DNA from: Perognathus longimembris pacificus
Taxonomy: Eukaryota > Chordata > Mammalia > Rodentia > Heteromyidae
Direction: 5' to 3'
NCBI RefSeq assembly: GCF_023159225.1
Contig: NC_063173.1
Coordinates: 10,082,852-10,146,851, forward strand
DNA length: 64,000 nucleotides
Shown: piece by piece, positions 1 through 64,000 of the stretch
Layout: every line of letters begins with the position of its first letter
How positions within the stretch are numbered: position 1 is the stretch's first letter
Notes under the pieces: model-generated
What the model saw: only the letters and a program-made list of their open reading frames with translations
Told to the model about the DNA's origin: nothing
Databases searched by the model: none
Program-made: the position numbers and the translations under genes

Positions 1-1517
1 TACGTAGAACTCAAAAAATTAAGTTCCTTCTTCACTGTTTTTATACTACTAGTTTGAACTCTGCTACTAGTTTGAATAGGGAATAGTGCTCTAACCTTCC
101 TCATTCACTTGTTCGTATTCAGGTACGTTCCTGTTTAACCCTTAATTCATGGATTTCATTGAATTAACATTTTAAAATAGCATTAACTCTAAAAATAATT
201 TTTGAAGATTTGTTTTTTTTCCAAATTTTTATTATCAAAATGATGTACAGAGAGGTATTTTTGAAGATTTGTGATTAAGATTCACCTGAGTAATGTTCCC
301 AATGTTACAAGTATTTTAACTCATTCTCAGTAGTCCTATAAGATGGTAATATTACTAAACTCCTTTTAAAATTGGGCAGTATAGTGAGTTTATCATCCAT
401 CAGTAACTCATAGAATTGGGATTAGAGATCTCTTGACTTGGCTTTGTAATTCATGCTTTGGCCAAAATACATTGTTTCTGTTTAGAAATGAACTTGAAGT
501 TGTACAATGGGTCTTCACTTCAAAGTATAAGTTTATGAGTACAATGCATCTTGATCAATGACACCCCATATCATTCGCTTCCATTGCACCAAGGCCCACT
601 CATTCCCTCACCTTTCCTGATTCCATTTTCATAGCTGCACATTGAATATTATTTCTAGTGAGGCTTTGTTCCCCTGTCTTCCACAAGGGCTGCTAAGTGC
701 AAGTGCATGAAGAGTCCTTGCATCTTAGCATCATGGAAGGAAGAGATGCATTGGAAACTCGGGAAGGGGGTGTCTGCTCCCATCCATGCACGCCACAGAC
801 ATTGCGGAGGAGCTAAACACGCAAGAAGACTTTTCTAGGAAAAGATCTCTGTCAAAACCAGACCCACTTCCATAACTGATTAGAATGGTCAATTATGATC
901 CACCAGAGGGAAGTTCACTGTGTGACTAGTCAGGGCAGGTTTTACAGTAAGTGATATAGATCATTTTCTCCCTGAAATAGTCTCTTAACCCTCCTGGCAG
1001 AGATGGGAGCAGCGTTGGTACAGCTCTGAGATACACAGGAGAATGGTTTCATCATATCCCCAATACCACCCTGTCTATTAGTAATGTCTCCCAACAGTAT
1101 CTTGAGAATGTCCATCCTGCAGCAGATCGGGAACATAGGCCACGGATGCGACACAGGAGATGAACTGTTCCTGCACATTTAGTCAGTCAACTCCAGGGAG
1201 AGAAGATGAATTAGGAAACCTGGCCATTACTGCTATAGCGGATTTCAGTAGTGGATAATTATGTGTGGTAGAAAGAATCAATATCGGTATGGCTGTCTAG
1301 TGACAAGTAAATGAAATCTCTAGCTTGCAATACCAGGGAGAAAATCAGGCACACTAAAGTTTAGAAGGGGAGCAAAAATTTAGTTTTGCAATGAGATCTG
1401 AACAGGAGAGAACAAAGCAAAGCTACAGTGTGGAAATTGCAGGCCCGGATTCTTGTAGGCACAAAGCAATGGCCTCTCTGCCAGGGGTGAGCCTGGAGTG
1501 CTTAGGCTTTCCACAAA

Positions 1518-1521
<4 letters not shown>
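1..1521. other. Unassigned intron sequence
   Basis: No gene seen. Weak MIR-like text at about 300-430 (TCCTATAAGATGGTAATATT) was not strong enough to call. Confidence 0.5.

Positions 1522-1565
<44 letters not shown>
1522..1565 (+). repeat. (TG)n microsatellite at a SINE 3' end
   Basis: About 22 TG units abut the 3' end of the minus-strand 7SL-Geo SINE. Confidence 0.98.
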
Positions 1566-1566
<1 letters not shown>

Positions 1567-1830
1567 TCTCTGTGCTTGAACTCAAGGCCTAGACACTGTC
1601 CTTGAACTTTTTTGTTTTTTTTCAATTTTTACTGGTTTTCTTTTTCTTCTTCCTTTTTTTTCCTCAAGTCTAGTGCACTTGAGCAACAGCTCCACTTTTG
1701 GCTTTTTGGTAGTTAATTGACGACAAAGGTTGCATGGTCTTTTCTATGTTGTCCAGGTTTGAACCTCAACCCTCAGATCTCAGCCTCCCAAGTAACTATG
1801 ATTATAGACATGGGCCACTGGAGCCAGCTA
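1566..1830 (-). mobile_element. 7SL-Geo SINE (older dimer)
   Basis: On the minus strand it starts AGCTGGCTCCAGTGGCCCAT and contains GTAATCATAGTTACTTGGGA-like text of the 7SL type. It then gives the right monomer and ends at a (CA)n tract (TG on the plus strand, 1522-1565). A T/C-rich stretch near 1610-1665 interrupts the right monomer. Confidence 0.7.
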
Positions 1831-1914
1831 AACTTCTTTTGGTGGATATTAAATCACTAGTATTCACGTAGCTTCTGTTAAGAAATATTTTAAGAATAAA
1901 AATTCCTGAATTTA

Positions 1915-2940
1915 TTCCATCTCACCCCAGTAAGAATGTCCTATATCAAGAAAACTAACACTAACAACTGTTGGAGGGGATATGGCCAAAAGGGAACCCT
2001 ACTTCATTGGTGGGAATGTAAACTGGTTCAGCCACTCTGGCAAGCGGTATGGAGATTCCTCAGAAGGCTAAACATAGAGCTCCCCTATGACCCAGCGGCC
2101 CCACTTTTGGGTATCTATCCAAAAGACCACAAACATAATCACACTAAAGCCACCAGCACAACAATGTTCATTGCAGCACAATTTGTCATAGCTAGAATCT
2201 GGAACCAACCCTGATGCCCCTCAGTAGATGAGTGGATCAGGAAAATGTGGTACATATACACAATGGAATTTTATGCCTCTATCAGAAAGAATGACATTGC
2301 CCCATTTGTAAGGAAATGGAAGGACTTGGAAAAAGTTATACTAAGTGAAGTGAGCCAGACCCAAAGAAACATGAACTCTATGGTCTCCCTTATAGGGAAT
2401 AATTAGCACAGGTTTAGGCAAGTCACAGCAGAGGATCACAGGAGCCCAATAGCTATACCCTCATGAACACATAAGATAATGAATGCTAAGTGAAATGAAC
2501 TCCATGTTATGGAAACGATTGTTATATCACAGTTGTAACTACTTTCAACCTGCCATATGTAAATGTAGCCTCTATTATTGATGATATTCCTGTATCACCT
2601 TCCTGTGGTTGTACCTACACTATCTCTGTATTTTATCTGAGTATATTGGAAACTGGGTATACTGGTATTAGAACCAGGAAATTGGAAGGGAATACCAAAA
2701 TCAAGAGACACAGGGTTAAAAAAAGACAAACAACTACAAAAGCAATACTTACGAACTGTTTGGTGAAAATGAACTGAACAACTGAACAACTCATGGGGGG
2801 GAGGGGGAAGGGAAAGGGGGAAGTGGGAGGGGGGAATGAGGGAGGAGGTAACAAACAGTACAAGAAATGTATCCAATGCCTAATGTATGAAATTGTAACC
2901 TTTCTGTAATTCAGTTTGATAATAAAAAATATATAAAAAA
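1915..2940 (+). mobile_element. L1 retrotransposon, 5' truncated (ORF2 C-terminus and 3' UTR)
   Basis: It starts within the ORF2 3' end. The frame gives [19 protein letters not shown] and AVWRFLRRLNIELPYDPAAP, then is broken. ORF2 end text SEVSQTQ-like (AGTGAGCCAGACCCAAAG) stops at AATAATTAG near 2405. The roughly 530-bp 3' UTR has a G-rich tract (2796-2835) and ends at AATAAAAAATAT. The left target repeat AATTCCTGAATTTA is at 1901-1914 and its partner only at 3323-3336. Sequence between the L1 tail and that partner is treated separately. Confidence 0.9.
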
Positions 2941-3103
2941 GAACAAAGATGTAGACATATGTTTTTTTATTTCCAAATGAGTTTAGATACATACAATCAG
3001 AGAAATACTCTGATGGTGTTGGAAGAGCTTCCCTAGCTCTAAGAAATGTAATTGTTCCAAGTAAATGTTTCTAAGTACAGCAAAAAATAAAAAAAATTTA
3101 AAA
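2941..3103 (+). mobile_element. Probable L1 3'-transduced segment with second A-rich tail
   Basis: About 150 bp of non-repeat sequence follows the first L1 tail and ends in a second A-rich stretch (3081-3103). TCCTGAATT, matching the repeat in front of the L1, comes next. This is the layout expected when an L1 transcript reads through its own poly-A signal. Confidence 0.6.
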
Positions 3104-3113
3104 ATCCTGAATT

Positions 3114-3322
3114 CTGGCTGGGAATGTGGCTTAGTGGTAGAGTGCTTGCTTAGCATGCATGAAGCCCTGGGTTCAATTCCTCAGCACCACATAAACAAAA
3201 AAAGCCAGAAGTGGCGCTGTGGCTCATGTGGTAGAGTGCTAGCCTTGAGCACAGAGAGGCTCACGGACAGTGCCTAATCTCTAGTTCAAGCCCCAGGACT
3301 GGCAACGAAAGAAAGACAAAAT
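3114..3322 (+). mobile_element. IDL-Geo-type SINE inserted in an L1 target duplication
   Basis: The left, ID-like half begins CTGGGAATGTGGCTTAGTGG and contains a B-box-like GGGTTCAATTCC. The right half begins near CCAGAAGTGGCGCTGTGGC and ends CCCCAGGACTGGCAACG plus an A-rich tail. It lies between copies of TCCTGAATT at 3104-3113 and 3325-3334, a repeat also found at 1903-1912 before the neighbouring L1. It therefore landed in the L1's right target-site duplication. Confidence 0.85.
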
Positions 3323-3336
3323 AATTCCTGAATTTA

Positions 3337-4126
3337 TAGGTGAGACTCTTTTGTTTACTGATCAGAACTTCAGGCATTCACTGCCAGTCCAAGGCCAACA
3401 ATATACCATGAGCACATGCCGGGGTTAGACCACGACCAATTCACACACTACTCCACTTGCTGCTGTTCTAATCGAGTCACACAGAAAAAAGCAATGGCTC
3501 TCACTGGTGTGGGTGGGAGGATTTAGAGGTTTCAGGGAAGCAATGATCTAGCTGTAAAGATAATGGAGAAAAAGAATTTCACATAAGAGCCAACAAAAGC
3601 ATACACCTTTGTAAATGCAAACACACTGAAAACAATACAGAGTAGCTCAGCAAGTAAGATGATTTCCCCAATAAAAGAACATTGTCAAAACTACGCCTTT
3701 TGTCATCTCTAATTAGAATGTTCAGTGGTGGTAAAGAGGAGGGTTAAGCTGTGCTGCCGATATTTATAGACCTTTAAGGAGCTGTAAAAGCACAACAGTG
3801 AATGACATGGGCACCTCCTTTCCTAATAACAGAGATTGGAATTGCTGACCATCTAGGCAGTCACAGAGTTCACTTCTGATCAGTTCTAATTTTAGAAATG
3901 TATAATAATGATCTTTATATTTGCATAATCCTTAAAGTACTCTCAGCCATTTATTAGTTGAAGCCTTACCATTCTATTCATGCACAAGCAATATTCTTTA
4001 AATTTTTATTCCTTATTTTCTTGACGAAACTAAAGAAGCTAGAAAATTTTAAGTTAATGGCTAGAGAGGACAAAACTCCAAGTAAGTGGAAAACTGAGAC
4101 CCAAGTTTAAAAATCTGCTTTTTGTA
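3337..4126. other. Unassigned intron sequence
   Basis: No coding or repeat pattern recognised. Confidence 0.5.
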
Positions 4127-4355
4127 GTTCCAGTACTGAGGCTTGAATTCAGGGCTTGCGTGTTATTCCTTAGCTTTTCTGCTCAGGTCTACCACTTGAA
4201 CCACAACTCCACTTCTGGCTTTAGGGTGGGAAACTGGATATAAGAATCTCAAAGCCATTCCTACCCATAGTTGCTTTGAACCTCCATCCTCAGATCTGTG
4301 TCCTGAGTAGTTAAAACTGCAAACATAAGTCACTGGTGCCCATCTCAGATTTGAA
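4127..4355 (-). mobile_element. 7SL-Geo SINE, diverged
   Basis: The plus strand shows CCAGTACTGAGGCTTGAATT, ACCACTTGAACCACAACTCC, CTCAGATCTGTGTCCTGAGT and GTCACTGGTGCCCATCTC. These are, in reverse order, the landmarks of the right monomer and then the 7SL-like left monomer. Confidence 0.7.
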
Positions 4356-4577
4356 CTTCTACTCCAGTCTTCTTTAGACAATTTCTTGTCCTCCAAATGC
4401 AAGGTAATTGAGAGGCTGCTCTTCCTGTGAAATAGGGAGTCTCTTATCCCCCATTACGACTATGCATGTATTTATCATGTCACTCTAGAAGACTCTATGA
4501 GGAGGACAAAAGATCTTATAAGATCTTATATTGAAAATGTTATTAAAAGTATGATTTCCCCCAATCTGGAATTCTTA

Positions 4578-4617
4578 CAGCATTGTCTCCTTGGAGGCCT
4601 TGTGTTCAAGCTCCAGT

Positions 4618-4620
<3 letters not shown>
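4578..4620 (+). mobile_element. SINE right-monomer tail fragment
   Basis: The text CTTGTGTTCAAGCTCCAGTA resembles the B-box region and end of the right monomer, and leads straight into a (CA)n tract. Confidence 0.4.

Positions 4621-4653
<33 letters not shown>
4621..4653 (+). repeat. (CA)n microsatellite
   Basis: About 16 CA units lie between a SINE tail fragment and the next SINE. Confidence 0.98.
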
Positions 4654-4654
<1 letters not shown>

Positions 4655-4656
<2 letters not shown>

Positions 4657-4870
4657 ATGCTGGATGCCAGTAGCTCACATCTGTAATCCCAGCTACTCAG
4701 GAGGTTCAGATATGAGGACTGAGATTCAAAGCCAGCCCAGTCATGGAAGTCTGTGAGAGTTCATTTTCTAATTAAATACCAAAAAGGCAGAAATCGATCT
4801 GTGGCTCAAGTGGTAGAGTGTCAGCATTGAGCAAAAATGCTAAGGGAATGGCAAAACTGTTTATTCAGCT
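4655..4870 (+). mobile_element. 7SL-Geo SINE, 3' truncated
   Basis: GCTGGATGCCAGTAGCTCAC and CTGTAATCCCAGCTACTCAG are close to 7SL RNA. They are followed by AAAGCCAGCCCAG and the right-monomer A-box text TGTGGCTCAAGTGGTAGAGT. The 3' end is lost near 4870. Confidence 0.75.
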
Positions 4871-6234
4871 TTTGTGGGTTTTATCACCAGTTATTCTACC
4901 CCCCCCCCACTGCCACCCTCCAAATCAGAAGGTAACACGGAAGAAAAGGGCAGAAACACCAGTCAGCATCTCTTCATGGAGAAGCTGTATCCGTGAATGG
5001 TACTGGAAGCACACAGTCCCTAGAAAGTCCATCCCTCCTTGAAAGATACCTACTAAAGTAATAAAGGGTTGAAGAAGGAAATGCAGCTTCAAGGAAAACC
5101 TGTTAGATTATCCTTCCAATGAAACCACCACTCATTTAAGCCCATTTTAAAAACGTCCTCATGAGCTGTGATATCAGAGCCTAAGCATTTAAGGGGAAAA
5201 TGAGAGGCGCTACCTCACTTTTCCACAGAAGGCCGATGGGTACGTGAATGTGCAAATCTCTGAGGAAAACCCCACTAGGAGAGAGCCCCTCACGCTGTCA
5301 CAGATGTGAGTACACATCCTACTCTACTTAAGGTTCATTAGTACAAGATGACAGACAAGAAAAGGGAAGTGATGAGAGAGGACGATTTAGATGACCTGAA
5401 TATGTTGGAACTTTATCCCCAGCTCAGTTTGCACACATCAGGAACATTCACACTTTACCCTCCATGCCAGTTTGGCTGCACTCTGATTCAGGATGATTGG
5501 ATAAGACAGAGCTGGCCTTTCTCCAAACAATCCTCATCTGGGTGTGCACTTCTTCTTAGGGGGACATCGTCTCTTTTAGTCTGTGGACTCCCACAGCCTG
5601 AGAGCTTTCAGGAATCTGTCCTAATGAACTAGAGATGATTGAAAAGCCTCAGGATAAGCTTTGGGTGATTTTACCAGGATCAACATTTACCAGGGAACCA
5701 AACAGCCTGCCTGGATGAGATTTGAGGCAAATAAAATCATATTACATAATATTATAACGTTAACAATTTTCCACATGGAATCACTAACCCAAAATGGCAG
5801 ATTGTAGCTTCAGAAGCAGTAGATACTTCTAATTGGTTCTAGATAATTGACCACACAAAGATTTGGCTACACATGGTACAAGGAATTGCACTTAACTGCC
5901 TGTGCTAATGAGCCTTCTATTTACGAGTTAAGCAAACATCATAAGCAAAAAAATCAAAGCTGCTTCAAGAAAGTATAGAAATGATACTGAAGGCTGGTGA
6001 ACAGGGCAGCTGTTCATAATAAATATTAATAAGAAACATGTTTATGGAATTTCTCTACATTACAGTCGAAAAACAAATTAAGCATTCATCTCATGTTTCC
6101 AAAGGTTCAGATTTATAATTCTAGAATCATAGCTAGAAAAATAAATTTGTTCTTTAGGTTAAAAAAAAGTCAATGAGAGCAATCTTGTTTACATGAAATG
6201 TTTTCAAGTGAATGGCATTAATGAAAGCTAGGCA
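4871..6234. other. Unassigned intron sequence
   Basis: A short C run (4901-4909) is the only simple feature. The 94-codon frame at 5348-5632 has no recognised similarity. Confidence 0.5.
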
Positions 6235-6360
6235 GAAAAGCATGAAAGGCATATGCCTGTAATCCTAGCACTTGGGAGGCTTGCAAAGGCAGCTCATGAG
6301 TTGAAGGAAAGCTTGAAGTATATAATGAGTAGCCTGGAATACACAGGAAGACCTTGCCTC
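6235..6360 (+). mobile_element. B1-type SINE (rodent 7SL monomer)
   Basis: Landmarks are GCATATGCCTGTAATCCTAG, CACTTGGGAGGC, GAGTAGCCTGGAATACACAG and GGAAGACCTTGCCTC, the B1 consensus order. It is a monomer with no Geo half. The A-tail is replaced by a TGA repeat. Confidence 0.8.
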
Positions 6361-6430
6361 TGATGATGATGATGGTGATGATGATGATGACGACGGCAAC
6401 AATGACGACGACCATGATGATGATAATGAT
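6361..6430 (+). repeat. Imperfect (TGA)n / (CGA)n repeat
   Basis: TGATGATGATGATGG-type units with several TGA to CGA changes form the tail of the B1 element. They create spurious poly-His and Val/Ile reading frames on the minus strand. Confidence 0.95.
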
Positions 6431-7017
6431 AAGCCCAGTGGAAAAATACAGATTGAGAAAAAAAAATGATACAGAGGCTTAACAGCAATGTGTTATCCGC
6501 CGACAGGATGACTTTAGCAGCCAGACATTCTGTACAGCAAGTCATTATTTACGATAAGGTCACCTTAGCTGCAAGTAGATATTCAACCATCACTGAATTA
6601 TAGACTGGTTAGGACTTTAGAAATTGCAAAATCAACCCTCCTCACTTTCAAATGTGTGCAGCAGAGGCATTAATGAAAGAGAAAGGAAGGGAAGAACCAC
6701 CATCATTTAGCACCTATGGTGTGAAATTCAGTTCTGTGCCCTGCACACACTCTACTCATTCCATCTATGAGTCTTTGAAGAAAGATGCCCGTGGTCTTAT
6801 TCTACAAAAGCTGAGACTCGACAGGATGAGGCGTAGAACTTATTCTCTGCCCCATGCTACCCTCATGGAAAGGAAACTGACCATTTTGTGACCCAACATT
6901 TCTCTGATACTAGACTCAGAATTTAGTCTTTGACCAAGAAATCAACTCATAACTCAACTAGAAAAATTTCTAGATTACCGATAATAATATTCTGAAACAT
7001 TCATTTTATTTTTTAAT

Positions 7018-7690
7018 TTACTTTCTTGTTATTGTAGAGGTGATGTACAGAGTGATTATAATTACAAGTCAGGTAATGAGTACACTTCCTTTTTTATTGT
7101 CAAACTGATATACAGAGAGGTTACAGTTTCATATGTTAGGCATTGGATACATTTCTTGTACAGTTTGTTATCTCGTCCCTCATTCCTCCCTCCCTCTTCC
7201 CCCTTTCCCTCTAAGTGAAGTGAGCCAGACCCACAGAAACATGGACTCTATGGTCTCCCTCATAGGGAATAATTAGCAAAGGTTTAGGCAAGTCACAGCA
7301 GAGGATCACAAGAGCCCAATAGCTATGCCCTTATGAACACATAAGATGATCCTAAGTGAAATGAACTCCATGTTATGGAAGCGAGTGTGATATCACTGTT
7401 GTAATTACTTTCAACATGCCATGTGAAACCGTAGTTTCTATTGTTGATGATCCTCTTGTATCCCCTTCCTGTGGTTGTACCTGTACATATCCTTTTGCAC
7501 AGTGGCTTCTATTCCCTCCCTCTCTCCTCAGCCCTCCCTCCTGTATCCACCCACAAGTTGTTGAGTTTATGTTCAGCAGTGACCAGTGAGTTCCACTGCT
7601 GCATGTTTTTACCCCTTTCCCCTCAGTTCTGTACCCTCCTCCCCCCTTCACAAAGATATAAATATGAGTACACCATATGTAAAAATGTCT
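7018..7690 (-). mobile_element. Old L1 3' end, split by a younger L1
   Basis: The flanks 7018-7079 (TTGTAGAGGTGATGTACAGA) and 7497-7690 (CCACCCACAAGTTGTTGAGT onward) align as one continuous reverse-strand L1 3' region. The intact counterpart is at 19437-19760. The young L1 at 7094-7482 interrupts it. Confidence 0.7.
7094..7482 (-). mobile_element. Young L1 with 5' inversion (twin priming) nested in an old L1
   Basis: 7094-7211 is the L1 3' end on the minus strand (ATTGTCAAACTGATATACAG, then the C-rich complement of the G-rich tract). At 7212 it switches to plus-strand ORF2-end and 3' UTR sequence (AAGTGAAGTGAGCCAGACCC) up to GTGGTTGTACCT. The flanks GTACACTTCCTTTT (7080-7093) and GTACATATCCTTTT (7483-7496) match at 12 of 14 bases. 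Confidence 0.85.
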
Positions 7691-8359
7691 TCTTTTCTTT
7701 ATGTATGGTGTATTCTAAAATATTTAAAAAGCAAAAACCTTTGGGAAGCACTGCTGTTACAGAATATGTATTTGTTTTCCTACTTAGAGACAAAGATGCC
7801 TATTGATGACTAAAACTTGAGGTTATTATTCTCAGTATAAACAATGCTCCTGAAAGAACAAATAGTGTGAAGTACTCCTCTTAGGAGGTACACAAGATAA
7901 TGAAAACTGGAGAAAAAGAAAGAAGACGGGTAGTTGCCAAGACTTGAGAGAGGGAGGAGAATTAGTGTTAAATGAGCATAGATACCACTTTACCAGATGA
8001 GAATTTTCTACTTATATGCATCTAATTAAATTTACTTTCTGTAGAAAGGAAGAAACTATAGCCCAGAAAGCATATGAACAACACAAGCCTCTGCATTGAA
8101 GTGATCTCTCTGTTTTTTAAACAACATTTTCTACTTTTAAATCGGGGACAATAGTTGGTTCAAGTTTTATTTTCACTATGGATATTTTCAGCTAGGATTT
8201 ATGAAGCTGAAATATACTTTTCACAGCAATTTCAATACACCTATGGCCTGCCATCCTTCTTAGGTTAATAAAATGAGCTGCTATTTATTGGGTCCTTACT
8301 CTATCTAGACCAGTGATACTTTTATTATTATTAAGTTGCTTGCATAATTTGTTGTGTTT

Positions 8360-8427
8360 TTTCTTATTTATTGTCAAAGTGATGTACAGAGAGGTTACAT
8401 TTTCATATGTTAGGCATTGGATACATA
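8360..8427 (-). mobile_element. L1 3' tail, very short, joined head-to-head to a SINE
   Basis: TATTGTCAAAGTGATGTACA and TATGTTAGGCATTGGATACA are the last 70 bp or so of the young L1 family in reverse. It is truncated exactly where a plus-strand SINE starts. Confidence 0.85.
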
Positions 8428-8616
8428 TGGCCTAGTGGTAAGAGTGCTTGCCTTGTATACATGAAGCCCTGGGTTCGATTCCCCAGCACCACATATATAG
8501 AAAACAGCCAGAAGTGGCACTATGGCTCAAGTGGCAGAGTGCTAGCCTTGAGCAAAAAGAAGCCAGGGACAGTGCTTGGACCCTGAGTCCAAGCTCCAGG
8601 ACTGGCCAAAAAAAGA
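8426..8616 (+). mobile_element. IDL-Geo-type SINE, 5' truncated, joined to an inverted L1 tail
   Basis: It starts at ATATGGCCTAGTGGTAAGAG, lacking the first dozen bases of the family (GGGGCTGGGA). It ends GGACTGGCCAAAAAAAG. Its 5' edge abuts an oppositely oriented L1 3' end (8360-8427), and the pair shares one flanking repeat. See findings. Confidence 0.85.
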
Positions 8617-8690
8617 AATTGTTGTGTTTAATTCTCACAAAGTCTATCATTGATGAGGATCAGGTGTTCCATGAGTAATTAATTAATTCA

Positions 8691-9589
8691 CTTAAAGGAA
8701 CCACCACACTAAGGTGCTAGATCTGAAGATCAACTCTGTCCACAGTTCTCAGTTGCTTTCAGAATATATGACTAAGAGTACATGTATACTCAGTTGCTAT
8801 AAATAAAAATCCTGTGAGGATTATTCAGGCTCTCCCATATTGCAGTGAGAAAGTTGCTGAAACTCTTTCAACTCTTCCCCTGAAAGAAATGGGCCATGTT
8901 AGTGTTCTCAAGACTCATCCACTGTATTCCATGCTGATGCTGAAAAGCATCAAGGTCTACTGGATAAAAAGAAATCATAGGACACTAGATGTGAAAAAGA
9001 AAAAAAAAACATTTGAGTCTGGAAAAGCATTCGGCGTTCCTGTGACTGCTAAACCTCCAATTATGGGAAGATTTCATAACTGGATTTTGTTCTGTGCTCT
9101 TTCACAGGAACTGAAAATGACATCAAAATTTTCTCATATTAGAATTAAAGAAATTAATATCCTCATACACTCCTGACACCCACTTACGTATCTTTAAAGA
9201 GATCTATCATCCTTGGAACTGCTTTTCCTTCTAACTTTAGTTTTGAAGCTAATTTCCCCCTTTATTGGGGGGGAAATACATACCACAAACTCTCTGACTT
9301 AAATGAAACTTTTCCACCTTGAACTTCAGCATGGTGGCTAGCTGCAAAGGCCCATGAACTCTATGCATCCCTGAGCTTTATTATGAGACTCACCCTAGTC
9401 ACGGCTCCATCCCCCTCACCAGCGCTACAACTTGCTCTCTACCCTGTCTACCAGTCACTGTGATTCTCTTTTAACTCCCTGTTCAGGGCTTCTAATATTT
9501 TCCCATTCATTTCCTTGGCTAGGTCTTCAGATTTCATACTTCTGAGGATGCCTTTCTTAAATTTCCAGATGAGGAAGGTCTTCTTGAAA
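8691..9589. other. Unassigned intron sequence
   Basis: No recognised repeat. A 120-codon frame at 8814-9176 has a poly-Lys run and no family resemblance. Confidence 0.5.
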
Positions 9590-9960
9590 TAGGGTCTTTT
9601 AAAAAATCTTGACTATTTTTAAAATTTTTATTTATTGTTAATTTGATTAATTATTTTCTTTTTCTTTTTCTTTTTCTTTTTCCAGTCCTGGGGCTTTGAC
9701 TCAGGGCCTGAGCACTGTCCCTGGCTTCTTTTTGCTCAAGGCTAGCACTCTACCTCTAGAGCCACAGCACCACTTCTGGCTTTTTCTGTTTATGTGTGCT
9801 GAGAAATTGAACCCAGGGCTTCATGTATGGGAAGCAAGCACTCTACCACTAGGCCACATTCTCAGCCTTTTATTTTCTTTAAGTAGTTATACAAAGGGGT
9901 TTCAATCCAACCTGCCAATGCTTATTGGTCAGTGTCACCTCTTCTATCATTCTTTCCCAT
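9590..9960 (-). mobile_element. Probable old L1 3' tail, split by a SINE
   Basis: AAATTTTTATTTATTGTTAA before the SINE, and TAGTTATACAAAGGGGTTTC then ATCATTCTTTCCCATCAGTC after it, resemble the reversed L1 3' end seen at 19437-19760. It is diverged. Confidence 0.45.
9662..9869 (-). mobile_element. IDL-Geo-type SINE with (TTTTTC)n tail
   Basis: On the minus strand it is a full dimer. On the plus strand it reads CCAGTCCTGGGGCTTTGACT through AGGCCACATTCTCAGCC. The A-tail has become a hexamer repeat (9662-9682). It is flanked by exact TTATTTTCTTT at 9651-9661 and 9870-9880, and it splits what looks like an old L1 3' tail. Confidence 0.85.
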
Positions 9961-10125
9961 CAGTCACACCCCATCCTTCCCATCAGATTACCTGGTTCCA
10001 TCTGCACACGTGTACGGTGACTATGATACAGCCATCTACCTTTCCTCTCTCTTACCTTTTAATGAGTTCCTGCAGTCTCCTGATTTCCTTGTGGCATTCA
10101 AGATAACAGCAATTATCCGAGCCAT

Positions 10126-10207
10126 TATAATATATATATGTATACATATATACATATATAATATATATGTATATACATATATACATATATGTATATACAT
10201 ATATATT
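10126..10207. repeat. (TATATG/CATATA)n, self-complementary
   Basis: About 80 bp of TATATACATATATG-type repeats can fold back on itself. Confidence 0.95.
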
Positions 10208-10419
10208 CTCTCTGCTTTCCACTGTACAGTACTACTTTTCCTAAGCAAGGATTTTTGCTGTTATTTCCAATTGGGTGATCTTTGAAAACTTGCAAATGAA
10301 ATTAACCAGTTTTTCTTTACCATTCCCATTACCAGTGATCAAGGCTGTGGATTATGGAATTTATTCTTAAATTGCATTCCATTTTTCCATTATTTAGGAA
10401 GTACCTTAAGTTCTCAGTG

Positions 10420-10510
10420 AGTCAGTTTATTTATCTAAAGAATAAAGGGGATAATATTTCCCAACCTCATATTGTTGTAAGAGATGAAGGTTAATTTAGA
10501 TAATATCATT
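10420..10510 (+). mobile_element. MIR relic
   Basis: GTCAGTTTATTTATCTAAAG, AATAAAGGGGATAATATTTC and GTTGTAAGAGATGAAGG match the MIR 3' half (TCAGTTTCCTCATCTGTAAA type). Confidence 0.5.
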
Positions 10511-10886
10511 TAAATTTAGGTCATATAACTATATTCCAGTGTGTGGTGTTGACATTAGGGTACATTTAATTAATACTCATGAACACTGACAATTAATATT
10601 TTGTATTTTAAGGATAATTAAAAGTAACTTATTTAAAGGAAGGGGTCAATACAAGCTCTCAGAAACACACTTCCATTAACCAAGGGAGCAATGCTCAAGA
10701 ATGAGATAAATTCTCATTTGATAAATTCCCTTTTGATATGTTTACACAATTTATTTCATGCACATTAAAATGTTTCTTTTTTCACTAGTAAATCTCTCAA
10801 TTTGTTTAAATAGTTTTAGGTTAATCTGAAAACCTGTACGTGGATATTCTATGGTTAGAAAACAAATGAGACAGTACAAAAATCAC

Positions 10887-10888
<2 letters not shown>

Positions 10889-10928
<40 letters not shown>
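10889..10928 (+). repeat. (GT)n microsatellite
   Basis: About 19 GT units in unassigned intron sequence. Confidence 0.98.
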
Positions 10929-10932
<4 letters not shown>

Positions 10933-12119
10933 TGTGTCTTTTGTGCAAAGGCCTGTTTTTTAAGTATGTGGAAGTGGGATGATTCAGAATAGAAGGATGT
11001 AGGAGAAGATTCATTCAAAATATTTAAAACACATCTTTTTTGTTTTCAGCACTAATCGTGTCAGTCTATATGTAGAACCAAAATATGCTCTGAGTATCCG
11101 AGCAAAGAACTAGAACAAACAAATATAGACTGTGCAGGATATATGCATGGATCCTTAATGGACAGACACACCTCTCCCACTTATTCACAGACGCAGAACC
11201 CAAACTAATCTTATCAGACTTCTGAGCCTGTGTTATGTCAGGTGATACAAAGCTGGGGTGTAGCCCTTGGTTCTCAATTCCCAAGCAAGTTGGCATTTCC
11301 TAGCTCTTATTCCAAGAGTCATGTCTACATCTCATTCTCACAGATCACTCCCTGGTTGTTTCCAACCAGGTCCGTTTGTCAGGTAAGTAGTAAGTATGGC
11401 TTGCTGTTCTTGACTTTCAGGAAGGCTCTGGTGTTTCTGCTACGCATAAGCCAGTAGAAGAATGTTTAAGGTTCTGGCCACAGTACTTAAGGCCTGCCAT
11501 CACAAGGAACTCAGCAGCCTGTGTTTAATACTCTTTGCTATGTGGCACCTTTTGGACCTGAGAAGCCAACAAAGCTGCAAATCCCTGTGGGATGAGGACA
11601 CCAGGCAACTGAGAGCCACACGAGGGTGGAGCTGTATTCAAACATGTGATCTGCAACCTTTCATCAAACAATATGCTTGCATTGGAAGTTTGCCTTTATA
11701 CAAAATTCTGATTCACCCCGGACTACAAGTGTATGTTGTTTTCCAGATTTTTCTCCAGCATCAAATTATCTTTATGAAAATATATGTCATAAGGTAAGAA
11801 ACGAAGAAAAAATTAAACTTCTAAAAATGAAATGACAATTTTTCTAGTAATATACGTATTAACATTAACAGTGATAGCTAGGTTTGTAATTGTGCCTATT
11901 TTCGTATGACTTTCCATGTATTGTCTATTTTAAGAATGTTGGGGTTGTCACTGAGGATGTGTAGTTTTCTATGATCTGAATATTGGAAGACCTTCAACTT
12001 CAGCTACAGGTTAGAGCGGACAAACTGTTTTCATGAATATAGTGTAAACAGTAAATATGGGGTCCAGCTGTGGTTCCAATACTTTTAAGTGGAAATATCA
12101 CCAATAGTAACAGTGGAAC
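10929..12119. other. Unassigned intron sequence
   Basis: A 111-codon frame (11462-11797) shows no known domain and no splice context. Nothing else seen. Confidence 0.5.
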
Positions 12120-12300
12120 ACATTCTTTGAGGCTCATTATATGTGCTAATTACTGTACTAAGTCTCTCATAGTGCTCATTGGATTGTAGCCTTACAGGAG
12201 TAATCCCACTCAAAATTTAATATTGTTTCCATTTGTCAGATGATGGTTGAAGTTAAGTCACTGGAACAGGACCACCATGATAGACTGGCAAGTTTAAGGT
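12120..12300 (+). mobile_element. MIR relic
   Basis: TATATGTGCTAATTACTGTA, CTAAGTCTCTCATAGTGCTC, ATTTGTCAGATGATGGTTGA and AGTTAAGTCACTGGAACAGG follow the MIR order. Confidence 0.6.
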
Positions 12301-12400
12301 AATCAAATAAATGAGCCTGACTCTAAAAGTCAGCCTGATTCTAAATGTCTAAGGTAACTGCTGGTACCAAAATTGTTCTTCAAATATTGTACCTGTTTCT

Positions 12401-12545
12401 GTACACACAAGCATACAAATACACATATATGCATGTGTACAAGCTCTATATGTATATATGTATGTGGATATGTTTATACAACACATGTATATCTAAGTAT
12501 ACGTATTATATATACAAATATATGTACAGACTTACATACAGTAGC
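12401..12545 (+). repeat. Degenerate TA/CA-rich repeat
   Basis: CATATATGCATGTGTAC-type units with many interruptions, an aged microsatellite. Confidence 0.8.
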
Positions 12546-13815
12546 TAGACAGATAGGTAAAGGGACATAGTATCTTTGGTTTGATGAGGTTTAACTATTA
12601 CTTCTTAAAGTGATTTGTGGACATTTTCCTATTAAACTACCTATAATGGGTTTATAGTCGCATAACTTGTTTGTTAGAGTTAGTTTTGAGTCTTAATCTA
12701 GCATTAAATTTTGGGTCTCTTTGTTATCATTTATATTGATTATGAATGAGCTGCCATTAAATAGTATTTTGTCAGCTCAGATGCTGACTTTTGTGTTTAA
12801 GCTAGCTAGTTTAACTTTCTCAGGCATTAGGATAGTACTTTACTACAGGTGTGTAGGTAGGAATGTCAGAGGAATAATTGGGAGGAATACAAAGATAAGG
12901 AAAACATGAGGCAGAGGCAGTAGTTACATCAGCATGTGTGTCTTACAGTTCAATCCACTGAAAATGAACAGAAGTCTGACTTCTCATTCTAATGATCCTC
13001 ACTTGCTATCCACACTCATCTTGGATGCTAGAATACCACGTGGCTGAGAGGCAGCAAATGACACAGACGTAACTGAAAGAACTTTTCTATGGCCTTTGTT
13101 CCCAGTAATGAAGCTCTTGCCTTTCAGGGTTTTAGAAGGATGTTATAAGTTACTATTTGTAAAGTAACTTGCACATTACCACAGAGGAAATACCAGTGAT
13201 TCTTTTTTTACATTCCTGTTTATTCCATAAATCCACTAGCAGTGAGTTCTAGACACAGGCGAGAAAATAAATCCCCATTTTCAGTGCAGTGCTAGCAGCA
13301 GCCTGATACCTGCTTATAGGAGTCAATTATATAAATTTATCCTCAAATTCTCATAATGCTATAAATCAAAATCCTCTCTGCTTTCATTTTTTTTCTTAGA
13401 AATCTGATTGTTATAACTTACCAGTACTCAACTATGGCCATAATTTACCTTCCATATTCTTTCTTCTATGAGATCTTATAAGAAAGGACTGGGGAGAAAA
13501 CAACTCCTGAAAAGCAAAGGAGCTTATCTCTTGTCTGTCTGAGCAGCAACCTCATGCTCTGCTTGGAGGTCGATTATCATGCAATGGCACCTGATCATAC
13601 ACTCATTCAGTAGATTGGATGCCCCATTTCTTAGTGTAAGGATTATCATTACAAAGTACTATTTTTCTTTTTGCTACTCTTATGATACAGTAGGCTAACC
13701 AATTTATTCATTCACTTATCCACTGATTTTACACATAATTTAGCACCAATGTGTTGAGTCCTGACTGCAAATCATGTCTAATCATGGAAGTGATTTTGTG
13801 TAGTAAACATTATTG
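12546..13815. other. Unassigned intron sequence
   Basis: AT-rich, no recognised element before the candidate LTR. Confidence 0.5.
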
Positions 13816-14093
13816 TTAAATAATTGACAGGAAAGAACTGGGGGTTGGAGAGACTGAGTGAAATACCTGTGTCACAGAACTGCAGAGTTCTCCACACACT
13901 GCTCTTGGCATCTGTGCTATAGACTCCCCCACTCTGTGGGGACAGATCATAGAGGCCTGTGCAGAGCCAGGCAGCCTGCAGAGAGGAAGGGAAAATAACC
14001 TCACCCCTCGCCCCTTTGGAGGGTGCAGCCTCTCCTAGCTCTGAGGTAGCCCAGACCAAGGCAGTTGCAAACCTATTAATAAAACTCTTTGGT
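13816..14093 (+). mobile_element. Candidate solitary LTR (noncoding)
   Basis: This is a GC-richer island with GAGACTGAGTGAAATACCTG, GTCACAGAACTGCAGAG, AGGTAGCCCAGACCAAGGC and a poly-A signal in TATTAATAAAACTCTTTGG. Length (about 280 bp) and composition fit an LTR. No paired LTR, retroviral gene or clear target duplication was found. The 93-codon opposite-strand ORF here is taken as chance. Confidence 0.35.
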
Positions 14094-15051
14094 CACCTTT
14101 AACCATGCCTCCATGTATTTTCTCTCTCCAATGTCGTTACAAGGACAGAGCATATAGCCAGTGGGTAGAAGTATGAATAACAGTATGACTAGGAGAAACT
14201 GAGGCACTAGGAAATTAAAGTCCTTTGAAAAATGATTGCAAAACAGCACAATTTCATTTCCCCTGAATGAGTTATCTAAAATACTATACAAGTCCACAAA
14301 CCCTTTTAGCAGATAAAAAAAAACTGTCCATTTTTGGGGAATTTAATCTCTGGTCACCTGTTGCACACAATTGTCTACCGCTTCGATCCAATGATCTCTT
14401 TTGGTAAATTTATCTTAAAATATATTTTCTGTTCTCTCTAACTGATATAACTCACAGGAAAATGACTGATTTAAACCAACAATGAAAAAAAATAAACCTT
14501 CAAGATCTTGAGATAAAAAATTCCACATTCGGTTTAGTACTTGGTGGTAAATAGTACACTAACAAAACAGGACATTTAGATTACTAGAATTAAGCAGATC
14601 ACTTGAAAGATTCCAAATACATTCTGGAGAGCATTGTTGGTGGAGGCAACATGCACAGGACTATCTTCTACGGCAAACATTTGGTAACCTAGTAACATTA
14701 AAATCACAATTACATTACCTTATAATTAACAAGCTTCAAGTATATTCCTTTGTAAACAAATTGCATACTTTACCAGAATTTTATTGTTTCTATCTTGGTA
14801 GTTATTTCGCTCAGATCCTACATGTAGACAAGATGATCTTCATCTCAAAATATTTTTCTGCCTTCTCAAGAAGAAAGAATCTTATCCTGAACTTCAATTC
14901 GGAGACAAGTAGAGTAGAAGAATTAAGTCTTAGGAAGGTAAGTCAACAAAGTAGAATGAAAATATTTGTTCATATTCCTTAGTACCATTTCAAACTATAG
15001 TTAAAGCAAAAGCCTTCGGTAATGGACGAATCGTGTTTCAAAAATGTTTGT
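14094..15051. other. Unassigned intron sequence
   Basis: No recognised element. Confidence 0.5.
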
Positions 15052-15285
15052 GCAGCACTGGGTGTTGGTATCTCATGTCTGCAATTCTAGCTACCGAGGA
15101 GGATAAGATGCAGGAAATCTTATTTCAAAGCCATCCAAGACAGAAAAGTTAGAATGAATCTATGTCTAATTAACTAGAAAAAATAAGCCTGGTGGCAGGT
15201 ATAACACAAGGGGTAGAGCGCGGGCCATGAACACGAAAGTTGAGAGCTCAAGACCCTGAGTTGAAGCCCTTGTATCAGCAAAAGT
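15052..15285 (+). mobile_element. 7SL-Geo SINE, diverged
   Basis: GGTATCTCATGTCTGCAATT, TCTAGCTACCGAGGAGG, AAAGCCATCCAAGACAG and AGGGGTAGAGCGCGGGCC appear in the family order, followed by GAGTTGAAGCCCTTGTATCA. Confidence 0.65.
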
Positions 15286-15713
15286 TTCCAGATTAAACAC
15301 TGTGGTATATGATATGTTATCCTTAGATTGGTATCATTTTGCCTTGAAAAGATTTATTGCCCAATTAATTAGTCACTAAAGGTGTTTGACAATGGTAAGA
15401 TTCTGAGAAAGTCTTCCTATGACTGATGAAATAAAATCTCAAGATATATGATAAATTCTTGCATTATAAAAATGAATAAGAAGGACAAGTGTCCTTATTT
15501 TCTCACTTTTGACATGACAAGCGACAGTGATTGTGATGAGGAGCCATTTAATAAATAGGATGAGAAGAGACTGGGGAGAACATGAAGTCAATATCTTGCG
15601 TGACTTAGTAGAAATTCATATTTTCTCTGGTGCCAACTAAAGTGGAATGTCATCTAACACTCATTACAACGTTTTGTTTGGATATTCCGTCAGTACAAGA
15701 ATCCAGTCATTTT

Positions 15714-15914
15714 CTGGGCACTATTGGCTCACACCTGTCCTTCTAGCTTTCAGGAGGCTGATTTGAGGATTGCAGTTAGAAGCCAACCTGGACAAAAAAG
15801 TCCAAGAGACTCTGATCTGTACTAAACCACCAAAAATGAGGTGTGGCTGAAGTGGTAGAAAAAGCTAAGAGACAGCATCCTCAGCTTGAGTTCAAGCCCT
15901 AGTACCAGCACACA

Positions 15915-15915
<1 letters not shown>
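15714..15915 (+). mobile_element. 7SL-Geo SINE ending in a (GA)n tract
   Basis: TTGGCTCACACCTGTCCTTC, TCAGGAGGCTGATTTGAGGA and GAAGTGGTAGAAAAAGC are followed by TTGAGTTCAAGCCCTAGTAC and CAGCACACA. The end form CTAGTACCAGCACACA differs from the IDL-Geo end (GGACTGGC plus A). Confidence 0.7.
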
Positions 15916-15917
<2 letters not shown>

Positions 15918-15955
<38 letters not shown>

Positions 15956-16007
15956 CAGACAGACAGACAGAGACAGACACAGAGAGAGAGAGGAGAGAGA
16001 GAGAGAA
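15918..16007 (+). repeat. (GA)n / (CAGA)n microsatellite
   Basis: GA repeats, then CAGA units, then GA again, immediately after the CAGCACACA end of a 7SL-Geo SINE. Confidence 0.97.
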
Positions 16008-16081
16008 ACTAGTCACTAGTTCTGAAGCATAAAGGAGAAAGAAGATAGAGAGAATCGTCAATAGGAATTAAACACTTTCCT

Positions 16082-16289
16082 GGGGCTGGGAATGTGGCCT
16101 AGTGGGAGAGTGTTTCCCTAGCAGCGCTCTGGGTTGGATTCCTCAGCATCACATATGTAGAAAAAGCCGGAAGTGGCGCTGTGGCTCAAGTGGCAGAGTG
16201 CTAGCCTTGAGCAAAAGAGAAGCCAGGGACAGTGCTCAGGCCCTGAGTTCAAGCCCCAGGACTGGCAATAAATAAATAAATAAATAAAT
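16082..16289 (+). mobile_element. IDL-Geo-type SINE with (AATA)n tail
   Basis: This is a full dimer, from GGGGCTGGGAATGTGGCCTA to CCCCAGGACTGGC followed by an AATA repeat. The flanks ACACTTTCCT (16072-16081) and ACCCTTTCCT (16290-16299) differ at one base. Confidence 0.85.
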
Positions 16290-16804
16290 ACCCTTTCCTT
16301 TTCTACTTTCGTCCCCTTGTTTCATCCCCTGTGTTTCCCAGGGACACCCGCTATCTTTCCACATTGTATCCAGTGTGTAAATATGGCACCATGAAGCTCA
16401 CACTCTAAGCAATGGGTGTGTCTGCCTGAGGCACATCTGGAGATGGATAAAGGACACTGTAGGTGTGTTCTGGATGTGGGGTTGGGGCATGGCAAGAGTT
16501 CACTCACATGGATAAGTTCCTCCTTGAACTTCCCAGGATGAATTTGCTTAATAGATTACACTCCCATGACTGACACAGTAAACACCACAAAATCCTCTGA
16601 CGGCTTCAGATCCTGCTTTAAGCCATACTGCTTATTGTTCTGACATTCACCCACCTCCTTGTCTTTCTAAATTAATTGACAGCTGTCTTCTTTTCCACCA
16701 TGTCAACCACACATGCATCAGCTTCAGCTTCTACATCCTTTGTGGAGCTTCTACTTTCGCCATGCCTGCTTTTCCCAAGTATAGCAGCATCTTTCCTGCA
16801 TCCT

Positions 16805-17020
16805 CTTTTTTTTTTTTTTTTTTTTTTTTGCCAGTCCTGGGCCTTTGACTCAGGGCCTGAGCACTGTCCCTGGATTCTTTTTGTTCAAGGCTAGCACTCT
16901 ACCTCTTGAGCCATAGCGCCCATTCTGGCTGTTTTGTATATACGTGGTGCTGGGGAATCGAACCCAGGGCTTCATATATACGAGGTGAGCACTTCACCAC
17001 TAGGCCATATCCCCAGCCCC
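16805..17020 (-). mobile_element. IDL-Geo-type SINE
   Basis: A 20-plus T run (the tail of a minus-strand element) is followed by GCCAGTCCTGGGCCTTTGAC and ends CCATATCCCCAGCCCC. The duplication TCCTGCATCCT lies at 16794-16804 and 17021-17031. It sits only about 50 bp from the next SINE, in the same orientation. Confidence 0.9.
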
Positions 17021-17087
17021 TCCTGCATCCTTTTTTAAGCCTTCTGAAATATCAACTCTGTAAGGTCATTTCTCACCAGTGTTCTTT

Positions 17088-17294
17088 TTTTTTTTTTTTT
17101 TTTTGCCAGTCCTGGTGCTTGGACTCAGGGCCTGAGCACTGTCCCTGGCTTCTTTTACTCAAGGCTAGCACTCTACCACTTGAGCCACAGCGCCACTTCT
17201 GGCCATTTTCTGTATATGTGGTGCTGGGGAATTGAACCCAGGGCTTCATGTATACAAGGCAAGCACTCTTGCCACTAGGCCATATTCCCAGCCC
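17088..17294 (-). mobile_element. IDL-Geo-type SINE, young, exact 16-bp target duplication
   Basis: This is a full-length dimer with an uninterrupted T run. The flanks CTCACCAGTGTTCTTT at 17072-17087 and 17295-17310 are identical. The perfect duplication and near-consensus body suggest a recent insertion. Confidence 0.92.
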
Positions 17295-17394
17295 CTCACC
17301 AGTGTTCTTTAAAAAAAAAACACAAAAAAACAGTACTTTCCCCTCTCTCACACCCATTTTTGACTTTATTTTTCTCATGCTACATATTTTTCTT

Positions 17395-17637
17395 TTATTT
17401 TTATTTTTTTGTGCTAGTACTGAGGCTTGAACTCAGGGATTTGAACATTTGCCTTAGCTTTTTTTTTTTTTTCCGCTAGCACTTGAACCACACCTCTACT
17501 TCTGGCATTTTTCCTGGTTAGCTAGAAATAGAAGTCTCACCGATTTGTTGGTTCCAGCTGGCTTTAAACCACGCTCCTCAGATCTCAGCCTCCTGAGTAG
17601 CTAGGATTCCAGTCATGGACCACCAGAGCGCAGCTCA
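17395..17637 (-). mobile_element. 7SL-Geo SINE
   Basis: The plus strand reads TGCTAGTACTGAGGCTTGAA, AGCACTTGAACCACACCTCT, CTCAGATCTCAGCCTCCTGA and GTAGCTAGGATTCCAGTCAT, then GCGCAGCT. This is a complete old dimer, with an expanded T run inside the right monomer (17459-17473). Confidence 0.75.
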
Positions 17638-18689
17638 TCCTTGCCTTTTATTGTCTGCTACCAATTTTTTTCTTAACCCCTCAAGAACATCAGCTCTCTG
17701 AAGAGAGAGACGTGTGCTTCATTGTATTATTCATGCTGTGAATAATTCTTGGCAAATACTCTGCTTGAAATGATACACTAACATTTCAAAATATATACTA
17801 AGTTCTTCTAATTCTGATGTCCTTTTGAGATGAGCTGTAGCCAGACAGTGCACAGTAACACAGCTGTACAGTGGGCATGTACGGAAATGTCACAGTGAAA
17901 TCTCCCTGTACAACTAACATAACTACTAGAAAATCAAAGAATAAATCAAATATATGAATTCCAGACTGCAATGACAGAAAGAAACAGAAAGTTTACTTTT
18001 GAAAGTATACTTCTGTGTGTTTCTCTGTACATATGCACATAATAGGGATGGTTAGAAAAGATTGCTTAGAATTTAGGGGTGACTTGATGTCTAAGAAGCA
18101 CAATGTTTTAGAACTGAAAAGCAAAGATTGTTCGCACACAGAGTAGAGATGAAACAATTGCAAAATAATACACAAGAGAGGTGTGCACTACAGTGAGGCT
18201 TCTGATAGAGGCCGTGTCACCAAGGGCTCTAGAGACTTGATAGGGTATTTGATTCGGATTCATTTGAAGAGTTTTCAGAAATGACATATGGACTGAATTA
18301 TGGAATGATATCGTTTTCTTAATGATGTAGAATCTTCTGACTCCTGTGCAGTGGATAAATAGGACTACAGACAGGATGGAGTGAAATCAAGTGAGGAGAT
18401 TCTGTCAACACGGCATGGAGGGTTGTGGGATAGAATGGTAGAAAATTATAGTGACATGTCCATGTTCAAGACCTACTGTAAAGAAAGATCAACAGGTACT
18501 GATGCATCGCATTTGGGAGGTGAAATAAAGGAAGAAATCAAAGATGACTCTTGATCGTTTTGTTAAATCTTTTAAATGGCTGTATTATTAAGGAAAATTA
18601 CTTGATGGCAGCTGAAGGAGAAACTAATTTCTTTCTGGACATCTTAAGACTGAGGACCTAGGATACTGTAATGAAGATGTCCTATAGGC
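17638..18689. other. Unassigned intron sequence
   Basis: The 17683-17775 part (GTGAATAATTCTTGGCAAAT) is faintly L2-like. The rest is unassigned. Confidence 0.45.
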
Positions 18690-18810
18690 AAGTAGGTGTG
18701 TTGCTTCGATTTATGTCTGTCGTCTCTATGACACTCCACTTTCCAAAGGCAGAAACTCTATTTATCTCTACACCAGTAGTTGGCAAAGTAGGTGTTTTAT
18801 AAATGTTACT
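18690..18810 (+). mobile_element. Possible L2 3' end
   Basis: GGCAGAAACTCTATTTATCT, ACACCAGTAGTTGGCAAAGT and AGGTGTTTTATAAATG resemble the L2 3' end. Confidence 0.4.
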
Positions 18811-19436
18811 ATAAAAGTCTATTCTTTTTATGTTCTATTGGCTCGCCCACAACACTTGCTAAGCACTCTAGGTTTAGATGAAGCATTTCTTTGCTATTCT
18901 TTATGTTTTAGCTCAAAATAATAGGGCACTACATATAAAGGGTTGATACATAATAGAATTTAAGTTATTTTTATGCATTTGCAAAATAAACATTATTGGC
19001 ACTTTGGATATAGGACAGTATGCCTGAGAGTATGTTTTCAGAGGAAATCAAGGAAGTCAAACATAAAAGCAGCATTGTCAACATGAAGAAATCAGGGTGT
19101 TCTATGCAGGACTGAACATGCGTCAAAGTGGAGTTAGAGAGTGGAATCCATATGAGGGAAAAAATTCCATGGAAAACTTTGGGTCACTAGATAGAGCTTG
19201 ATGGACCACTAAATCATGCTGTTATCCAATCATTCTAGCTATGAAATCTATTGAAATTCTGGTTTCACATTGTGCTTTATGGATATATATTCATAGGATA
19301 TCTCTTCTAATTGAAAGCCAAGAGAAACAAGATCAAACTTTCATTTAATAACAGTTGGAATCATTACTAATATGTGTTAACATTATTTAAAAGCTTTAAA
19401 ATGTTACTATCTTCCAGTAAGTTCTATAAAACTGTT

Positions 19437-19760
19437 TTTATTTTATTCCTTTATTGTATTGTTATTATAGAGGTGATATACAGAGGGGTTACAGTTGCAT
19501 ACATCAGGCAATGGGAACATTTCCTTTCTTACAATGTCATCTGTTCCCTCATTCTCTCCCAGTCCCTCTCTTCCATCTCCACCCACGAGTTGCATAGTTC
19601 ATTTCTATCAATGTCCAATGTGCTCCCCTCCTGCACCTTTTCTCCCCCTTTCTTCAGATTCGGTGCCCTCCCATCACCTTTCTATGATATGCACGGTGTG
19701 CATGTTGTCTCTGATATGCGGAAGTTAGATATACAACATACTGGGATATGACAAATTACA
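19437..19760 (-). mobile_element. Old L1 3' UTR end
   Basis: GAGGTGATATACAGAGGGGT, TACATCAGGCAATGGGAACA, then a C/T-rich tract (complement of the L1 G-rich tract) and CACCCACGAGTTGCATAGTT. The second half differs from the young copies, marking an older subfamily. Confidence 0.7.
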
Positions 19761-20398
19761 TAGAACTAGGCTTTTTGAATCTCCTATTTTCCAGTTCTGT
19801 TTAAAGCAACTATGGTACTTTAAAAATTCTGTCAGTTGCTAAGGAAACTGAAAAAGGGTTGGGGGGGAGAACTATATTGGGAAAGCTGTGTTGTAAAATG
19901 CACCAGCAAGGGATGCAAGCAGTCATGAACAAAGAAAATGTGTCACAGCATCTCTACCAACTGCTATTCTGTGATGCCTTTACTCAGAGCCATTTGTGAG
20001 TGTTCGACATCTTGGCTTTAAATGGGGAAATTGATATTTTATTAAGGAAGATGGGTAAGCTAGGAGGAAGGGCTAAGACACATTTACATTGATTACATAA
20101 TTAAAGATTACCATTTGAAGAAAAAGAAAACTAGATTAGAAAACAGATCCACATGTGAATTTAGGAAAACTTGGCTCCATTCTCTGATCTTTCATTGCAA
20201 CATCTGAATAAATCAGATATATGAGACACATGATAAAGTTTCTCCTACTCCTATAATCTAATCTGAGTGACAGAAGATTGGCGACCCTAGGAATGGAGGA
20301 TAATTAATAAGAGAGAAATTGTGGGCAGTGAGATAAACTCCCAAGGTTTGGAGGTCAAATTCAACTGGTAAGTAAAAGTATCTGTCTGTCTAGCCATC

Positions 20399-20447
20399 AT
20401 ATATATGTATATATACATCTATATACATATACATATATACATATATC
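20399..20447. repeat. (TATACA)n-type repeat
   Basis: TATATGTATATATACATC-type units, AT-rich and partly self-complementary. Confidence 0.9.
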
Positions 20448-20915
20448 TTTATGAATGAATTGAGTAATATTTATCTGTTAGCTAAAGTATGATAATATAT
20501 TTCTCTTTGCTTGTAGGAAACGTTTTTGCTCAAGTTCACACATGTAACCATTTTGATCTTTTTAACATTCAAGGAGATTTGTAGGCATTTCTTATTATGA
20601 ACTTTTTCTTTTGGCATGAGAAGAGTTTCTCCCCCATCCTTTGTGGTACCATCTGAAAAATGCAAGAGCGTTTCTAACTTTGAGACGTACATCGCAGGTT
20701 TCCAGCACCAAGGCAGCAGCTGTTGTACTGCAATGTCAAAGAGTTCCAGAGATTATTAGTCCCATACTCAATAATTCACAGTAGTAATTCCAGAACCTGT
20801 ACTGCTCCCCAGTACCTCATTCTTTTCATGTATCATCTCCTGGGCATATGCTGGACTTTCTTTATATTTCACTTAAACCTTAGCATTCCAATGACATCTT
20901 TACTGACTGTATTTC

Positions 20916-21150
20916 TTATTTTATTACTTATTTATTTATTATTATTATTTTTTTTTTGGCCAGTCCTGGGCCTTGAACTCAGGGCCTGAGCACTGTCCCT
21001 GGCTTCCTTTTGCTCAAGGCTAGCACTCTGCCACTTGAGCCACAGCGCCACTTCCGGCCGTTTTCTGTATATGTGGTGCTGGGGAATTGAACCCAGGGCC
21101 TCATGTATACGAGGCAAGCTCTCTTGCCACTAGGCCATATCCCCAACCCA
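20916..21150 (-). mobile_element. IDL-Geo-type SINE with (TTAT)n tail, exact 15-bp target duplication
   Basis: The element reads GGCCAGTCCTGGGCCTTGAA to CCATATCCCCAACCCA on the plus strand, preceded by a TTAT-rich tail. TACTGACTGTATTTC is repeated exactly at 20901-20915 and 21151-21165. Confidence 0.9.
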
Positions 21151-21165
21151 TACTGACTGTATTTC

Positions 21166-23829
21166 AATCAGTAACTAACAGCTAATATCTATTTGCCAAA
21201 TGTTTGTTGGACATATATTACCATTACTATGTACCAATTCAAGTTCTAAGCATTCTTTCTGATTTCTTGTGATGTTTTATATCATATGCTCACTGACACC
21301 TATTAATTAAATTGTATGATTTCTATTGTTTACGTACACATTGCCACATTCAATTGTATATGCCTTTGTAACCTTTTCTAATTGAACTCTGAATTTTTAG
21401 TCCATAGATTTGATTTCGCCCATGTTTATTTAATAAGCAAATAAGCAAAACTTAAAAATCTCAACATGTACTTATTTTATAGCGTATTACTTGATAAAAG
21501 TCATGCTGACCAGACATATTTGCTCTATGAAGAAGGTGTTTTAAGTTTAAGTAAAGTGCAAAACTCCTTCTTAAAATATAAAACGCTCTAAAAAAGAATT
21601 TTTATTTATGTACTTAACATACATGTATGTATTATGGCACCATACACACACACACACAAATTGTATATGGCATACAGATTGGCCCTTGGAATAGTATGGA
21701 CAGACTGAATACCTATGAAAAAGTGGGGAGAGACATAGTGAAATAAAACAGACCTGAGAATCTTCATTAACAGACATGGTACTCTTAGGTGGCATATAAC
21801 ATGATGTACTTGGGGAAGGTAAATAAAATGACATTTAGGAGTAAGGTGGACATAGTAACAGATTTAGAGAGGACTGAAAAATCTAGCATGTAAAAGAGCG
21901 CTAAGTGAAATAATTAGCAATTAAAATCAGTGTTTGCAGGCAATGGGAAAACTGGAATCAGAGCAAATAGAATTAAATTTTAGAAAGATTGCACTGCAGC
22001 AGAGTGAGACAAAAAAGGATACATAAAGGAATAAGGTAAGATAATAAGAAGCAACTCAAGTGGCAAGACAAGAGAAAGTTCTGGAAGGAACAACAGTGTA
22101 AGTTCAGAGGACCAACCTATGAAAAAGGAAGTTAAGCCATTAATAAGATTTAGTCCACAATTTGACTTGTGAGTTGAAGTTTGTAGGAGAAGATTCCATG
22201 ATGACCTTCATTTCTCAAGACTGAAATCAACAAGGGCATAGGGACAACGCTACATAATTAAAATAATGCCCTCTTCTTTCTGGCCAAGCTTGGGGTACTT
22301 AGGAAAATTTCCCATGAACATCTGAACACATGAGTAAAGGTCTGAGGAGAGAATGAAGGAGTTGCAAAACTAGGTTTAGGGTTATAACGAAATGATCATT
22401 TGTAAAGTAACTTTGTCTTATTGACTATTCTAAATTGAATTCATATAACCTGGAACCTTCAACAAATGCTGAGTTGCTCCTATCATGAGCCTTCAGAATC
22501 CTGTTAGAAAACTAATGGTGCAAATCTCCTGTGAATGAAAATTCCATTAATAATTTGGATAGGAGCAGTGTCGGTACATGTTGTTAGTATAAATCTCACA
22601 ACTACACCATATTACTATAAAACAAAAAATTATTGTATATAATTATATAAGCAAATAATAAATATATGCTAAACACAAATATTTAAAATATAATGCACAA
22701 TAACATGTAATCATAATACATTATTGTATTACTATATACTACAAACATTACTATATAATAAAATATATAAATATTATAGCAATAAATATATATGAAACAA
22801 ATAGGAAGCTAACATTGTAACATACTATAGCATACGGGACACAGATTTAAGGGAAATAGAAAGTCTTTCAAGAAATGATTTCAATATCTTAAGGCATTCA
22901 GTTTTATGGCCTAGGTAGAGTTGAATGAGAGCCATGCTAATTCATGTCTAACCTCTTTCAGGTATTTGTACTCCATTATTTAATCAGTGTTTACCTTGTG
23001 TTCTGTAAACTCATTTATTTTTCTCCAAGATTTTATGTCACTTAACTTCCTATTTAGTTATTTGTAACATTCTATTACAGCTTAACTGAAAGGAATCTGA
23101 AATGAATTTGAAGTTTAAACAATACTACCTCCTTGGAAATAAGATTAGCACTTTAGATTGACTACACAGTCTGAGAAACTAGACTTTCAATGTTGAAGTT
23201 GCTTGATTTCATCATTGGCTCTTAGAACGGATAATTGGACTTACTTTTAACAGCTTGTGGTGGCTTTAGACAGAAGAGTCTTGTAGAGACTTCAGCAGCA
23301 CTATTGCATTATCAAGACCTTGAAATGTATCAGGTATGTTTGCTCTGGAAATAAACAATAATATCTGTACAAGGGTTTATAGGTATACAATTTACCTTGG
23401 TAAAGAAAGTCCTAGAGAACTTGAGGCACTGTTCCATTGTTCTTATTTGAGCTTCTGTGGGCTGGAATGCACCCAGAGAAGGCAAACTCAAAAGCTTTAT
23501 TTTGCAAGAACCAAAGCAGCATCCCAGGAAGGACTGCGAGTCTTGGCCAAGGCTACCCAGGTCGTTACAGATTCTGATTCAAGTCCGCATTCAAAGCCCA
23601 CCTTACTCCAGGCATTAGAATGAATGCCCAAGTTCAACAGCATTGCCGTGACTGTTTCAGGGGCCAAAGAGGAAAGTGAGCTGACTGGACACACTCTATC
23701 AGAGTGAGTCAGAGAGTAGAGAAAGGCAGGGAAGGCTTGCTTCCCACTTGCAGGCCACAGCACTGCCATGAAGAATGGCTAGTCACCGTTACTAGTGACA
23801 CTGGTCACCAATAGAGCAGTGAATAATGA
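21166..23829. other. Unassigned AT-rich intron sequence
   Basis: 22600-22800 is almost pure A/T. The 95-codon frame at 23336-23623 has no recognised similarity. Confidence 0.5.
21641..21658 (+). repeat. Short (CA)n tract
   Basis: About 8 CA units in intron sequence. Confidence 0.85.
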
Positions 23830-24044
23830 CTTTGTGCAAGGTTCAATGAGAGATGCTTAGGCTGGATATTATTTTATTCTTACAACAACTCCATTAATTA
23901 CGCATTCTGTTTGCTCCCCATACTACAAATGACAAAGCGAAGGCCTAAAGGTTCTATAATTTGCCAGTAGTCATGGCTCTACTTAATGGGTGAACTGGGT
24001 CCTGCACCGCAGCCTTTCTCTTTACCATTCTGCCATACTAAAAA
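23830..24044 (+). mobile_element. MIR relic
   Basis: TATTATTTTATTCTTACAAC, AACTCCATTAATTACG, CATACTACAAATGACAAAGC and GGTTCTATAATTTGCCAGTA follow the MIR order (deletion of some bases). It ends where the 24-kb SINE inserted. Confidence 0.6.
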
Positions 24045-24054
24045 TGAGATTATC

Positions 24055-24260
24055 GGGCTGGGGATATGGCCTAGTGGCAAGAGTGCCTGACTCATATACA
24101 TGAGGCCCTGGGTTTGATTCCCCAGCACCACATATACAGAAAGTGGCCAGAAGTAGCTCTGTGGCTCAAGTGGTAGAGTGCTAGCCTTGAGCAAAAAGAA
24201 GCCAGGGACAGTGCTCAGGCCCTGAGTCCAAGCCCCAGGACTGGCCAAAAAAAAAAAAAA
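24055..24260 (+). mobile_element. IDL-Geo-type SINE inserted at the end of a MIR
   Basis: It runs from GGGCTGGGGATATGGCCTAG to GGACTGGCC plus a run of A. The flanks TGAGATTATC (24045-24054) and TGAGGTTATC (24261-24270) match at 9 of 10 bases. The sequence just before it is a MIR relic. Confidence 0.88.
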
Positions 24261-25014
24261 TGAGGTTATCATAGTGGATCTCATAATCTAAGAAAGCAAA
24301 GGACCTACTAGTTACACATGTTTCTATTGCATAAAAGCCTCCAGAGAGATATTTTAGAATCTTTCTTGATGTAAAAAAAATGCTCAAAAACAATTAACTA
24401 ATCTTCTGGATTGTTATTTATTTAATGAAATGGATTAGCAATTTGAAATGGACTACAATGAATTACTCAGAGAAAATTGGTTCAACTAATTAGTCCAGAA
24501 AATCATCTCAAGGATATAATTAAATTGCCTAGTGTACTATTATGGCAAGCAAAAACACCATTACTGATCTTCAGGACTGTGTGCATTTCCAGCATAATTA
24601 AAAATAAGTGTTGGTAGAGACAAGATTCAGGAGCAGAGGACTCACAGGATCAAGGACTCACTCCGGTGATTAGCTAATAAAAGCAAAGCAAGGTCAGTAT
24701 CTAAATTGTTTCCAGCATTTGGATTTCTGTTGTATTTTTGCTTTTAGAAGTCATTCATTTCAAATAGCAGGTAAGTTATTTTATTAGGAGACTTATTGTA
24801 TCTTATTTAACAACATACTTCTGGGTGCTAGTATGTTATTTGGAGCAAAATTAATTATTAAGCATATACTAGTTAGCAAAGAAATTTATTAAGATTTGTT
24901 GAATAAATGAATTTAAGTTTTGTAAAGGTAACATTTTCTTTCAAATGTAATAAAGAGCCTATTTAAATCATATAGTTCTGTTCCAGTCACTTATTGTATT
25001 TCGATTTATTTAGG

Positions 25015-25200
25015 CATCTGAGATGTGGAAGAGTTGAAGCCAGTTCAGGCAGAAAAATCCGTGAGATTTCATCTTCAATGAATCAGCAAAAAGCTAACTT
25101 GCAGGTGTGGTTCAAGTGGTAGAGCACCAGCTGTGAACAAGAAAGCCAGGCAAGAATGTGAGATCGTGAGTTCAAAAGTGTTATGCTGGCAAGAAAAAAT
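25015..25200 (+). mobile_element. 7SL-Geo SINE, 5' truncated and diverged
   Basis: GAAGCCAGTTCAGGCAGAAA and AATCCGTGAGATTTCATCTT belong to the left monomer. GGTGTGGTTCAAGTGGTAGA and GAGTTCAAAAGTGTTATGC belong to the right one. Confidence 0.65.
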
Positions 25201-26842
25201 AACACCACATACATGACACCACTTTAGTGAATTTAAGGTGGAATTTGATGCAAAAGATTGTATGAGAAAATCATAGAAAGATTCAAGTCAGTAGTGTTAC
25301 TTTGTGTGTGGTGGTGAGGGTGGGGAAGTACTCTTTGTTTTTAATAAATTTCTGTTAGTTTACTTGCAACACAATATAGAAGTTTTGCTTACTTAGCTCC
25401 TATATCACACTGTATGTTCCTGAAAGAAAAGAATCACATTTCCATCACGGTGAATCCTGAGTGCCAGGGGCGTTGCACCTAGGGGGATGTAACAGTCAGG
25501 AAACATTTCTGGTGAGGAAAGCAAACCCATGACTACACAGTACATCAGGGGATTTTCAAAATTTGAGACTAATACAAACATCCACCAATTTTGTGATTTC
25601 ACAGACTTGTGAAGATTTTAATTTTTTAAGTTTTTTCTCCTGCAATTGCTATAAGTCATTGTACACGAGGACCAGAGATTAGTGTCACATAGATCCTGGG
25701 CAGTAGGCTCAAAGACTTGTTCCTATATATCACTATATGTGAGCTTCCCTTGTGTGACTCAATAAAGCAGTAAATCACTACCTGGTGCAAGCTACCTGTT
25801 CCTTAATGAGTAGGGAACAGTATAAATTTAATAATGCCACAACCTGTGTACAGAATAATGTAGTTCTTTGAAGGAAATAAATATATTTATAATTAGATAT
25901 CAATACAAGTCCTCTTGGAATTAAATTTAGGAAGAACTGATAGTTTCCTAGTATAGGAAAAAAAAATCCACAATTCTGTAACTTGATCTATAAAGCTTCA
26001 TAGATTGTTTCTTTAGGCATGAAAGGAATCTCAGAAGGAGCATGAGATAAAAGTGAAGCACTGGCAAAAATGCCACGTAGCGAGAGGACTAGGATTCCCT
26101 CGCTCAATGACTGTGCTTCATTGCAAGGCGTATTTTCTCTTCCACATTCGTCTGGATTTAAATTTTGGTCTCCTCATCTCCTACAGCTATGTTATCAAAT
26201 ATTACTGGCTCTGTGGGGTCTCCCTGTGGGGGAGAAAGGCTGACTGACCTAGGCTGGTGGTCAGATCCACAGAACTGAGCAGAGGAAGCCATGGTTGGCT
26301 CTTGTCTGGTTACACTCGTATGAGTGATGCAGTCAGTGCTGGTCTGCCAGGACCCCCTCCTCTTGGCCACAAAGAGTGTGGGGAAAAGAGAGGTGTAGTT
26401 ACGCTTTAGGAAAGCTTGACCTGTCCAGGCTGCAGGGAGACAGATTTCTCCCTTCCTTTCCCCTATATTTCTTTGATGAATGTGTGTACTTTGCCTCTTG
26501 CAATGCAGGTGAGGCAGCCCTGGGATCAAAGGCACGAAGGTAAATGTCGCAGGAGAACATTTCTTGGGCATATGAGCTAGATCTTAAGACACTACTTCGG
26601 AAATCCATGTCAGCGGAAAAGCCAGAAAGTCTAAACAGAAGTTTGATACAGTAGATTCAGTTATAATAAAGTCAGAAATTTTCATTTAGACTTTCCTTCC
26701 ATGAATGGCCGCGCTAACTGTCCTATCCAAAGGATGATTTCCTACACAGCAGGAGCAGCAGCTTCTGCATGTATTAATTCAAGGGTGATTTATAAAACTG
26801 TAAAAAGAGAACAGTGGTCTGGGAACTAACTAAGGGACAAAG
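25201..26842. other. Unassigned intron sequence with a GC-richer block
   Basis: 26050-26600 is less AT-rich than its surroundings and carries a 137-codon minus-strand frame (26571-26158) that I cannot assign. See findings. Confidence 0.45.
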
Positions 26843-26884
26843 ACCTAGCCTAGCAAATGCACTGCCTTGGGTTTGATTCCGAGG

Positions 26885-26886
<2 letters not shown>
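26843..26886 (+). mobile_element. Possible ID-like tRNA-derived fragment
   Basis: GCACTGCCTTGGGTTTGATT resembles the B-box half of an ID/tRNA-Ala-derived unit and leads into a GA/GGAA tract. It is too short to classify firmly. Confidence 0.35.
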
Positions 26887-26887
<1 letters not shown>

Positions 26888-26919
<32 letters not shown>

Positions 26920-26972
26920 TAAAGAAAAGAAAGGAAGGAAGGAAGGAGGGATGGAAGAAAGGAAGGATGGAG
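26888..26972 (+). repeat. (GA)n and (GGAA)n purine tract
   Basis: GA units for about 30 bp, then GAAA/GGAA units. It follows an ID-like fragment. Confidence 0.95.
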
Positions 26973-27162
26973 ACCAGAAATGGATAAAATATCTTAATAC
27001 ATTCAGTGTTGGTCTCCTGGAAAACAAGACAAAATAGCTATCTGTATAGTTTTAATGATATAAAAATGAAACACTACAAAACAAGGAAAAATTAGTCATC
27101 TGTCCTTGAATTACTTTTTACTATTCCTGTTGAATATTCTACTTTAAAAAAAAAATCCCCCC

Positions 27163-27415
27163 TGGGAGCTGGTGGCTCATTCCTCTAATCCTAGCTACTC
27201 AGGAGGCTGCGATCTGAGGATTGTAGTTCAAAGCCAGCCTGGGCAGGAAAGTCTGTGAGACTCTTATCTCCAATTAACCACAGAAAAAGCTGGAAGTGAC
27301 ACTGTAGCACAAGCGGTAGAGCATTTGCTTTGAGCTAAAGAGCTCAGGGACAGCGCCTAGGCCCACAGTTCAAACTCCATGACTGGAAAAACCAAACAAA
27401 GCAAAACAAAAATAA
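27163..27415 (+). mobile_element. 7SL-Geo SINE, well preserved
   Basis: GAGCTGGTGGCTCATTCCTC, TAATCCTAGCTACTCAGGAG, GTTCAAAGCCAGCCTGGGCA (B-box form GTTCAAAGCC), CTCTTATCTCCAATTAACCA and CACAAGCGGTAGAGCATTTG are all present. The end is AACTCCATGACTGG plus A-rich tail. It is the best copy for defining the family here. Confidence 0.8.
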
Positions 27416-27469
27416 ACACCTCAAGTCCCACAGAGAAAGAAAGAAGCCTTACTATTTCTTTAAAAGGAT

Positions 27470-27540
27470 TATATTTTTTAAATTTAGTTTTATGCTCAAG
27501 ATGATGTATTCAAGATGATGTACAAAGGGGTTATAGTTTC
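27470..27540 (-). mobile_element. L1 3' tail fragment fused to a SINE
   Basis: AAATTTAGTTTTATGCTCAA, then GATGATGTACAAAGGGGTTA, resembles the reversed old L1 tail. It contains a local duplication of TCAAGATGATGTA (27496-27508 and 27510-27522). It joins a SINE with no T run between them. Confidence 0.55.
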
Positions 27541-27714
27541 CCCAGTCCTGGGGCTTGGACTCAGGGCCTGAGCACCGTCCCTGGCTTCTTATTTTTGCTC
27601 AAGGCTAGCACTCTGCCACCTGAGCCACAGCCCATGTGGTGCTGAGGAATTGAACCCAGGACTTCTTGCATGCTAGGCAAGCACTCTGCCACTAAGCCAC
27701 ATTCCCAGCCCCTA
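27541..27714 (-). mobile_element. IDL-Geo-type SINE with internal deletion and no own A-tail
   Basis: On the plus strand it begins CCCAGTCCTGGGGCTTGGAC directly after L1-tail-like sequence, with no intervening T run. It ends ACATTCCCAGCCCC. About 30 bp at the monomer junction is missing: GAGCCACAGCCC runs straight into ATGTGGTGCTGAGG. See findings for a possible SINE-L1 chimera. Confidence 0.75.
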
Positions 27715-28727
27715 CACTGTGCTTTTTCTATGTTTTTATTTATAAACAAGCTCCTATGAGTGAAACTATATGACGTTCTATCCTGCCCTTGGTCTCTGAT
27801 GTTCAGGCCCTAAAAGGCACCAGTTACATATCGCCAAGAGCACTGGAAAAGATGATTCAGGTCTCATATCTGTCATGTACTGGGTTGATGGACCTGACCC
27901 TTGTAACTGAATCACGGTACATCTCAGTATCCTTATCACTATGGTGTTACAAAGACATTCAACTATGGTTCTTGACTAGAAATGTATGCCAAAAATCTGC
28001 CATGGAACACTATTGAACACACCCAGGCCAAGATTTACACACTGAAGTTTCATTGAGTGCATATAAATATATGCATTTCTCAAATGTCTTGCATGTTTCC
28101 TTCACAACTAAAGGAAGTTTTGGAACCTCTGGAATTTTTAAATGTATTCTTTTGTGTCTTAAATGCTCTGAAGAAATGTATGGGTCTGCTGACACGAACT
28201 GAACTATTAAATGTAATGGTTCAATCAATCTTCAATTTTAATGATCAATTTAATTATTCATAGTTGGGCTTTAATTCCTTTGGATGCTACCTGTACCTCA
28301 TCAAATTCTAGAGCTAAGAAGGTGATATGTAAAATGTGCTCTCCCTCCTAGACCGTGGATCCCCACCGTGAAGGCTAATGAGCTACCAGGAAGCGCTCCT
28401 TGCTGGAGAGAAGAGAGTGCTGTGACTGACATTGCCGATGTCAGCTCATGTATAATTGGAGTTCCATTTATACTTAATTGTGGAGTAGGGTAAACTTAAT
28501 AACCCTGGTAGACTTTATTTTTAATCATTAGCTTCAACATGGGATTCCACACAGAAATATACCCTATTCTAGGATGCCTTTTTGTTTTCTGTAAAAGGTT
28601 CATCATCTTCTCCCACCTATATTGATTTACGTGTTAGGATCCTCATAAATGGATTGATCCATTCCTTCTTTACATGCCCCAGAAGATCAGATAATGCCTG
28701 AGAGTGCATGTGTGTACACATGTAGTG

Positions 28728-28730
<3 letters not shown>
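27715..28730. other. Unassigned intron sequence
   Basis: No recognised repeat or coding pattern. Confidence 0.5.

Positions 28731-28767
<37 letters not shown>
28731..28767 (+). repeat. (TG)n microsatellite
   Basis: About 18 TG units bordering the 3' end of a reversed SINE. Confidence 0.97.
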
Positions 28768-28768
<1 letters not shown>

Positions 28769-29112
28769 TGTGATGGCACTGAAGTTTGAATTCAGGGCCT
28801 CACACATTTTTAGGAAATGATGTTACAGTTGATTTAAGCCTCCACCCCTGACATTTATTGGTTATTTTTTCACAAAAGGTCTTCCCTCTTAATCAAGCAC
28901 CTGCCTCAGCACGCCCTATCTATGGTAAGCTTTCTAATACTGTGGCTAGTTCTCTACCACTTGAGCCACAGTGTCACTTTCAGTTGTTTTCTAAATAGTT
29001 TATTGGAAGTAAGTCTCAGACTTTTCTGCCCAGGCTGTCTTAGAGCAATGATCCTCAGATCCCAGCTTCCTGCGTAGATAGGATTATAGGCCTGAGTCCC
29101 TGGTGTCCAGCT
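28768..29112 (-). mobile_element. 7SL-Geo SINE(s), old, with intervening sequence
   Basis: After the TG tract, TGGCACTGAAGTTTGAATTC matches the right-monomer end. CTCTACCACTTGAGCCACAG and TCACTTTCAG follow at 28952-28982, then the left monomer to CCTGAGTCCCTGGTGTCCAG. About 130 bp in the middle (28800-28935) does not match, so this may be two fragments or an insertion. Confidence 0.6.
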
Positions 29113-29124
29113 CTTGTGAACTTT

Positions 29125-29215
29125 TATGTGCTGGCTGGCCGTTAGCTCTAGTCTTCCCAATCTCAGCTTCTCAAGTAGCTAGAATTGCAGGTGTTAGTCA
29201 CCTGTACCCTACTGT
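29125..29215 (-). mobile_element. 7SL-like SINE left-monomer fragment
   Basis: CTCAGCTTCTCAAGTAGCTA and GAATTGCAGGTGTTAGTCAC match the reverse of the 7SL-like left monomer. Confidence 0.5.
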
Positions 29216-29289
29216 GTAAAGTTTCTACAAAGAATAATATGTTAATTATCTTTCTTTAAGACATAACAGAAAGATTACTTTTACTGTGT

Positions 29290-29525
29290 GTTAAGTCTTT
29301 TCTGACTTTCCAGGAAAACCAAGGCCCTACCTTCCCTAGATTGCCTTTGCACTTTATGTGAGTCACAATTTCTCTGTTCATGGAGATTTATATCTCACTA
29401 GACTCTCGGTCTCCTTGATAGTAAAGCCTTGGTCTTTTAAGTTCTGCATCTCTATCACGGCAGACATCATCCCTTATGTACAGTATTACCGAATGCTAGT
29501 TGAACAAATGAATGAAAGAATAATA
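29290..29525 (+). mobile_element. Possible L2 3' region
   Basis: TAGTAAAGCCTTGGTC, TTCTGCATCTCTATCACGGC and TAGTTGAACAAATGAATGAA resemble the L2 3' end, next to the ancient L1. Confidence 0.45.
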
Positions 29526-29559
29526 TGAGAATTGTATCATAAACATTCTGACAGTTTTA

Positions 29560-30200
29560 ATTTTATAAAATGAGGTATAAGGTCATGTGTATGTGTATAA
29601 TTTATAATGATTGGATCAAAATAATTGGTATATGTATCATCTCAAACATCAGGCTTTGGGGCTAAGAACATTCAAAATCTTCTTCATGTGTTATTTTGAA
29701 ATATACAATTAATTGTGGCCAACCATAGTTTTATGTCTATTATTTTTCTATAGAACATTGTAAGTTATTTCTCCTGTACAAATGTATCTCTATTCCTGTC
29801 AATCATCTTCTCTTCATCAATCCCACTCTCTGTTCCCATACTGGTAACTAGCATTCTGCTTTCTAATTTCTCTGAGATTAACTAGCTTCCATATGTAACC
29901 TTAAACATTTGGTTTTTCTCTTTCTGCATATGACTTATTTAAGTTAATATAATATCTTCCATGTACATCCAGGTTGCCAAGATAGATAGAATTTCACTCT
30001 TCATGTAATGGCTTGATAAACTCCCATTCTGTAGACTTCATTTTATCCATTTATCTGTCATCATTGGACACTTAGAAATATTCCATTACTTGGCTAACGC
30101 GGGTAGCATGGTATTAAACATGAGAGTGCAGATATTTCTATAGCACAGAGATGATCTTTTCAAACACTTTCCATGGTTATTTTTTAATCCTTTCCCATAA
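29560..30200 (-). mobile_element. Ancient mammalian L1 (L1M-like), 3' part
   Basis: Reverse-strand text follows the general mammalian L1 order: ATTGTGGCCAACCATAGTTT, TATAGAACATTGTAAG, TTCTGCATATGACTTATTTA, TCTTCCATGTACATCCAGGT, ATTTTATCCATTTATCTGTC, CATCATTGGACACTTAGA. Divergence is high, so it predates the rodent-specific copies. Confidence 0.7.
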
Positions 30201-30214
30201 CTGGAGGTGTGTCT

Positions 30215-30300
30215 CTAGTAGTTAGTGTCAAGCTTGAATAACAAAGCCAAGCAAGGGTGTGGCATTGTGAGTTTCAATGCTAGTACCACAGACACACAAG
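30215..30300 (+). mobile_element. SINE right-monomer fragment
   Basis: AAAGCCAAGCAAGGGTGTGG, GTGAGTTTCAATGCTAGTAC and CACAGACACACAAG fit the 3' half of the 7SL-Geo right monomer. Confidence 0.5.
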
Positions 30301-30394
30301 CCATGTGTTGAGCATGCTAAAAGCTTTCTTCCTGTGGATTTTTTTCCTAAGGAATTATACTATTCAAATTCTTCCCTGAAAACACTATACTTCA

Positions 30395-30507
30395 GTTTAA
30401 TATTCTTTTATACACTTACCACATGTTCTTGATCCATTCCTCATTGATGGGCATGTGGGATGGTTACATTTCTTGGCTATGGTGAACAGTGCAGCAATGC
30501 AATACTA
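30395..30507 (-). mobile_element. L1 ORF2 segment, inverted 5' part of the next element
   Basis: ACATGTTCTTGATCCATTCC and GGTGAACAGTGCAGCAATGC are reversed ORF2 C-terminal sequence. It changes orientation at about 30508, where plus-strand 3' UTR begins. Together the two parts look like a twin-primed insertion. Confidence 0.65.
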
Positions 30508-30850
30508 ACTTGTAGTACAACAAAATGAATACCACGAACTGGCTCTTGAACAGTGTTATTGGGGGAATATCAAAGAGAGGGAGGTCAATGGAGGATGATA
30601 GGAAGGGATAGGGAGAATGCAGTCATCATATTCAATGCGCATTCTATGATACTAAGAAAATTGAGGTGAGAAGATGGATTGGGAGGAATGGAAGAGAATG
30701 ATAAAAGGGATGACTTTAATCAAGATGCATTGTACTTATAAATTGATTGGTTGAATGGTAACACCTTTGTACAGCTTCTTAATGATAACAAAATATAAAA
30801 TATAAAGATAATAAATTTTAAGAGATAGCATAATAAAGAAAATATAATAA
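30508..30850 (+). mobile_element. Old L1 3' UTR
   Basis: AGGATGATAGGAAGGGATAG, TCAAGATGCATTGTACTTAT and TTGTACAGCTTCTTAATGAT match the 3' UTR type seen at 55032-55275 (GATCAAGATGTATTGTGTTC). It ends in an A/T-rich tail. Confidence 0.65.
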
Positions 30851-32026
30851 AACATATAAGATAAAATAACATTTAAAAATCCTCTTACAACTGTACATAT
30901 TGATGAATTTTCATTCTACCTTTTCTGGGAAAAAGGTGTCATAACATGATTATCTTTCTTAGCAAAATATGTAGCATCCATTCATGTGTATCTTTATTCA
31001 AGCAGGTTACTGATGCACAAAAGCCATGCCTGAAGTTTTACTCAAAATAAGAACCAAACCATACAAGTAGAAACAGATATGAATCTAAAATGGACCTGAC
31101 TTTGAGAAGCTTAGGCTATAGAGTAAGGATTAAGAAATACTTTGTAGATAATAGTAATACAATGTTATGCATTAGATGCAAAGCAAATTCTGAAGAAATT
31201 TGGACAGACTGATACCAAAGGACTCCTAGGAAGAATGAACTTTGAATTGGATTCTAAAAAAAATTATAGTATCTGAGTACATGCAGAACGGGAAAAGGCA
31301 TTTGCAGGACACAAAAGCACAGACAAAGAAAAGAAAGTGAGTAAAACAAGTATGAGGAGCATAAATATTTCCAACAGGTGAGAGAAGAGTTGGGAATGGT
31401 AGGCTGGCTGTACGCAGACCACAGGCAGCTTTGAGTGTGCAGTCATGTCCAAAATATCCCTCTCATTGGTGGATTTTCCTTAGAGTAAACAAATATTATC
31501 AAAAAGAAAAAGTGCTCTGCCTAAGACACATCTAAACTTGAATATCAGAGGTCTGTTTGTTACCTGTCTCACCTGAGACAAATTACTTAAATATTTTGAG
31601 ACCTGTTTTTAGTTGGCTTTAATTGCTGTAACGAGCAATAGATAAACCACTTTAAAGAACTGGTAGTGTTCCTAGCCCATAATACTTACTCAATCACTGC
31701 ATTATATTTTGAAAAAATTGTCTTATCTTCATCAAAGTTGCTGTTTTGATATCTGCAATAAACAAGTACAGAAGAAACTGGTAGGAGAGTGTAGTTCAAA
31801 TGGAAGACACTTCAACCTAGGTAGGGTAGTAGAAGTAGAGAGCTTTATTAATAGGCATATAGTAATTTGAAAGATAGCATTGTTTTTCTACTATGTCGGC
31901 ATGAGACTCATTTCTCTGCTCATCTAGGAACAAGGTGGCCTTTACTCTAGATAGCATCCATAGCTTTCCACACCACCATGCTCGGCCACTCAAGTGGGAT
32001 CAAAAGTCTGTTATTATTTTTAATAG
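30851..32026. other. Mostly unassigned intron sequence
   Basis: Apart from a MIR fragment near 31.55 kb, nothing is recognised. Confidence 0.5.
31530..31612 (+). mobile_element. MIR fragment
   Basis: GTTACCTGTCTCACCTGAGA then CAAATTACTTAAATATTTTG and AGACCTGTTTTT resemble the MIR core and 3' part. Confidence 0.4.
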
Positions 32027-32035
32027 AAATCTATA

Positions 32036-32707
32036 TACACAATGGAATTCTATGCCTCTATCAGAACGAACAGCACTGCCCCATTCATAAGGAAATGGAA
32101 GGACTTGGAAAAAATTGTACTAAGTGAAGTGAGCCAGACCCAAAGAAACATGGACACTATGGTTTCCCTCATAGGGAATAATTACAAGTTTGGGGTAGCC
32201 ATAGCAGAAGATCACAATAGCTCAATAGCTATGCCGGTATGAACACATAAAATGATGCTAAATGAAATGAACTCCGCGTTATGGAAACAAGTGGTGAAAT
32301 CATTGTGGTAATTATTTTCAACATGCCATGTGAAACAGTACCCTTTTTTTTCTTTTCTTTTTTTTCTCTCATATTCCCTTCCTGTCATTTTACTCCTGCT
32401 ATCATTGTGTCTGATCTTAGCACCCTGGATATTGTATATGCATGTATTGGAGCTAGGAAAGGGAAAGGGAATACTAATATCGAGAGACAAAGGATAAAAA
32501 GACAAACCATTCCAAAAGCAATACTTACAAAACCATTTGGTATAAGCAACTGTACAACTCCTGGGGGAGAGGGAGAGGAGGAAGGGGAGGCGGGGAAAAA
32601 TGAGGGAGGCAGTAACAAGGTGGATAAGAAATGTACTCACTGCTTTACATATGAAACTGTAACCCCTCTGTACTTCACCTTGGCAATACAGAAAAAAAAA
32701 TTGAAAA
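32036..32707 (+). mobile_element. L1, 5' truncated (end of ORF2 and 3' UTR)
   Basis: The ORF2 frame is open: MEFYASIRTNSTAPFIRKWK then LSEVSQTQRNMDTMVSLIGN, running on to a stop at 32240. The 3' UTR has GGGGGAGAGGGAGAGGAGGA and ends with A tracts. AAATCTATA flanks it at 32027-32035 and 32708-32716. Confidence 0.88.
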
Positions 32708-32716
32708 AAATCTATA

Positions 32717-34394
32717 AACATTGAGTCATTAACCATCAGACTGTTAAACAATGTATCACTAAAGGAGAAATCTGATGTGCAAATTGTATTTAGTGTTTCA
32801 CAAACTAGAAGGTAAGTATGAGGGTTCTGTTTATGTTAACTTTGTTTCTGAATGTCTAAAATACCAGCAATGGAAATTTCAAATAAAACCTTAAATACTA
32901 CTTGTGCACAGTTTCTTAACACAGAAATTCAGTTGTACCTACTATCCAATTAACAAATGTTTTCTCACTTGTATAACAGTTTTTATAACACTTCAGAACA
33001 TTTGTCTCTCAGTAATTATCACTTATAGAGTGCAAATTTTATCTGAAAATAGGTACATTGCCCATTTTATAGCATATGTTTTGGTGGAATATTCAGTCAT
33101 AAAGTTCTACATATTAACTCATCTACATGAAGAATACAAATTTATACTGTATAATAGCTACCTCTTAATCATATTCTACTACATAATGGAAATTTATCGA
33201 CTAGACCTATTTTATGCAGAATGCAAATAATTCACAGGTGTGTATTAAATTTTGTTGGCTAATATCATATGTGTGCAATTTATATGAGGATATACATTTT
33301 AAAATATAATCATTTCCTCATCTCTAATTATAGAAATATAAAGCATTAGCAAAATATGAAAAAATTGCTATCTTTAAACACTCTATATATCAACACAGAA
33401 TTTAACTATAATACGTAGGAGGCAATTGTTATGCAACTACATAACTGACAAAACTGCAGGCAAAGAAATAAACAAAAGATGCTAAAACTATACAATTTAT
33501 TTGACTAATAGCTTTAATTTCTCTACTCTAAAAGGGAAAGATAGGCATAGATTTTTACAAAGTAAGTTTTCCATATACTTGATTGACAAATGAACAAATT
33601 CTCCCAAACACGTTTGTTTTTTGTTTTCTTTATTCTTCCCTTTTTATTTTCCAGTCCCCTTGTTAAGGGAGCTCACCCAAGGTAGTTGGAGTAGATGTCC
33701 ACAAAGGCCAGAGAAATATTTCTTTTAACAGAAGCTCATGGAACAAAATGCTTGTAGATGTCAACATGGTGGATTAGAATATGAAATAACAGTACAAGAA
33801 TGATAATAGTAATCGCATCAGATTAGTGTGTTAAAAGCTTTTTAAAATTTAACATTTCAGTCTTCCTTGAAGACTTCTGACTTGTCAGAAATCTCTGACT
33901 TCTGCTTATTCATTGTTTCTGAATATTAATCATCTTATTTGAAATATAATCTCTGAATACAAATTCATTCTGCTTCCCAGGACATATTTTTATTTTTCAC
34001 AATCATTTATGAGAGACAGTTCTCTAGCATTTGTCATCATTTGTGTTCTGCTAATTAACATTCTTGGATCTTTACAGGAGAGGAGAGATTCTTTGACAGT
34101 CCACTTTCTTTACCTTTGAATAGTGTATTTCTTCCTGTTAATTGGTTTAACCCAAGACTCCTTAAAAACACTTTATTTTGTAATTTTTTTAACCTCAAGT
34201 TTCTGAGGAATTAAAAAAAAGATGACAACAACTGACTCACTTTAAGAAAAATCATTGTTTCTTGGGTTTCTTCTAATTGCTGAATTAATTGCAAAGTAGT
34301 CTCATCATGAAGAAAGAATAGCCATGAAAATAAAAGTTGATGAGTAAGTACATTTTTTTTTTAAATTTCTGTTTTAGTTGGACTTCTTTCCTCT
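32717..34394. other. Unassigned AT-rich intron sequence
   Basis: A 108-codon frame at 32904-33230 is composition driven (rich in Ile, Tyr and Leu) with no family resemblance. Confidence 0.5.
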
Positions 34395-34700
34395 CTTCTC
34401 TTCACGTTTTGGTAGAACTCACACTTGAACTCAGAGCACAAAATAGGAGCTCGCCTCTGAGCCATGCGCACTTGCCTTTTGCTTTAGTTCACTTCCAGAC
34501 AGTAATCAACCTAGGGTCACAATTCTCCTACTTCTACTTCCCAGATTGCAGGATTATGTGTGAATCCACAAACACGTGCCGGTACTCAAACTCAACTTGC
34601 ATTTGTTGAGAGAAGGTTTCAGCATCTTTTCACCTAGACTATCCTTGAAGATCACTCCTCTTATCTTTACCTGCTGAGTAGCAAGGATAGGTGTGTATCC
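34395..34700 (-). mobile_element. Probable old 7SL-Geo SINE (weak)
   Basis: Scattered reverse-strand landmarks are seen: CACACTTGAACTCAGAGCAC, AGACTATCCTTGAAGATCAC and CTGCTGAGTAGCAAGGATAG. They are in the right order but spread over more than the usual length, so an extra insertion or chance similarity is possible. Confidence 0.35.
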
Positions 34701-35654
34701 TTCCTTCCTCTCTACAGGATACATTCGAGAGAATCCTTCCTGCAGTTACTGGACTCCCGTTCAGCCCCAGCTTCACCAGCTCACGGCTCTGGGGTCACAA
34801 GCCTGGCAGGACTGTAGAGCTTTTAGGGGTAAACAATCAAGTGAATAACTGGTAAAGATATTAATTATATTTGGCGCAATTCTGATAAAGAATCAGGATA
34901 AAGAATGTGCTTTCAAACAGCACCACACCCTTGTAAACTGTATCAGCACATAGCAACACTAAATCAAGAGCAAGTGGGACTAGGTACCATGCAATTGACA
35001 GCTTAAAGAATATAGGGAGACATCAGAATTAGTGTTGCAAACACAGAATTCTATTTAAGTGTGAATTGCAAAAAAAAATTACAATTTTAGGAAAAGTACA
35101 TGCCATACACTCTTGGGACACTTATAAGAAGCGAATGTATTTTCATTTGATATTCAAATTTAATTAGATATCTTTTTTTCTTTGACTCCCCATGCAGAGG
35201 ATTTTCCCAAAGAGAAATAAAGGTAAGAGAGGACTCTGCTACTGAAGACAGAAAATAGGAGAGACTTTACAATGAGATTTCTGAGTTTTTATTAGACATG
35301 TGATGACTCTCATTCTTTAGACTGAGACTCAAGTATCTCAAAAATACCAGAGAAAATAGTTGAATTACCAATGAAAAAGTTCGATTTAATGGAAGAGTCC
35401 TAAGTGTAACAGTAGCACTGAGATCTAGGAAATTAATCATTTTTCTAGATTAGAACTGTTGAGTAAAGTTTTGATAAGAACTTGGGAAGGCTGTAGAAAG
35501 CTATGTAGGCCCTGTTAATATGAAGAGAAACAAAAGATTATCTCTCTCTGATAGCATTAGAGAAAAAAAAAAGGAGTCGTTATCAAATATCAAAGCCATG
35601 CTATATCTGTAGCCATATATACATGGAATGAAAAAGCAGAAAAGTCAAATGTGG

Positions 35655-35850
35655 CTGCCCCTATTTGGGAAATGAACTATACAGCTTGGGGGGAAGGAGG
35701 AAAGAGGGGAGAAAACTAGAAGAAAATGAAGGAGAGAGTGACACTGTTCAAAAAGAAATGAACTTGGAACCTGACTTACATAACTGTAGCCCCTTTGTAC
35801 ATCACCTTTATGATAAAATTCATTTGAAAAATTAAAAATAAAAACAACAT
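35655..35850 (+). mobile_element. L1 3' end fragment
   Basis: AAATGAACTATACAGCTTGG, a G-rich tract, CATAACTGTAGCCCCTTTGT and ACATCACCTTTATGATAAAA are the last 200 bp of an L1. Confidence 0.75.
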
Positions 35851-36289
35851 CACTGAGTGCCCCTGAATGACACGAGACAAGCAGGATGGGATCTTTAAGG
35901 CAAGAATTGAACTGGAAAACCTGAAGACAATGAAGATCAAGAAGAGAGCTATTAGAGTAAGAAAGCTACAGAAGGAAGGCATCAACTGGTAAAATGAATT
36001 CTTCCCAGTGTTCCAACGAAGAGGCAGAATAGGAAGATAAACAAGACTTTTTGATAAATAACTTTTTGTCAGTAATAGAGATATTGGCATCATAAGTACA
36101 GTAAAATTAATTGTGAAGTATAAATACTAAGGGCGACGTAGAAATGATCTGCGGCAATCAGGATCATTGTGCATAGGGAAATTGTGATGGCTGAATTTGA
36201 TAAGGTTTGGGCAACAATTATTTCAGCTCTGTTATTCTAGGCTCTCTGCTTTGTGGGAGCCACTGATTTAGAAACACATGTGCTATTCA

Positions 36290-36620
36290 TTCTCAAGCTC
36301 AATAGCTTTGTGACTACGATCATGTAAAATGATGTTTATTGAAATGAACTCCAGGAAATGGAAACAAGAGGTTCTTTTTATTGTCCTGTTTTGGTCTTTT
36401 TTTTTCTTTCCTTTTTGCTTTGGTTTATTCCCTTTTGTTGCTCTTTTTTTAATTTTCATATCCTTTGTTTTGTATACAAGTTTATCTGACTTGGGCAGAG
36501 AAGGAAAATCACAGAAATGGTGGGACGAAGGGTGAACCAATTCAGCAGTGAATCCCACTAGACACTATGTTGGAAATTAATCTTACCACTTGTCGGGGAG
36601 GGAGACAGGAAGGGAAAGTA
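36290..36620 (+). mobile_element. L1 3' UTR fragment
   Basis: CTCAAGCTCAATAGCTTTGT, TGAAATGAACTCCAGGAAAT, TTTATTCCCTTTTG and ACTATGTTGGAAATTAATCT align with the 3' UTR of the 46-47 kb copies. The terminal tail is not clear. Confidence 0.65.
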
Positions 36621-36712
36621 GTAAGTAAGTGAACGTAGTTTGTGCAAGTAGTATGAATTTTCAGAATTAGAGATAACTATCCCTCTAATTTAATGTCTAT
36701 AACACATGTGGG

Positions 36713-36899
36713 TTTTTTTTTTCCAATCCTGGGACCTGAACTCAGAGCCCTGAGCTTCTTTTGCTGAAGGCTAGCACTCTACCACTTGAGCCACAGAGCC
36801 ATTTCTGGCTTTTGCTCTATATGTGCTTCTGAGTAATCAAACCCAGGGCTTCATGCATGTTAGGCAAGCACTCTACCACAAAGCCACATTCCTAGCCCC
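36713..36899 (-). mobile_element. IDL-Geo-type SINE, diverged
   Basis: A T run is followed by CCAATCCTGGGACCTGAACT and later ACCACTTGAGCCACAGAGCC, then CCACATTCCTAGCCCC. The order of the two monomers is normal. Several substitutions and small deletions (such as loss of part of GCACTGTCCCTGG) make it older than the copies at 17 kb and 24 kb. Confidence 0.8.
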
Positions 36900-37987
36900 A
36901 ATAAATACAACATATTTGCCAAGATTTTAAGAAACAGATAAAACTGTTGTGTATATCAAATAAGATGTGATATATAATGACTATCACAGATACACACCAA
37001 ATGGTGGTTTCCTTCCTTCTTCTACACTACTCTATAGGGTTTTTCAAGAATCCCTGATCCCTTGCAGCATACATGTGAAAGTGTGCAGAGACCTCTGCTA
37101 TACATTTACAGCAGATAGTAGAGAACATTGTTTTTTGAGTGTGGAGGGAAGAATCAGATCACTTATGTAAGTTTCACATTAAGTAAGTACTTTCTGGGCC
37201 ACTGTTGTGATATTTTTTTTAATATCACTGCCTTCAAGCGGTAACAAGAGAAAGGTGAAGTTAATTTCCCTTGCCTCAAGAGTTATATGTTTTAGAAATC
37301 TGAAGGGTGTAATATTATAATGATACTGACATACAAAATAAACCACTTTTTCCATAAGCAACCCTGAATTTTAATAGTAATTTCATGAATATCTAAAAGA
37401 AAGGGTCCCAATAGCCCTGTGTACTGTAGTTACCTCGGCAGGGAAAGTCATTTTAGTGTTTCAGTGATGAGGCTCTAAAGAGCCCCCACAAACTTGAGAT
37501 AATTATATGTGATTCATCAACTACCAAAACCATATTCATGAGAACTGATTAAATATGTATGAGAAAGAACCTGAGAATTACAGAATATTCCAGCTGGAGA
37601 TGACATTTTCTAACACATTCATTGTAGACATAAATCACCTGAGACATGATGATATTCAATTGTTTGGTTTCAGTTCTTCAGTAAATAGGCGAGAAGAGGG
37701 GAACACTCTGATTTTTTTTCACTCAACCAACTCCTAATGTTGGTACAAATATGGCTCCCCCTGTCAGCCTTGAATTATTTTTATATGGAAACACCAAAAC
37801 CCTGTTCAAACTTCAATAATGAAATAAAAATGACAATGTTATCCCTAACTCCCATGTCTTCGCATAGAAAACAAAATGATCTCTAGGAACTACAAGTCTT
37901 CTTTTGATTCTAGAATAGAATAATTGCACCCAGTTTTACAGGTAGGAAAATTGAAACATTGAAAATGTAAATATTTTCTACAGCTAG
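36900..37987. other. Unassigned intron sequence
   Basis: No recognised element between the SINE and the L1 terminal fragment. Confidence 0.5.
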
Positions 37988-38080
37988 AAAATGTACTCAC
38001 GACCTTATTTATGTAACTGTCATCCCTCTGTGAATCACCTTGACAATAAAACTAAAGTTAAGTTTAAAAAAATAAGAAAA
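37988..38080 (+). mobile_element. L1 3' terminal fragment
   Basis: AAAATGTACTCACGACCTTA, TGTAACTGTCATCCCTCTGT and GAATCACCTTGACAATAAAA form the last 90 bp of an L1, followed by an A-rich tail. Confidence 0.75.
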
Positions 38081-38084
38081 AATG

Positions 38085-38320
38085 ACTTGAGCTGGGTGCC
38101 AGTGGCCTATGCCTGTAATCCTAGCTGCTCAAGAGGCTAAGATCTGAGGATCATGGCTCAAAGCCCACCCAGGCAGAAACACTCTTATCTCCAAATAATT
38201 ACAGAAACAGCTAGAGGTGTAATGGTGGCTCAAGTGGTAGAGCATTAGTCTTGAGCACAAAGAAGCTGAGATAGCACCCAAGCCCAAAGTTCCACTCCCA
38301 GGACTGGGGCAAAAAGACAA
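38085..38320 (+). mobile_element. 7SL-Geo SINE, well preserved
   Basis: GAGCTGGGTGCCAGTGGCCT, ATGCCTGTAATCCTAGCTGC and CAAGAGGCTAAGATCTGAGG form the left monomer. GGTGGCTCAAGTGGTAGAGC and CCACTCCCAGGACTGGGGCA form the right. It begins about 7 bp after an L1 poly-A end. Confidence 0.8.
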
Positions 38321-38469
38321 GGACATGAATGAAGTCCTCTAGCACTCTCTTGATGCTTTCTTACCTAAAACATGGTCAATTCTGATTTTTCTTTTTACTT
38401 CCCCATCCTCATGCCCAGTTTTATACAGTCATATATAATGCATGTGTCCTGTTTTAATACTGTCTTCTT

Positions 38470-39147
38470 TTCTTGTTTCAATGCATTGTTTCAGAATTCC
38501 ATTGTGTATATGTACCACATTTTCTTGATCCACTCATCTACTGAGGAGCATCTGGGTTGGTTCCATATTTTAGCGATGACCCACTATGCCGCCATGAACA
38601 TAGTTGTGCAGGTGGCTTTGGTGTGGTCTTGCTTGTAATCTTTTGGGTAGGTGCCCAAAAGTGGAGTTGATGGGTCATAGGGGAATTCTATGTTTAGCCA
38701 CACTGCTTTCCAGAGTAGTTGAACAAGTTTACACTCCCACCAACAGTGTAGCAGGGTTCCCTTTTGGCCACATACACTCGAGCATCTGTAATCATTTCAT
38801 TTTCATGATCATGGACATTCTTACTAGCGTGAGGTGCAATCTCAATGTTGCTTTGATTGGCATTTCTTTTATGGTCAGTGATGTAGAGCACATCTTCATG
38901 TGTCTCTTGGTCATTCTTATTTCTTCTTCAGAGAAGTCTCTTTTTAGGTATTTAGCCCATTTGTTGAGGGGGCAGTTGGTTCTTTGAGGATTTGTTTTGG
39001 AGGAATTTAATATTTTGAGTTCTACATATATTTTAGAGATGAGGCCTCTGTCTGTTTTATGGCCAGGGAACATCTTCTCCCAATCTATGTGCTTTCTATT
39101 TATCTTGCAAGCTATGTCCTTTGCCATAAAGAGGGTCAAGCAGAAAT
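38470..39147 (-). mobile_element. L1 ORF2 C-terminal fragment
   Basis: The minus strand translates as [12 protein letters not shown] and GLISKIYVELK, then KWAKYLKRDFSEEEIRMTKR and SLTIKEMPIKATLRLHLTLV, all ORF2 C-terminal region. The frame is open over 115 codons (39139-38792). The usual L1 3' UTR and poly-A are not found on its 3' side (left). Confidence 0.85.
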
Positions 39148-39887
39148 AATTTTATATCATTTTGCTTATGTCAAATGCCATATGATTTAAATACATATAG
39201 TATTAAAATAGATGTAACTAAGCATCATCATTCCTTCCTTTCTTATTCATGCTTTTTCTGTTTAATGTTTTTGTCTGATGACCTTGAATAAATAATATGC
39301 TTGATTCTCGTCTCTATTTGAAACAATCCCCAGATAATAAACATTTAAAAAGCACTATTCTTTTACCAAATTTAATTTTCACCTAGTTCTGATTTTCAGG
39401 TATCTGATTTTTTATGTAGCGTTAGCAACTAATGAGTTTTTTTCATCATAAACTAACCAATAAACAAAAATCAGGTAACATTCTGTGATTGTGAATGTAC
39501 TGGGAAACAAAGGACAGACCACAATAAGGAACTTGTTATCAAATTTTTGAGGGCTTCTTTGCGACAAGCTTATGTTGTCTATGTGTTTACTCCATTTCTA
39601 AAAATGCTAGTATTTGTTGATAATTACACATGAGCAATGAAGTTTACATAAGTAGCTTGTCTGAGACTGGTAACCAAAGTACAAACAACTGGACAACTTT
39701 GTGAGACTTAGGAGTCAATTAGGAAGCAAGATGCACAATTTCCATGTCTATTTCTCTCATTCCTGTAGTCCTGGAAACTCACAAGTTACTAAGTGCTCAT
39801 CAGATGTTTATTAAATCATGAGCAAGTTGTTCACTGATTTCCCCTACTAAAACTGATCAAAACATCATTTCTCCCTAGTTGAAATGT
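39148..39887. other. Unassigned intron sequence
   Basis: GTGCTCATCAGATGTTTATT at about 39800 is faintly L2-like. Otherwise nothing. Confidence 0.45.
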
Positions 39888-40090
39888 AACATTAGCCAGG
39901 CTAACTACTCAGGAAGCTGAGAGCTGAGGATCTCTGTTAGAAGCCAGCCAAGGCAAGAAAATCAATGAGACAATCTCAAATTTGCCATCAAAAAGTTGGA
40001 AAGGGAGCCATGACTCCAGTGGTAGAGTCTAGCCTTGAGGCACTCAGGCCCCTGTTCAATTCCCAGTATAGTACCAGCACAAAACGACAA
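39888..40090 (+). mobile_element. 7SL-Geo SINE, 5' truncated
   Basis: TAACTACTCAGGAAGCTGAG, AGAAGCCAGCCAAGGCAAGA, CATGACTCCAGTGGTAGAGT and TTCAATTCCCAGTATAGTAC follow the family order. Confidence 0.7.
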
Positions 40091-40581
40091 AGTAGTTTAT
40101 GAAATATAACAAACAATAAAATAACCTACTTCTCTGGTAGCAAAATAAATAAATAAATAAAAATAACCTAGTAGGGTAAAGGATTTGTGGTAGTCTATCC
40201 CAACTATGCCTCGGGATAAAGGTAATATCTTGTATGTGTTGTTTGGAAAACCACAGTTGGTTGACTTGCCACTGTGATCATTGATTTTCATTAGCCATAG
40301 GTTGTGCCATGATTAGGAAAATTGTCAGTCTCTGAGATTCTACAAACATGTTTGATCTGTATTTATGGCTAATCTATATTTTGAAAGCATATACATTCTG
40401 TACTTTCTAGTGCCTCTCCAAAATAGGCAAAGACATTTTTTGTATCAGTCTTAAGTGAGTAGTGACACAAATATCTTTCAAATGGGGAAAACCATATCAT
40501 TTTTGGTAATCAGATTAAATGTATACCTATAAAGCTTCCTTCGTATTTATGTAATCTTCTTGGTGTTGTAAAACACTTATT

Positions 40582-42610
40582 GTAAAGACTTCTTTGAAGA
40601 GAACTTTAAAAGCTTGAAAAATGAAATTAAGTCAGAACTAAGGAAATGGAAAAACCTCCCATGCTCCTGGATTGGGAGGATTAATATAATCAAAATGGCA
40701 ATATTACCAAAGGCTATCTACAAATTCAATGCAATACCCATTAATATCCCAACACCATTTTTAATGAAATAGAGGAAGCAATCCAGAAATTCATATGGAA
40801 CAATAAAAGACCTAGAATAGCAAAAACAATCCTAAGCAGAAAGAACAGTGCTGGAGGAATTACAATACCCAACTTCAAGCTGTATTATAAAGCTATAATA
40901 ATAAAAACAGCTTGGTATTGGCAGCAGAACAGGCCTGAAGACCAATGGAACAGAACTGAAGACCCAGAAATGAACCCACAGAACTACGCCTACTTAATCT
41001 TTGATAAAGGAGCTAAAACAATAGTTTGGAAGAAAGATAGCCTCTTTAACAAATGGTGCTGGCAAAACTGGTTCAACACATGCAACAAACTAAAACTAGA
41101 TCCTTATATATCACCATGCACCAAAATCAATTCCAAATGGATTAAAGACCTCGAAATCAAAACAGACACCCTGAAAACACTAAAGGAAGGAGTAGGAGAA
41201 ACACTTGGGCTCCTTGGCGCAGGACGGAACTTCCTTAACAAAGACCCAGAAAGGCTACAAATCAAAGAAAGGTTGGACAAATGGGACTGCATCAAACTGC
41301 AGAGCTTCTGCATGGCAAAGGACATAGCATGCAAGATAAACAGAAAGCCCAAAGACAGGGAGAAAATCTTTACCGGTCATTCAATGGACAAAGGCCTCAT
41401 CTCTAAAATATATGCAGAACTAAAAAAAATTAACTTCCTCCTAAACAAAACCCCAAAGAACCAATAGCCCCTCATCAAGTGGGCTAAAGACTTACAAAGA
41501 GACTTCTCTGATGAGGAAATGAGAATGGCCAAGAGACATATGAAAAAGTGCTCTACATCACTGGCCATAAAAGAAATGCAAATCAAAACAACATTGAGAT
41601 TCCATCTCACCCCAGTAAGAATGTCCTATATCAAGAAAACTAACAATAACAAATGTTGGAGGCAATGTGGCCAAAAGGGAACCCTACTTCATTGATGGTG
41701 GGAATGTAAACTGGTTCAGCCACTCTGGCAAGCAGTATGGAGATTCCTCAGAAGGCTAAATATAGAACTCCCCTATGACCCAGCAACCCCACTTTTGGGT
41801 ATCTAGCCAAAAAACCACAAACAAAATCACAGTAATGCCACCAGCACAACAATGTTCATCGCAGCACAATTTGTCATAGCTTGAATCTGGAACCAACCCA
41901 GATTCCCCTCAGTAGACGAATGGATCAGGAAAATGTGGTACATATACACAGTGGAATTTTATGCCTCTGTCAGAAAGAATGACATTGCCCCATTTGTAAG
42001 GAAATGGAAGGACTTGGAAAAAGTTACACTAAGTGAAGTGAGCCAGACCCAAAGAAACATGGACTCTATGGTCTCCCTTATTGGGAATAATTAGCACAGG
42101 TTTAGGCAAGTCACAGCAGAGGATCACAAGAGCCCAATAGCTATACCCTTATGAACACATAAGACGATGCTAAGTGAAATGAACTTCATTTTATGGAAAT
42201 GATTGTTATATCACAGTTGTAACTACTTTCAACGTCCCATGTGTATCTGTAGCTTCTACTATTGATGATGTTCTTGTATCACCTTCCTGTGGTTGTATCT
42301 ACACTATCTCTGTAATCTTATCTAAGTATATTGGGAACCGTCTATACTGGTATTAGAACTAGGAAATTGAAAGGGAATACTAAAATCGAGAGACACAGGG
42401 TAAAAAAAGACAAATGACTACAAAAGCAATACTTACAAAGCTGTTTGGTGTAAATCAGCTGAACAACTCGTGAGGGGAAAGGGAAAGGGGAAGGGGGGAG
42501 GGGGGAATGAGGGAGGAGGTAACAAACAGTACAAGAAATGTATCCAATGCCTAACGTATGAAACTGTAACCTCTCTGTACATCAGTTTGATAATAAAAAT
42601 TAAAAAAAAA
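40582..42610 (+). mobile_element. L1, 5' truncated, the longest copy in the window (about 2 kb)
   Basis: It enters ORF2 at [20 protein letters not shown] and continues [20 protein letters not shown]. One open stretch of 165 codons (40970-41467) carries [20 protein letters not shown] and [18 protein letters not shown]. Several stops elsewhere, including TAG at 41465 and TAG at 41804, make it dead. ORF2 ends at AATAATTAG near 42092. The 3' UTR has a G-rich tract (42476-42508). The left target repeat AAACACTTATT (40571-40581) has its partner at 42658-42668, 48 bp after the first poly-A. Confidence 0.93.
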
Positions 42611-42657
42611 TTTCATGTGCATAAAAATCACCAGAGGCCTGCACCTAGAAAAAAAAA
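42611..42657 (+). mobile_element. Probable L1 3'-transduced segment with second poly-A
   Basis: The 37 bp 42611-42647 follow the L1's own A tail. They are non-L1 and are followed by a clean run of A (42649-42660) and then the matching target repeat. This indicates read-through of the L1 signal in the source locus. Confidence 0.7.
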
Positions 42658-42668
42658 AAACACTTATT

Positions 42669-44137
42669 TACAGGAGTTACTGTTGTGCAAGGTAGGAAAC
42701 AATGTACACTGAATGTTTTTCAACTCTCTATTATTTCACTTTCAGTGATTTTTATGAAATATGTAAGAGCTGGATAATTTTATAAAGAATAGCAATTCAT
42801 TTAGCTACAGTTCTGCAGGTTTGCGGCATGATCTGCTTCAAATTGGTTCTTCTGAGGATTTCTTGGCTGAAAGTGTACCACGCTAGACTATGCGAGAGGG
42901 CACAGTTACATGGAAAGATGGGGTGCTGCAGAGATCAGTGCACTTTCAATAATAACTAGCTCTCTTGAGAATGAACACTGGCATCACAAGACATTCAGGA
43001 CACAACCCCAAGGATTTTGGTGTCTCCTACATGGCCCCAGTTATTCATGATTCCACCAGGTCTTAAGCCTATCACACGAAAGTCCCCAGTACCTAAAACC
43101 TTGGGCAGCGGCTTGGAGCCACAGGCAAATCACAGCAAAATCCTAAACCAGTCTATGGCAAGTTCTCAAGTTATTGACTCAAGGTGATTATAAATACATC
43201 AGTGTATCTGGTGAACAGAGCTTACTAATTTTCATATATCTCTCAGTCAAGGTTTTATACCTAAATATAGAAATATAATCTATAGTAGAAATGTTTCCTA
43301 TTACAAATATAAATATATAATCACTACAAGGTAGTACAGGTTAATATAGAGTTCAACTGTACACTAAAGGTAAAGAAATTAAAAGATAACATTCATAATT
43401 TTGTAGTTTACAGTTGGACAAGAACTTCAAAATCATTGCCTTCATTAGTTGAACCTATGAGTGGAGTTTATACTAATCTCTATCAAATTTCAATTTTGTA
43501 GCTTTTGCTCAACTTTTCGATTGGAAGAGGATTTTTACCCTTTTATAAAAATTTTGATTCTGTTCTTAGTGGCACTAGGTGAAATTTCCAGTTCAATGTG
43601 AAGGACAAATCTGCAGATGCATGAATCTCCATGATTCACAAACAGCACTGATAGAAATGCTCCCAGGACTAGTCAGGTGGTGGTAAAAGTACAGATATAC
43701 AAATACAGAGAATGAGTTTTGAGGCTTGATGCCATTATTTCTGAGCTTGCAACCTTGTTCCAATCTCATCATATGGGAGTTCTCGATTTCTCCCTTGACC
43801 GGAGATCATGTACCAATGTACCAAAATTTGAAAATACTTTTCCACTACAAATGACTATATAAACTGTGAGATGAGTCCAGATTGTATAGCAAATATACCA
43901 TGGAAGATACTTTCTAAAAGTGCTTTTCACATAATAAAAGAATTAATCCAAATTCACACTTAGCTGCTAATGGACTAAAAAAAAATCACACTTTTTATTT
44001 TACCATAAATGAATATTGTAGATTATTGTGGAGTATCTCAATAGTCATTTCTGAAAGAAAATGAAGGAATTTATGTTGCCATGGTAATTTCATGCTTTAC
44101 TATTTACTCCTGTTAAAGATGGAAATAAGATTGTTTT
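42669..44137. other. Unassigned intron sequence
   Basis: No recognised element. Confidence 0.5.
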
Positions 44138-44378
44138 AGCCAGATGCCAGTGGGTCATGCCTGTAATTCTAGCTACTAATGGCACTTAGATCTGAGTCTC
44201 ATGGTTCAAATGTAGCCAGGGAGGAAATGAGTCCATGAGACTCTTATCTCTAACTACCAGAAAACCAGACACTGTGGCTCAAAGTCATAGAGAACTAGCC
44301 TTGAGCAAAAGAGCTCAGGGTCAGAGCCCAGGCCCTGAGTTCAAACCCTGTAACTGACACCCACCTCCCAAAAAAAAA
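44138..44378 (+). mobile_element. 7SL-Geo SINE
   Basis: AGCCAGATGCCAGTGGGTCA, TGCCTGTAATTCTAGCTACT, GACTCTTATCTCTAACTACC, CACTGTGGCTCAAAGTCATA and GGCCCTGAGTTCAAACCCTG are present, followed by an A run. Confidence 0.75.
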
Positions 44379-44529
44379 GTTTATTTTACATCATTCATAG
44401 TGAATGTAAATGGCTACGAACAATTTTTCAAATAAAGCAATATAACTATCAAAATGTATATTCCTATGATTATTAATATGCTTATGTCTTCATCCTCATG
44501 TCTTTTGAAAATAAGATATGCCCTGGTCA

Positions 44530-44625
44530 ATGAACTTTCTTATTTGTGTGCCTGTGTCAGGGCTTGAACTCCATGGTCTTGTGGAGCTTTTGTGCTCACA
44601 GCTGGGGCTCCACCACCTGAGTGTT
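44530..44625 (-). mobile_element. Possible SINE right-monomer fragment
   Basis: GTCAGGGCTTGAACTCCATG and GGGGCTCCACCACCTGAGTG resemble the reversed right monomer. There are only two short landmarks, so this is a weak call. Confidence 0.3.
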
Positions 44626-46020
44626 TGTGTTGGTTATCAGCTGCCTCCTAGCAGAAAGAGAGTGGGAAAAGAGTTATGGAATACGGAAAATTGTGCCTCA
44701 CATCTGGACTCTTACTAACTTTATGTTCTTAGACTAATAAACTACTTCTTATGAGCATTGACTTGCTCATAATTTCATAAAATAATTTTAATTTAGTAAT
44801 TTTTAAATTAAAGGAAATAATACAACATTTGGATATTGTCTTACCAACACTTAATGTTATCCTCTTTTCCCATATCACATTCCTGTCTGAAACAAAAGCG
44901 GTATTTCTATTGTCTGTGCTCTTTAGAGGGCTGCATTCCTACACTGCACTCTAAACAAGCAATGCAGTGAACGCACTTGTGTAAGTCATAGAAAAGCACA
45001 AAATTGGTTTTGTCAGAAGTATTTTCCTTTTCATTGAGAAGCAAGACTAAAACTTAGCCTCACACAAGAAGGGCAAGATTGTCATAAACAGACAGACATA
45101 CGAGGTCTCATTTTAGAAATAAACACACAACTTGCATGAATTTCCTGCAGATACTCATCCATGAAGTCAGGAATGGTGTCCACAAAGGTAACAATCAATC
45201 TGCCTCACTGAGCTCTGAAAGGTTTCTATCCCAGTGGTATAATGACAATAGAAACCAAGATAGTACTAAGAATCCATTTGAAAAGAGATGTTCTAAGTGT
45301 CTGGAAGCAAGTTGCCAAAAAGAGATGAGTGAAAACACAGGACTGATGTTTCTTCAATGCACAGCCCCTATTTCCTGTTGAAAGGACATTCATAATTCCC
45401 CTTTGAAGATTTTATTTTTTCATCTTTGCAGTTTTTCCTGAGAAGCTAAAAGGAAAGGGAAGAAACTGGCAGGAGCCAATGAAGGGTTCAGGTGTACAAT
45501 GTTTCTACCTGAGAAAGTAAATCTCAGTTCCAGTTCAGCCGCAGATAGAGAGCAGTCAGGCTTTCTGTTGGCCTTCTCCTGATGTGAAGCCACATCTGGC
45601 TTTGCTGTTGTTTCTCACAACACCATAGTAAGTACATTAGGTCTTGAGTAGCTCTTCCTTGAGTTTTTGCAGTGATATTCAAGGCAATCTTCCCCAAATC
45701 TAGTCTGACTGTACTTTACATACACGTGCTTCCTATTCCTCTTGGAGTGACCCATCAGAAACAAATCGTGCCCTGGCATACCCCCTGCTTCACATCTCCT
45801 GGAAGTCTATTGTCTCCAGGATCATGTTGAGCCTAGAAAATAAAGAACTTCAAAGTTTGAAGCTATGTTTCCAAATTCTTCTCAAGTCACCAAGAATAAG
45901 AATATGAAAATGTCTTTGAAAATGCTGTGGGTTCAGGAGAGGAATGAGATAACTTGTGTTCCCAGTAAATAAAGCAATGGATGTAAAACTGAGTCACAAG
46001 TGACTTTCAAAAATCCAGTG
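44626..46020. other. Unassigned intron sequence
   Basis: No recognised repeat. An 81-codon frame at 45136-45381 is not assignable. Confidence 0.5.
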
Positions 46021-46657
46021 GGCCTCAAAAGACTAAAAATAGAACTTCTCTATGATCCAGCAATCCCACTACTGAGCATTTACCTATGTGATCACAAACA
46101 AGACCACATTAAAGCCACCAGCACAACTATACTCATTGCAGCATTACTTACCATAGCTAAGATATGGAACCAATCCAGATGCCCCTCAGTAGATGAATGG
46201 ATGAAGAAAATGTGGTACATACACACAATGGAATTCTATGCTTCTATCAGTAAGAATGGCGTTGCTCCATTCACAAGAAAATGGAAAGACTTGGAAAAAT
46301 ACTAAACGAAGTGAGCCAGACCCAAAGAAACATAAACTCTATGGATTTACTCATTGGAATCAATTAGTACTTATCTAGGATAGTCCTAGGAGAGGAGCAC
46401 AATTGCTCAATAGCAATGTATATATGATCACATAAGATGATCCTAAGCAAAATGAACTACCAGATATGGAACAAGAGGGCTTTTTGGTTGTTGTGATTGT
46501 TTTAAATGTATTGTATGAAATTCTTTCTTTTTTTTTGTCTCCCTTGGTTTATTCCCTGTAGTCACTGTGTTTGATTCTGGTACCCTATGTCTTATATATA
46601 CATTTACCTGATTTGTGTAAGGGAAGGGGAATAACAAAATGGAGAAACAAGGGCAAA
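46021..46657 (+). mobile_element. L1, older subfamily, left part of a split copy
   Basis: The ORF2 frame gives LKRLKIELLYDPAIPLLSIY, then IAKIWNQSRCPSVDEWMKK and MEFYASISKNGVAPFTRK. The 3' UTR follows and breaks off at AACAAGGGCAAA. It continues at 47676-47895. Confidence 0.88.
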
Positions 46658-47675
46658 GTGTGCTTATCCCAGTGAAAATGGCCATTATCAAGAAAATGAA
46701 CAACAACAGATGCTGGCAGGGATATGGTCAAAAGGGAACCCTGCTACACTGTTGGTGGGACTGTAAACTTGTTCAATCACTTCGGAAAGCAGTGTGGAGA
46801 TTCTTCAAAAGGCTAAACATAGAGCTCCCCTATGACCCACCCTGCTTCTGGGCATTTAGCCAAAGGATTACAAGCAAGATTGCACTAAAGCTACCAGCAC
46901 AACTATGTTTATCACAGTACAATTTACCATTGCTAAAATATGGAGCCAACCCAGATGCCCCTCAGGAGATGAATGGATCAAGAAAATGTGGTATATATAT
47001 GAAATAGAATTCTATGCCTCTCTCAGAAAGAATGGCATTGCTCCATTCATATGGAAATGGAAAGCCTTGGGGGGAAAATCATACTAAGTGAAGTGAGCCA
47101 GACCCAAAGAAACAAACTCTATGGTTTCACTCATTGGAATCAATTAGTGCTTGTCTAGGATAGTCCTAGCAGAGGAGCACAATAGCTCAATAACAATATA
47201 CATATGATGATCCTATATGATATACATAAGATGATCCTAAAGAGAAATGAACTACAAAACTTGTAAATAAGTGGTTTACCATTGATGTTGTTATTTCCAA
47301 TGTACCCTATGAAATTATGTCTTTTTCTTTTGTCTTTCTTCCTCATGGTTTTAACTCTGTTGTCACTGTAACTGATTTGGTACACTGGGTATTGCATGTA
47401 TATTTATCAGAACTAGGGATGGGGAACATCGAAATGGAAAGACAAAGAGTAAAAGGCGAACCAATGCAGCAGCAATTCATACAAGACAGTGTGCTGTAAA
47501 CCAACTGTACATCTTAGGGAAGGGTGGAGAGGGAACCAGGGAAGGGGGAAGGTGGGAGAAAAGAAAAGGAGGAGGTAACAAGTTGGATAAGAAATGTACT
47601 CATACTCACTGCCTTAGGTATGTAACTGTTACCCCTCTGTACATTATTTTGACAATAAAATACATTTTTTAAAAG
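46658..47675 (+). mobile_element. L1 inserted inside another L1
   Basis: It starts in ORF2 at a reading equivalent to PVKMAIIKKMNNNRCWQGYG, gives [20 protein letters not shown], and runs through the ORF2 end, 3' UTR and ACAATAAAATACATTTTTTA. GGGCAAA flanks it at 46651-46657 and 47676-47682. The frame is disturbed before the end. Confidence 0.85.
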
Positions 47676-47895
47676 GGGCAAACTATGAACCAATGCAACA
47701 GTGATATACAGAAGACACTAGGTTGGAAATGAACTCTATAACTTTTGGGGAGTGGATAAGGGGAAGAAAAAGTAGGAGAAAAATGAGGAAGGAGGTAACA
47801 ATGTTTGACAAAAAATGTACTCATTACCTTACCTATGTAACTGTAACTCCTCTGTACATCACCTTTACAACAAAATAAAAGTAAATTTAAGAAAA
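47676..47895 (+). mobile_element. L1, right part of the split copy
   Basis: GGGCAAACTATGAACCAATG resumes the 3' UTR exactly where the copy ending at 46657 stopped. It ends CTGTACATCACCTTTACAAC plus AATAAAAG. Confidence 0.8.
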
Positions 47896-48623
47896 AAATC
47901 CAATGCGTTGGACATGAGAAGATTTTGAATTTTGTTGAGGATTGAAGGAGAGAAGTAACTCCATTAATAAAATGGATGAAAGGAAATTCAAGGGCCGGAG
48001 CAAAGTTCATATATCAACCTGGTAAACAGAGAGGTATGTTCTATGTGAGTTGTCTGCATTTCCTTCTGCACGTGGAACCCATATGTCCCTCCAGAATCTG
48101 ACACAAAGGACCTGGTGAAAAATTAGCTTGTAAATGATAGATTGCCCAATTTTTTCCATAAATTAAATTTTATTCTGAAACAAATTATACATAATTTTTT
48201 AGAGAATCTTGTATTTTAGATGATTCTTTCATGAAAAAGTCCTTTAGGTAACAGCTGTTACTCCTTTTCATCCAATGAGAAATGGTATTCCTTCTCTTGG
48301 GCTATTGCTTTGATTGAATCTTCTAAGTAACTTAATATACCATATTTTGTCTCATAAGGCTAGAATGAGAATTCAACAGTGAACAATTAATTACATATAC
48401 TTAATGCTATACTTAATGCTCTAGGGTAATTGTGTCTTAGTTGGGAAGAAAAATAAAAAATAATTTGGAACATCATGACTCACATTTTGATAGGTGAAAT
48501 GCTAAATAATGTTTCCTTATAAATTACACAAATGTAGTGACTTTTCTAGTTTTTTTTTGTCTATCTTGTATGCTATTCCTTTTCATTTCTAAATTTACTT
48601 CGTGTGTACTATATGTAATCATT
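47896..48623. other. Unassigned intron sequence
   Basis: Nothing recognised after the L1 end. Confidence 0.5.
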
Positions 48624-48690
48624 CTTTCCCCTTCCCTCCCTTTCTCTTCTTCCTTCCTTCTCTTTCTCTCTCTCCCTGATTTTTTTTTTC
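48624..48690 (+). repeat. CT-rich low-complexity tract
   Basis: CCCTTCCCTCCCTTTCTC-type sequence followed by TTCC and CTCT units and a T run. Confidence 0.9.
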
Positions 48691-48740
48691 AGTACTAGGG
48701 GTTGAAATCATGACCGTACACTATTATTTGACTATATTTT
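48691..48740 (-). mobile_element. SINE 3' end fragment
   Basis: A T run followed by CAGTACTAGGGGTTGAAATC resembles the reversed end of the 7SL-Geo right monomer. It follows a CT-rich tract. Confidence 0.4.
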
Positions 48741-49081
48741 CAACCTTACTATTAGATCTTTATTTAAAATTTTCATTTACCTGAAAGTTTCCTCTGACCT
48801 TAAAAAGCCATTTATGTTCATTGGTTTTGTGTTTTGTCTTCTGTGTCAGAAGATTTCTCACTGGCCTAATGATGTACCATGTTCTCTTCATATTTAATGT
48901 TGAAGCATTAACCACACAAAGACTGGAGAGGCTGCCCTGACCCATGGACTATCTAGTGTGATCCACATTAGTAAGTCCTAATTGTGCTGCTCAATCAGCC
49001 TTTATTGAGGTTGAGCTGGTCATGTGTCTCAGGGAAAACAGGAGGTCAGGTCCTTCACTCTCTGGAGAAACTAGAAAACCA

Positions 49082-49282
49082 GGGGTTGGGAATGTGGCCC
49101 AGTGGTGGAGTGCTTGCCTACCATGCATAAAGCCCTGGGTTCGACTCCTCAGTACCACATAAACAGAAATAGCTGGAAGTGGTGTTGTGGCTCAAGTGGT
49201 AGAGTACTAGCCTTGAAAAAGAAGCTCAGGGATAGTGCCCAGGCCCTGAGTTCAAGTCCCAGGACTGTCAAAAGGAAAAAAC
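49082..49282 (+). mobile_element. IDL-Geo-type SINE, exact 14-bp target duplication
   Basis: It starts GGGGTTGGGAATGTGGCCCA and ends CCCAGGACTGTCAAAAGG. The duplication AAACTAGAAAACCA is exact at 49068-49081 and 49283-49296. Confidence 0.88.
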
Positions 49283-49437
49283 AAACTAGAAAACCATCTG
49301 CTTGCATTCTAGGATCCAGACAGAGAAGTAGACAGAAACTGTTGACATTTGGTATCTAAATGCTTTCAAAGCTCTTCATTTCACTGCCATAATTTACCTC
49401 TCAACTGGCCAAGAAATCTTCAATGCAGAGCTCCTGT

Positions 49438-49475
49438 AAAACAAAACAAAACAAAACAACAACAACCAAAAAAAA
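49438..49475 (+). repeat. (CAAAA)n / (CAA)n repeat
   Basis: Four CAAAA units then CAA units. Confidence 0.9.
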
Positions 49476-49914
49476 GAGCACCTTTTAGCTACATCTTAAT
49501 AAGCATGTACTTCCAAGCCAGATAATTGGGATTCTGGTGATGCTTAGTGCTTCAGCAAATTTCCAACTTTCCTTGCTTTTTCACCATCATTTCAGCTTGC
49601 AGAGGCAATTGCCAGAATCAATATCTGAGCTTTTTAGAAGGTTCTACTTTGAGGTTGATTTTCTTGAGAATTCTGCTTTCCTTCCTAAATCAGATACTAT
49701 TTGTCCATGTTAACATGAAGCTAGCTTGTGCAATCTTCCAATCTTTTTTTGTCTTTCTGTGATTTAAAAAGGAAAACCCCTTTATTCAACATTTAGGAAG
49801 CAATCAAATTAAATATCAATGATCTATGGCCTTCATTATTGAAAGGTTTTACTGATCAGCTTTAAAGGAGTAACAAAAATTCTAGGGTGGTGGAGGAGTT
49901 GGACTGAGCATACT

Positions 49915-50120
49915 TGTACTCTTTTCATTGTTACTGGAGTTTGAATTCAGAGCCTGTGCTTAGTTTGATCACTCAACTATTTTTCCAGTAGAGCCTCACC
50001 TATCGCCCTGCTTTTTGCTGGTTATTTAAAGAGTATCTCACAAACTTTTCTCTCCAGGCTGGCTTTGAGTCATGATCTTTTGGAGCCAGGATTACAGGTG
50101 TGAGCCACCAGGGTCTGGCC
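49915..50120 (-). mobile_element. 7SL-Geo SINE, diverged
   Basis: ACTGGAGTTTGAATTCAGAG, TTTCTCTCCAGGCTGGCTTT, GAGCCAGGATTACAGGTGTG and AGCCACCAGGGTCTGGCC are the reversed family landmarks, with much of the right monomer altered. Confidence 0.65.
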
Positions 50121-50289
50121 TGAATATTACCATATTTGATGAACACATCAGGAACTGTACATGTATAGTACATGCAAAGACCCATTTGTCCCTTTGAATT
50201 TCTTTATGAATTTCTGTCCTCCTTGGCAAGCTATACACAAAAAATGATTGTTAATTTAGAAAACAGTGAAGCCAGCTCTAGAGCAACCA

Positions 50290-50590
50290 AACTATAATAC
50301 TAGATGACCTAGAGGCTGAGATCAGGAGGAGAGTGGTTCAAGGTCAAGACTGGGCAAAACCTTTTTAAGATTTCCATCTAAACCAATCAAAAAGCTAGGT
50401 GTAGCTTGCAACCACCATCTCAGATATGTGGAAACATGGAGAAGGAGTTCAATCCAGGTTGAGTTACCTCTTATATAACAAATAAGAAAGCAGAAAGAGC
50501 TAGAGGTGTGGCTCAAGTGTTAGGATGACAGCCTAGTAAGTATAAGGTCCTAAAAATCAAACCTTAGCATTGCATGCACCAAAAAAGAAA
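50290..50590 (+). mobile_element. 7SL-Geo SINE, diverged, ending in a purine microsatellite
   Basis: GAGGCTGAGATCAGGAGG and GTTCAAGGTCAAGACTGGGC match the left monomer. GAGGTGTGGCTCAAGTGTTA matches the right monomer. It ends at the GGCA/GGAA repeat. It is longer than normal because of about 80 bp of unmatched sequence in the middle. Confidence 0.55.
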
Positions 50591-50720
50591 GACAGGCAGG
50601 CAGGCAGGAAGGAAGGAAGGAAGGAAGGAAGGAAGGAAGGAAGGAAGGAAGGAAGGAAGGAAGGAAGGAAGGAAGGAAGGGAAGGAAGGGAGGGAGGGAA
50701 GGAAGGAAGGAAAAGGGAAA
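50591..50720 (+). repeat. (GGCA)n then (GGAA)n microsatellite
   Basis: Three or four GGCA units, about 22 uninterrupted GGAA units, then GGGA variants. It follows a SINE tail and produces a meaningless EGRK-repeat reading frame. Confidence 0.98.
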
Positions 50721-51507
50721 AAGAGAAGAAAAGAATAGTTCTACAATTTAGTCAGCATGTTGGCATGGGTGTTTGGGGCATATATGTATACATGGTAAAC
50801 TCAGCATTCCTAACTCCTGTCATCCTTACAAGCAGTAGGTTTCTGTCACACTTTTCTTTTGGTTACATGTATTACTTGCACCATCTTAGGAAACTGGTTC
50901 TAGTGCAATTGGCATTCCATGTTTGCTCTGGGATTTTTCAGGCATCTTTATCTAATTCTATGCTGAACACACAGCAGCACTATATTATCTCAATTCTACA
51001 TCCTATGTTTTGTTGAGTATATTGTGTGGGAAGAAGTAATTATTTTTAACCTAAGAGGAAAGGCTGAGTTCTCTTATTGGGGTTGAACTCATCCTTTCTC
51101 TTTGTGAAATAATATCCTTTCTCAAACATCTAAACATGACTAGGGGAAGATCTGCATAGAAATCACAAAGATTATTAGAGTTATAAAATAATCTAGGACC
51201 ACCACAGCACTGGTCATTCATTTTTCTATTTTGTCATTACTGCAACTTTGTCATTACTTAAACTTATCAGCAGTGGGTATTAAAGAATAAGTTAGTTCAA
51301 GTATTTAGTATTTAAAAAAAGATTTCTTATTACACTTATCAAGTTTAATTAGAATTAAAAAATTCAATATTTATGTTATTTTACTTAGACTTTAATATAT
51401 CAGTCTTTTCCTATATTTTTTGTGTGTAAAGTATCTGTAATGTAGTAACCAAAGTGATACTTGTTTAAGTAATCAATTAAAAGAGATCAATTTTAAGAGT
51501 CAGTTTT
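50721..51507. other. Unassigned AT-rich intron sequence
   Basis: Nothing recognised. Confidence 0.5.
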
Positions 51508-51690
51508 ATGAGGCTGAGATCCAGAGGGCTGAAATTTGAAACCAGCATGGACAGAAGTTTCTGAGACTCCTCAATGTACCAGCATGAAGTTTGACTGGAG
51601 GCATGGCTCAGCCGGTAGAACACCAGCCAAACAAGCCAGCCAAACATGAGGTCCTGAGTTCCAAGTCAATACCAAGAAAAATCCAACAAA
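51508..51690 (+). mobile_element. 7SL-Geo SINE, 5' truncated
   Basis: ATGAGGCTGAGATCCAGAGG, AAACCAGCATGGACAGAAGT, GGCATGGCTCAGCCGGTAGA and TGAGTTCCAAGTCAATACCA fit the family. Confidence 0.65.
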
Positions 51691-52435
51691 AACTTGTTTT
51701 CAAAATGAGGCCAATCAGTATATACACTCACAATAAGCCAGACAATGCATTAATAAGTATGCATAAATAACTGTGTGTACAGCTAGTTGCATTTCTTATT
51801 TACTTTTGCTTCCTTCACTTTACACGTTTGAGAATTCAACTGAGGCCTCCCAGAGCCGATGAGCTTGCATGTGGGGGCCACAGGTATAATGTGCGTTCGA
51901 CCTGGTGCCATGCTCAGCCATCTGACCAGCTTGTACCGCCAGGCACTTGCTGGGTGGAGGATTAAATGGCATCCTGGCCACAAAAGCATGCTGTAATCCT
52001 TAAAGCTCTGACTAAATCGGAGGTATTAATGTGGTACTGGTGATGATTTTGCCTCAGAACTCACAGAAACAAATTTAAAACTCAATTGAATAAAAACATG
52101 ACAAGGTAAAAGCCTTACTTACTTGGAAAATATAAGATTATACAGACTTTCAGAAATGAAATGTGCCCTAGGAGTGTTAACCCCTGACCTTTCCAGATGT
52201 TTGGCCACATCATTCACCTTCTATCAAGGCCCCACAAATACAAATGGAAGCCTCCGGCTCAAATGAGCTCTGGAGTCTACTGTGGTGAATGTGGATTCAT
52301 CTCATTAGGGCTTAGTCATGTCGTTAGAGCTCACATTCTATGGCAGGAGGTGAAAGGTTTATTTGTAATGGCTTTTAAAAGATAACATTCTGGTCCGATG
52401 GTGCATAAGCAATGTGTACATGTAAAAACCATCTT

Positions 52436-52643
52436 TTATCAGCTGTGGCTCACAACTTTAATCCTAGCTACTTATCAGTCTGAGAATCTTGGTTTGAAAT
52501 CAATCTGGACAGGGTATTTGTTGAAACTTTTTTCTCTAATTAACCACCAAAAAGCCCAAAGTAGAGCCATGGCTCAATTGGTAGAGTACCAGCCTTGGAC
52601 AAAACCCTAAGGGCCCAGGCCCTGAGTTCAAGCCCTAGTTTCG

Positions 52644-52644
<1 letters not shown>
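52436..52644 (+). mobile_element. 7SL-Geo SINE ending in a (CA)n tract
   Basis: CAGCTGTGGCTCACAACTTT, TAATCCTAGCTACTTATCAG, CTCTAATTAACCACCAAAAA, CATGGCTCAATTGGTAGAGT and TTCAAGCCCTAGTTTCGGCA lead into about 26 CA units. Confidence 0.75.

Positions 52645-52696
<52 letters not shown>
52645..52696 (+). repeat. (CA)n microsatellite at a SINE 3' end
   Basis: About 26 CA units directly after TTTCGG at the end of a 7SL-Geo SINE. Confidence 0.98.
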
Positions 52697-52698
<2 letters not shown>

Positions 52699-52834
52699 GT
52701 TTTGTTCCTTTCTTTTCCCTCCTTTTTGAGAAATGAAGAAATTGGGCCGGTGAAAATTCAGAAATCTCTATGTAAATTGAAAATCAATACGTGTGTACAT
52801 AACTGAATCAACTAATTAGCAACAGTGCCCTTTG

Positions 52835-52932
52835 TGGAATTTTCTATCTGGGCAGGTTTTGGACTGCAGTTCCTCAGACCACAGCTTCCTGAGGAGCTGG
52901 GATTCCAGGCCTGAGCCCCCTGTACTCGGCTC
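52835..52932 (-). mobile_element. 7SL-like SINE left-monomer fragment
   Basis: CTCAGACCACAGCTTCCTGA and GGAGCTGGGATTCCAGGCCT, ending CTGTACTCGGCTCC, are the reversed left monomer. The right monomer is absent. Confidence 0.55.
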
Positions 52933-54109
52933 CTTTGTCTTTTCTTTAACTCAAGTTTTCTCCTTCCAGGATCACTTCTTGAGCCTCAGTTAGGCCTTCC
53001 TTCCATCTGCAGTGCTGTATTTTCCTACTATAATCTGGAGCAAACTGACTCATCTGAACATTTGTATTCATGGATCATAGTTCTCTCCAGAATTTTTGCA
53101 AAATGGATTAGCTTTCCTTCCAATACAAAGCTCTGTTTTGAAACATGCAAGTTGTTAGGGGCCATAGCTTGGAGGCAGTCAACGTGGTAGGCTTGGATGA
53201 CCAGCTTGGCTGTTCTGAGATCATAAACTGCTTACTTGCCTTATCTTGTGAAGCATCTTTCTTCTTCCAGGCAGGTTATCTTAGAATTCACAGGATTCCA
53301 GAGCTTTCTAAATGGGACATTTACTAAAAACTCCTATTTGCCCAAAAGAAGAGAAAGAATTAAGGGTTCTCAGCATGTCATTAGATCTACTACTCTATTT
53401 CAGGAGGCAAAAGCTTTACTTGGAATGGATTTCTTTTTAAATAGTGTTTCTCACACTGAACAATATACAGCAATCATATTCATGAAGCCTTTGTTGTTAT
53501 TGCTGTTGGTGAACCAGTCAATTAGGTATGCACTTTGTATAGGTATATTTAGGTGTTTATTTTATATGGGCTTTTACTCTTTTTTTAGGGAGCCAGGATG
53601 GAGGAGTAAATAAAAGGAAAAATACCTCTGTTGCCCTGTAGGTCACATTTCAGCACAGACTAGACTGATAATAAACCAAGTGAATAAGAAATGATGTAAC
53701 AGACTAGGGTATCAGGGCTGTTGACTAAAATAAAATGGGTAAGGGAGGGACCTCATGAAGAAAGACATGGTTCGTGCTTCGATCAGGAAATGGTGAAGTT
53801 CACTGTGAAGCTTTCAGAAGTACGCAGTGAGGATATCAGGGTCAAGATTGATTTCTATGAAGTAAGCCGTAAGGAGAAAGGCCCATGGTGGAAATGGGAC
53901 TCGATTATTGTGCTAGATTAGACTGAAAGAGGGGAGGAGCAATAGGATATGGATGGGGAGGGAGAGAAGGCTGTGTCTGGGAAAATATAAGACTAGTTTT
54001 CTTTGTAAATGACAGGTTGGTTCAGTGGATTTTTAAGCAGGCAGAAGGATAAACTTGTATAACTCAGTTGCCTGTTGTAATTTTAAATTGAAAATATCTT
54101 TGAAAACAT
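52933..54109. other. Unassigned intron sequence
   Basis: Frames at 53236-53613 and 53721-53921 have no recognised similarity. Confidence 0.5.
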
Positions 54110-54252
54110 TACTTGAGGCAAGGTTCAGCAGCTTATATCTGTAATCCCCGTTACTCAGGAGGTGAAAATTGGGACGTTCAGGGTTCAAGATCAGCTTAGG
54201 CAAGAAAGTTAACCATACAACGTCAGCACAAATAAACCAGGTCTGGTGGCCT
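54110..54252 (+). mobile_element. 7SL-like SINE left-monomer fragment
   Basis: CAGCAGCTTATATCTGTAAT and CCCCGTTACTCAGGAGGTGA, then AAGATCAGCTTAGGCAAGAA, match the 7SL-like unit. The right monomer is barely recognisable. Confidence 0.5.
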
Positions 54253-54279
54253 CATCTCACCCATTGTTTTAATTTATTT

Positions 54280-54796
54280 GAATTTTTAATTTAAAAACTA
54301 CCTGGTTATCCAGAGATACCATTCTTGGGCATTCATGTAGAATATTAGAAGTAGGATACAGGAAAGATAATTGCAAACACCTGATTATTGTTGTGTTATT
54401 CATTGTAGCCAGGTTATAGAAACAGCCCATATGCCCTTAAGTGGGTTTGTGGATCAAGAATATATGATATATATGATATATACAATATATATTGTATAAT
54501 GTAATATATGTGGTTATTAACTCACATAATACATATAGATTTTACTCATCCATCAGGAAGAATAATATGTCCTTTGGCAGGAAGTAGATGGACATGGAGA
54601 TGTTAAGGTTCAGAGAGACAAAGGGTACATATTTTCTCTCACATGTAGAAACTGTATCTAAATTACAAATATATAAAAATATACAGTCATATGCAAATAT
54701 ACAAAAACAAATAGACCAAAGTATGATATTTGCAGGAAATGATTAAAATGGTAACCCATATGAACAGGAAAGTTATGGTCTAATAAAATCAATACC
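54280..54796 (+). mobile_element. Old L1, ORF2 end and 3' UTR, left of a SINE
   Basis: ACCATTCTTGGGCATTCATG, ATTCATTGTAGCCAGGTTAT, CCCATATGCCCTTAAGTGG and GGAAGTAGATGGACATGGAG follow the L1 ORF2 C-terminal order with heavy decay. An AT microsatellite (54457-54530) has expanded inside it. Confidence 0.65.
54457..54530. repeat. AT-rich repeat inside an old L1
   Basis: ATATATGATATATATG-type units sit where L1 ORF2 normally has a short TATATACACA motif. Confidence 0.8.
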
Positions 54797-54811
54797 AAGA
54801 AGTTGGAACCT

Positions 54812-55016
54812 GGGGCTGGGAATATGGCCTAGTGGCAAGAGTGCTTGCCTCCTATACATGAGGCCCTGGGTTCGATTCCTCAGCACCACATATACAGAAA
54901 ATGGCCAGAAGTGGCGCTGTGGCTCAAGTGGTAGAGTGCTAGCCTTGAGCAAAAAGAAGCCAGGGACAGTGCTCAGGCCCTGAGTCCAAGGCCCAGGACT
55001 GGCCAAAAAAAAAAAA
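54812..55016 (+). mobile_element. IDL-Geo-type SINE splitting an old L1 3' region
   Basis: It runs from GGGGCTGGGAATATGGCCTA to GGACTGGCC plus poly-A. The 15-bp duplication AAGAAGTTGGAACCT is exact at 54797-54811 and 55017-55031. Old L1 3' sequence lies on both sides. Confidence 0.9.
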
Positions 55017-55031
55017 AAGAAGTTGGAACCT

Positions 55032-55275
55032 GTTTTGTGAAGGGGAGGGCAGATGAATGAAGAGAGGAAGAGCAAGTGAATGCAGTTATAATATTCAATG
55101 TACATATATGAAAATAGAACTAAATAACGAGGTAATGAGTAGGTTTGGGAGAGATAGGCATAGGAAAGATGGAAAGAGTTATATTGATCAAGATGTATTG
55201 TGTTCATAAACTGGCATGTTGAATTTATACCCCTCTGTACTAATACTTAAACATAATAACAAATAAATAAAATCA
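55032..55275 (+). mobile_element. Old L1 3' UTR, right of the SINE
   Basis: GAAGGGGAGGGCAGATGAAT, TCAAGATGTATTGTGTTCAT and ATACCCCTCTGTACTAATAC complete the element interrupted at 54796. It ends in an AATAAATAAAA tail. Confidence 0.65.
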
Positions 55276-55540
55276 TGTTTTAAAAAACTAGACAGTTTAA
55301 AAAAAGTGTTTGGATGGATGAAATAAGTAGAAGAGAAAAAAACAAACAAGCAGAACTCTTCTGGTTTTCTGAGAAACCTCGCTGATTAAGGAAGGAAATT
55401 TAGAAGATATAAGAAACATCTTTGATTTCTACATGAAAACAATAGCAAAATGTAGCAGAGTTCATGGTTCAAGTGTGTCAGCAATAATCTCAAAGCAAGA
55501 AATTTGAGAAAAGCTGACTCATACTCATAATGGTCATTTG

Positions 55541-55616
55541 AAGGAAGGGAATAAGAAGGAGGGAGGAGGAGAAGAAGAAGAAAAGGAGGAGAAAGAAGAT
55601 GAGAAAAGCAAAGGAC
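55541..55616 (+). repeat. GGA/GAA purine-rich tract
   Basis: GAAGGA, GGAGGA and GAAGAA units with irregular order. Confidence 0.9.
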
Positions 55617-56059
55617 AAAACCTGACAAGTAACAAAGAAATTAGAAAATACAATGTGTGCAATATCTTCCATCGATACAAGACACGGTAAGGAAAGATAA
55701 ATAGATTTCTTACAAAACCTAAAAAAAATACATGGAAATGAAGATTTGATTTTGTAAAGTATCCATCATTTGGTTTGCCTTCTGGTGGATATCAGTGAAA
55801 ACATATTAAAATGAACAAGCAGATAGGCGAGTCCAAAAACAACTTCTAGTCACCTCTTGGTGAGATGTGAAAAGAATAAAGATCTCCAGTCTTCTAAACT
55901 CTTGGTTGATGCATTTCTGATCATCAATCATTTTCTTCCCTAATAAGTTTAATAGTCTTAAAGTGCAGAGAGACTAAACTTCCTTAATTTCCCTTTGGAG
56001 GGAGCCGCAACCTGAAAAAAAAATTCCTTTATTTGTTTGCAATGTTAATGTAGTTATTT

Positions 56060-56215
56060 TCCAGTTCTAGGAGTGCTACTATTTGAGCCATGCTTCCAGT
56101 ACGCTTTTTACTGTTTGTTTTGGAGTAGTCACAGAGTTTTCTGCCATGGCTGTCTGGCCAGGTCTCAGCATTTTGAGTAGCCAGGTTTATAGATCCAAGG
56201 TGTGCCCAGCTGAAG
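56060..56215 (-). mobile_element. 7SL-type SINE, diverged
   Basis: TTTTCTGCCATGGCTGTCTG, GGTCTCAGCATTTTGAGTAG and CCAGGTTTATAGATCC read as a reversed 7SL-type left monomer, with GTGCCCAGCT at the end. Confidence 0.5.
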
Positions 56216-56234
56216 GTGTTCTTTCCAACCACCC

Positions 56235-56420
56235 CTAAGTTCTTTTTGCTAACGGCTAGCGCTCTACCACTTGAGCTACAGTGTCACTTCCAGCTTTTTC
56301 TGTGGTTAATTGGAGATAAGAGTCTCATGGACTTTCCTGTCCGAGGTGGCATTGAACCACAATCCTCAGATCTCAACCTCCTGAGTAGCTAGTATTACAG
56401 GTGTAAGCCACTGGCACCCA
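56235..56420 (-). mobile_element. 7SL-Geo SINE
   Basis: GCTCTACCACTTGAGCTACA, TTAATTGGAGATAAGAGTCT, CTCAGATCTCAACCTCCTGA and GTAGCTAGTATTACAGGTGT are present, ending CACTGGCACCCA. It lies directly beside another SINE fragment of the same orientation. Confidence 0.75.
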
Positions 56421-56424
56421 TGTA

Positions 56425-56495
56425 GAGGCCTACTCTTTACTTGACTTATGTAACTGTAATCCCCCTGGCATGTCACCTTTGTAATAACAATTAAG
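56425..56495 (+). mobile_element. L1 3' terminal fragment
   Basis: TACTTGACTTATGTAACTGT, AATCCCCCTGGCATGTCACC and TTTGTAATAACAATTAAG are the last 70 bp of an old L1. Confidence 0.6.
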
Positions 56496-56559
56496 TCACT
56501 GTAGCCTCCAGAGGTTTATGGAAGTTTGACTGGAATTCAGAAGGGAGCCACAAGAAATG

Positions 56560-56765
56560 TAAACCTAGCACACAGAAGGTGAAGATCTCAAGGAGCAGAA
56601 TGCAAAGTCCTGGCAGAAAAGTCCAAGAGACCATCTGCAATTAACCAGCAAATTGCTAGCTCAAGACCTGGTATCAGTCATAGAGTGCTATCTAAACACA
56701 CAAGCCAAACAAGTGCAAAGTCTAAAGTTCAAACTCTAGTACCACACATATACCTATATATACAC
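56560..56765 (+). mobile_element. 7SL-Geo SINE, strongly diverged
   Basis: CCTGGCAGAAAAGTCCAAGA, CCATCTGCAATTAACCAGCA and GTTCAAACTCTAGTACCACA are recognisable in order. Confidence 0.5.
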
Positions 56766-58814
56766 ATGCAAGGACAAAAACAGTAGGAGAAAGCATTTCA
56801 CATGGCAAACTTATTAGTTTGTAGGAAAAATGAATGGTAATAGTTGCAGATTAAATGCAGTCTAGAAGATATTATGAGATTGGCATTTTTGAGACATTCT
56901 AAGAGTTTTGACATAGAAATGGTGAAGCGTGTAGAGGCAATCTATTGTGATGTGCAGTGAGAATGCAAACCTATCATCTGTTTAGGACTGGTATTTGTTC
57001 TGACCATGTTCATGTCTCACTAAATGTTACCTGTGGCCCACTGCTAAATGTTTCACACCTCACCTCTGAGTGTCACAAGAAACTCTTGGCAGATTTGGGT
57101 CAGATGTGCCGTGACAGTGAAAGCCCGGACAGCTGAGTAGGACAGCAGTGAGAAGCCAATAAAGTCATTCTATGAACAGATGACAGTAATTTTGCTTTAG
57201 AATATTAAGAGCTCTTAAGAAAGCAGGGAAGATGTACAGAGAGGAAAAGAAAGAGAACTTCTGTTAACCATGCCATCAACCCACCTTAGCAAATGAGAGA
57301 AATAAAAATATCTTCACTAGAAAGACTAATATCTAAGAGTAAACTTACTATACTTAGAACATCCTTTTATTTCAGATAAATTCAAATCATCCTAAGCCAA
57401 ATAAAACTGTGCTTTAAATGCAGAATGATGAAGTAACACACACACGCACACACACAAAGAAATAAAAAAAAATAATCCCCATATTTCTCTGTTGTTGATC
57501 TTCCTTTTTTGGAGAAACAGCATTAAAACCTGCACTCCTAATGCCAACAAGAACTCTTACGGCTCACCCCATGACTGTCAGGAGCCCTTAAACCCCAAGA
57601 AGGGTTGAAAAAGCGGGGGTGGGAATTTGTGTGCAAACTGTGATGACTTCTGATTACATATAGGAAAATATAAGTCTTAATACATTTTAATAAGCACCAG
57701 TACCATCTTTACATATGAGAAAACTCAGGAGTCAACAAACTTATATAGGCGTCACATAGTAAGTGTTTTCAGCTTTACAGGACAAGAGATTTCTCAATAT
57801 TTCCAGGATAGACATAAAATAACCAGAAAAAATATGTAATGAGTATGACTTTGTTCCAATAAAACCTTATTATATCTTGTATACATTCCATCAAAACATA
57901 TCAATCTTCTAGAAAACAATGAAAAGGAGAATGACCTTTTCCTAAAGGGTAATATGTTTACCTATGTTTATCTATAGGTGTTTGCGCACATGTACAAACT
58001 AATTAAATCTTTAAAGTAAAAAACAAATTTACTGAAAGCTAAAGCTTTATGGATTTATTTGTATAACATATTTATCATAAACATCTCAATAATTTTCAAA
58101 GGGTTTTATTACCCACTAAATTTAATTTTTAAAGGATAGACGAAAATAACAAAACAAAAATCAGGCAAAATTCAATTAAGCTAATCCAAGTGCTAAAACA
58201 TTTATGCTGCTATGAGATTCCTGCCTTTGTGATAATTAGAAAGAATAAGCATGCTGTGTAATCTTGTTCAGTTGTTTAACCTGGGTCATTCTCTCCAGTA
58301 TGCGAGGATTATTGCTACAAAATTAGGAGGCATCTGAATATTGATATAGTCAATGTTGTTTTCAGTACAGATGAGACTTTTTCTCTCTTCTCTGTCTCTG
58401 TCTCCCTCTTTCTTCCATTTTCTTTGAAGCTCAATGCCAATATTTTTCCTACTCTGCAATACTGAATGGTCCAGCAAACATCAAGTGTACTTGCTTGTAA
58501 GTTCTATGGCTTAATTTTGAAGTAGGTACTCTGGTGATATTCAAGTGTAGACAGTCATATCCACTTTTGTGTAACAATATTGTCATGATTTTACCAATAG
58601 CATTCTGCCAGTGAAGACAATGATTAGAATAAACTTATTCTTTGCATTTGGAAAAAATGCTGAGGTGAATATTGAGTAGGAACTAACAAATGTTATTTTA
58701 AATTTCCCAATAATTTTGAAATTTAGGTAGATTTCCCTTTGTGGTCTAGTAACATATATATGCTCTATATTGAAAAACAAACATATGGTTAAACTTAATA
58801 AATCTATCTTTTTC
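56766..58814. other. Unassigned intron sequence
   Basis: The longest stretch besides 21-24 kb without a recognised repeat. Only a short CA tract near 57440 was seen. Confidence 0.5.
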
Positions 58815-59055
58815 TTTCTTTTTTTGTCTGCCAGAACTAGGGTTTAAATTCAGGGACTGATGCTCTCACTTAGCTTTTTCATTCAGGCCTTTTTCCCCCA
58901 ATTCAGCCATACCTGTACTTCCTATTGTTGTTGGTTAATTGAAGTTAAAGTACCAAGGACTTTTCTGACTAGACTAACTTTGAACCTTGATTCTTTGACA
59001 CTGGCCTCTTGAGTAACTAAAGAGGTCAGGAATAAGCCATCAGCACCTGGCTAAA
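58815..59055 (-). mobile_element. 7SL-Geo SINE, diverged
   Basis: GCCAGAACTAGGGTTTAAAT, GCCATACCTGTACTTCC, GGTTAATTGAAGTTAAAGTA and AAGCCATCAGCACCTGGCT are reversed family landmarks. Confidence 0.65.
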
Positions 59056-59681
59056 AAAATCTATTTCTAAATAGTTTATTGCTTAAAATAGGTTATTTCC
59101 AAGTTTATATATAAACTTAAAATTAATAAATACTATATCTTCAGTATTACTTTCTTAGGCTTAAATGTAGTACAGTGCGTGCATTTTGGAAAAATAATTC
59201 CCTGAAGAACTGCCATTATTGTTCAGATTATTAATTCTGCTGTAAGCATCAAGGTGTTTAGTAAGGCTATGTCAAGGACCTGAACAAGATATTGTTATTG
59301 ACAATGAGACAACAGATACTCAGAGTTCAAACGCAATGACCCAGTAGCTGGGCTATTCTATTGGTGTGGAGTAGAGATGGTAAAATAAGTTGATGGATGA
59401 GCGTGTCTTGGGAGAAGTTGTCGTAGTCCTGTCAGACACTTGAGCTAAATGACCTATGAAACATGGATGACCTAAGGCAGTAACAGGTTGTTAAATGTGG
59501 AAGCCTCTGAACGTTCTAAATATAGTCTCTTTTCTTATAGCTTTGGCTTCCAGATTCTAACAACCACCCATCCATGTTTGAGTCAGTAAAGAGTAAAAGC
59601 AGAGAACGCTCGCAAAAACAATAGTCTTCAAATACTAAGAGATATTATAGGGTGAATTAATAAGAATTTTTAGGAAGTAAC
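59056..59681. other. Unassigned intron sequence
   Basis: Possible MIR trace near 59300-59350 (GACAACAGATACTCAGAGTT), too weak to call. Confidence 0.4.
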
Positions 59682-59691
59682 AATAAGTTAA

Positions 59692-60455
59692 AATTATCTG
59701 AAGGATTACAAGCAAGACAACACTAAAGCTGCCAGCACAACTATGTTTATCGCAGCACAATTTACCATCATTAAATATGAAACCAACCCAGATGCCCCTC
59801 AGTAGATGAGTGGATCAAGAAAATGTGGTACATATATACAATGGAATTCTGTGTTTCCATCAGAAAGTATGACATTTCCCCATTCGTAAGGGAATGGAAG
59901 GACTTGGAAAAAATCAGATTAAGTGAGCCAGACCAAAAGAAACATAGACTCTATGGTTTCCCTCATAGGTAATAATTAGTACACATCTATGATAGTCCTA
60001 GCCAAAGATCACAATAACTCAATAGCTATGTCCATATGAACACATAAGATGATGCTAAATGAAATGATTTCCAAGTTATGGAAACAAGTGGTTTGTCATT
60101 GTGGTTGTTATTTTCAATGTATCGTGAAATTATGCCTTTTTCTTTTGTCTTTCTTCCCCATGGTTTTACCCTTGATATCATTGTAACTGGTTTGGCACCC
60201 TGAATATTATCAGAAGTAGGGAAGGGAAGGAGATAATCAAAGTGAAGAGACAAAGGGTAAAAGCAAACCAATGCAACAGCAACACTTACAAAACTATATG
60301 CTGTAAACCAACTGTACAACTTGGTGGAGGGGCAGGCAACTGGGAGGGGAGAAGGTGGGAGAAAAAAAGAGGGAGAAGGGAACAAGTTTGATAAGAAATG
60401 AACTTGTTGCCTTATGTATGAAACTATAACCCCTCTGTACATCACTTTGACGATA
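59692..60455 (+). mobile_element. L1, 5' truncated, nearly without a poly-A tail
   Basis: GGATTACAAGCAAGACAACA, ACCAACCCAGATGCCCCTCA and CAATGGAATTCTGTGTTTCC are ORF2. The 3' UTR ends CATCACTTTGACGATAAATA. AATAAGTTAA flanks it at 59682-59691 and 60456-60465. The body belongs to the older subfamily of the 46-47 kb copies. Confidence 0.85.
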
Positions 60456-60609
60456 AATAAGTTAATTACACAAAGTATCTAGTGTTATTTCTTTGTAGAC
60501 CCAGAGTCTACATAGAACAAAAACTTTACTATGAGATTATATCTTCCCTGTTCTGTAGGTGATGGTTTAGTAAAGAAAAGTAATAGATTTTAAATCATAG
60601 TAATTGTGT

Positions 60610-60680
60610 TACTGTGTGACTTTGAATATGTCATCCAGAATGTAACTTTCCTCATTTGTAAAATGAGAGAGGGAAGTTTA
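60610..60680 (+). mobile_element. MIR fragment
   Basis: TGTGTGACTTTGAATATGTC and TTTCCTCATTTGTAAAATGA are the MIR core and 3' motif. Confidence 0.6.
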
Positions 60681-60794
60681 AAAGTGTTGTTTAACTATTA
60701 CTGTACTTTTATGTTCCATAGCACTATTATTTTTATTGCATGGTGGAGCCTTGTTCTACAGAGATTATAGCAGCCCTCTCATGCTGATTGTTTT

Positions 60795-61143
60795 CAAATG
60801 TACTGTTTCCTATCTATAAGTTCCATGAAATTAATCATTTCTGCCTCTTTAATTCACCGATGTATTCTAACTCTTTGTTTTGTTTTTGTTGCCAGTCCTG
60901 GGGCATGGACTCAGGGCCTTAGCACTGTCCCTGGCTTCTTTTTGCTCAAGGCTACCACTCTACCTCTTGAGCCACAGCGCCACTTCTGGCTTTTTTCCAC
61001 ATATGTGGTTCTGAGGAATCAAACTCAGGGCTTCATGTACAGGAGGCGAGCACTTTACCACTAGGCCATATTCCCAGCCCCTCCAACTCTCTAATGTATC
61101 ATAGGCAGTCCATATTTGTCAGATGGATGATCAAATGAATATT
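60795..61143 (+). mobile_element. Possible L2 3' region split by a SINE
   Basis: AAGTTCCATGAAATTAATCA with TTCACCGATGTATTC lies left of the SINE at 60885-61081. ATCATAGGCAGTCCATATTT with GATGGATGATCAAATGAATA lies right of it. This is the L2 tail pattern when the SINE is removed. Confidence 0.5.
60885..61081 (-). mobile_element. IDL-Geo-type SINE inside an L2-like relic
   Basis: On the plus strand it reads GCCAGTCCTGGGGCATGGAC to CATATTCCCAGCCCC. The flanks are CTAACTCTTTG and CCAACTCTCTA, a weak duplication. The surrounding sequence reads as one L2-like element when the SINE is removed. Confidence 0.8.
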
Positions 61144-61924
61144 AAGGGCTTAACATAGTAATTAGCATAGCACATTTATAAGTGGACCTACTAGGAAAGT
61201 GGTTCTGATAACTGGGTTTTAACATCACTGTGCTGTTTCCTTAACACAGTTGAAAGAAATAGGAATGTTTCAGAAAAGTTGAAAGAGATTGAGTACTACG
61301 TTATCATTTCCAAGTATATAAAGGACAATCATATTACTGTGAAAGAAAGAAAAATGAATTAAGACGTAGAAATTATAAGGAAATTTTGTTTGAGTGGTTT
61401 TGCAGATCTAGAGGGCCTTAAACATGCTAGATTAATGTACTACATTCAGCTACTCCAGCACTGGAGACCTATTTTAAACATTCAGAATGGGAAGATTTTT
61501 CTAACAAAATTGTTCAAAGATGAAATGAGTATGAATTATTACATAACTAATCAATAAAGGGACTGAAAAAATACAACTAAAGGTTATAAATTTACTTTCC
61601 ATGGATTAAATGACTTGGGAAAAATAACTTTCTGGATTTAACATATTCAAGGGTACAATAGAGTATACAGTACCGAATTTAGACTTTAAATTTTAACAGC
61701 AAGCAATAAAATAATTGATTAAAAACATCAAAAACAGTAAGTATGGATGAATAGCACCAAACTAACTTCTTGCTATGTAATACTGGTAACAGACAAACCA
61801 TAGAATTATTTATGCCCCATCACAAAATGCAATAGCGTGGGATGATTTTCTCTAAGAGACCACTGCCTTTAGAATATAAGAATATTAGTGTCCTTAGGTT
61901 CCACAAAACCAACTGCCATGTGAC
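61144..61924. other. Unassigned intron sequence
   Basis: Nothing recognised. Confidence 0.5.
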
Positions 61925-62030
61925 TTTTTTTTTTGGTTGGTCACGGAGCTTGAACTCAGGGCCTGAGCACTGTCCCTGAGCTCTTGAGCTCAAGGCTAGC
62001 ACTCTACCACTTGAGCCACAGCACCCCTTC
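61925..62030 (-). mobile_element. SINE fragment: right (Geo-like) monomer only
   Basis: The plus strand shows a T run, then CTTGAACTCAGGGCCTGAGC and CTCTACCACTTGAGCCACAG, and stops near CACCCCTTC. No left monomer follows. The copy is 5' truncated, so which SINE family it came from cannot be decided. Confidence 0.75.
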
Positions 62031-62750
62031 TTGTGGATGGGCCTCATGCAACGAATTAAAGACATGAACAGAAGAAAAATGTCCAGTGGAAGAAAGTCCT
62101 TCTTGCCTGAGTACATGAGATGGGACATTGGTCTTTCCCAGACTAGAAACTCAACTAAACTCTGGCTCTTCTGGGATTTCAAGCTTGCTGGCTTCATCTG
62201 GAATCTACCATAGTCAGCAATCATAGTTCTCTAGACTGTACTCGGACTGGAACAAAACATAGGCCCTCCAAAGGTTTTAGATTGGTGAAAGCAGATCTAA
62301 TGAATTCACAGCCTCCTTAATGACATGAACTCGCGCGTTACAATAAATTACATAGCTATACATGCACATTTTATACCTCATTTTAAACCACATACTCCCT
62401 GATTTCACATCATAAAAAAATGTTAGGAGCTCTCAAGAATCAGTTTCGAAAGCAACACTAATAAATCTGGTACATATGCATTTCTTAACAGAAGTTTTCA
62501 GCTTTTGAAGACTCCATCTCATTTTTTCCTAGTCATGTTTGAGGACTCCATGTGTTTACTCCTACTATTACTACTCATCATTTTATAGCATATTGACTTA
62601 TTTTCCATGACTATGCAGGCACCTTGACTTGATAGTCAAGCTCTATTTCCACTACACAGATTAAAACTCTAAGCTGACCATTATGCAACCATTTCACAAC
62701 AAATATGCCCTAGGATATTGCAAAATCCCTAGCTTTCACTGTTCATCGTT
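62031..62750. other. GRM5: Unassigned intron sequence next to the GRM5 donor
   Basis: No repeat recognised in the 720 bp after the exon on the gene strand. Confidence 0.5.
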
Positions 62751-63118
<368 letters not shown>

Positions 63119-63509
63119 TTATGGAACTTGGCAATCTGAAGTTGACCTCTGACTCTTTCACTGATTTGTTTATTTGGGACAAAGCGTAATTCATTAGAAA
63201 TAGATGCACTGATGTTTTATATTTTTATTATGACAGAGAATAATATAAAATTGCAAGCACATCAGCTTCTCTGTTTTGACCTGGAAATTTTTGTATTGTT
63301 TATTTTTACCATGATTTCTGTTATTTTACCATTTTTCAAGTAAATGCATTTTTACTGATAGACAAAACCATAGATATTATAGGTATATTAATGAGGTAAC
63401 ATAATGTATCATGAGATCACCTTTTAGATACTACATATGATTCAAGTCATGTATTAATTTTCTCTCTGTGCCTGACCTATTACATTTCATGCTTTTCTGT
63501 CTATACATC

Positions 63510-63551
63510 TTTCTTAAATGACAGCATTTCTTTCTTAAATGACAGCATTTC
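63510..63551 (+). repeat. 21-bp tandem duplication beside a SINE
   Basis: TTTCTTAAATGACAGCATTT plus C occurs at 63510-63530 and again at 63531-63551. The second copy overlaps the SINE's left target repeat. Confidence 0.9.
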
Positions 63552-63561
63552 ATCCTTTTTT

Positions 63562-63766
63562 TTTTTTTTTTTTTGCCAGTCCTGGGGCTTGGACTCAGGG
63601 CCTGAGCACTGTCCCTGAGTTTCTTTTTGCTCAAGGCTAGCACTCTACCACTTGAGCCACAGCGCCACTTCTGGACTTTTCTGTTTATGTGGTACTGAGG
63701 AATTGAACCCAAGGCTTTATGCATGCTAGGCAAGCATTCTACCACTAACCCACATTCCCAGCCTCA
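63562..63766 (-). mobile_element. IDL-Geo-type SINE in the upstream GRM5 intron
   Basis: A long T run is followed by GCCAGTCCTGGGGCTTGGAC and it ends CACATTCCCAGCCTC. The duplication ATTTCATCCTTTTT lies at 63547-63560 and 63767-63780. Confidence 0.9.
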
Positions 63767-64000
63767 ATTTCATCCTTTTTTATGACTCCATCCTCTATGT
63801 GTAGCATATTTCCTTGATTCATTTGTCAGCTTATGGCCACATATACTTTTTTTCATTTATTGAAAATTGAACTTAGTGCATCAATGAACATACAGTAAAC
63901 ACATATCTTTTAATCATGCTAATTTGATTTCCTTCTAATGTGTACTCACAATCTGAGATAGAAGATATCTATTGGGATTTTCCCTCAATTTTTCCCGGTT

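Follow-up and report, generated by a model that had tools for sequence, protein, structure and literature searches.

Twin priming in its classical form is reportedly that of Ostertag and Kazazian (2001). One L1 RNA is copied from two primers, and the two cDNAs, often joined through microhomology, give a 5′-inverted L1 (PMC2912911 and PMC12016303, in the portions available). For Alu, the available portions of the same sources give one inverted copy in 5554 insertions (PMC2912911) and 5′-inverted copies as 0.02% of 5936 germline Alus (PMC12016303). Twin priming with a second, unrelated RNA has been proposed for chimeras that contain snRNAs: in the accessible part of PMC4476161, 7 of 30 retrotransposon-associated snRNA copies (snRNA/L1 and snRNA/SVA) are assigned to twin priming, the cleavage site of four U5 copies fits the L1 endonuclease only from the L1 side, and the snRNA chimeras in opposite orientation are 3′-truncated, with target complementarity reported for the U5 ones. 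The accessible sections of PMC13174262 catalogue 452 chimeras of Alu and LINE-1 in humans, each flanked by a duplication of 7 bp or more, with a sense share of 83.2% (figure legend) or 88.5% (text), which by subtraction leaves about 52-76 that are not sense. RNA ligation or template switching is discussed there for the mostly sense Alu/LINE-1 cases, and twin priming is given as a general route to opposite-orientation chimeras.

We analysed a window of 64,000 nucleotides from the rodent Perognathus longimembris pacificus, in which a truncated L1 3′ end and a SINE lie between two copies of one short duplication (Table 1). This locus is very probably best read as a single insertion by the L1 machinery that was copied from two RNAs, i.e. 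chimeric twin priming. A single event is favoured because there is one outer duplication and no inner one, because the two parts are oppositely oriented, and because the endonuclease motif fits the L1 side only. The initial annotation had proposed one event on two RNA templates, and the shared duplication, the orientation and the endonuclease side support that part of it; the novelty it implied is unsupported in view of what the accessible parts of PMC4476161 and PMC13174262 report. Two-RNA twin priming is already a published route, to which the locus adds one more case.

With the snRNA chimeras, as described in the accessible part of PMC4476161, the locus shares two RNAs, opposite orientation, one duplication and the endonuclease argument from the L1 side; unlike those chimeras, which are 3′-truncated and internally primed, its SINE keeps an A-rich tail up to the duplication. 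It resembles the chimeras in the available text of PMC13174262 in holding a SINE and a truncated L1 within one duplication, and differs from those primate and mostly sense Alu cases in that the SINE is of another family, is antisense to the L1 and resides in another mammal. Two primed cDNAs joined in opposite orientation within one insertion are also the mark of classical twin priming, as far as the sources above present it, but here the RNAs are two different ones; the 5′-inverted Alus likewise have a SINE RNA copied from the second priming site, whereas there both cDNAs come from Alu. Among the matches listed from the open-licence literature (titles and abstract starts), none reported such a chimera with a geomyoid SINE, and this negative is the sole basis on which host and SINE family would count as new for chimeric twin priming.

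Table 1. Features of the L1/SINE locus and its flanks, in window positions.
Feature	Position	Strand	Basis
Left copy of target-site duplication, TTGTTGTGTTT	8349-8359	+	Exact repeat search, sequence reading
5′-truncated L1 3′ end, about 67 nt, ending ...GACAATAAATAAGAAA, short A-tail pointing left	8360-8426	-	Homology to L1 3′ ends at 7086-7152, 42538-42604 and 2867-2933
2-bp overlap AT common to L1 and SINE, head-to-head junction	8425-8426	.	Alignments
Near-complete SINE, first ~9-13 nt missing, A-rich tail 8608-8618	8425-8618	+	BLAST, alignments
Right copy of target-site duplication, TTGTTGTGTTT	8619-8629	+	Exact repeat search; right edge GTTT/AATT is the presumed first nick (top strand)
Left flank of target site, possible MIR remnant (weak)	8276-8348	+	Alignment to MIR
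Right flank of target site, possible MIR remnant (weak)	8630-8760	+	Alignment to MIR

Read from left to right, the locus consists of flank, TTGTTGTGTTT, the L1 part beginning TTTCTTATTTATTGTC... (8360-8426), the SINE part beginning ATATGGCCTAGTGG... (from 8425) and running to CTGGCCAAAAAAAGAAA (ending at 8618), the second TTGTTGTGTTT, and flank. BLAST and alignments show the two parts in opposite orientation with their 5′ ends meeting, so that homology over 8360-8426 and 8425-8618 confirms the head-to-head pair of minus-strand L1 tail and plus-strand SINE described in the initial annotation. Searched by BLAST within the window, 8360-8426 matches the L1 3′ end at 7086-7152 with 92.5% identity over 67 bp, and the L1 part matches that at 42538-42597 with 93.3% identity over 60 bp. 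Besides the locus, 13 L1 tails were recorded in the window, 11 of which were aligned (the short 27510-27540 and 35782-35817 were omitted). The relatives are homologous to the L1 part through ...GGCATTGGATACAT and then read TTCTTG, at which point the locus diverges. Across the junction, close L1 relatives show GGATACATTTCTTG, the locus GGATACATATGGCC, and young SINE copies CTGGGAATATGGCC or similar; because of these readings in the aligned relatives, we place the end of L1 homology at 8426 and the start of SINE homology at 8425, which bears out the earlier remark that the two parts have a few bases (AT) in common.

One of these relatives, at 42538-42604, is an L1 3′ end situated about 1.1 kb downstream (3′) of an open frame of 240 residues in L1 ORF2 (40745-41464, plus strand), in the same orientation. 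Over 228 residues the frame aligns with L1 ORF2 protein from solved structures (E = 1.2e-91), and tail and frame may belong to one element. A Pfam scan of three L1-like frames, this one included, matched no family.

The SINE part is 86-92% identical over 187-193 bp to its eight best other copies in the window, which contains copies on both strands (best match of the right half, 91.7% over 193 bp), and its homology starts with ATATGGCC (8425) and reaches the A-rich tail. We aligned 13 other copies with the locus; a further 13 shorter or weaker matches, some of them inside or beside those copies, were left unused. The element may be IDL-Geo of Geomyoidea, in which a Geo right part follows an ID-like left part, a name that reportedly comes from Gogolevsky and Kramerov (2006). 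An SP-D-Geo element is named in the available part of PMC5335264. In 11 of the 13 other copies we found a duplication of 9-16 bp (at most one mismatch) whose end lies 9-13 nt ahead of the base corresponding to 8425, at or close to where the SINE itself starts; the control SINEs at 36748-36889 and 27542-27702 showed no convincing duplication near the 5′ end. Because the control duplications end where they do, the locus SINE lacks only about 9-13 nt: it is truncated at its 5′ end, as had been annotated, but is almost complete.

Besides the copies at 8349 and 8619, the 11-mer TTGTTGTGTTT does not occur on either strand of the window, and of 5000 random placements in the window 14 gave a match of at least 11 bp at equal spacing. 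For the L1 part taken singly, exact matches on its two sides extend to 4 bp at most, a length attained by 4191 of 5000 random placements; the SINE part gives the same maximum (4536 of 5000). No exact duplication longer than 4 bp was found bracketing either part singly. With one mismatch allowed, the search returned a match of 7 bp that stops 19 bp short of the SINE; as it does not abut the element, we read it as chance. The initial annotation was thus right that one duplication, 11 bp long and unique in the window, encloses the pair, and that the second duplication which separate insertions would need is missing, with at most 4 bp of exact match around each part.

These results weigh against a history of two separate insertions, in which an L1 arrived first with its duplication and a SINE later landed exactly at the border between the truncated L1 and the right copy, leaving no duplication of its own, or in which the order was the reverse. 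With 13 other SINE copies and 11 other aligned L1 3′ ends, the window is rich in both families, so that some close neighbours are to be expected, and 2 of the 13 control SINEs are also without a convincing 5′-end duplication. Two insertions would nevertheless require that one exact base be struck, and an ordinary SINE insertion here should show its own duplication, because 11 of the 13 controls do; furthermore, the target on the SINE side is poor as an L1 endonuclease site. We consider such a history quite unlikely.

For the endonuclease comparison, a matrix was built from the 11 SINE target sites in the window that have a duplication near the 5′ end, the other two SINEs being dropped. The L1-side edge of the insertion, AATT/AAACAC (TT/AAAC), matches TT/AAAA at 5 of 6 positions and scores 3.19, a value that 2.5% of positions, counted over both strands of the window, equal or exceed. 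The SINE-side edge, TAAT/TTGTTG, matches at 1 of 6 and scores -6.23; 64% of positions do as well or better, and all 11 controls score higher (leave-one-out scores from -4.81 to 7.06). Against TT/AAAA, the controls match at 2 to 6 of the 6 positions, five of them at only 2 or 3. To judge from these motifs, it was most likely the L1 cDNA that was primed at the first nick. An insertion led by the SINE was rejected on account of the poor endonuclease motif on its side; the poor site would not suffice for this by itself, because the matrix comprises 11 sites and five of these match at 2 or 3 of 6.

The same motifs bear on the idea that a single chimeric RNA was inserted whole, a SINE beside an antisense L1 3′ end having been transcribed from an upstream start. 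One fused RNA would account equally for the one duplication and for the SINE tail at the right border, but its 5′ end must then fall just where the L1 A-tail ends, the endonuclease motif would be expected on the SINE side, where the fit is poor, and none of the 13 other SINE copies has an L1-tail match in the 150 bp preceding its 5′ end. This origin we judge very improbable. Hardly any credence attaches to a last pair of explanations, namely that the reverse transcriptase switched from the L1 RNA to an antisense SINE transcript or that a later deletion fused two insertions. Template switching by the L1 enzyme is described in the accessible part of PMC4476161, but such a switch requires an antisense RNA whose end falls exactly at the SINE A-tail. 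A simple switch along one cDNA was rejected, as the opposite orientation would not fit it; so was the later deletion, which makes no shared outer duplication and leaves the one at the locus unexplained.

If the locus is a single insertion from two RNAs, the first nick most likely served to prime copying of the L1 RNA, and the second copying of the SINE RNA. The L1 endonuclease would nick the top strand at GTGTTT/AATT, a site proposed from its sequence fit, and the T-rich 3′ end would pair with the A-tail of an L1 RNA and start reverse transcription there; orientation and tail suggest that synthesis stopped after ~67 nt. A cut in the other strand, 11 bp from the first, would free a 3′ end reading ...ACAACAA, which may have primed on a SINE RNA that was copied from the tail end to near the 5′ end. 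The two cDNA ends would then be joined through the 2-base microhomology AT, and fill-in would create the single 11-bp duplication.

The end of the second primer, ACAACAA, with its terminal AA, allows no pairing with the SINE A-tail. Pol III transcripts carry a 3′ trailer or a U-end. Because a primer ending in AA cannot pair with an A-tail, we infer either a SINE RNA with a U-containing 3′ trailer or Pol III U-end that paired with the terminal AA, or mismatched priming. Against the mechanism stands the fact that the second primer is unpaired with the SINE tail, whereas the U5 cases in the available text of PMC4476161 show target complementarity. The presence of the tail, together with the inability of ACAACAA to pair with A, also keeps the locus out of the 3′-truncated, internally primed subgroup of chimeras.

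Two separate ribonucleoproteins, one with the L1 RNA and one with the SINE RNA, might each have begun copying on its own side of one break, a suggestion that we regard as tentative and on the whole doubtful. If it is true, the second nick of an L1 insertion is open to a SINE that starts from its own tail, and if that route is common in the genome, SINEs have a regular path that bypasses their own target choice. The locus offers a clean and readable case of apparent twin priming in which two templates were used, a nearly complete SINE being the second of them, and if we are right the second end of an L1 break is usable by a SINE RNA with a non-pairing tail, which bears on second-strand priming. 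As the route is published, a single locus changes little; in a genome so rich in SINEs, a genome-wide count would turn an anecdote into a measurement. We discern no function in the chimera, which we see as a by-product of retrotransposition, and it appears to be a rare, previously described accident of the LINE-1 copying machinery, here at one locus.

Divergences of the two parts were measured against consensus sequences of the copies picked as closest (six SINE and three L1), each copy being scored against a consensus that contains it. The locus SINE differs from its consensus at 12 of 181 positions (the six copies at 4 to 18 of 180-181), and the L1 part from its own at 5 of 60 (the three copies at 1 to 5). 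These values allow a single date for L1 and SINE, in a test of low power.

According to the initial annotation, removal of the insertion restores a MIR, a claim that finds weak support at best. The flanks were joined by script before alignment to a MIR consensus. Under permissive scoring the joined flanks align to MIR without a gap across the target with a score of 36.1, which simulated sequences attained in 10 of 1000 cases and joined window segments in 22 of 975. Under strict scoring, the joined flanks gave no significant match to MIR (15, against a maximum of 16.3 in 200 shuffles), and a BLAST search with the MIR consensus returned no match in the flanks at E values up to 1. The occupied site outscores the joined flanks under both schemes (16.0 vs 15.0 strict, 38.0 vs 36.1 permissive), perhaps owing to a MIR-like stretch inside the L1 piece, at 8376-8397. 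A target within a MIR remnant is thus possible only, and our main conclusion is independent of it.

Several other retroposed fragments in the window were noted in passing. On the minus strand at 27510-27702, a SINE body ending in GGACTGG without an A-tail abuts a same-sense L1 3′ end of ~37 nt, whose best score was 26.5 against a maximum of 23.0 in 1000 shuffles. We found no exact duplication of at least 7 bp in the scanned flanks; the pair is a possible SINE/L1 chimera made by template switching. A very short L1 3′ end, ~43 nt with a T-run, lies at 198-272 with ATTTTTGAAGATTTGT on either side, from which it would seem that L1 inserts shorter than 50 nt occur in the window. Finally, 7022-7152 holds two directly consecutive L1 3′ ends in the same orientation, one of which was perhaps inserted into the other.
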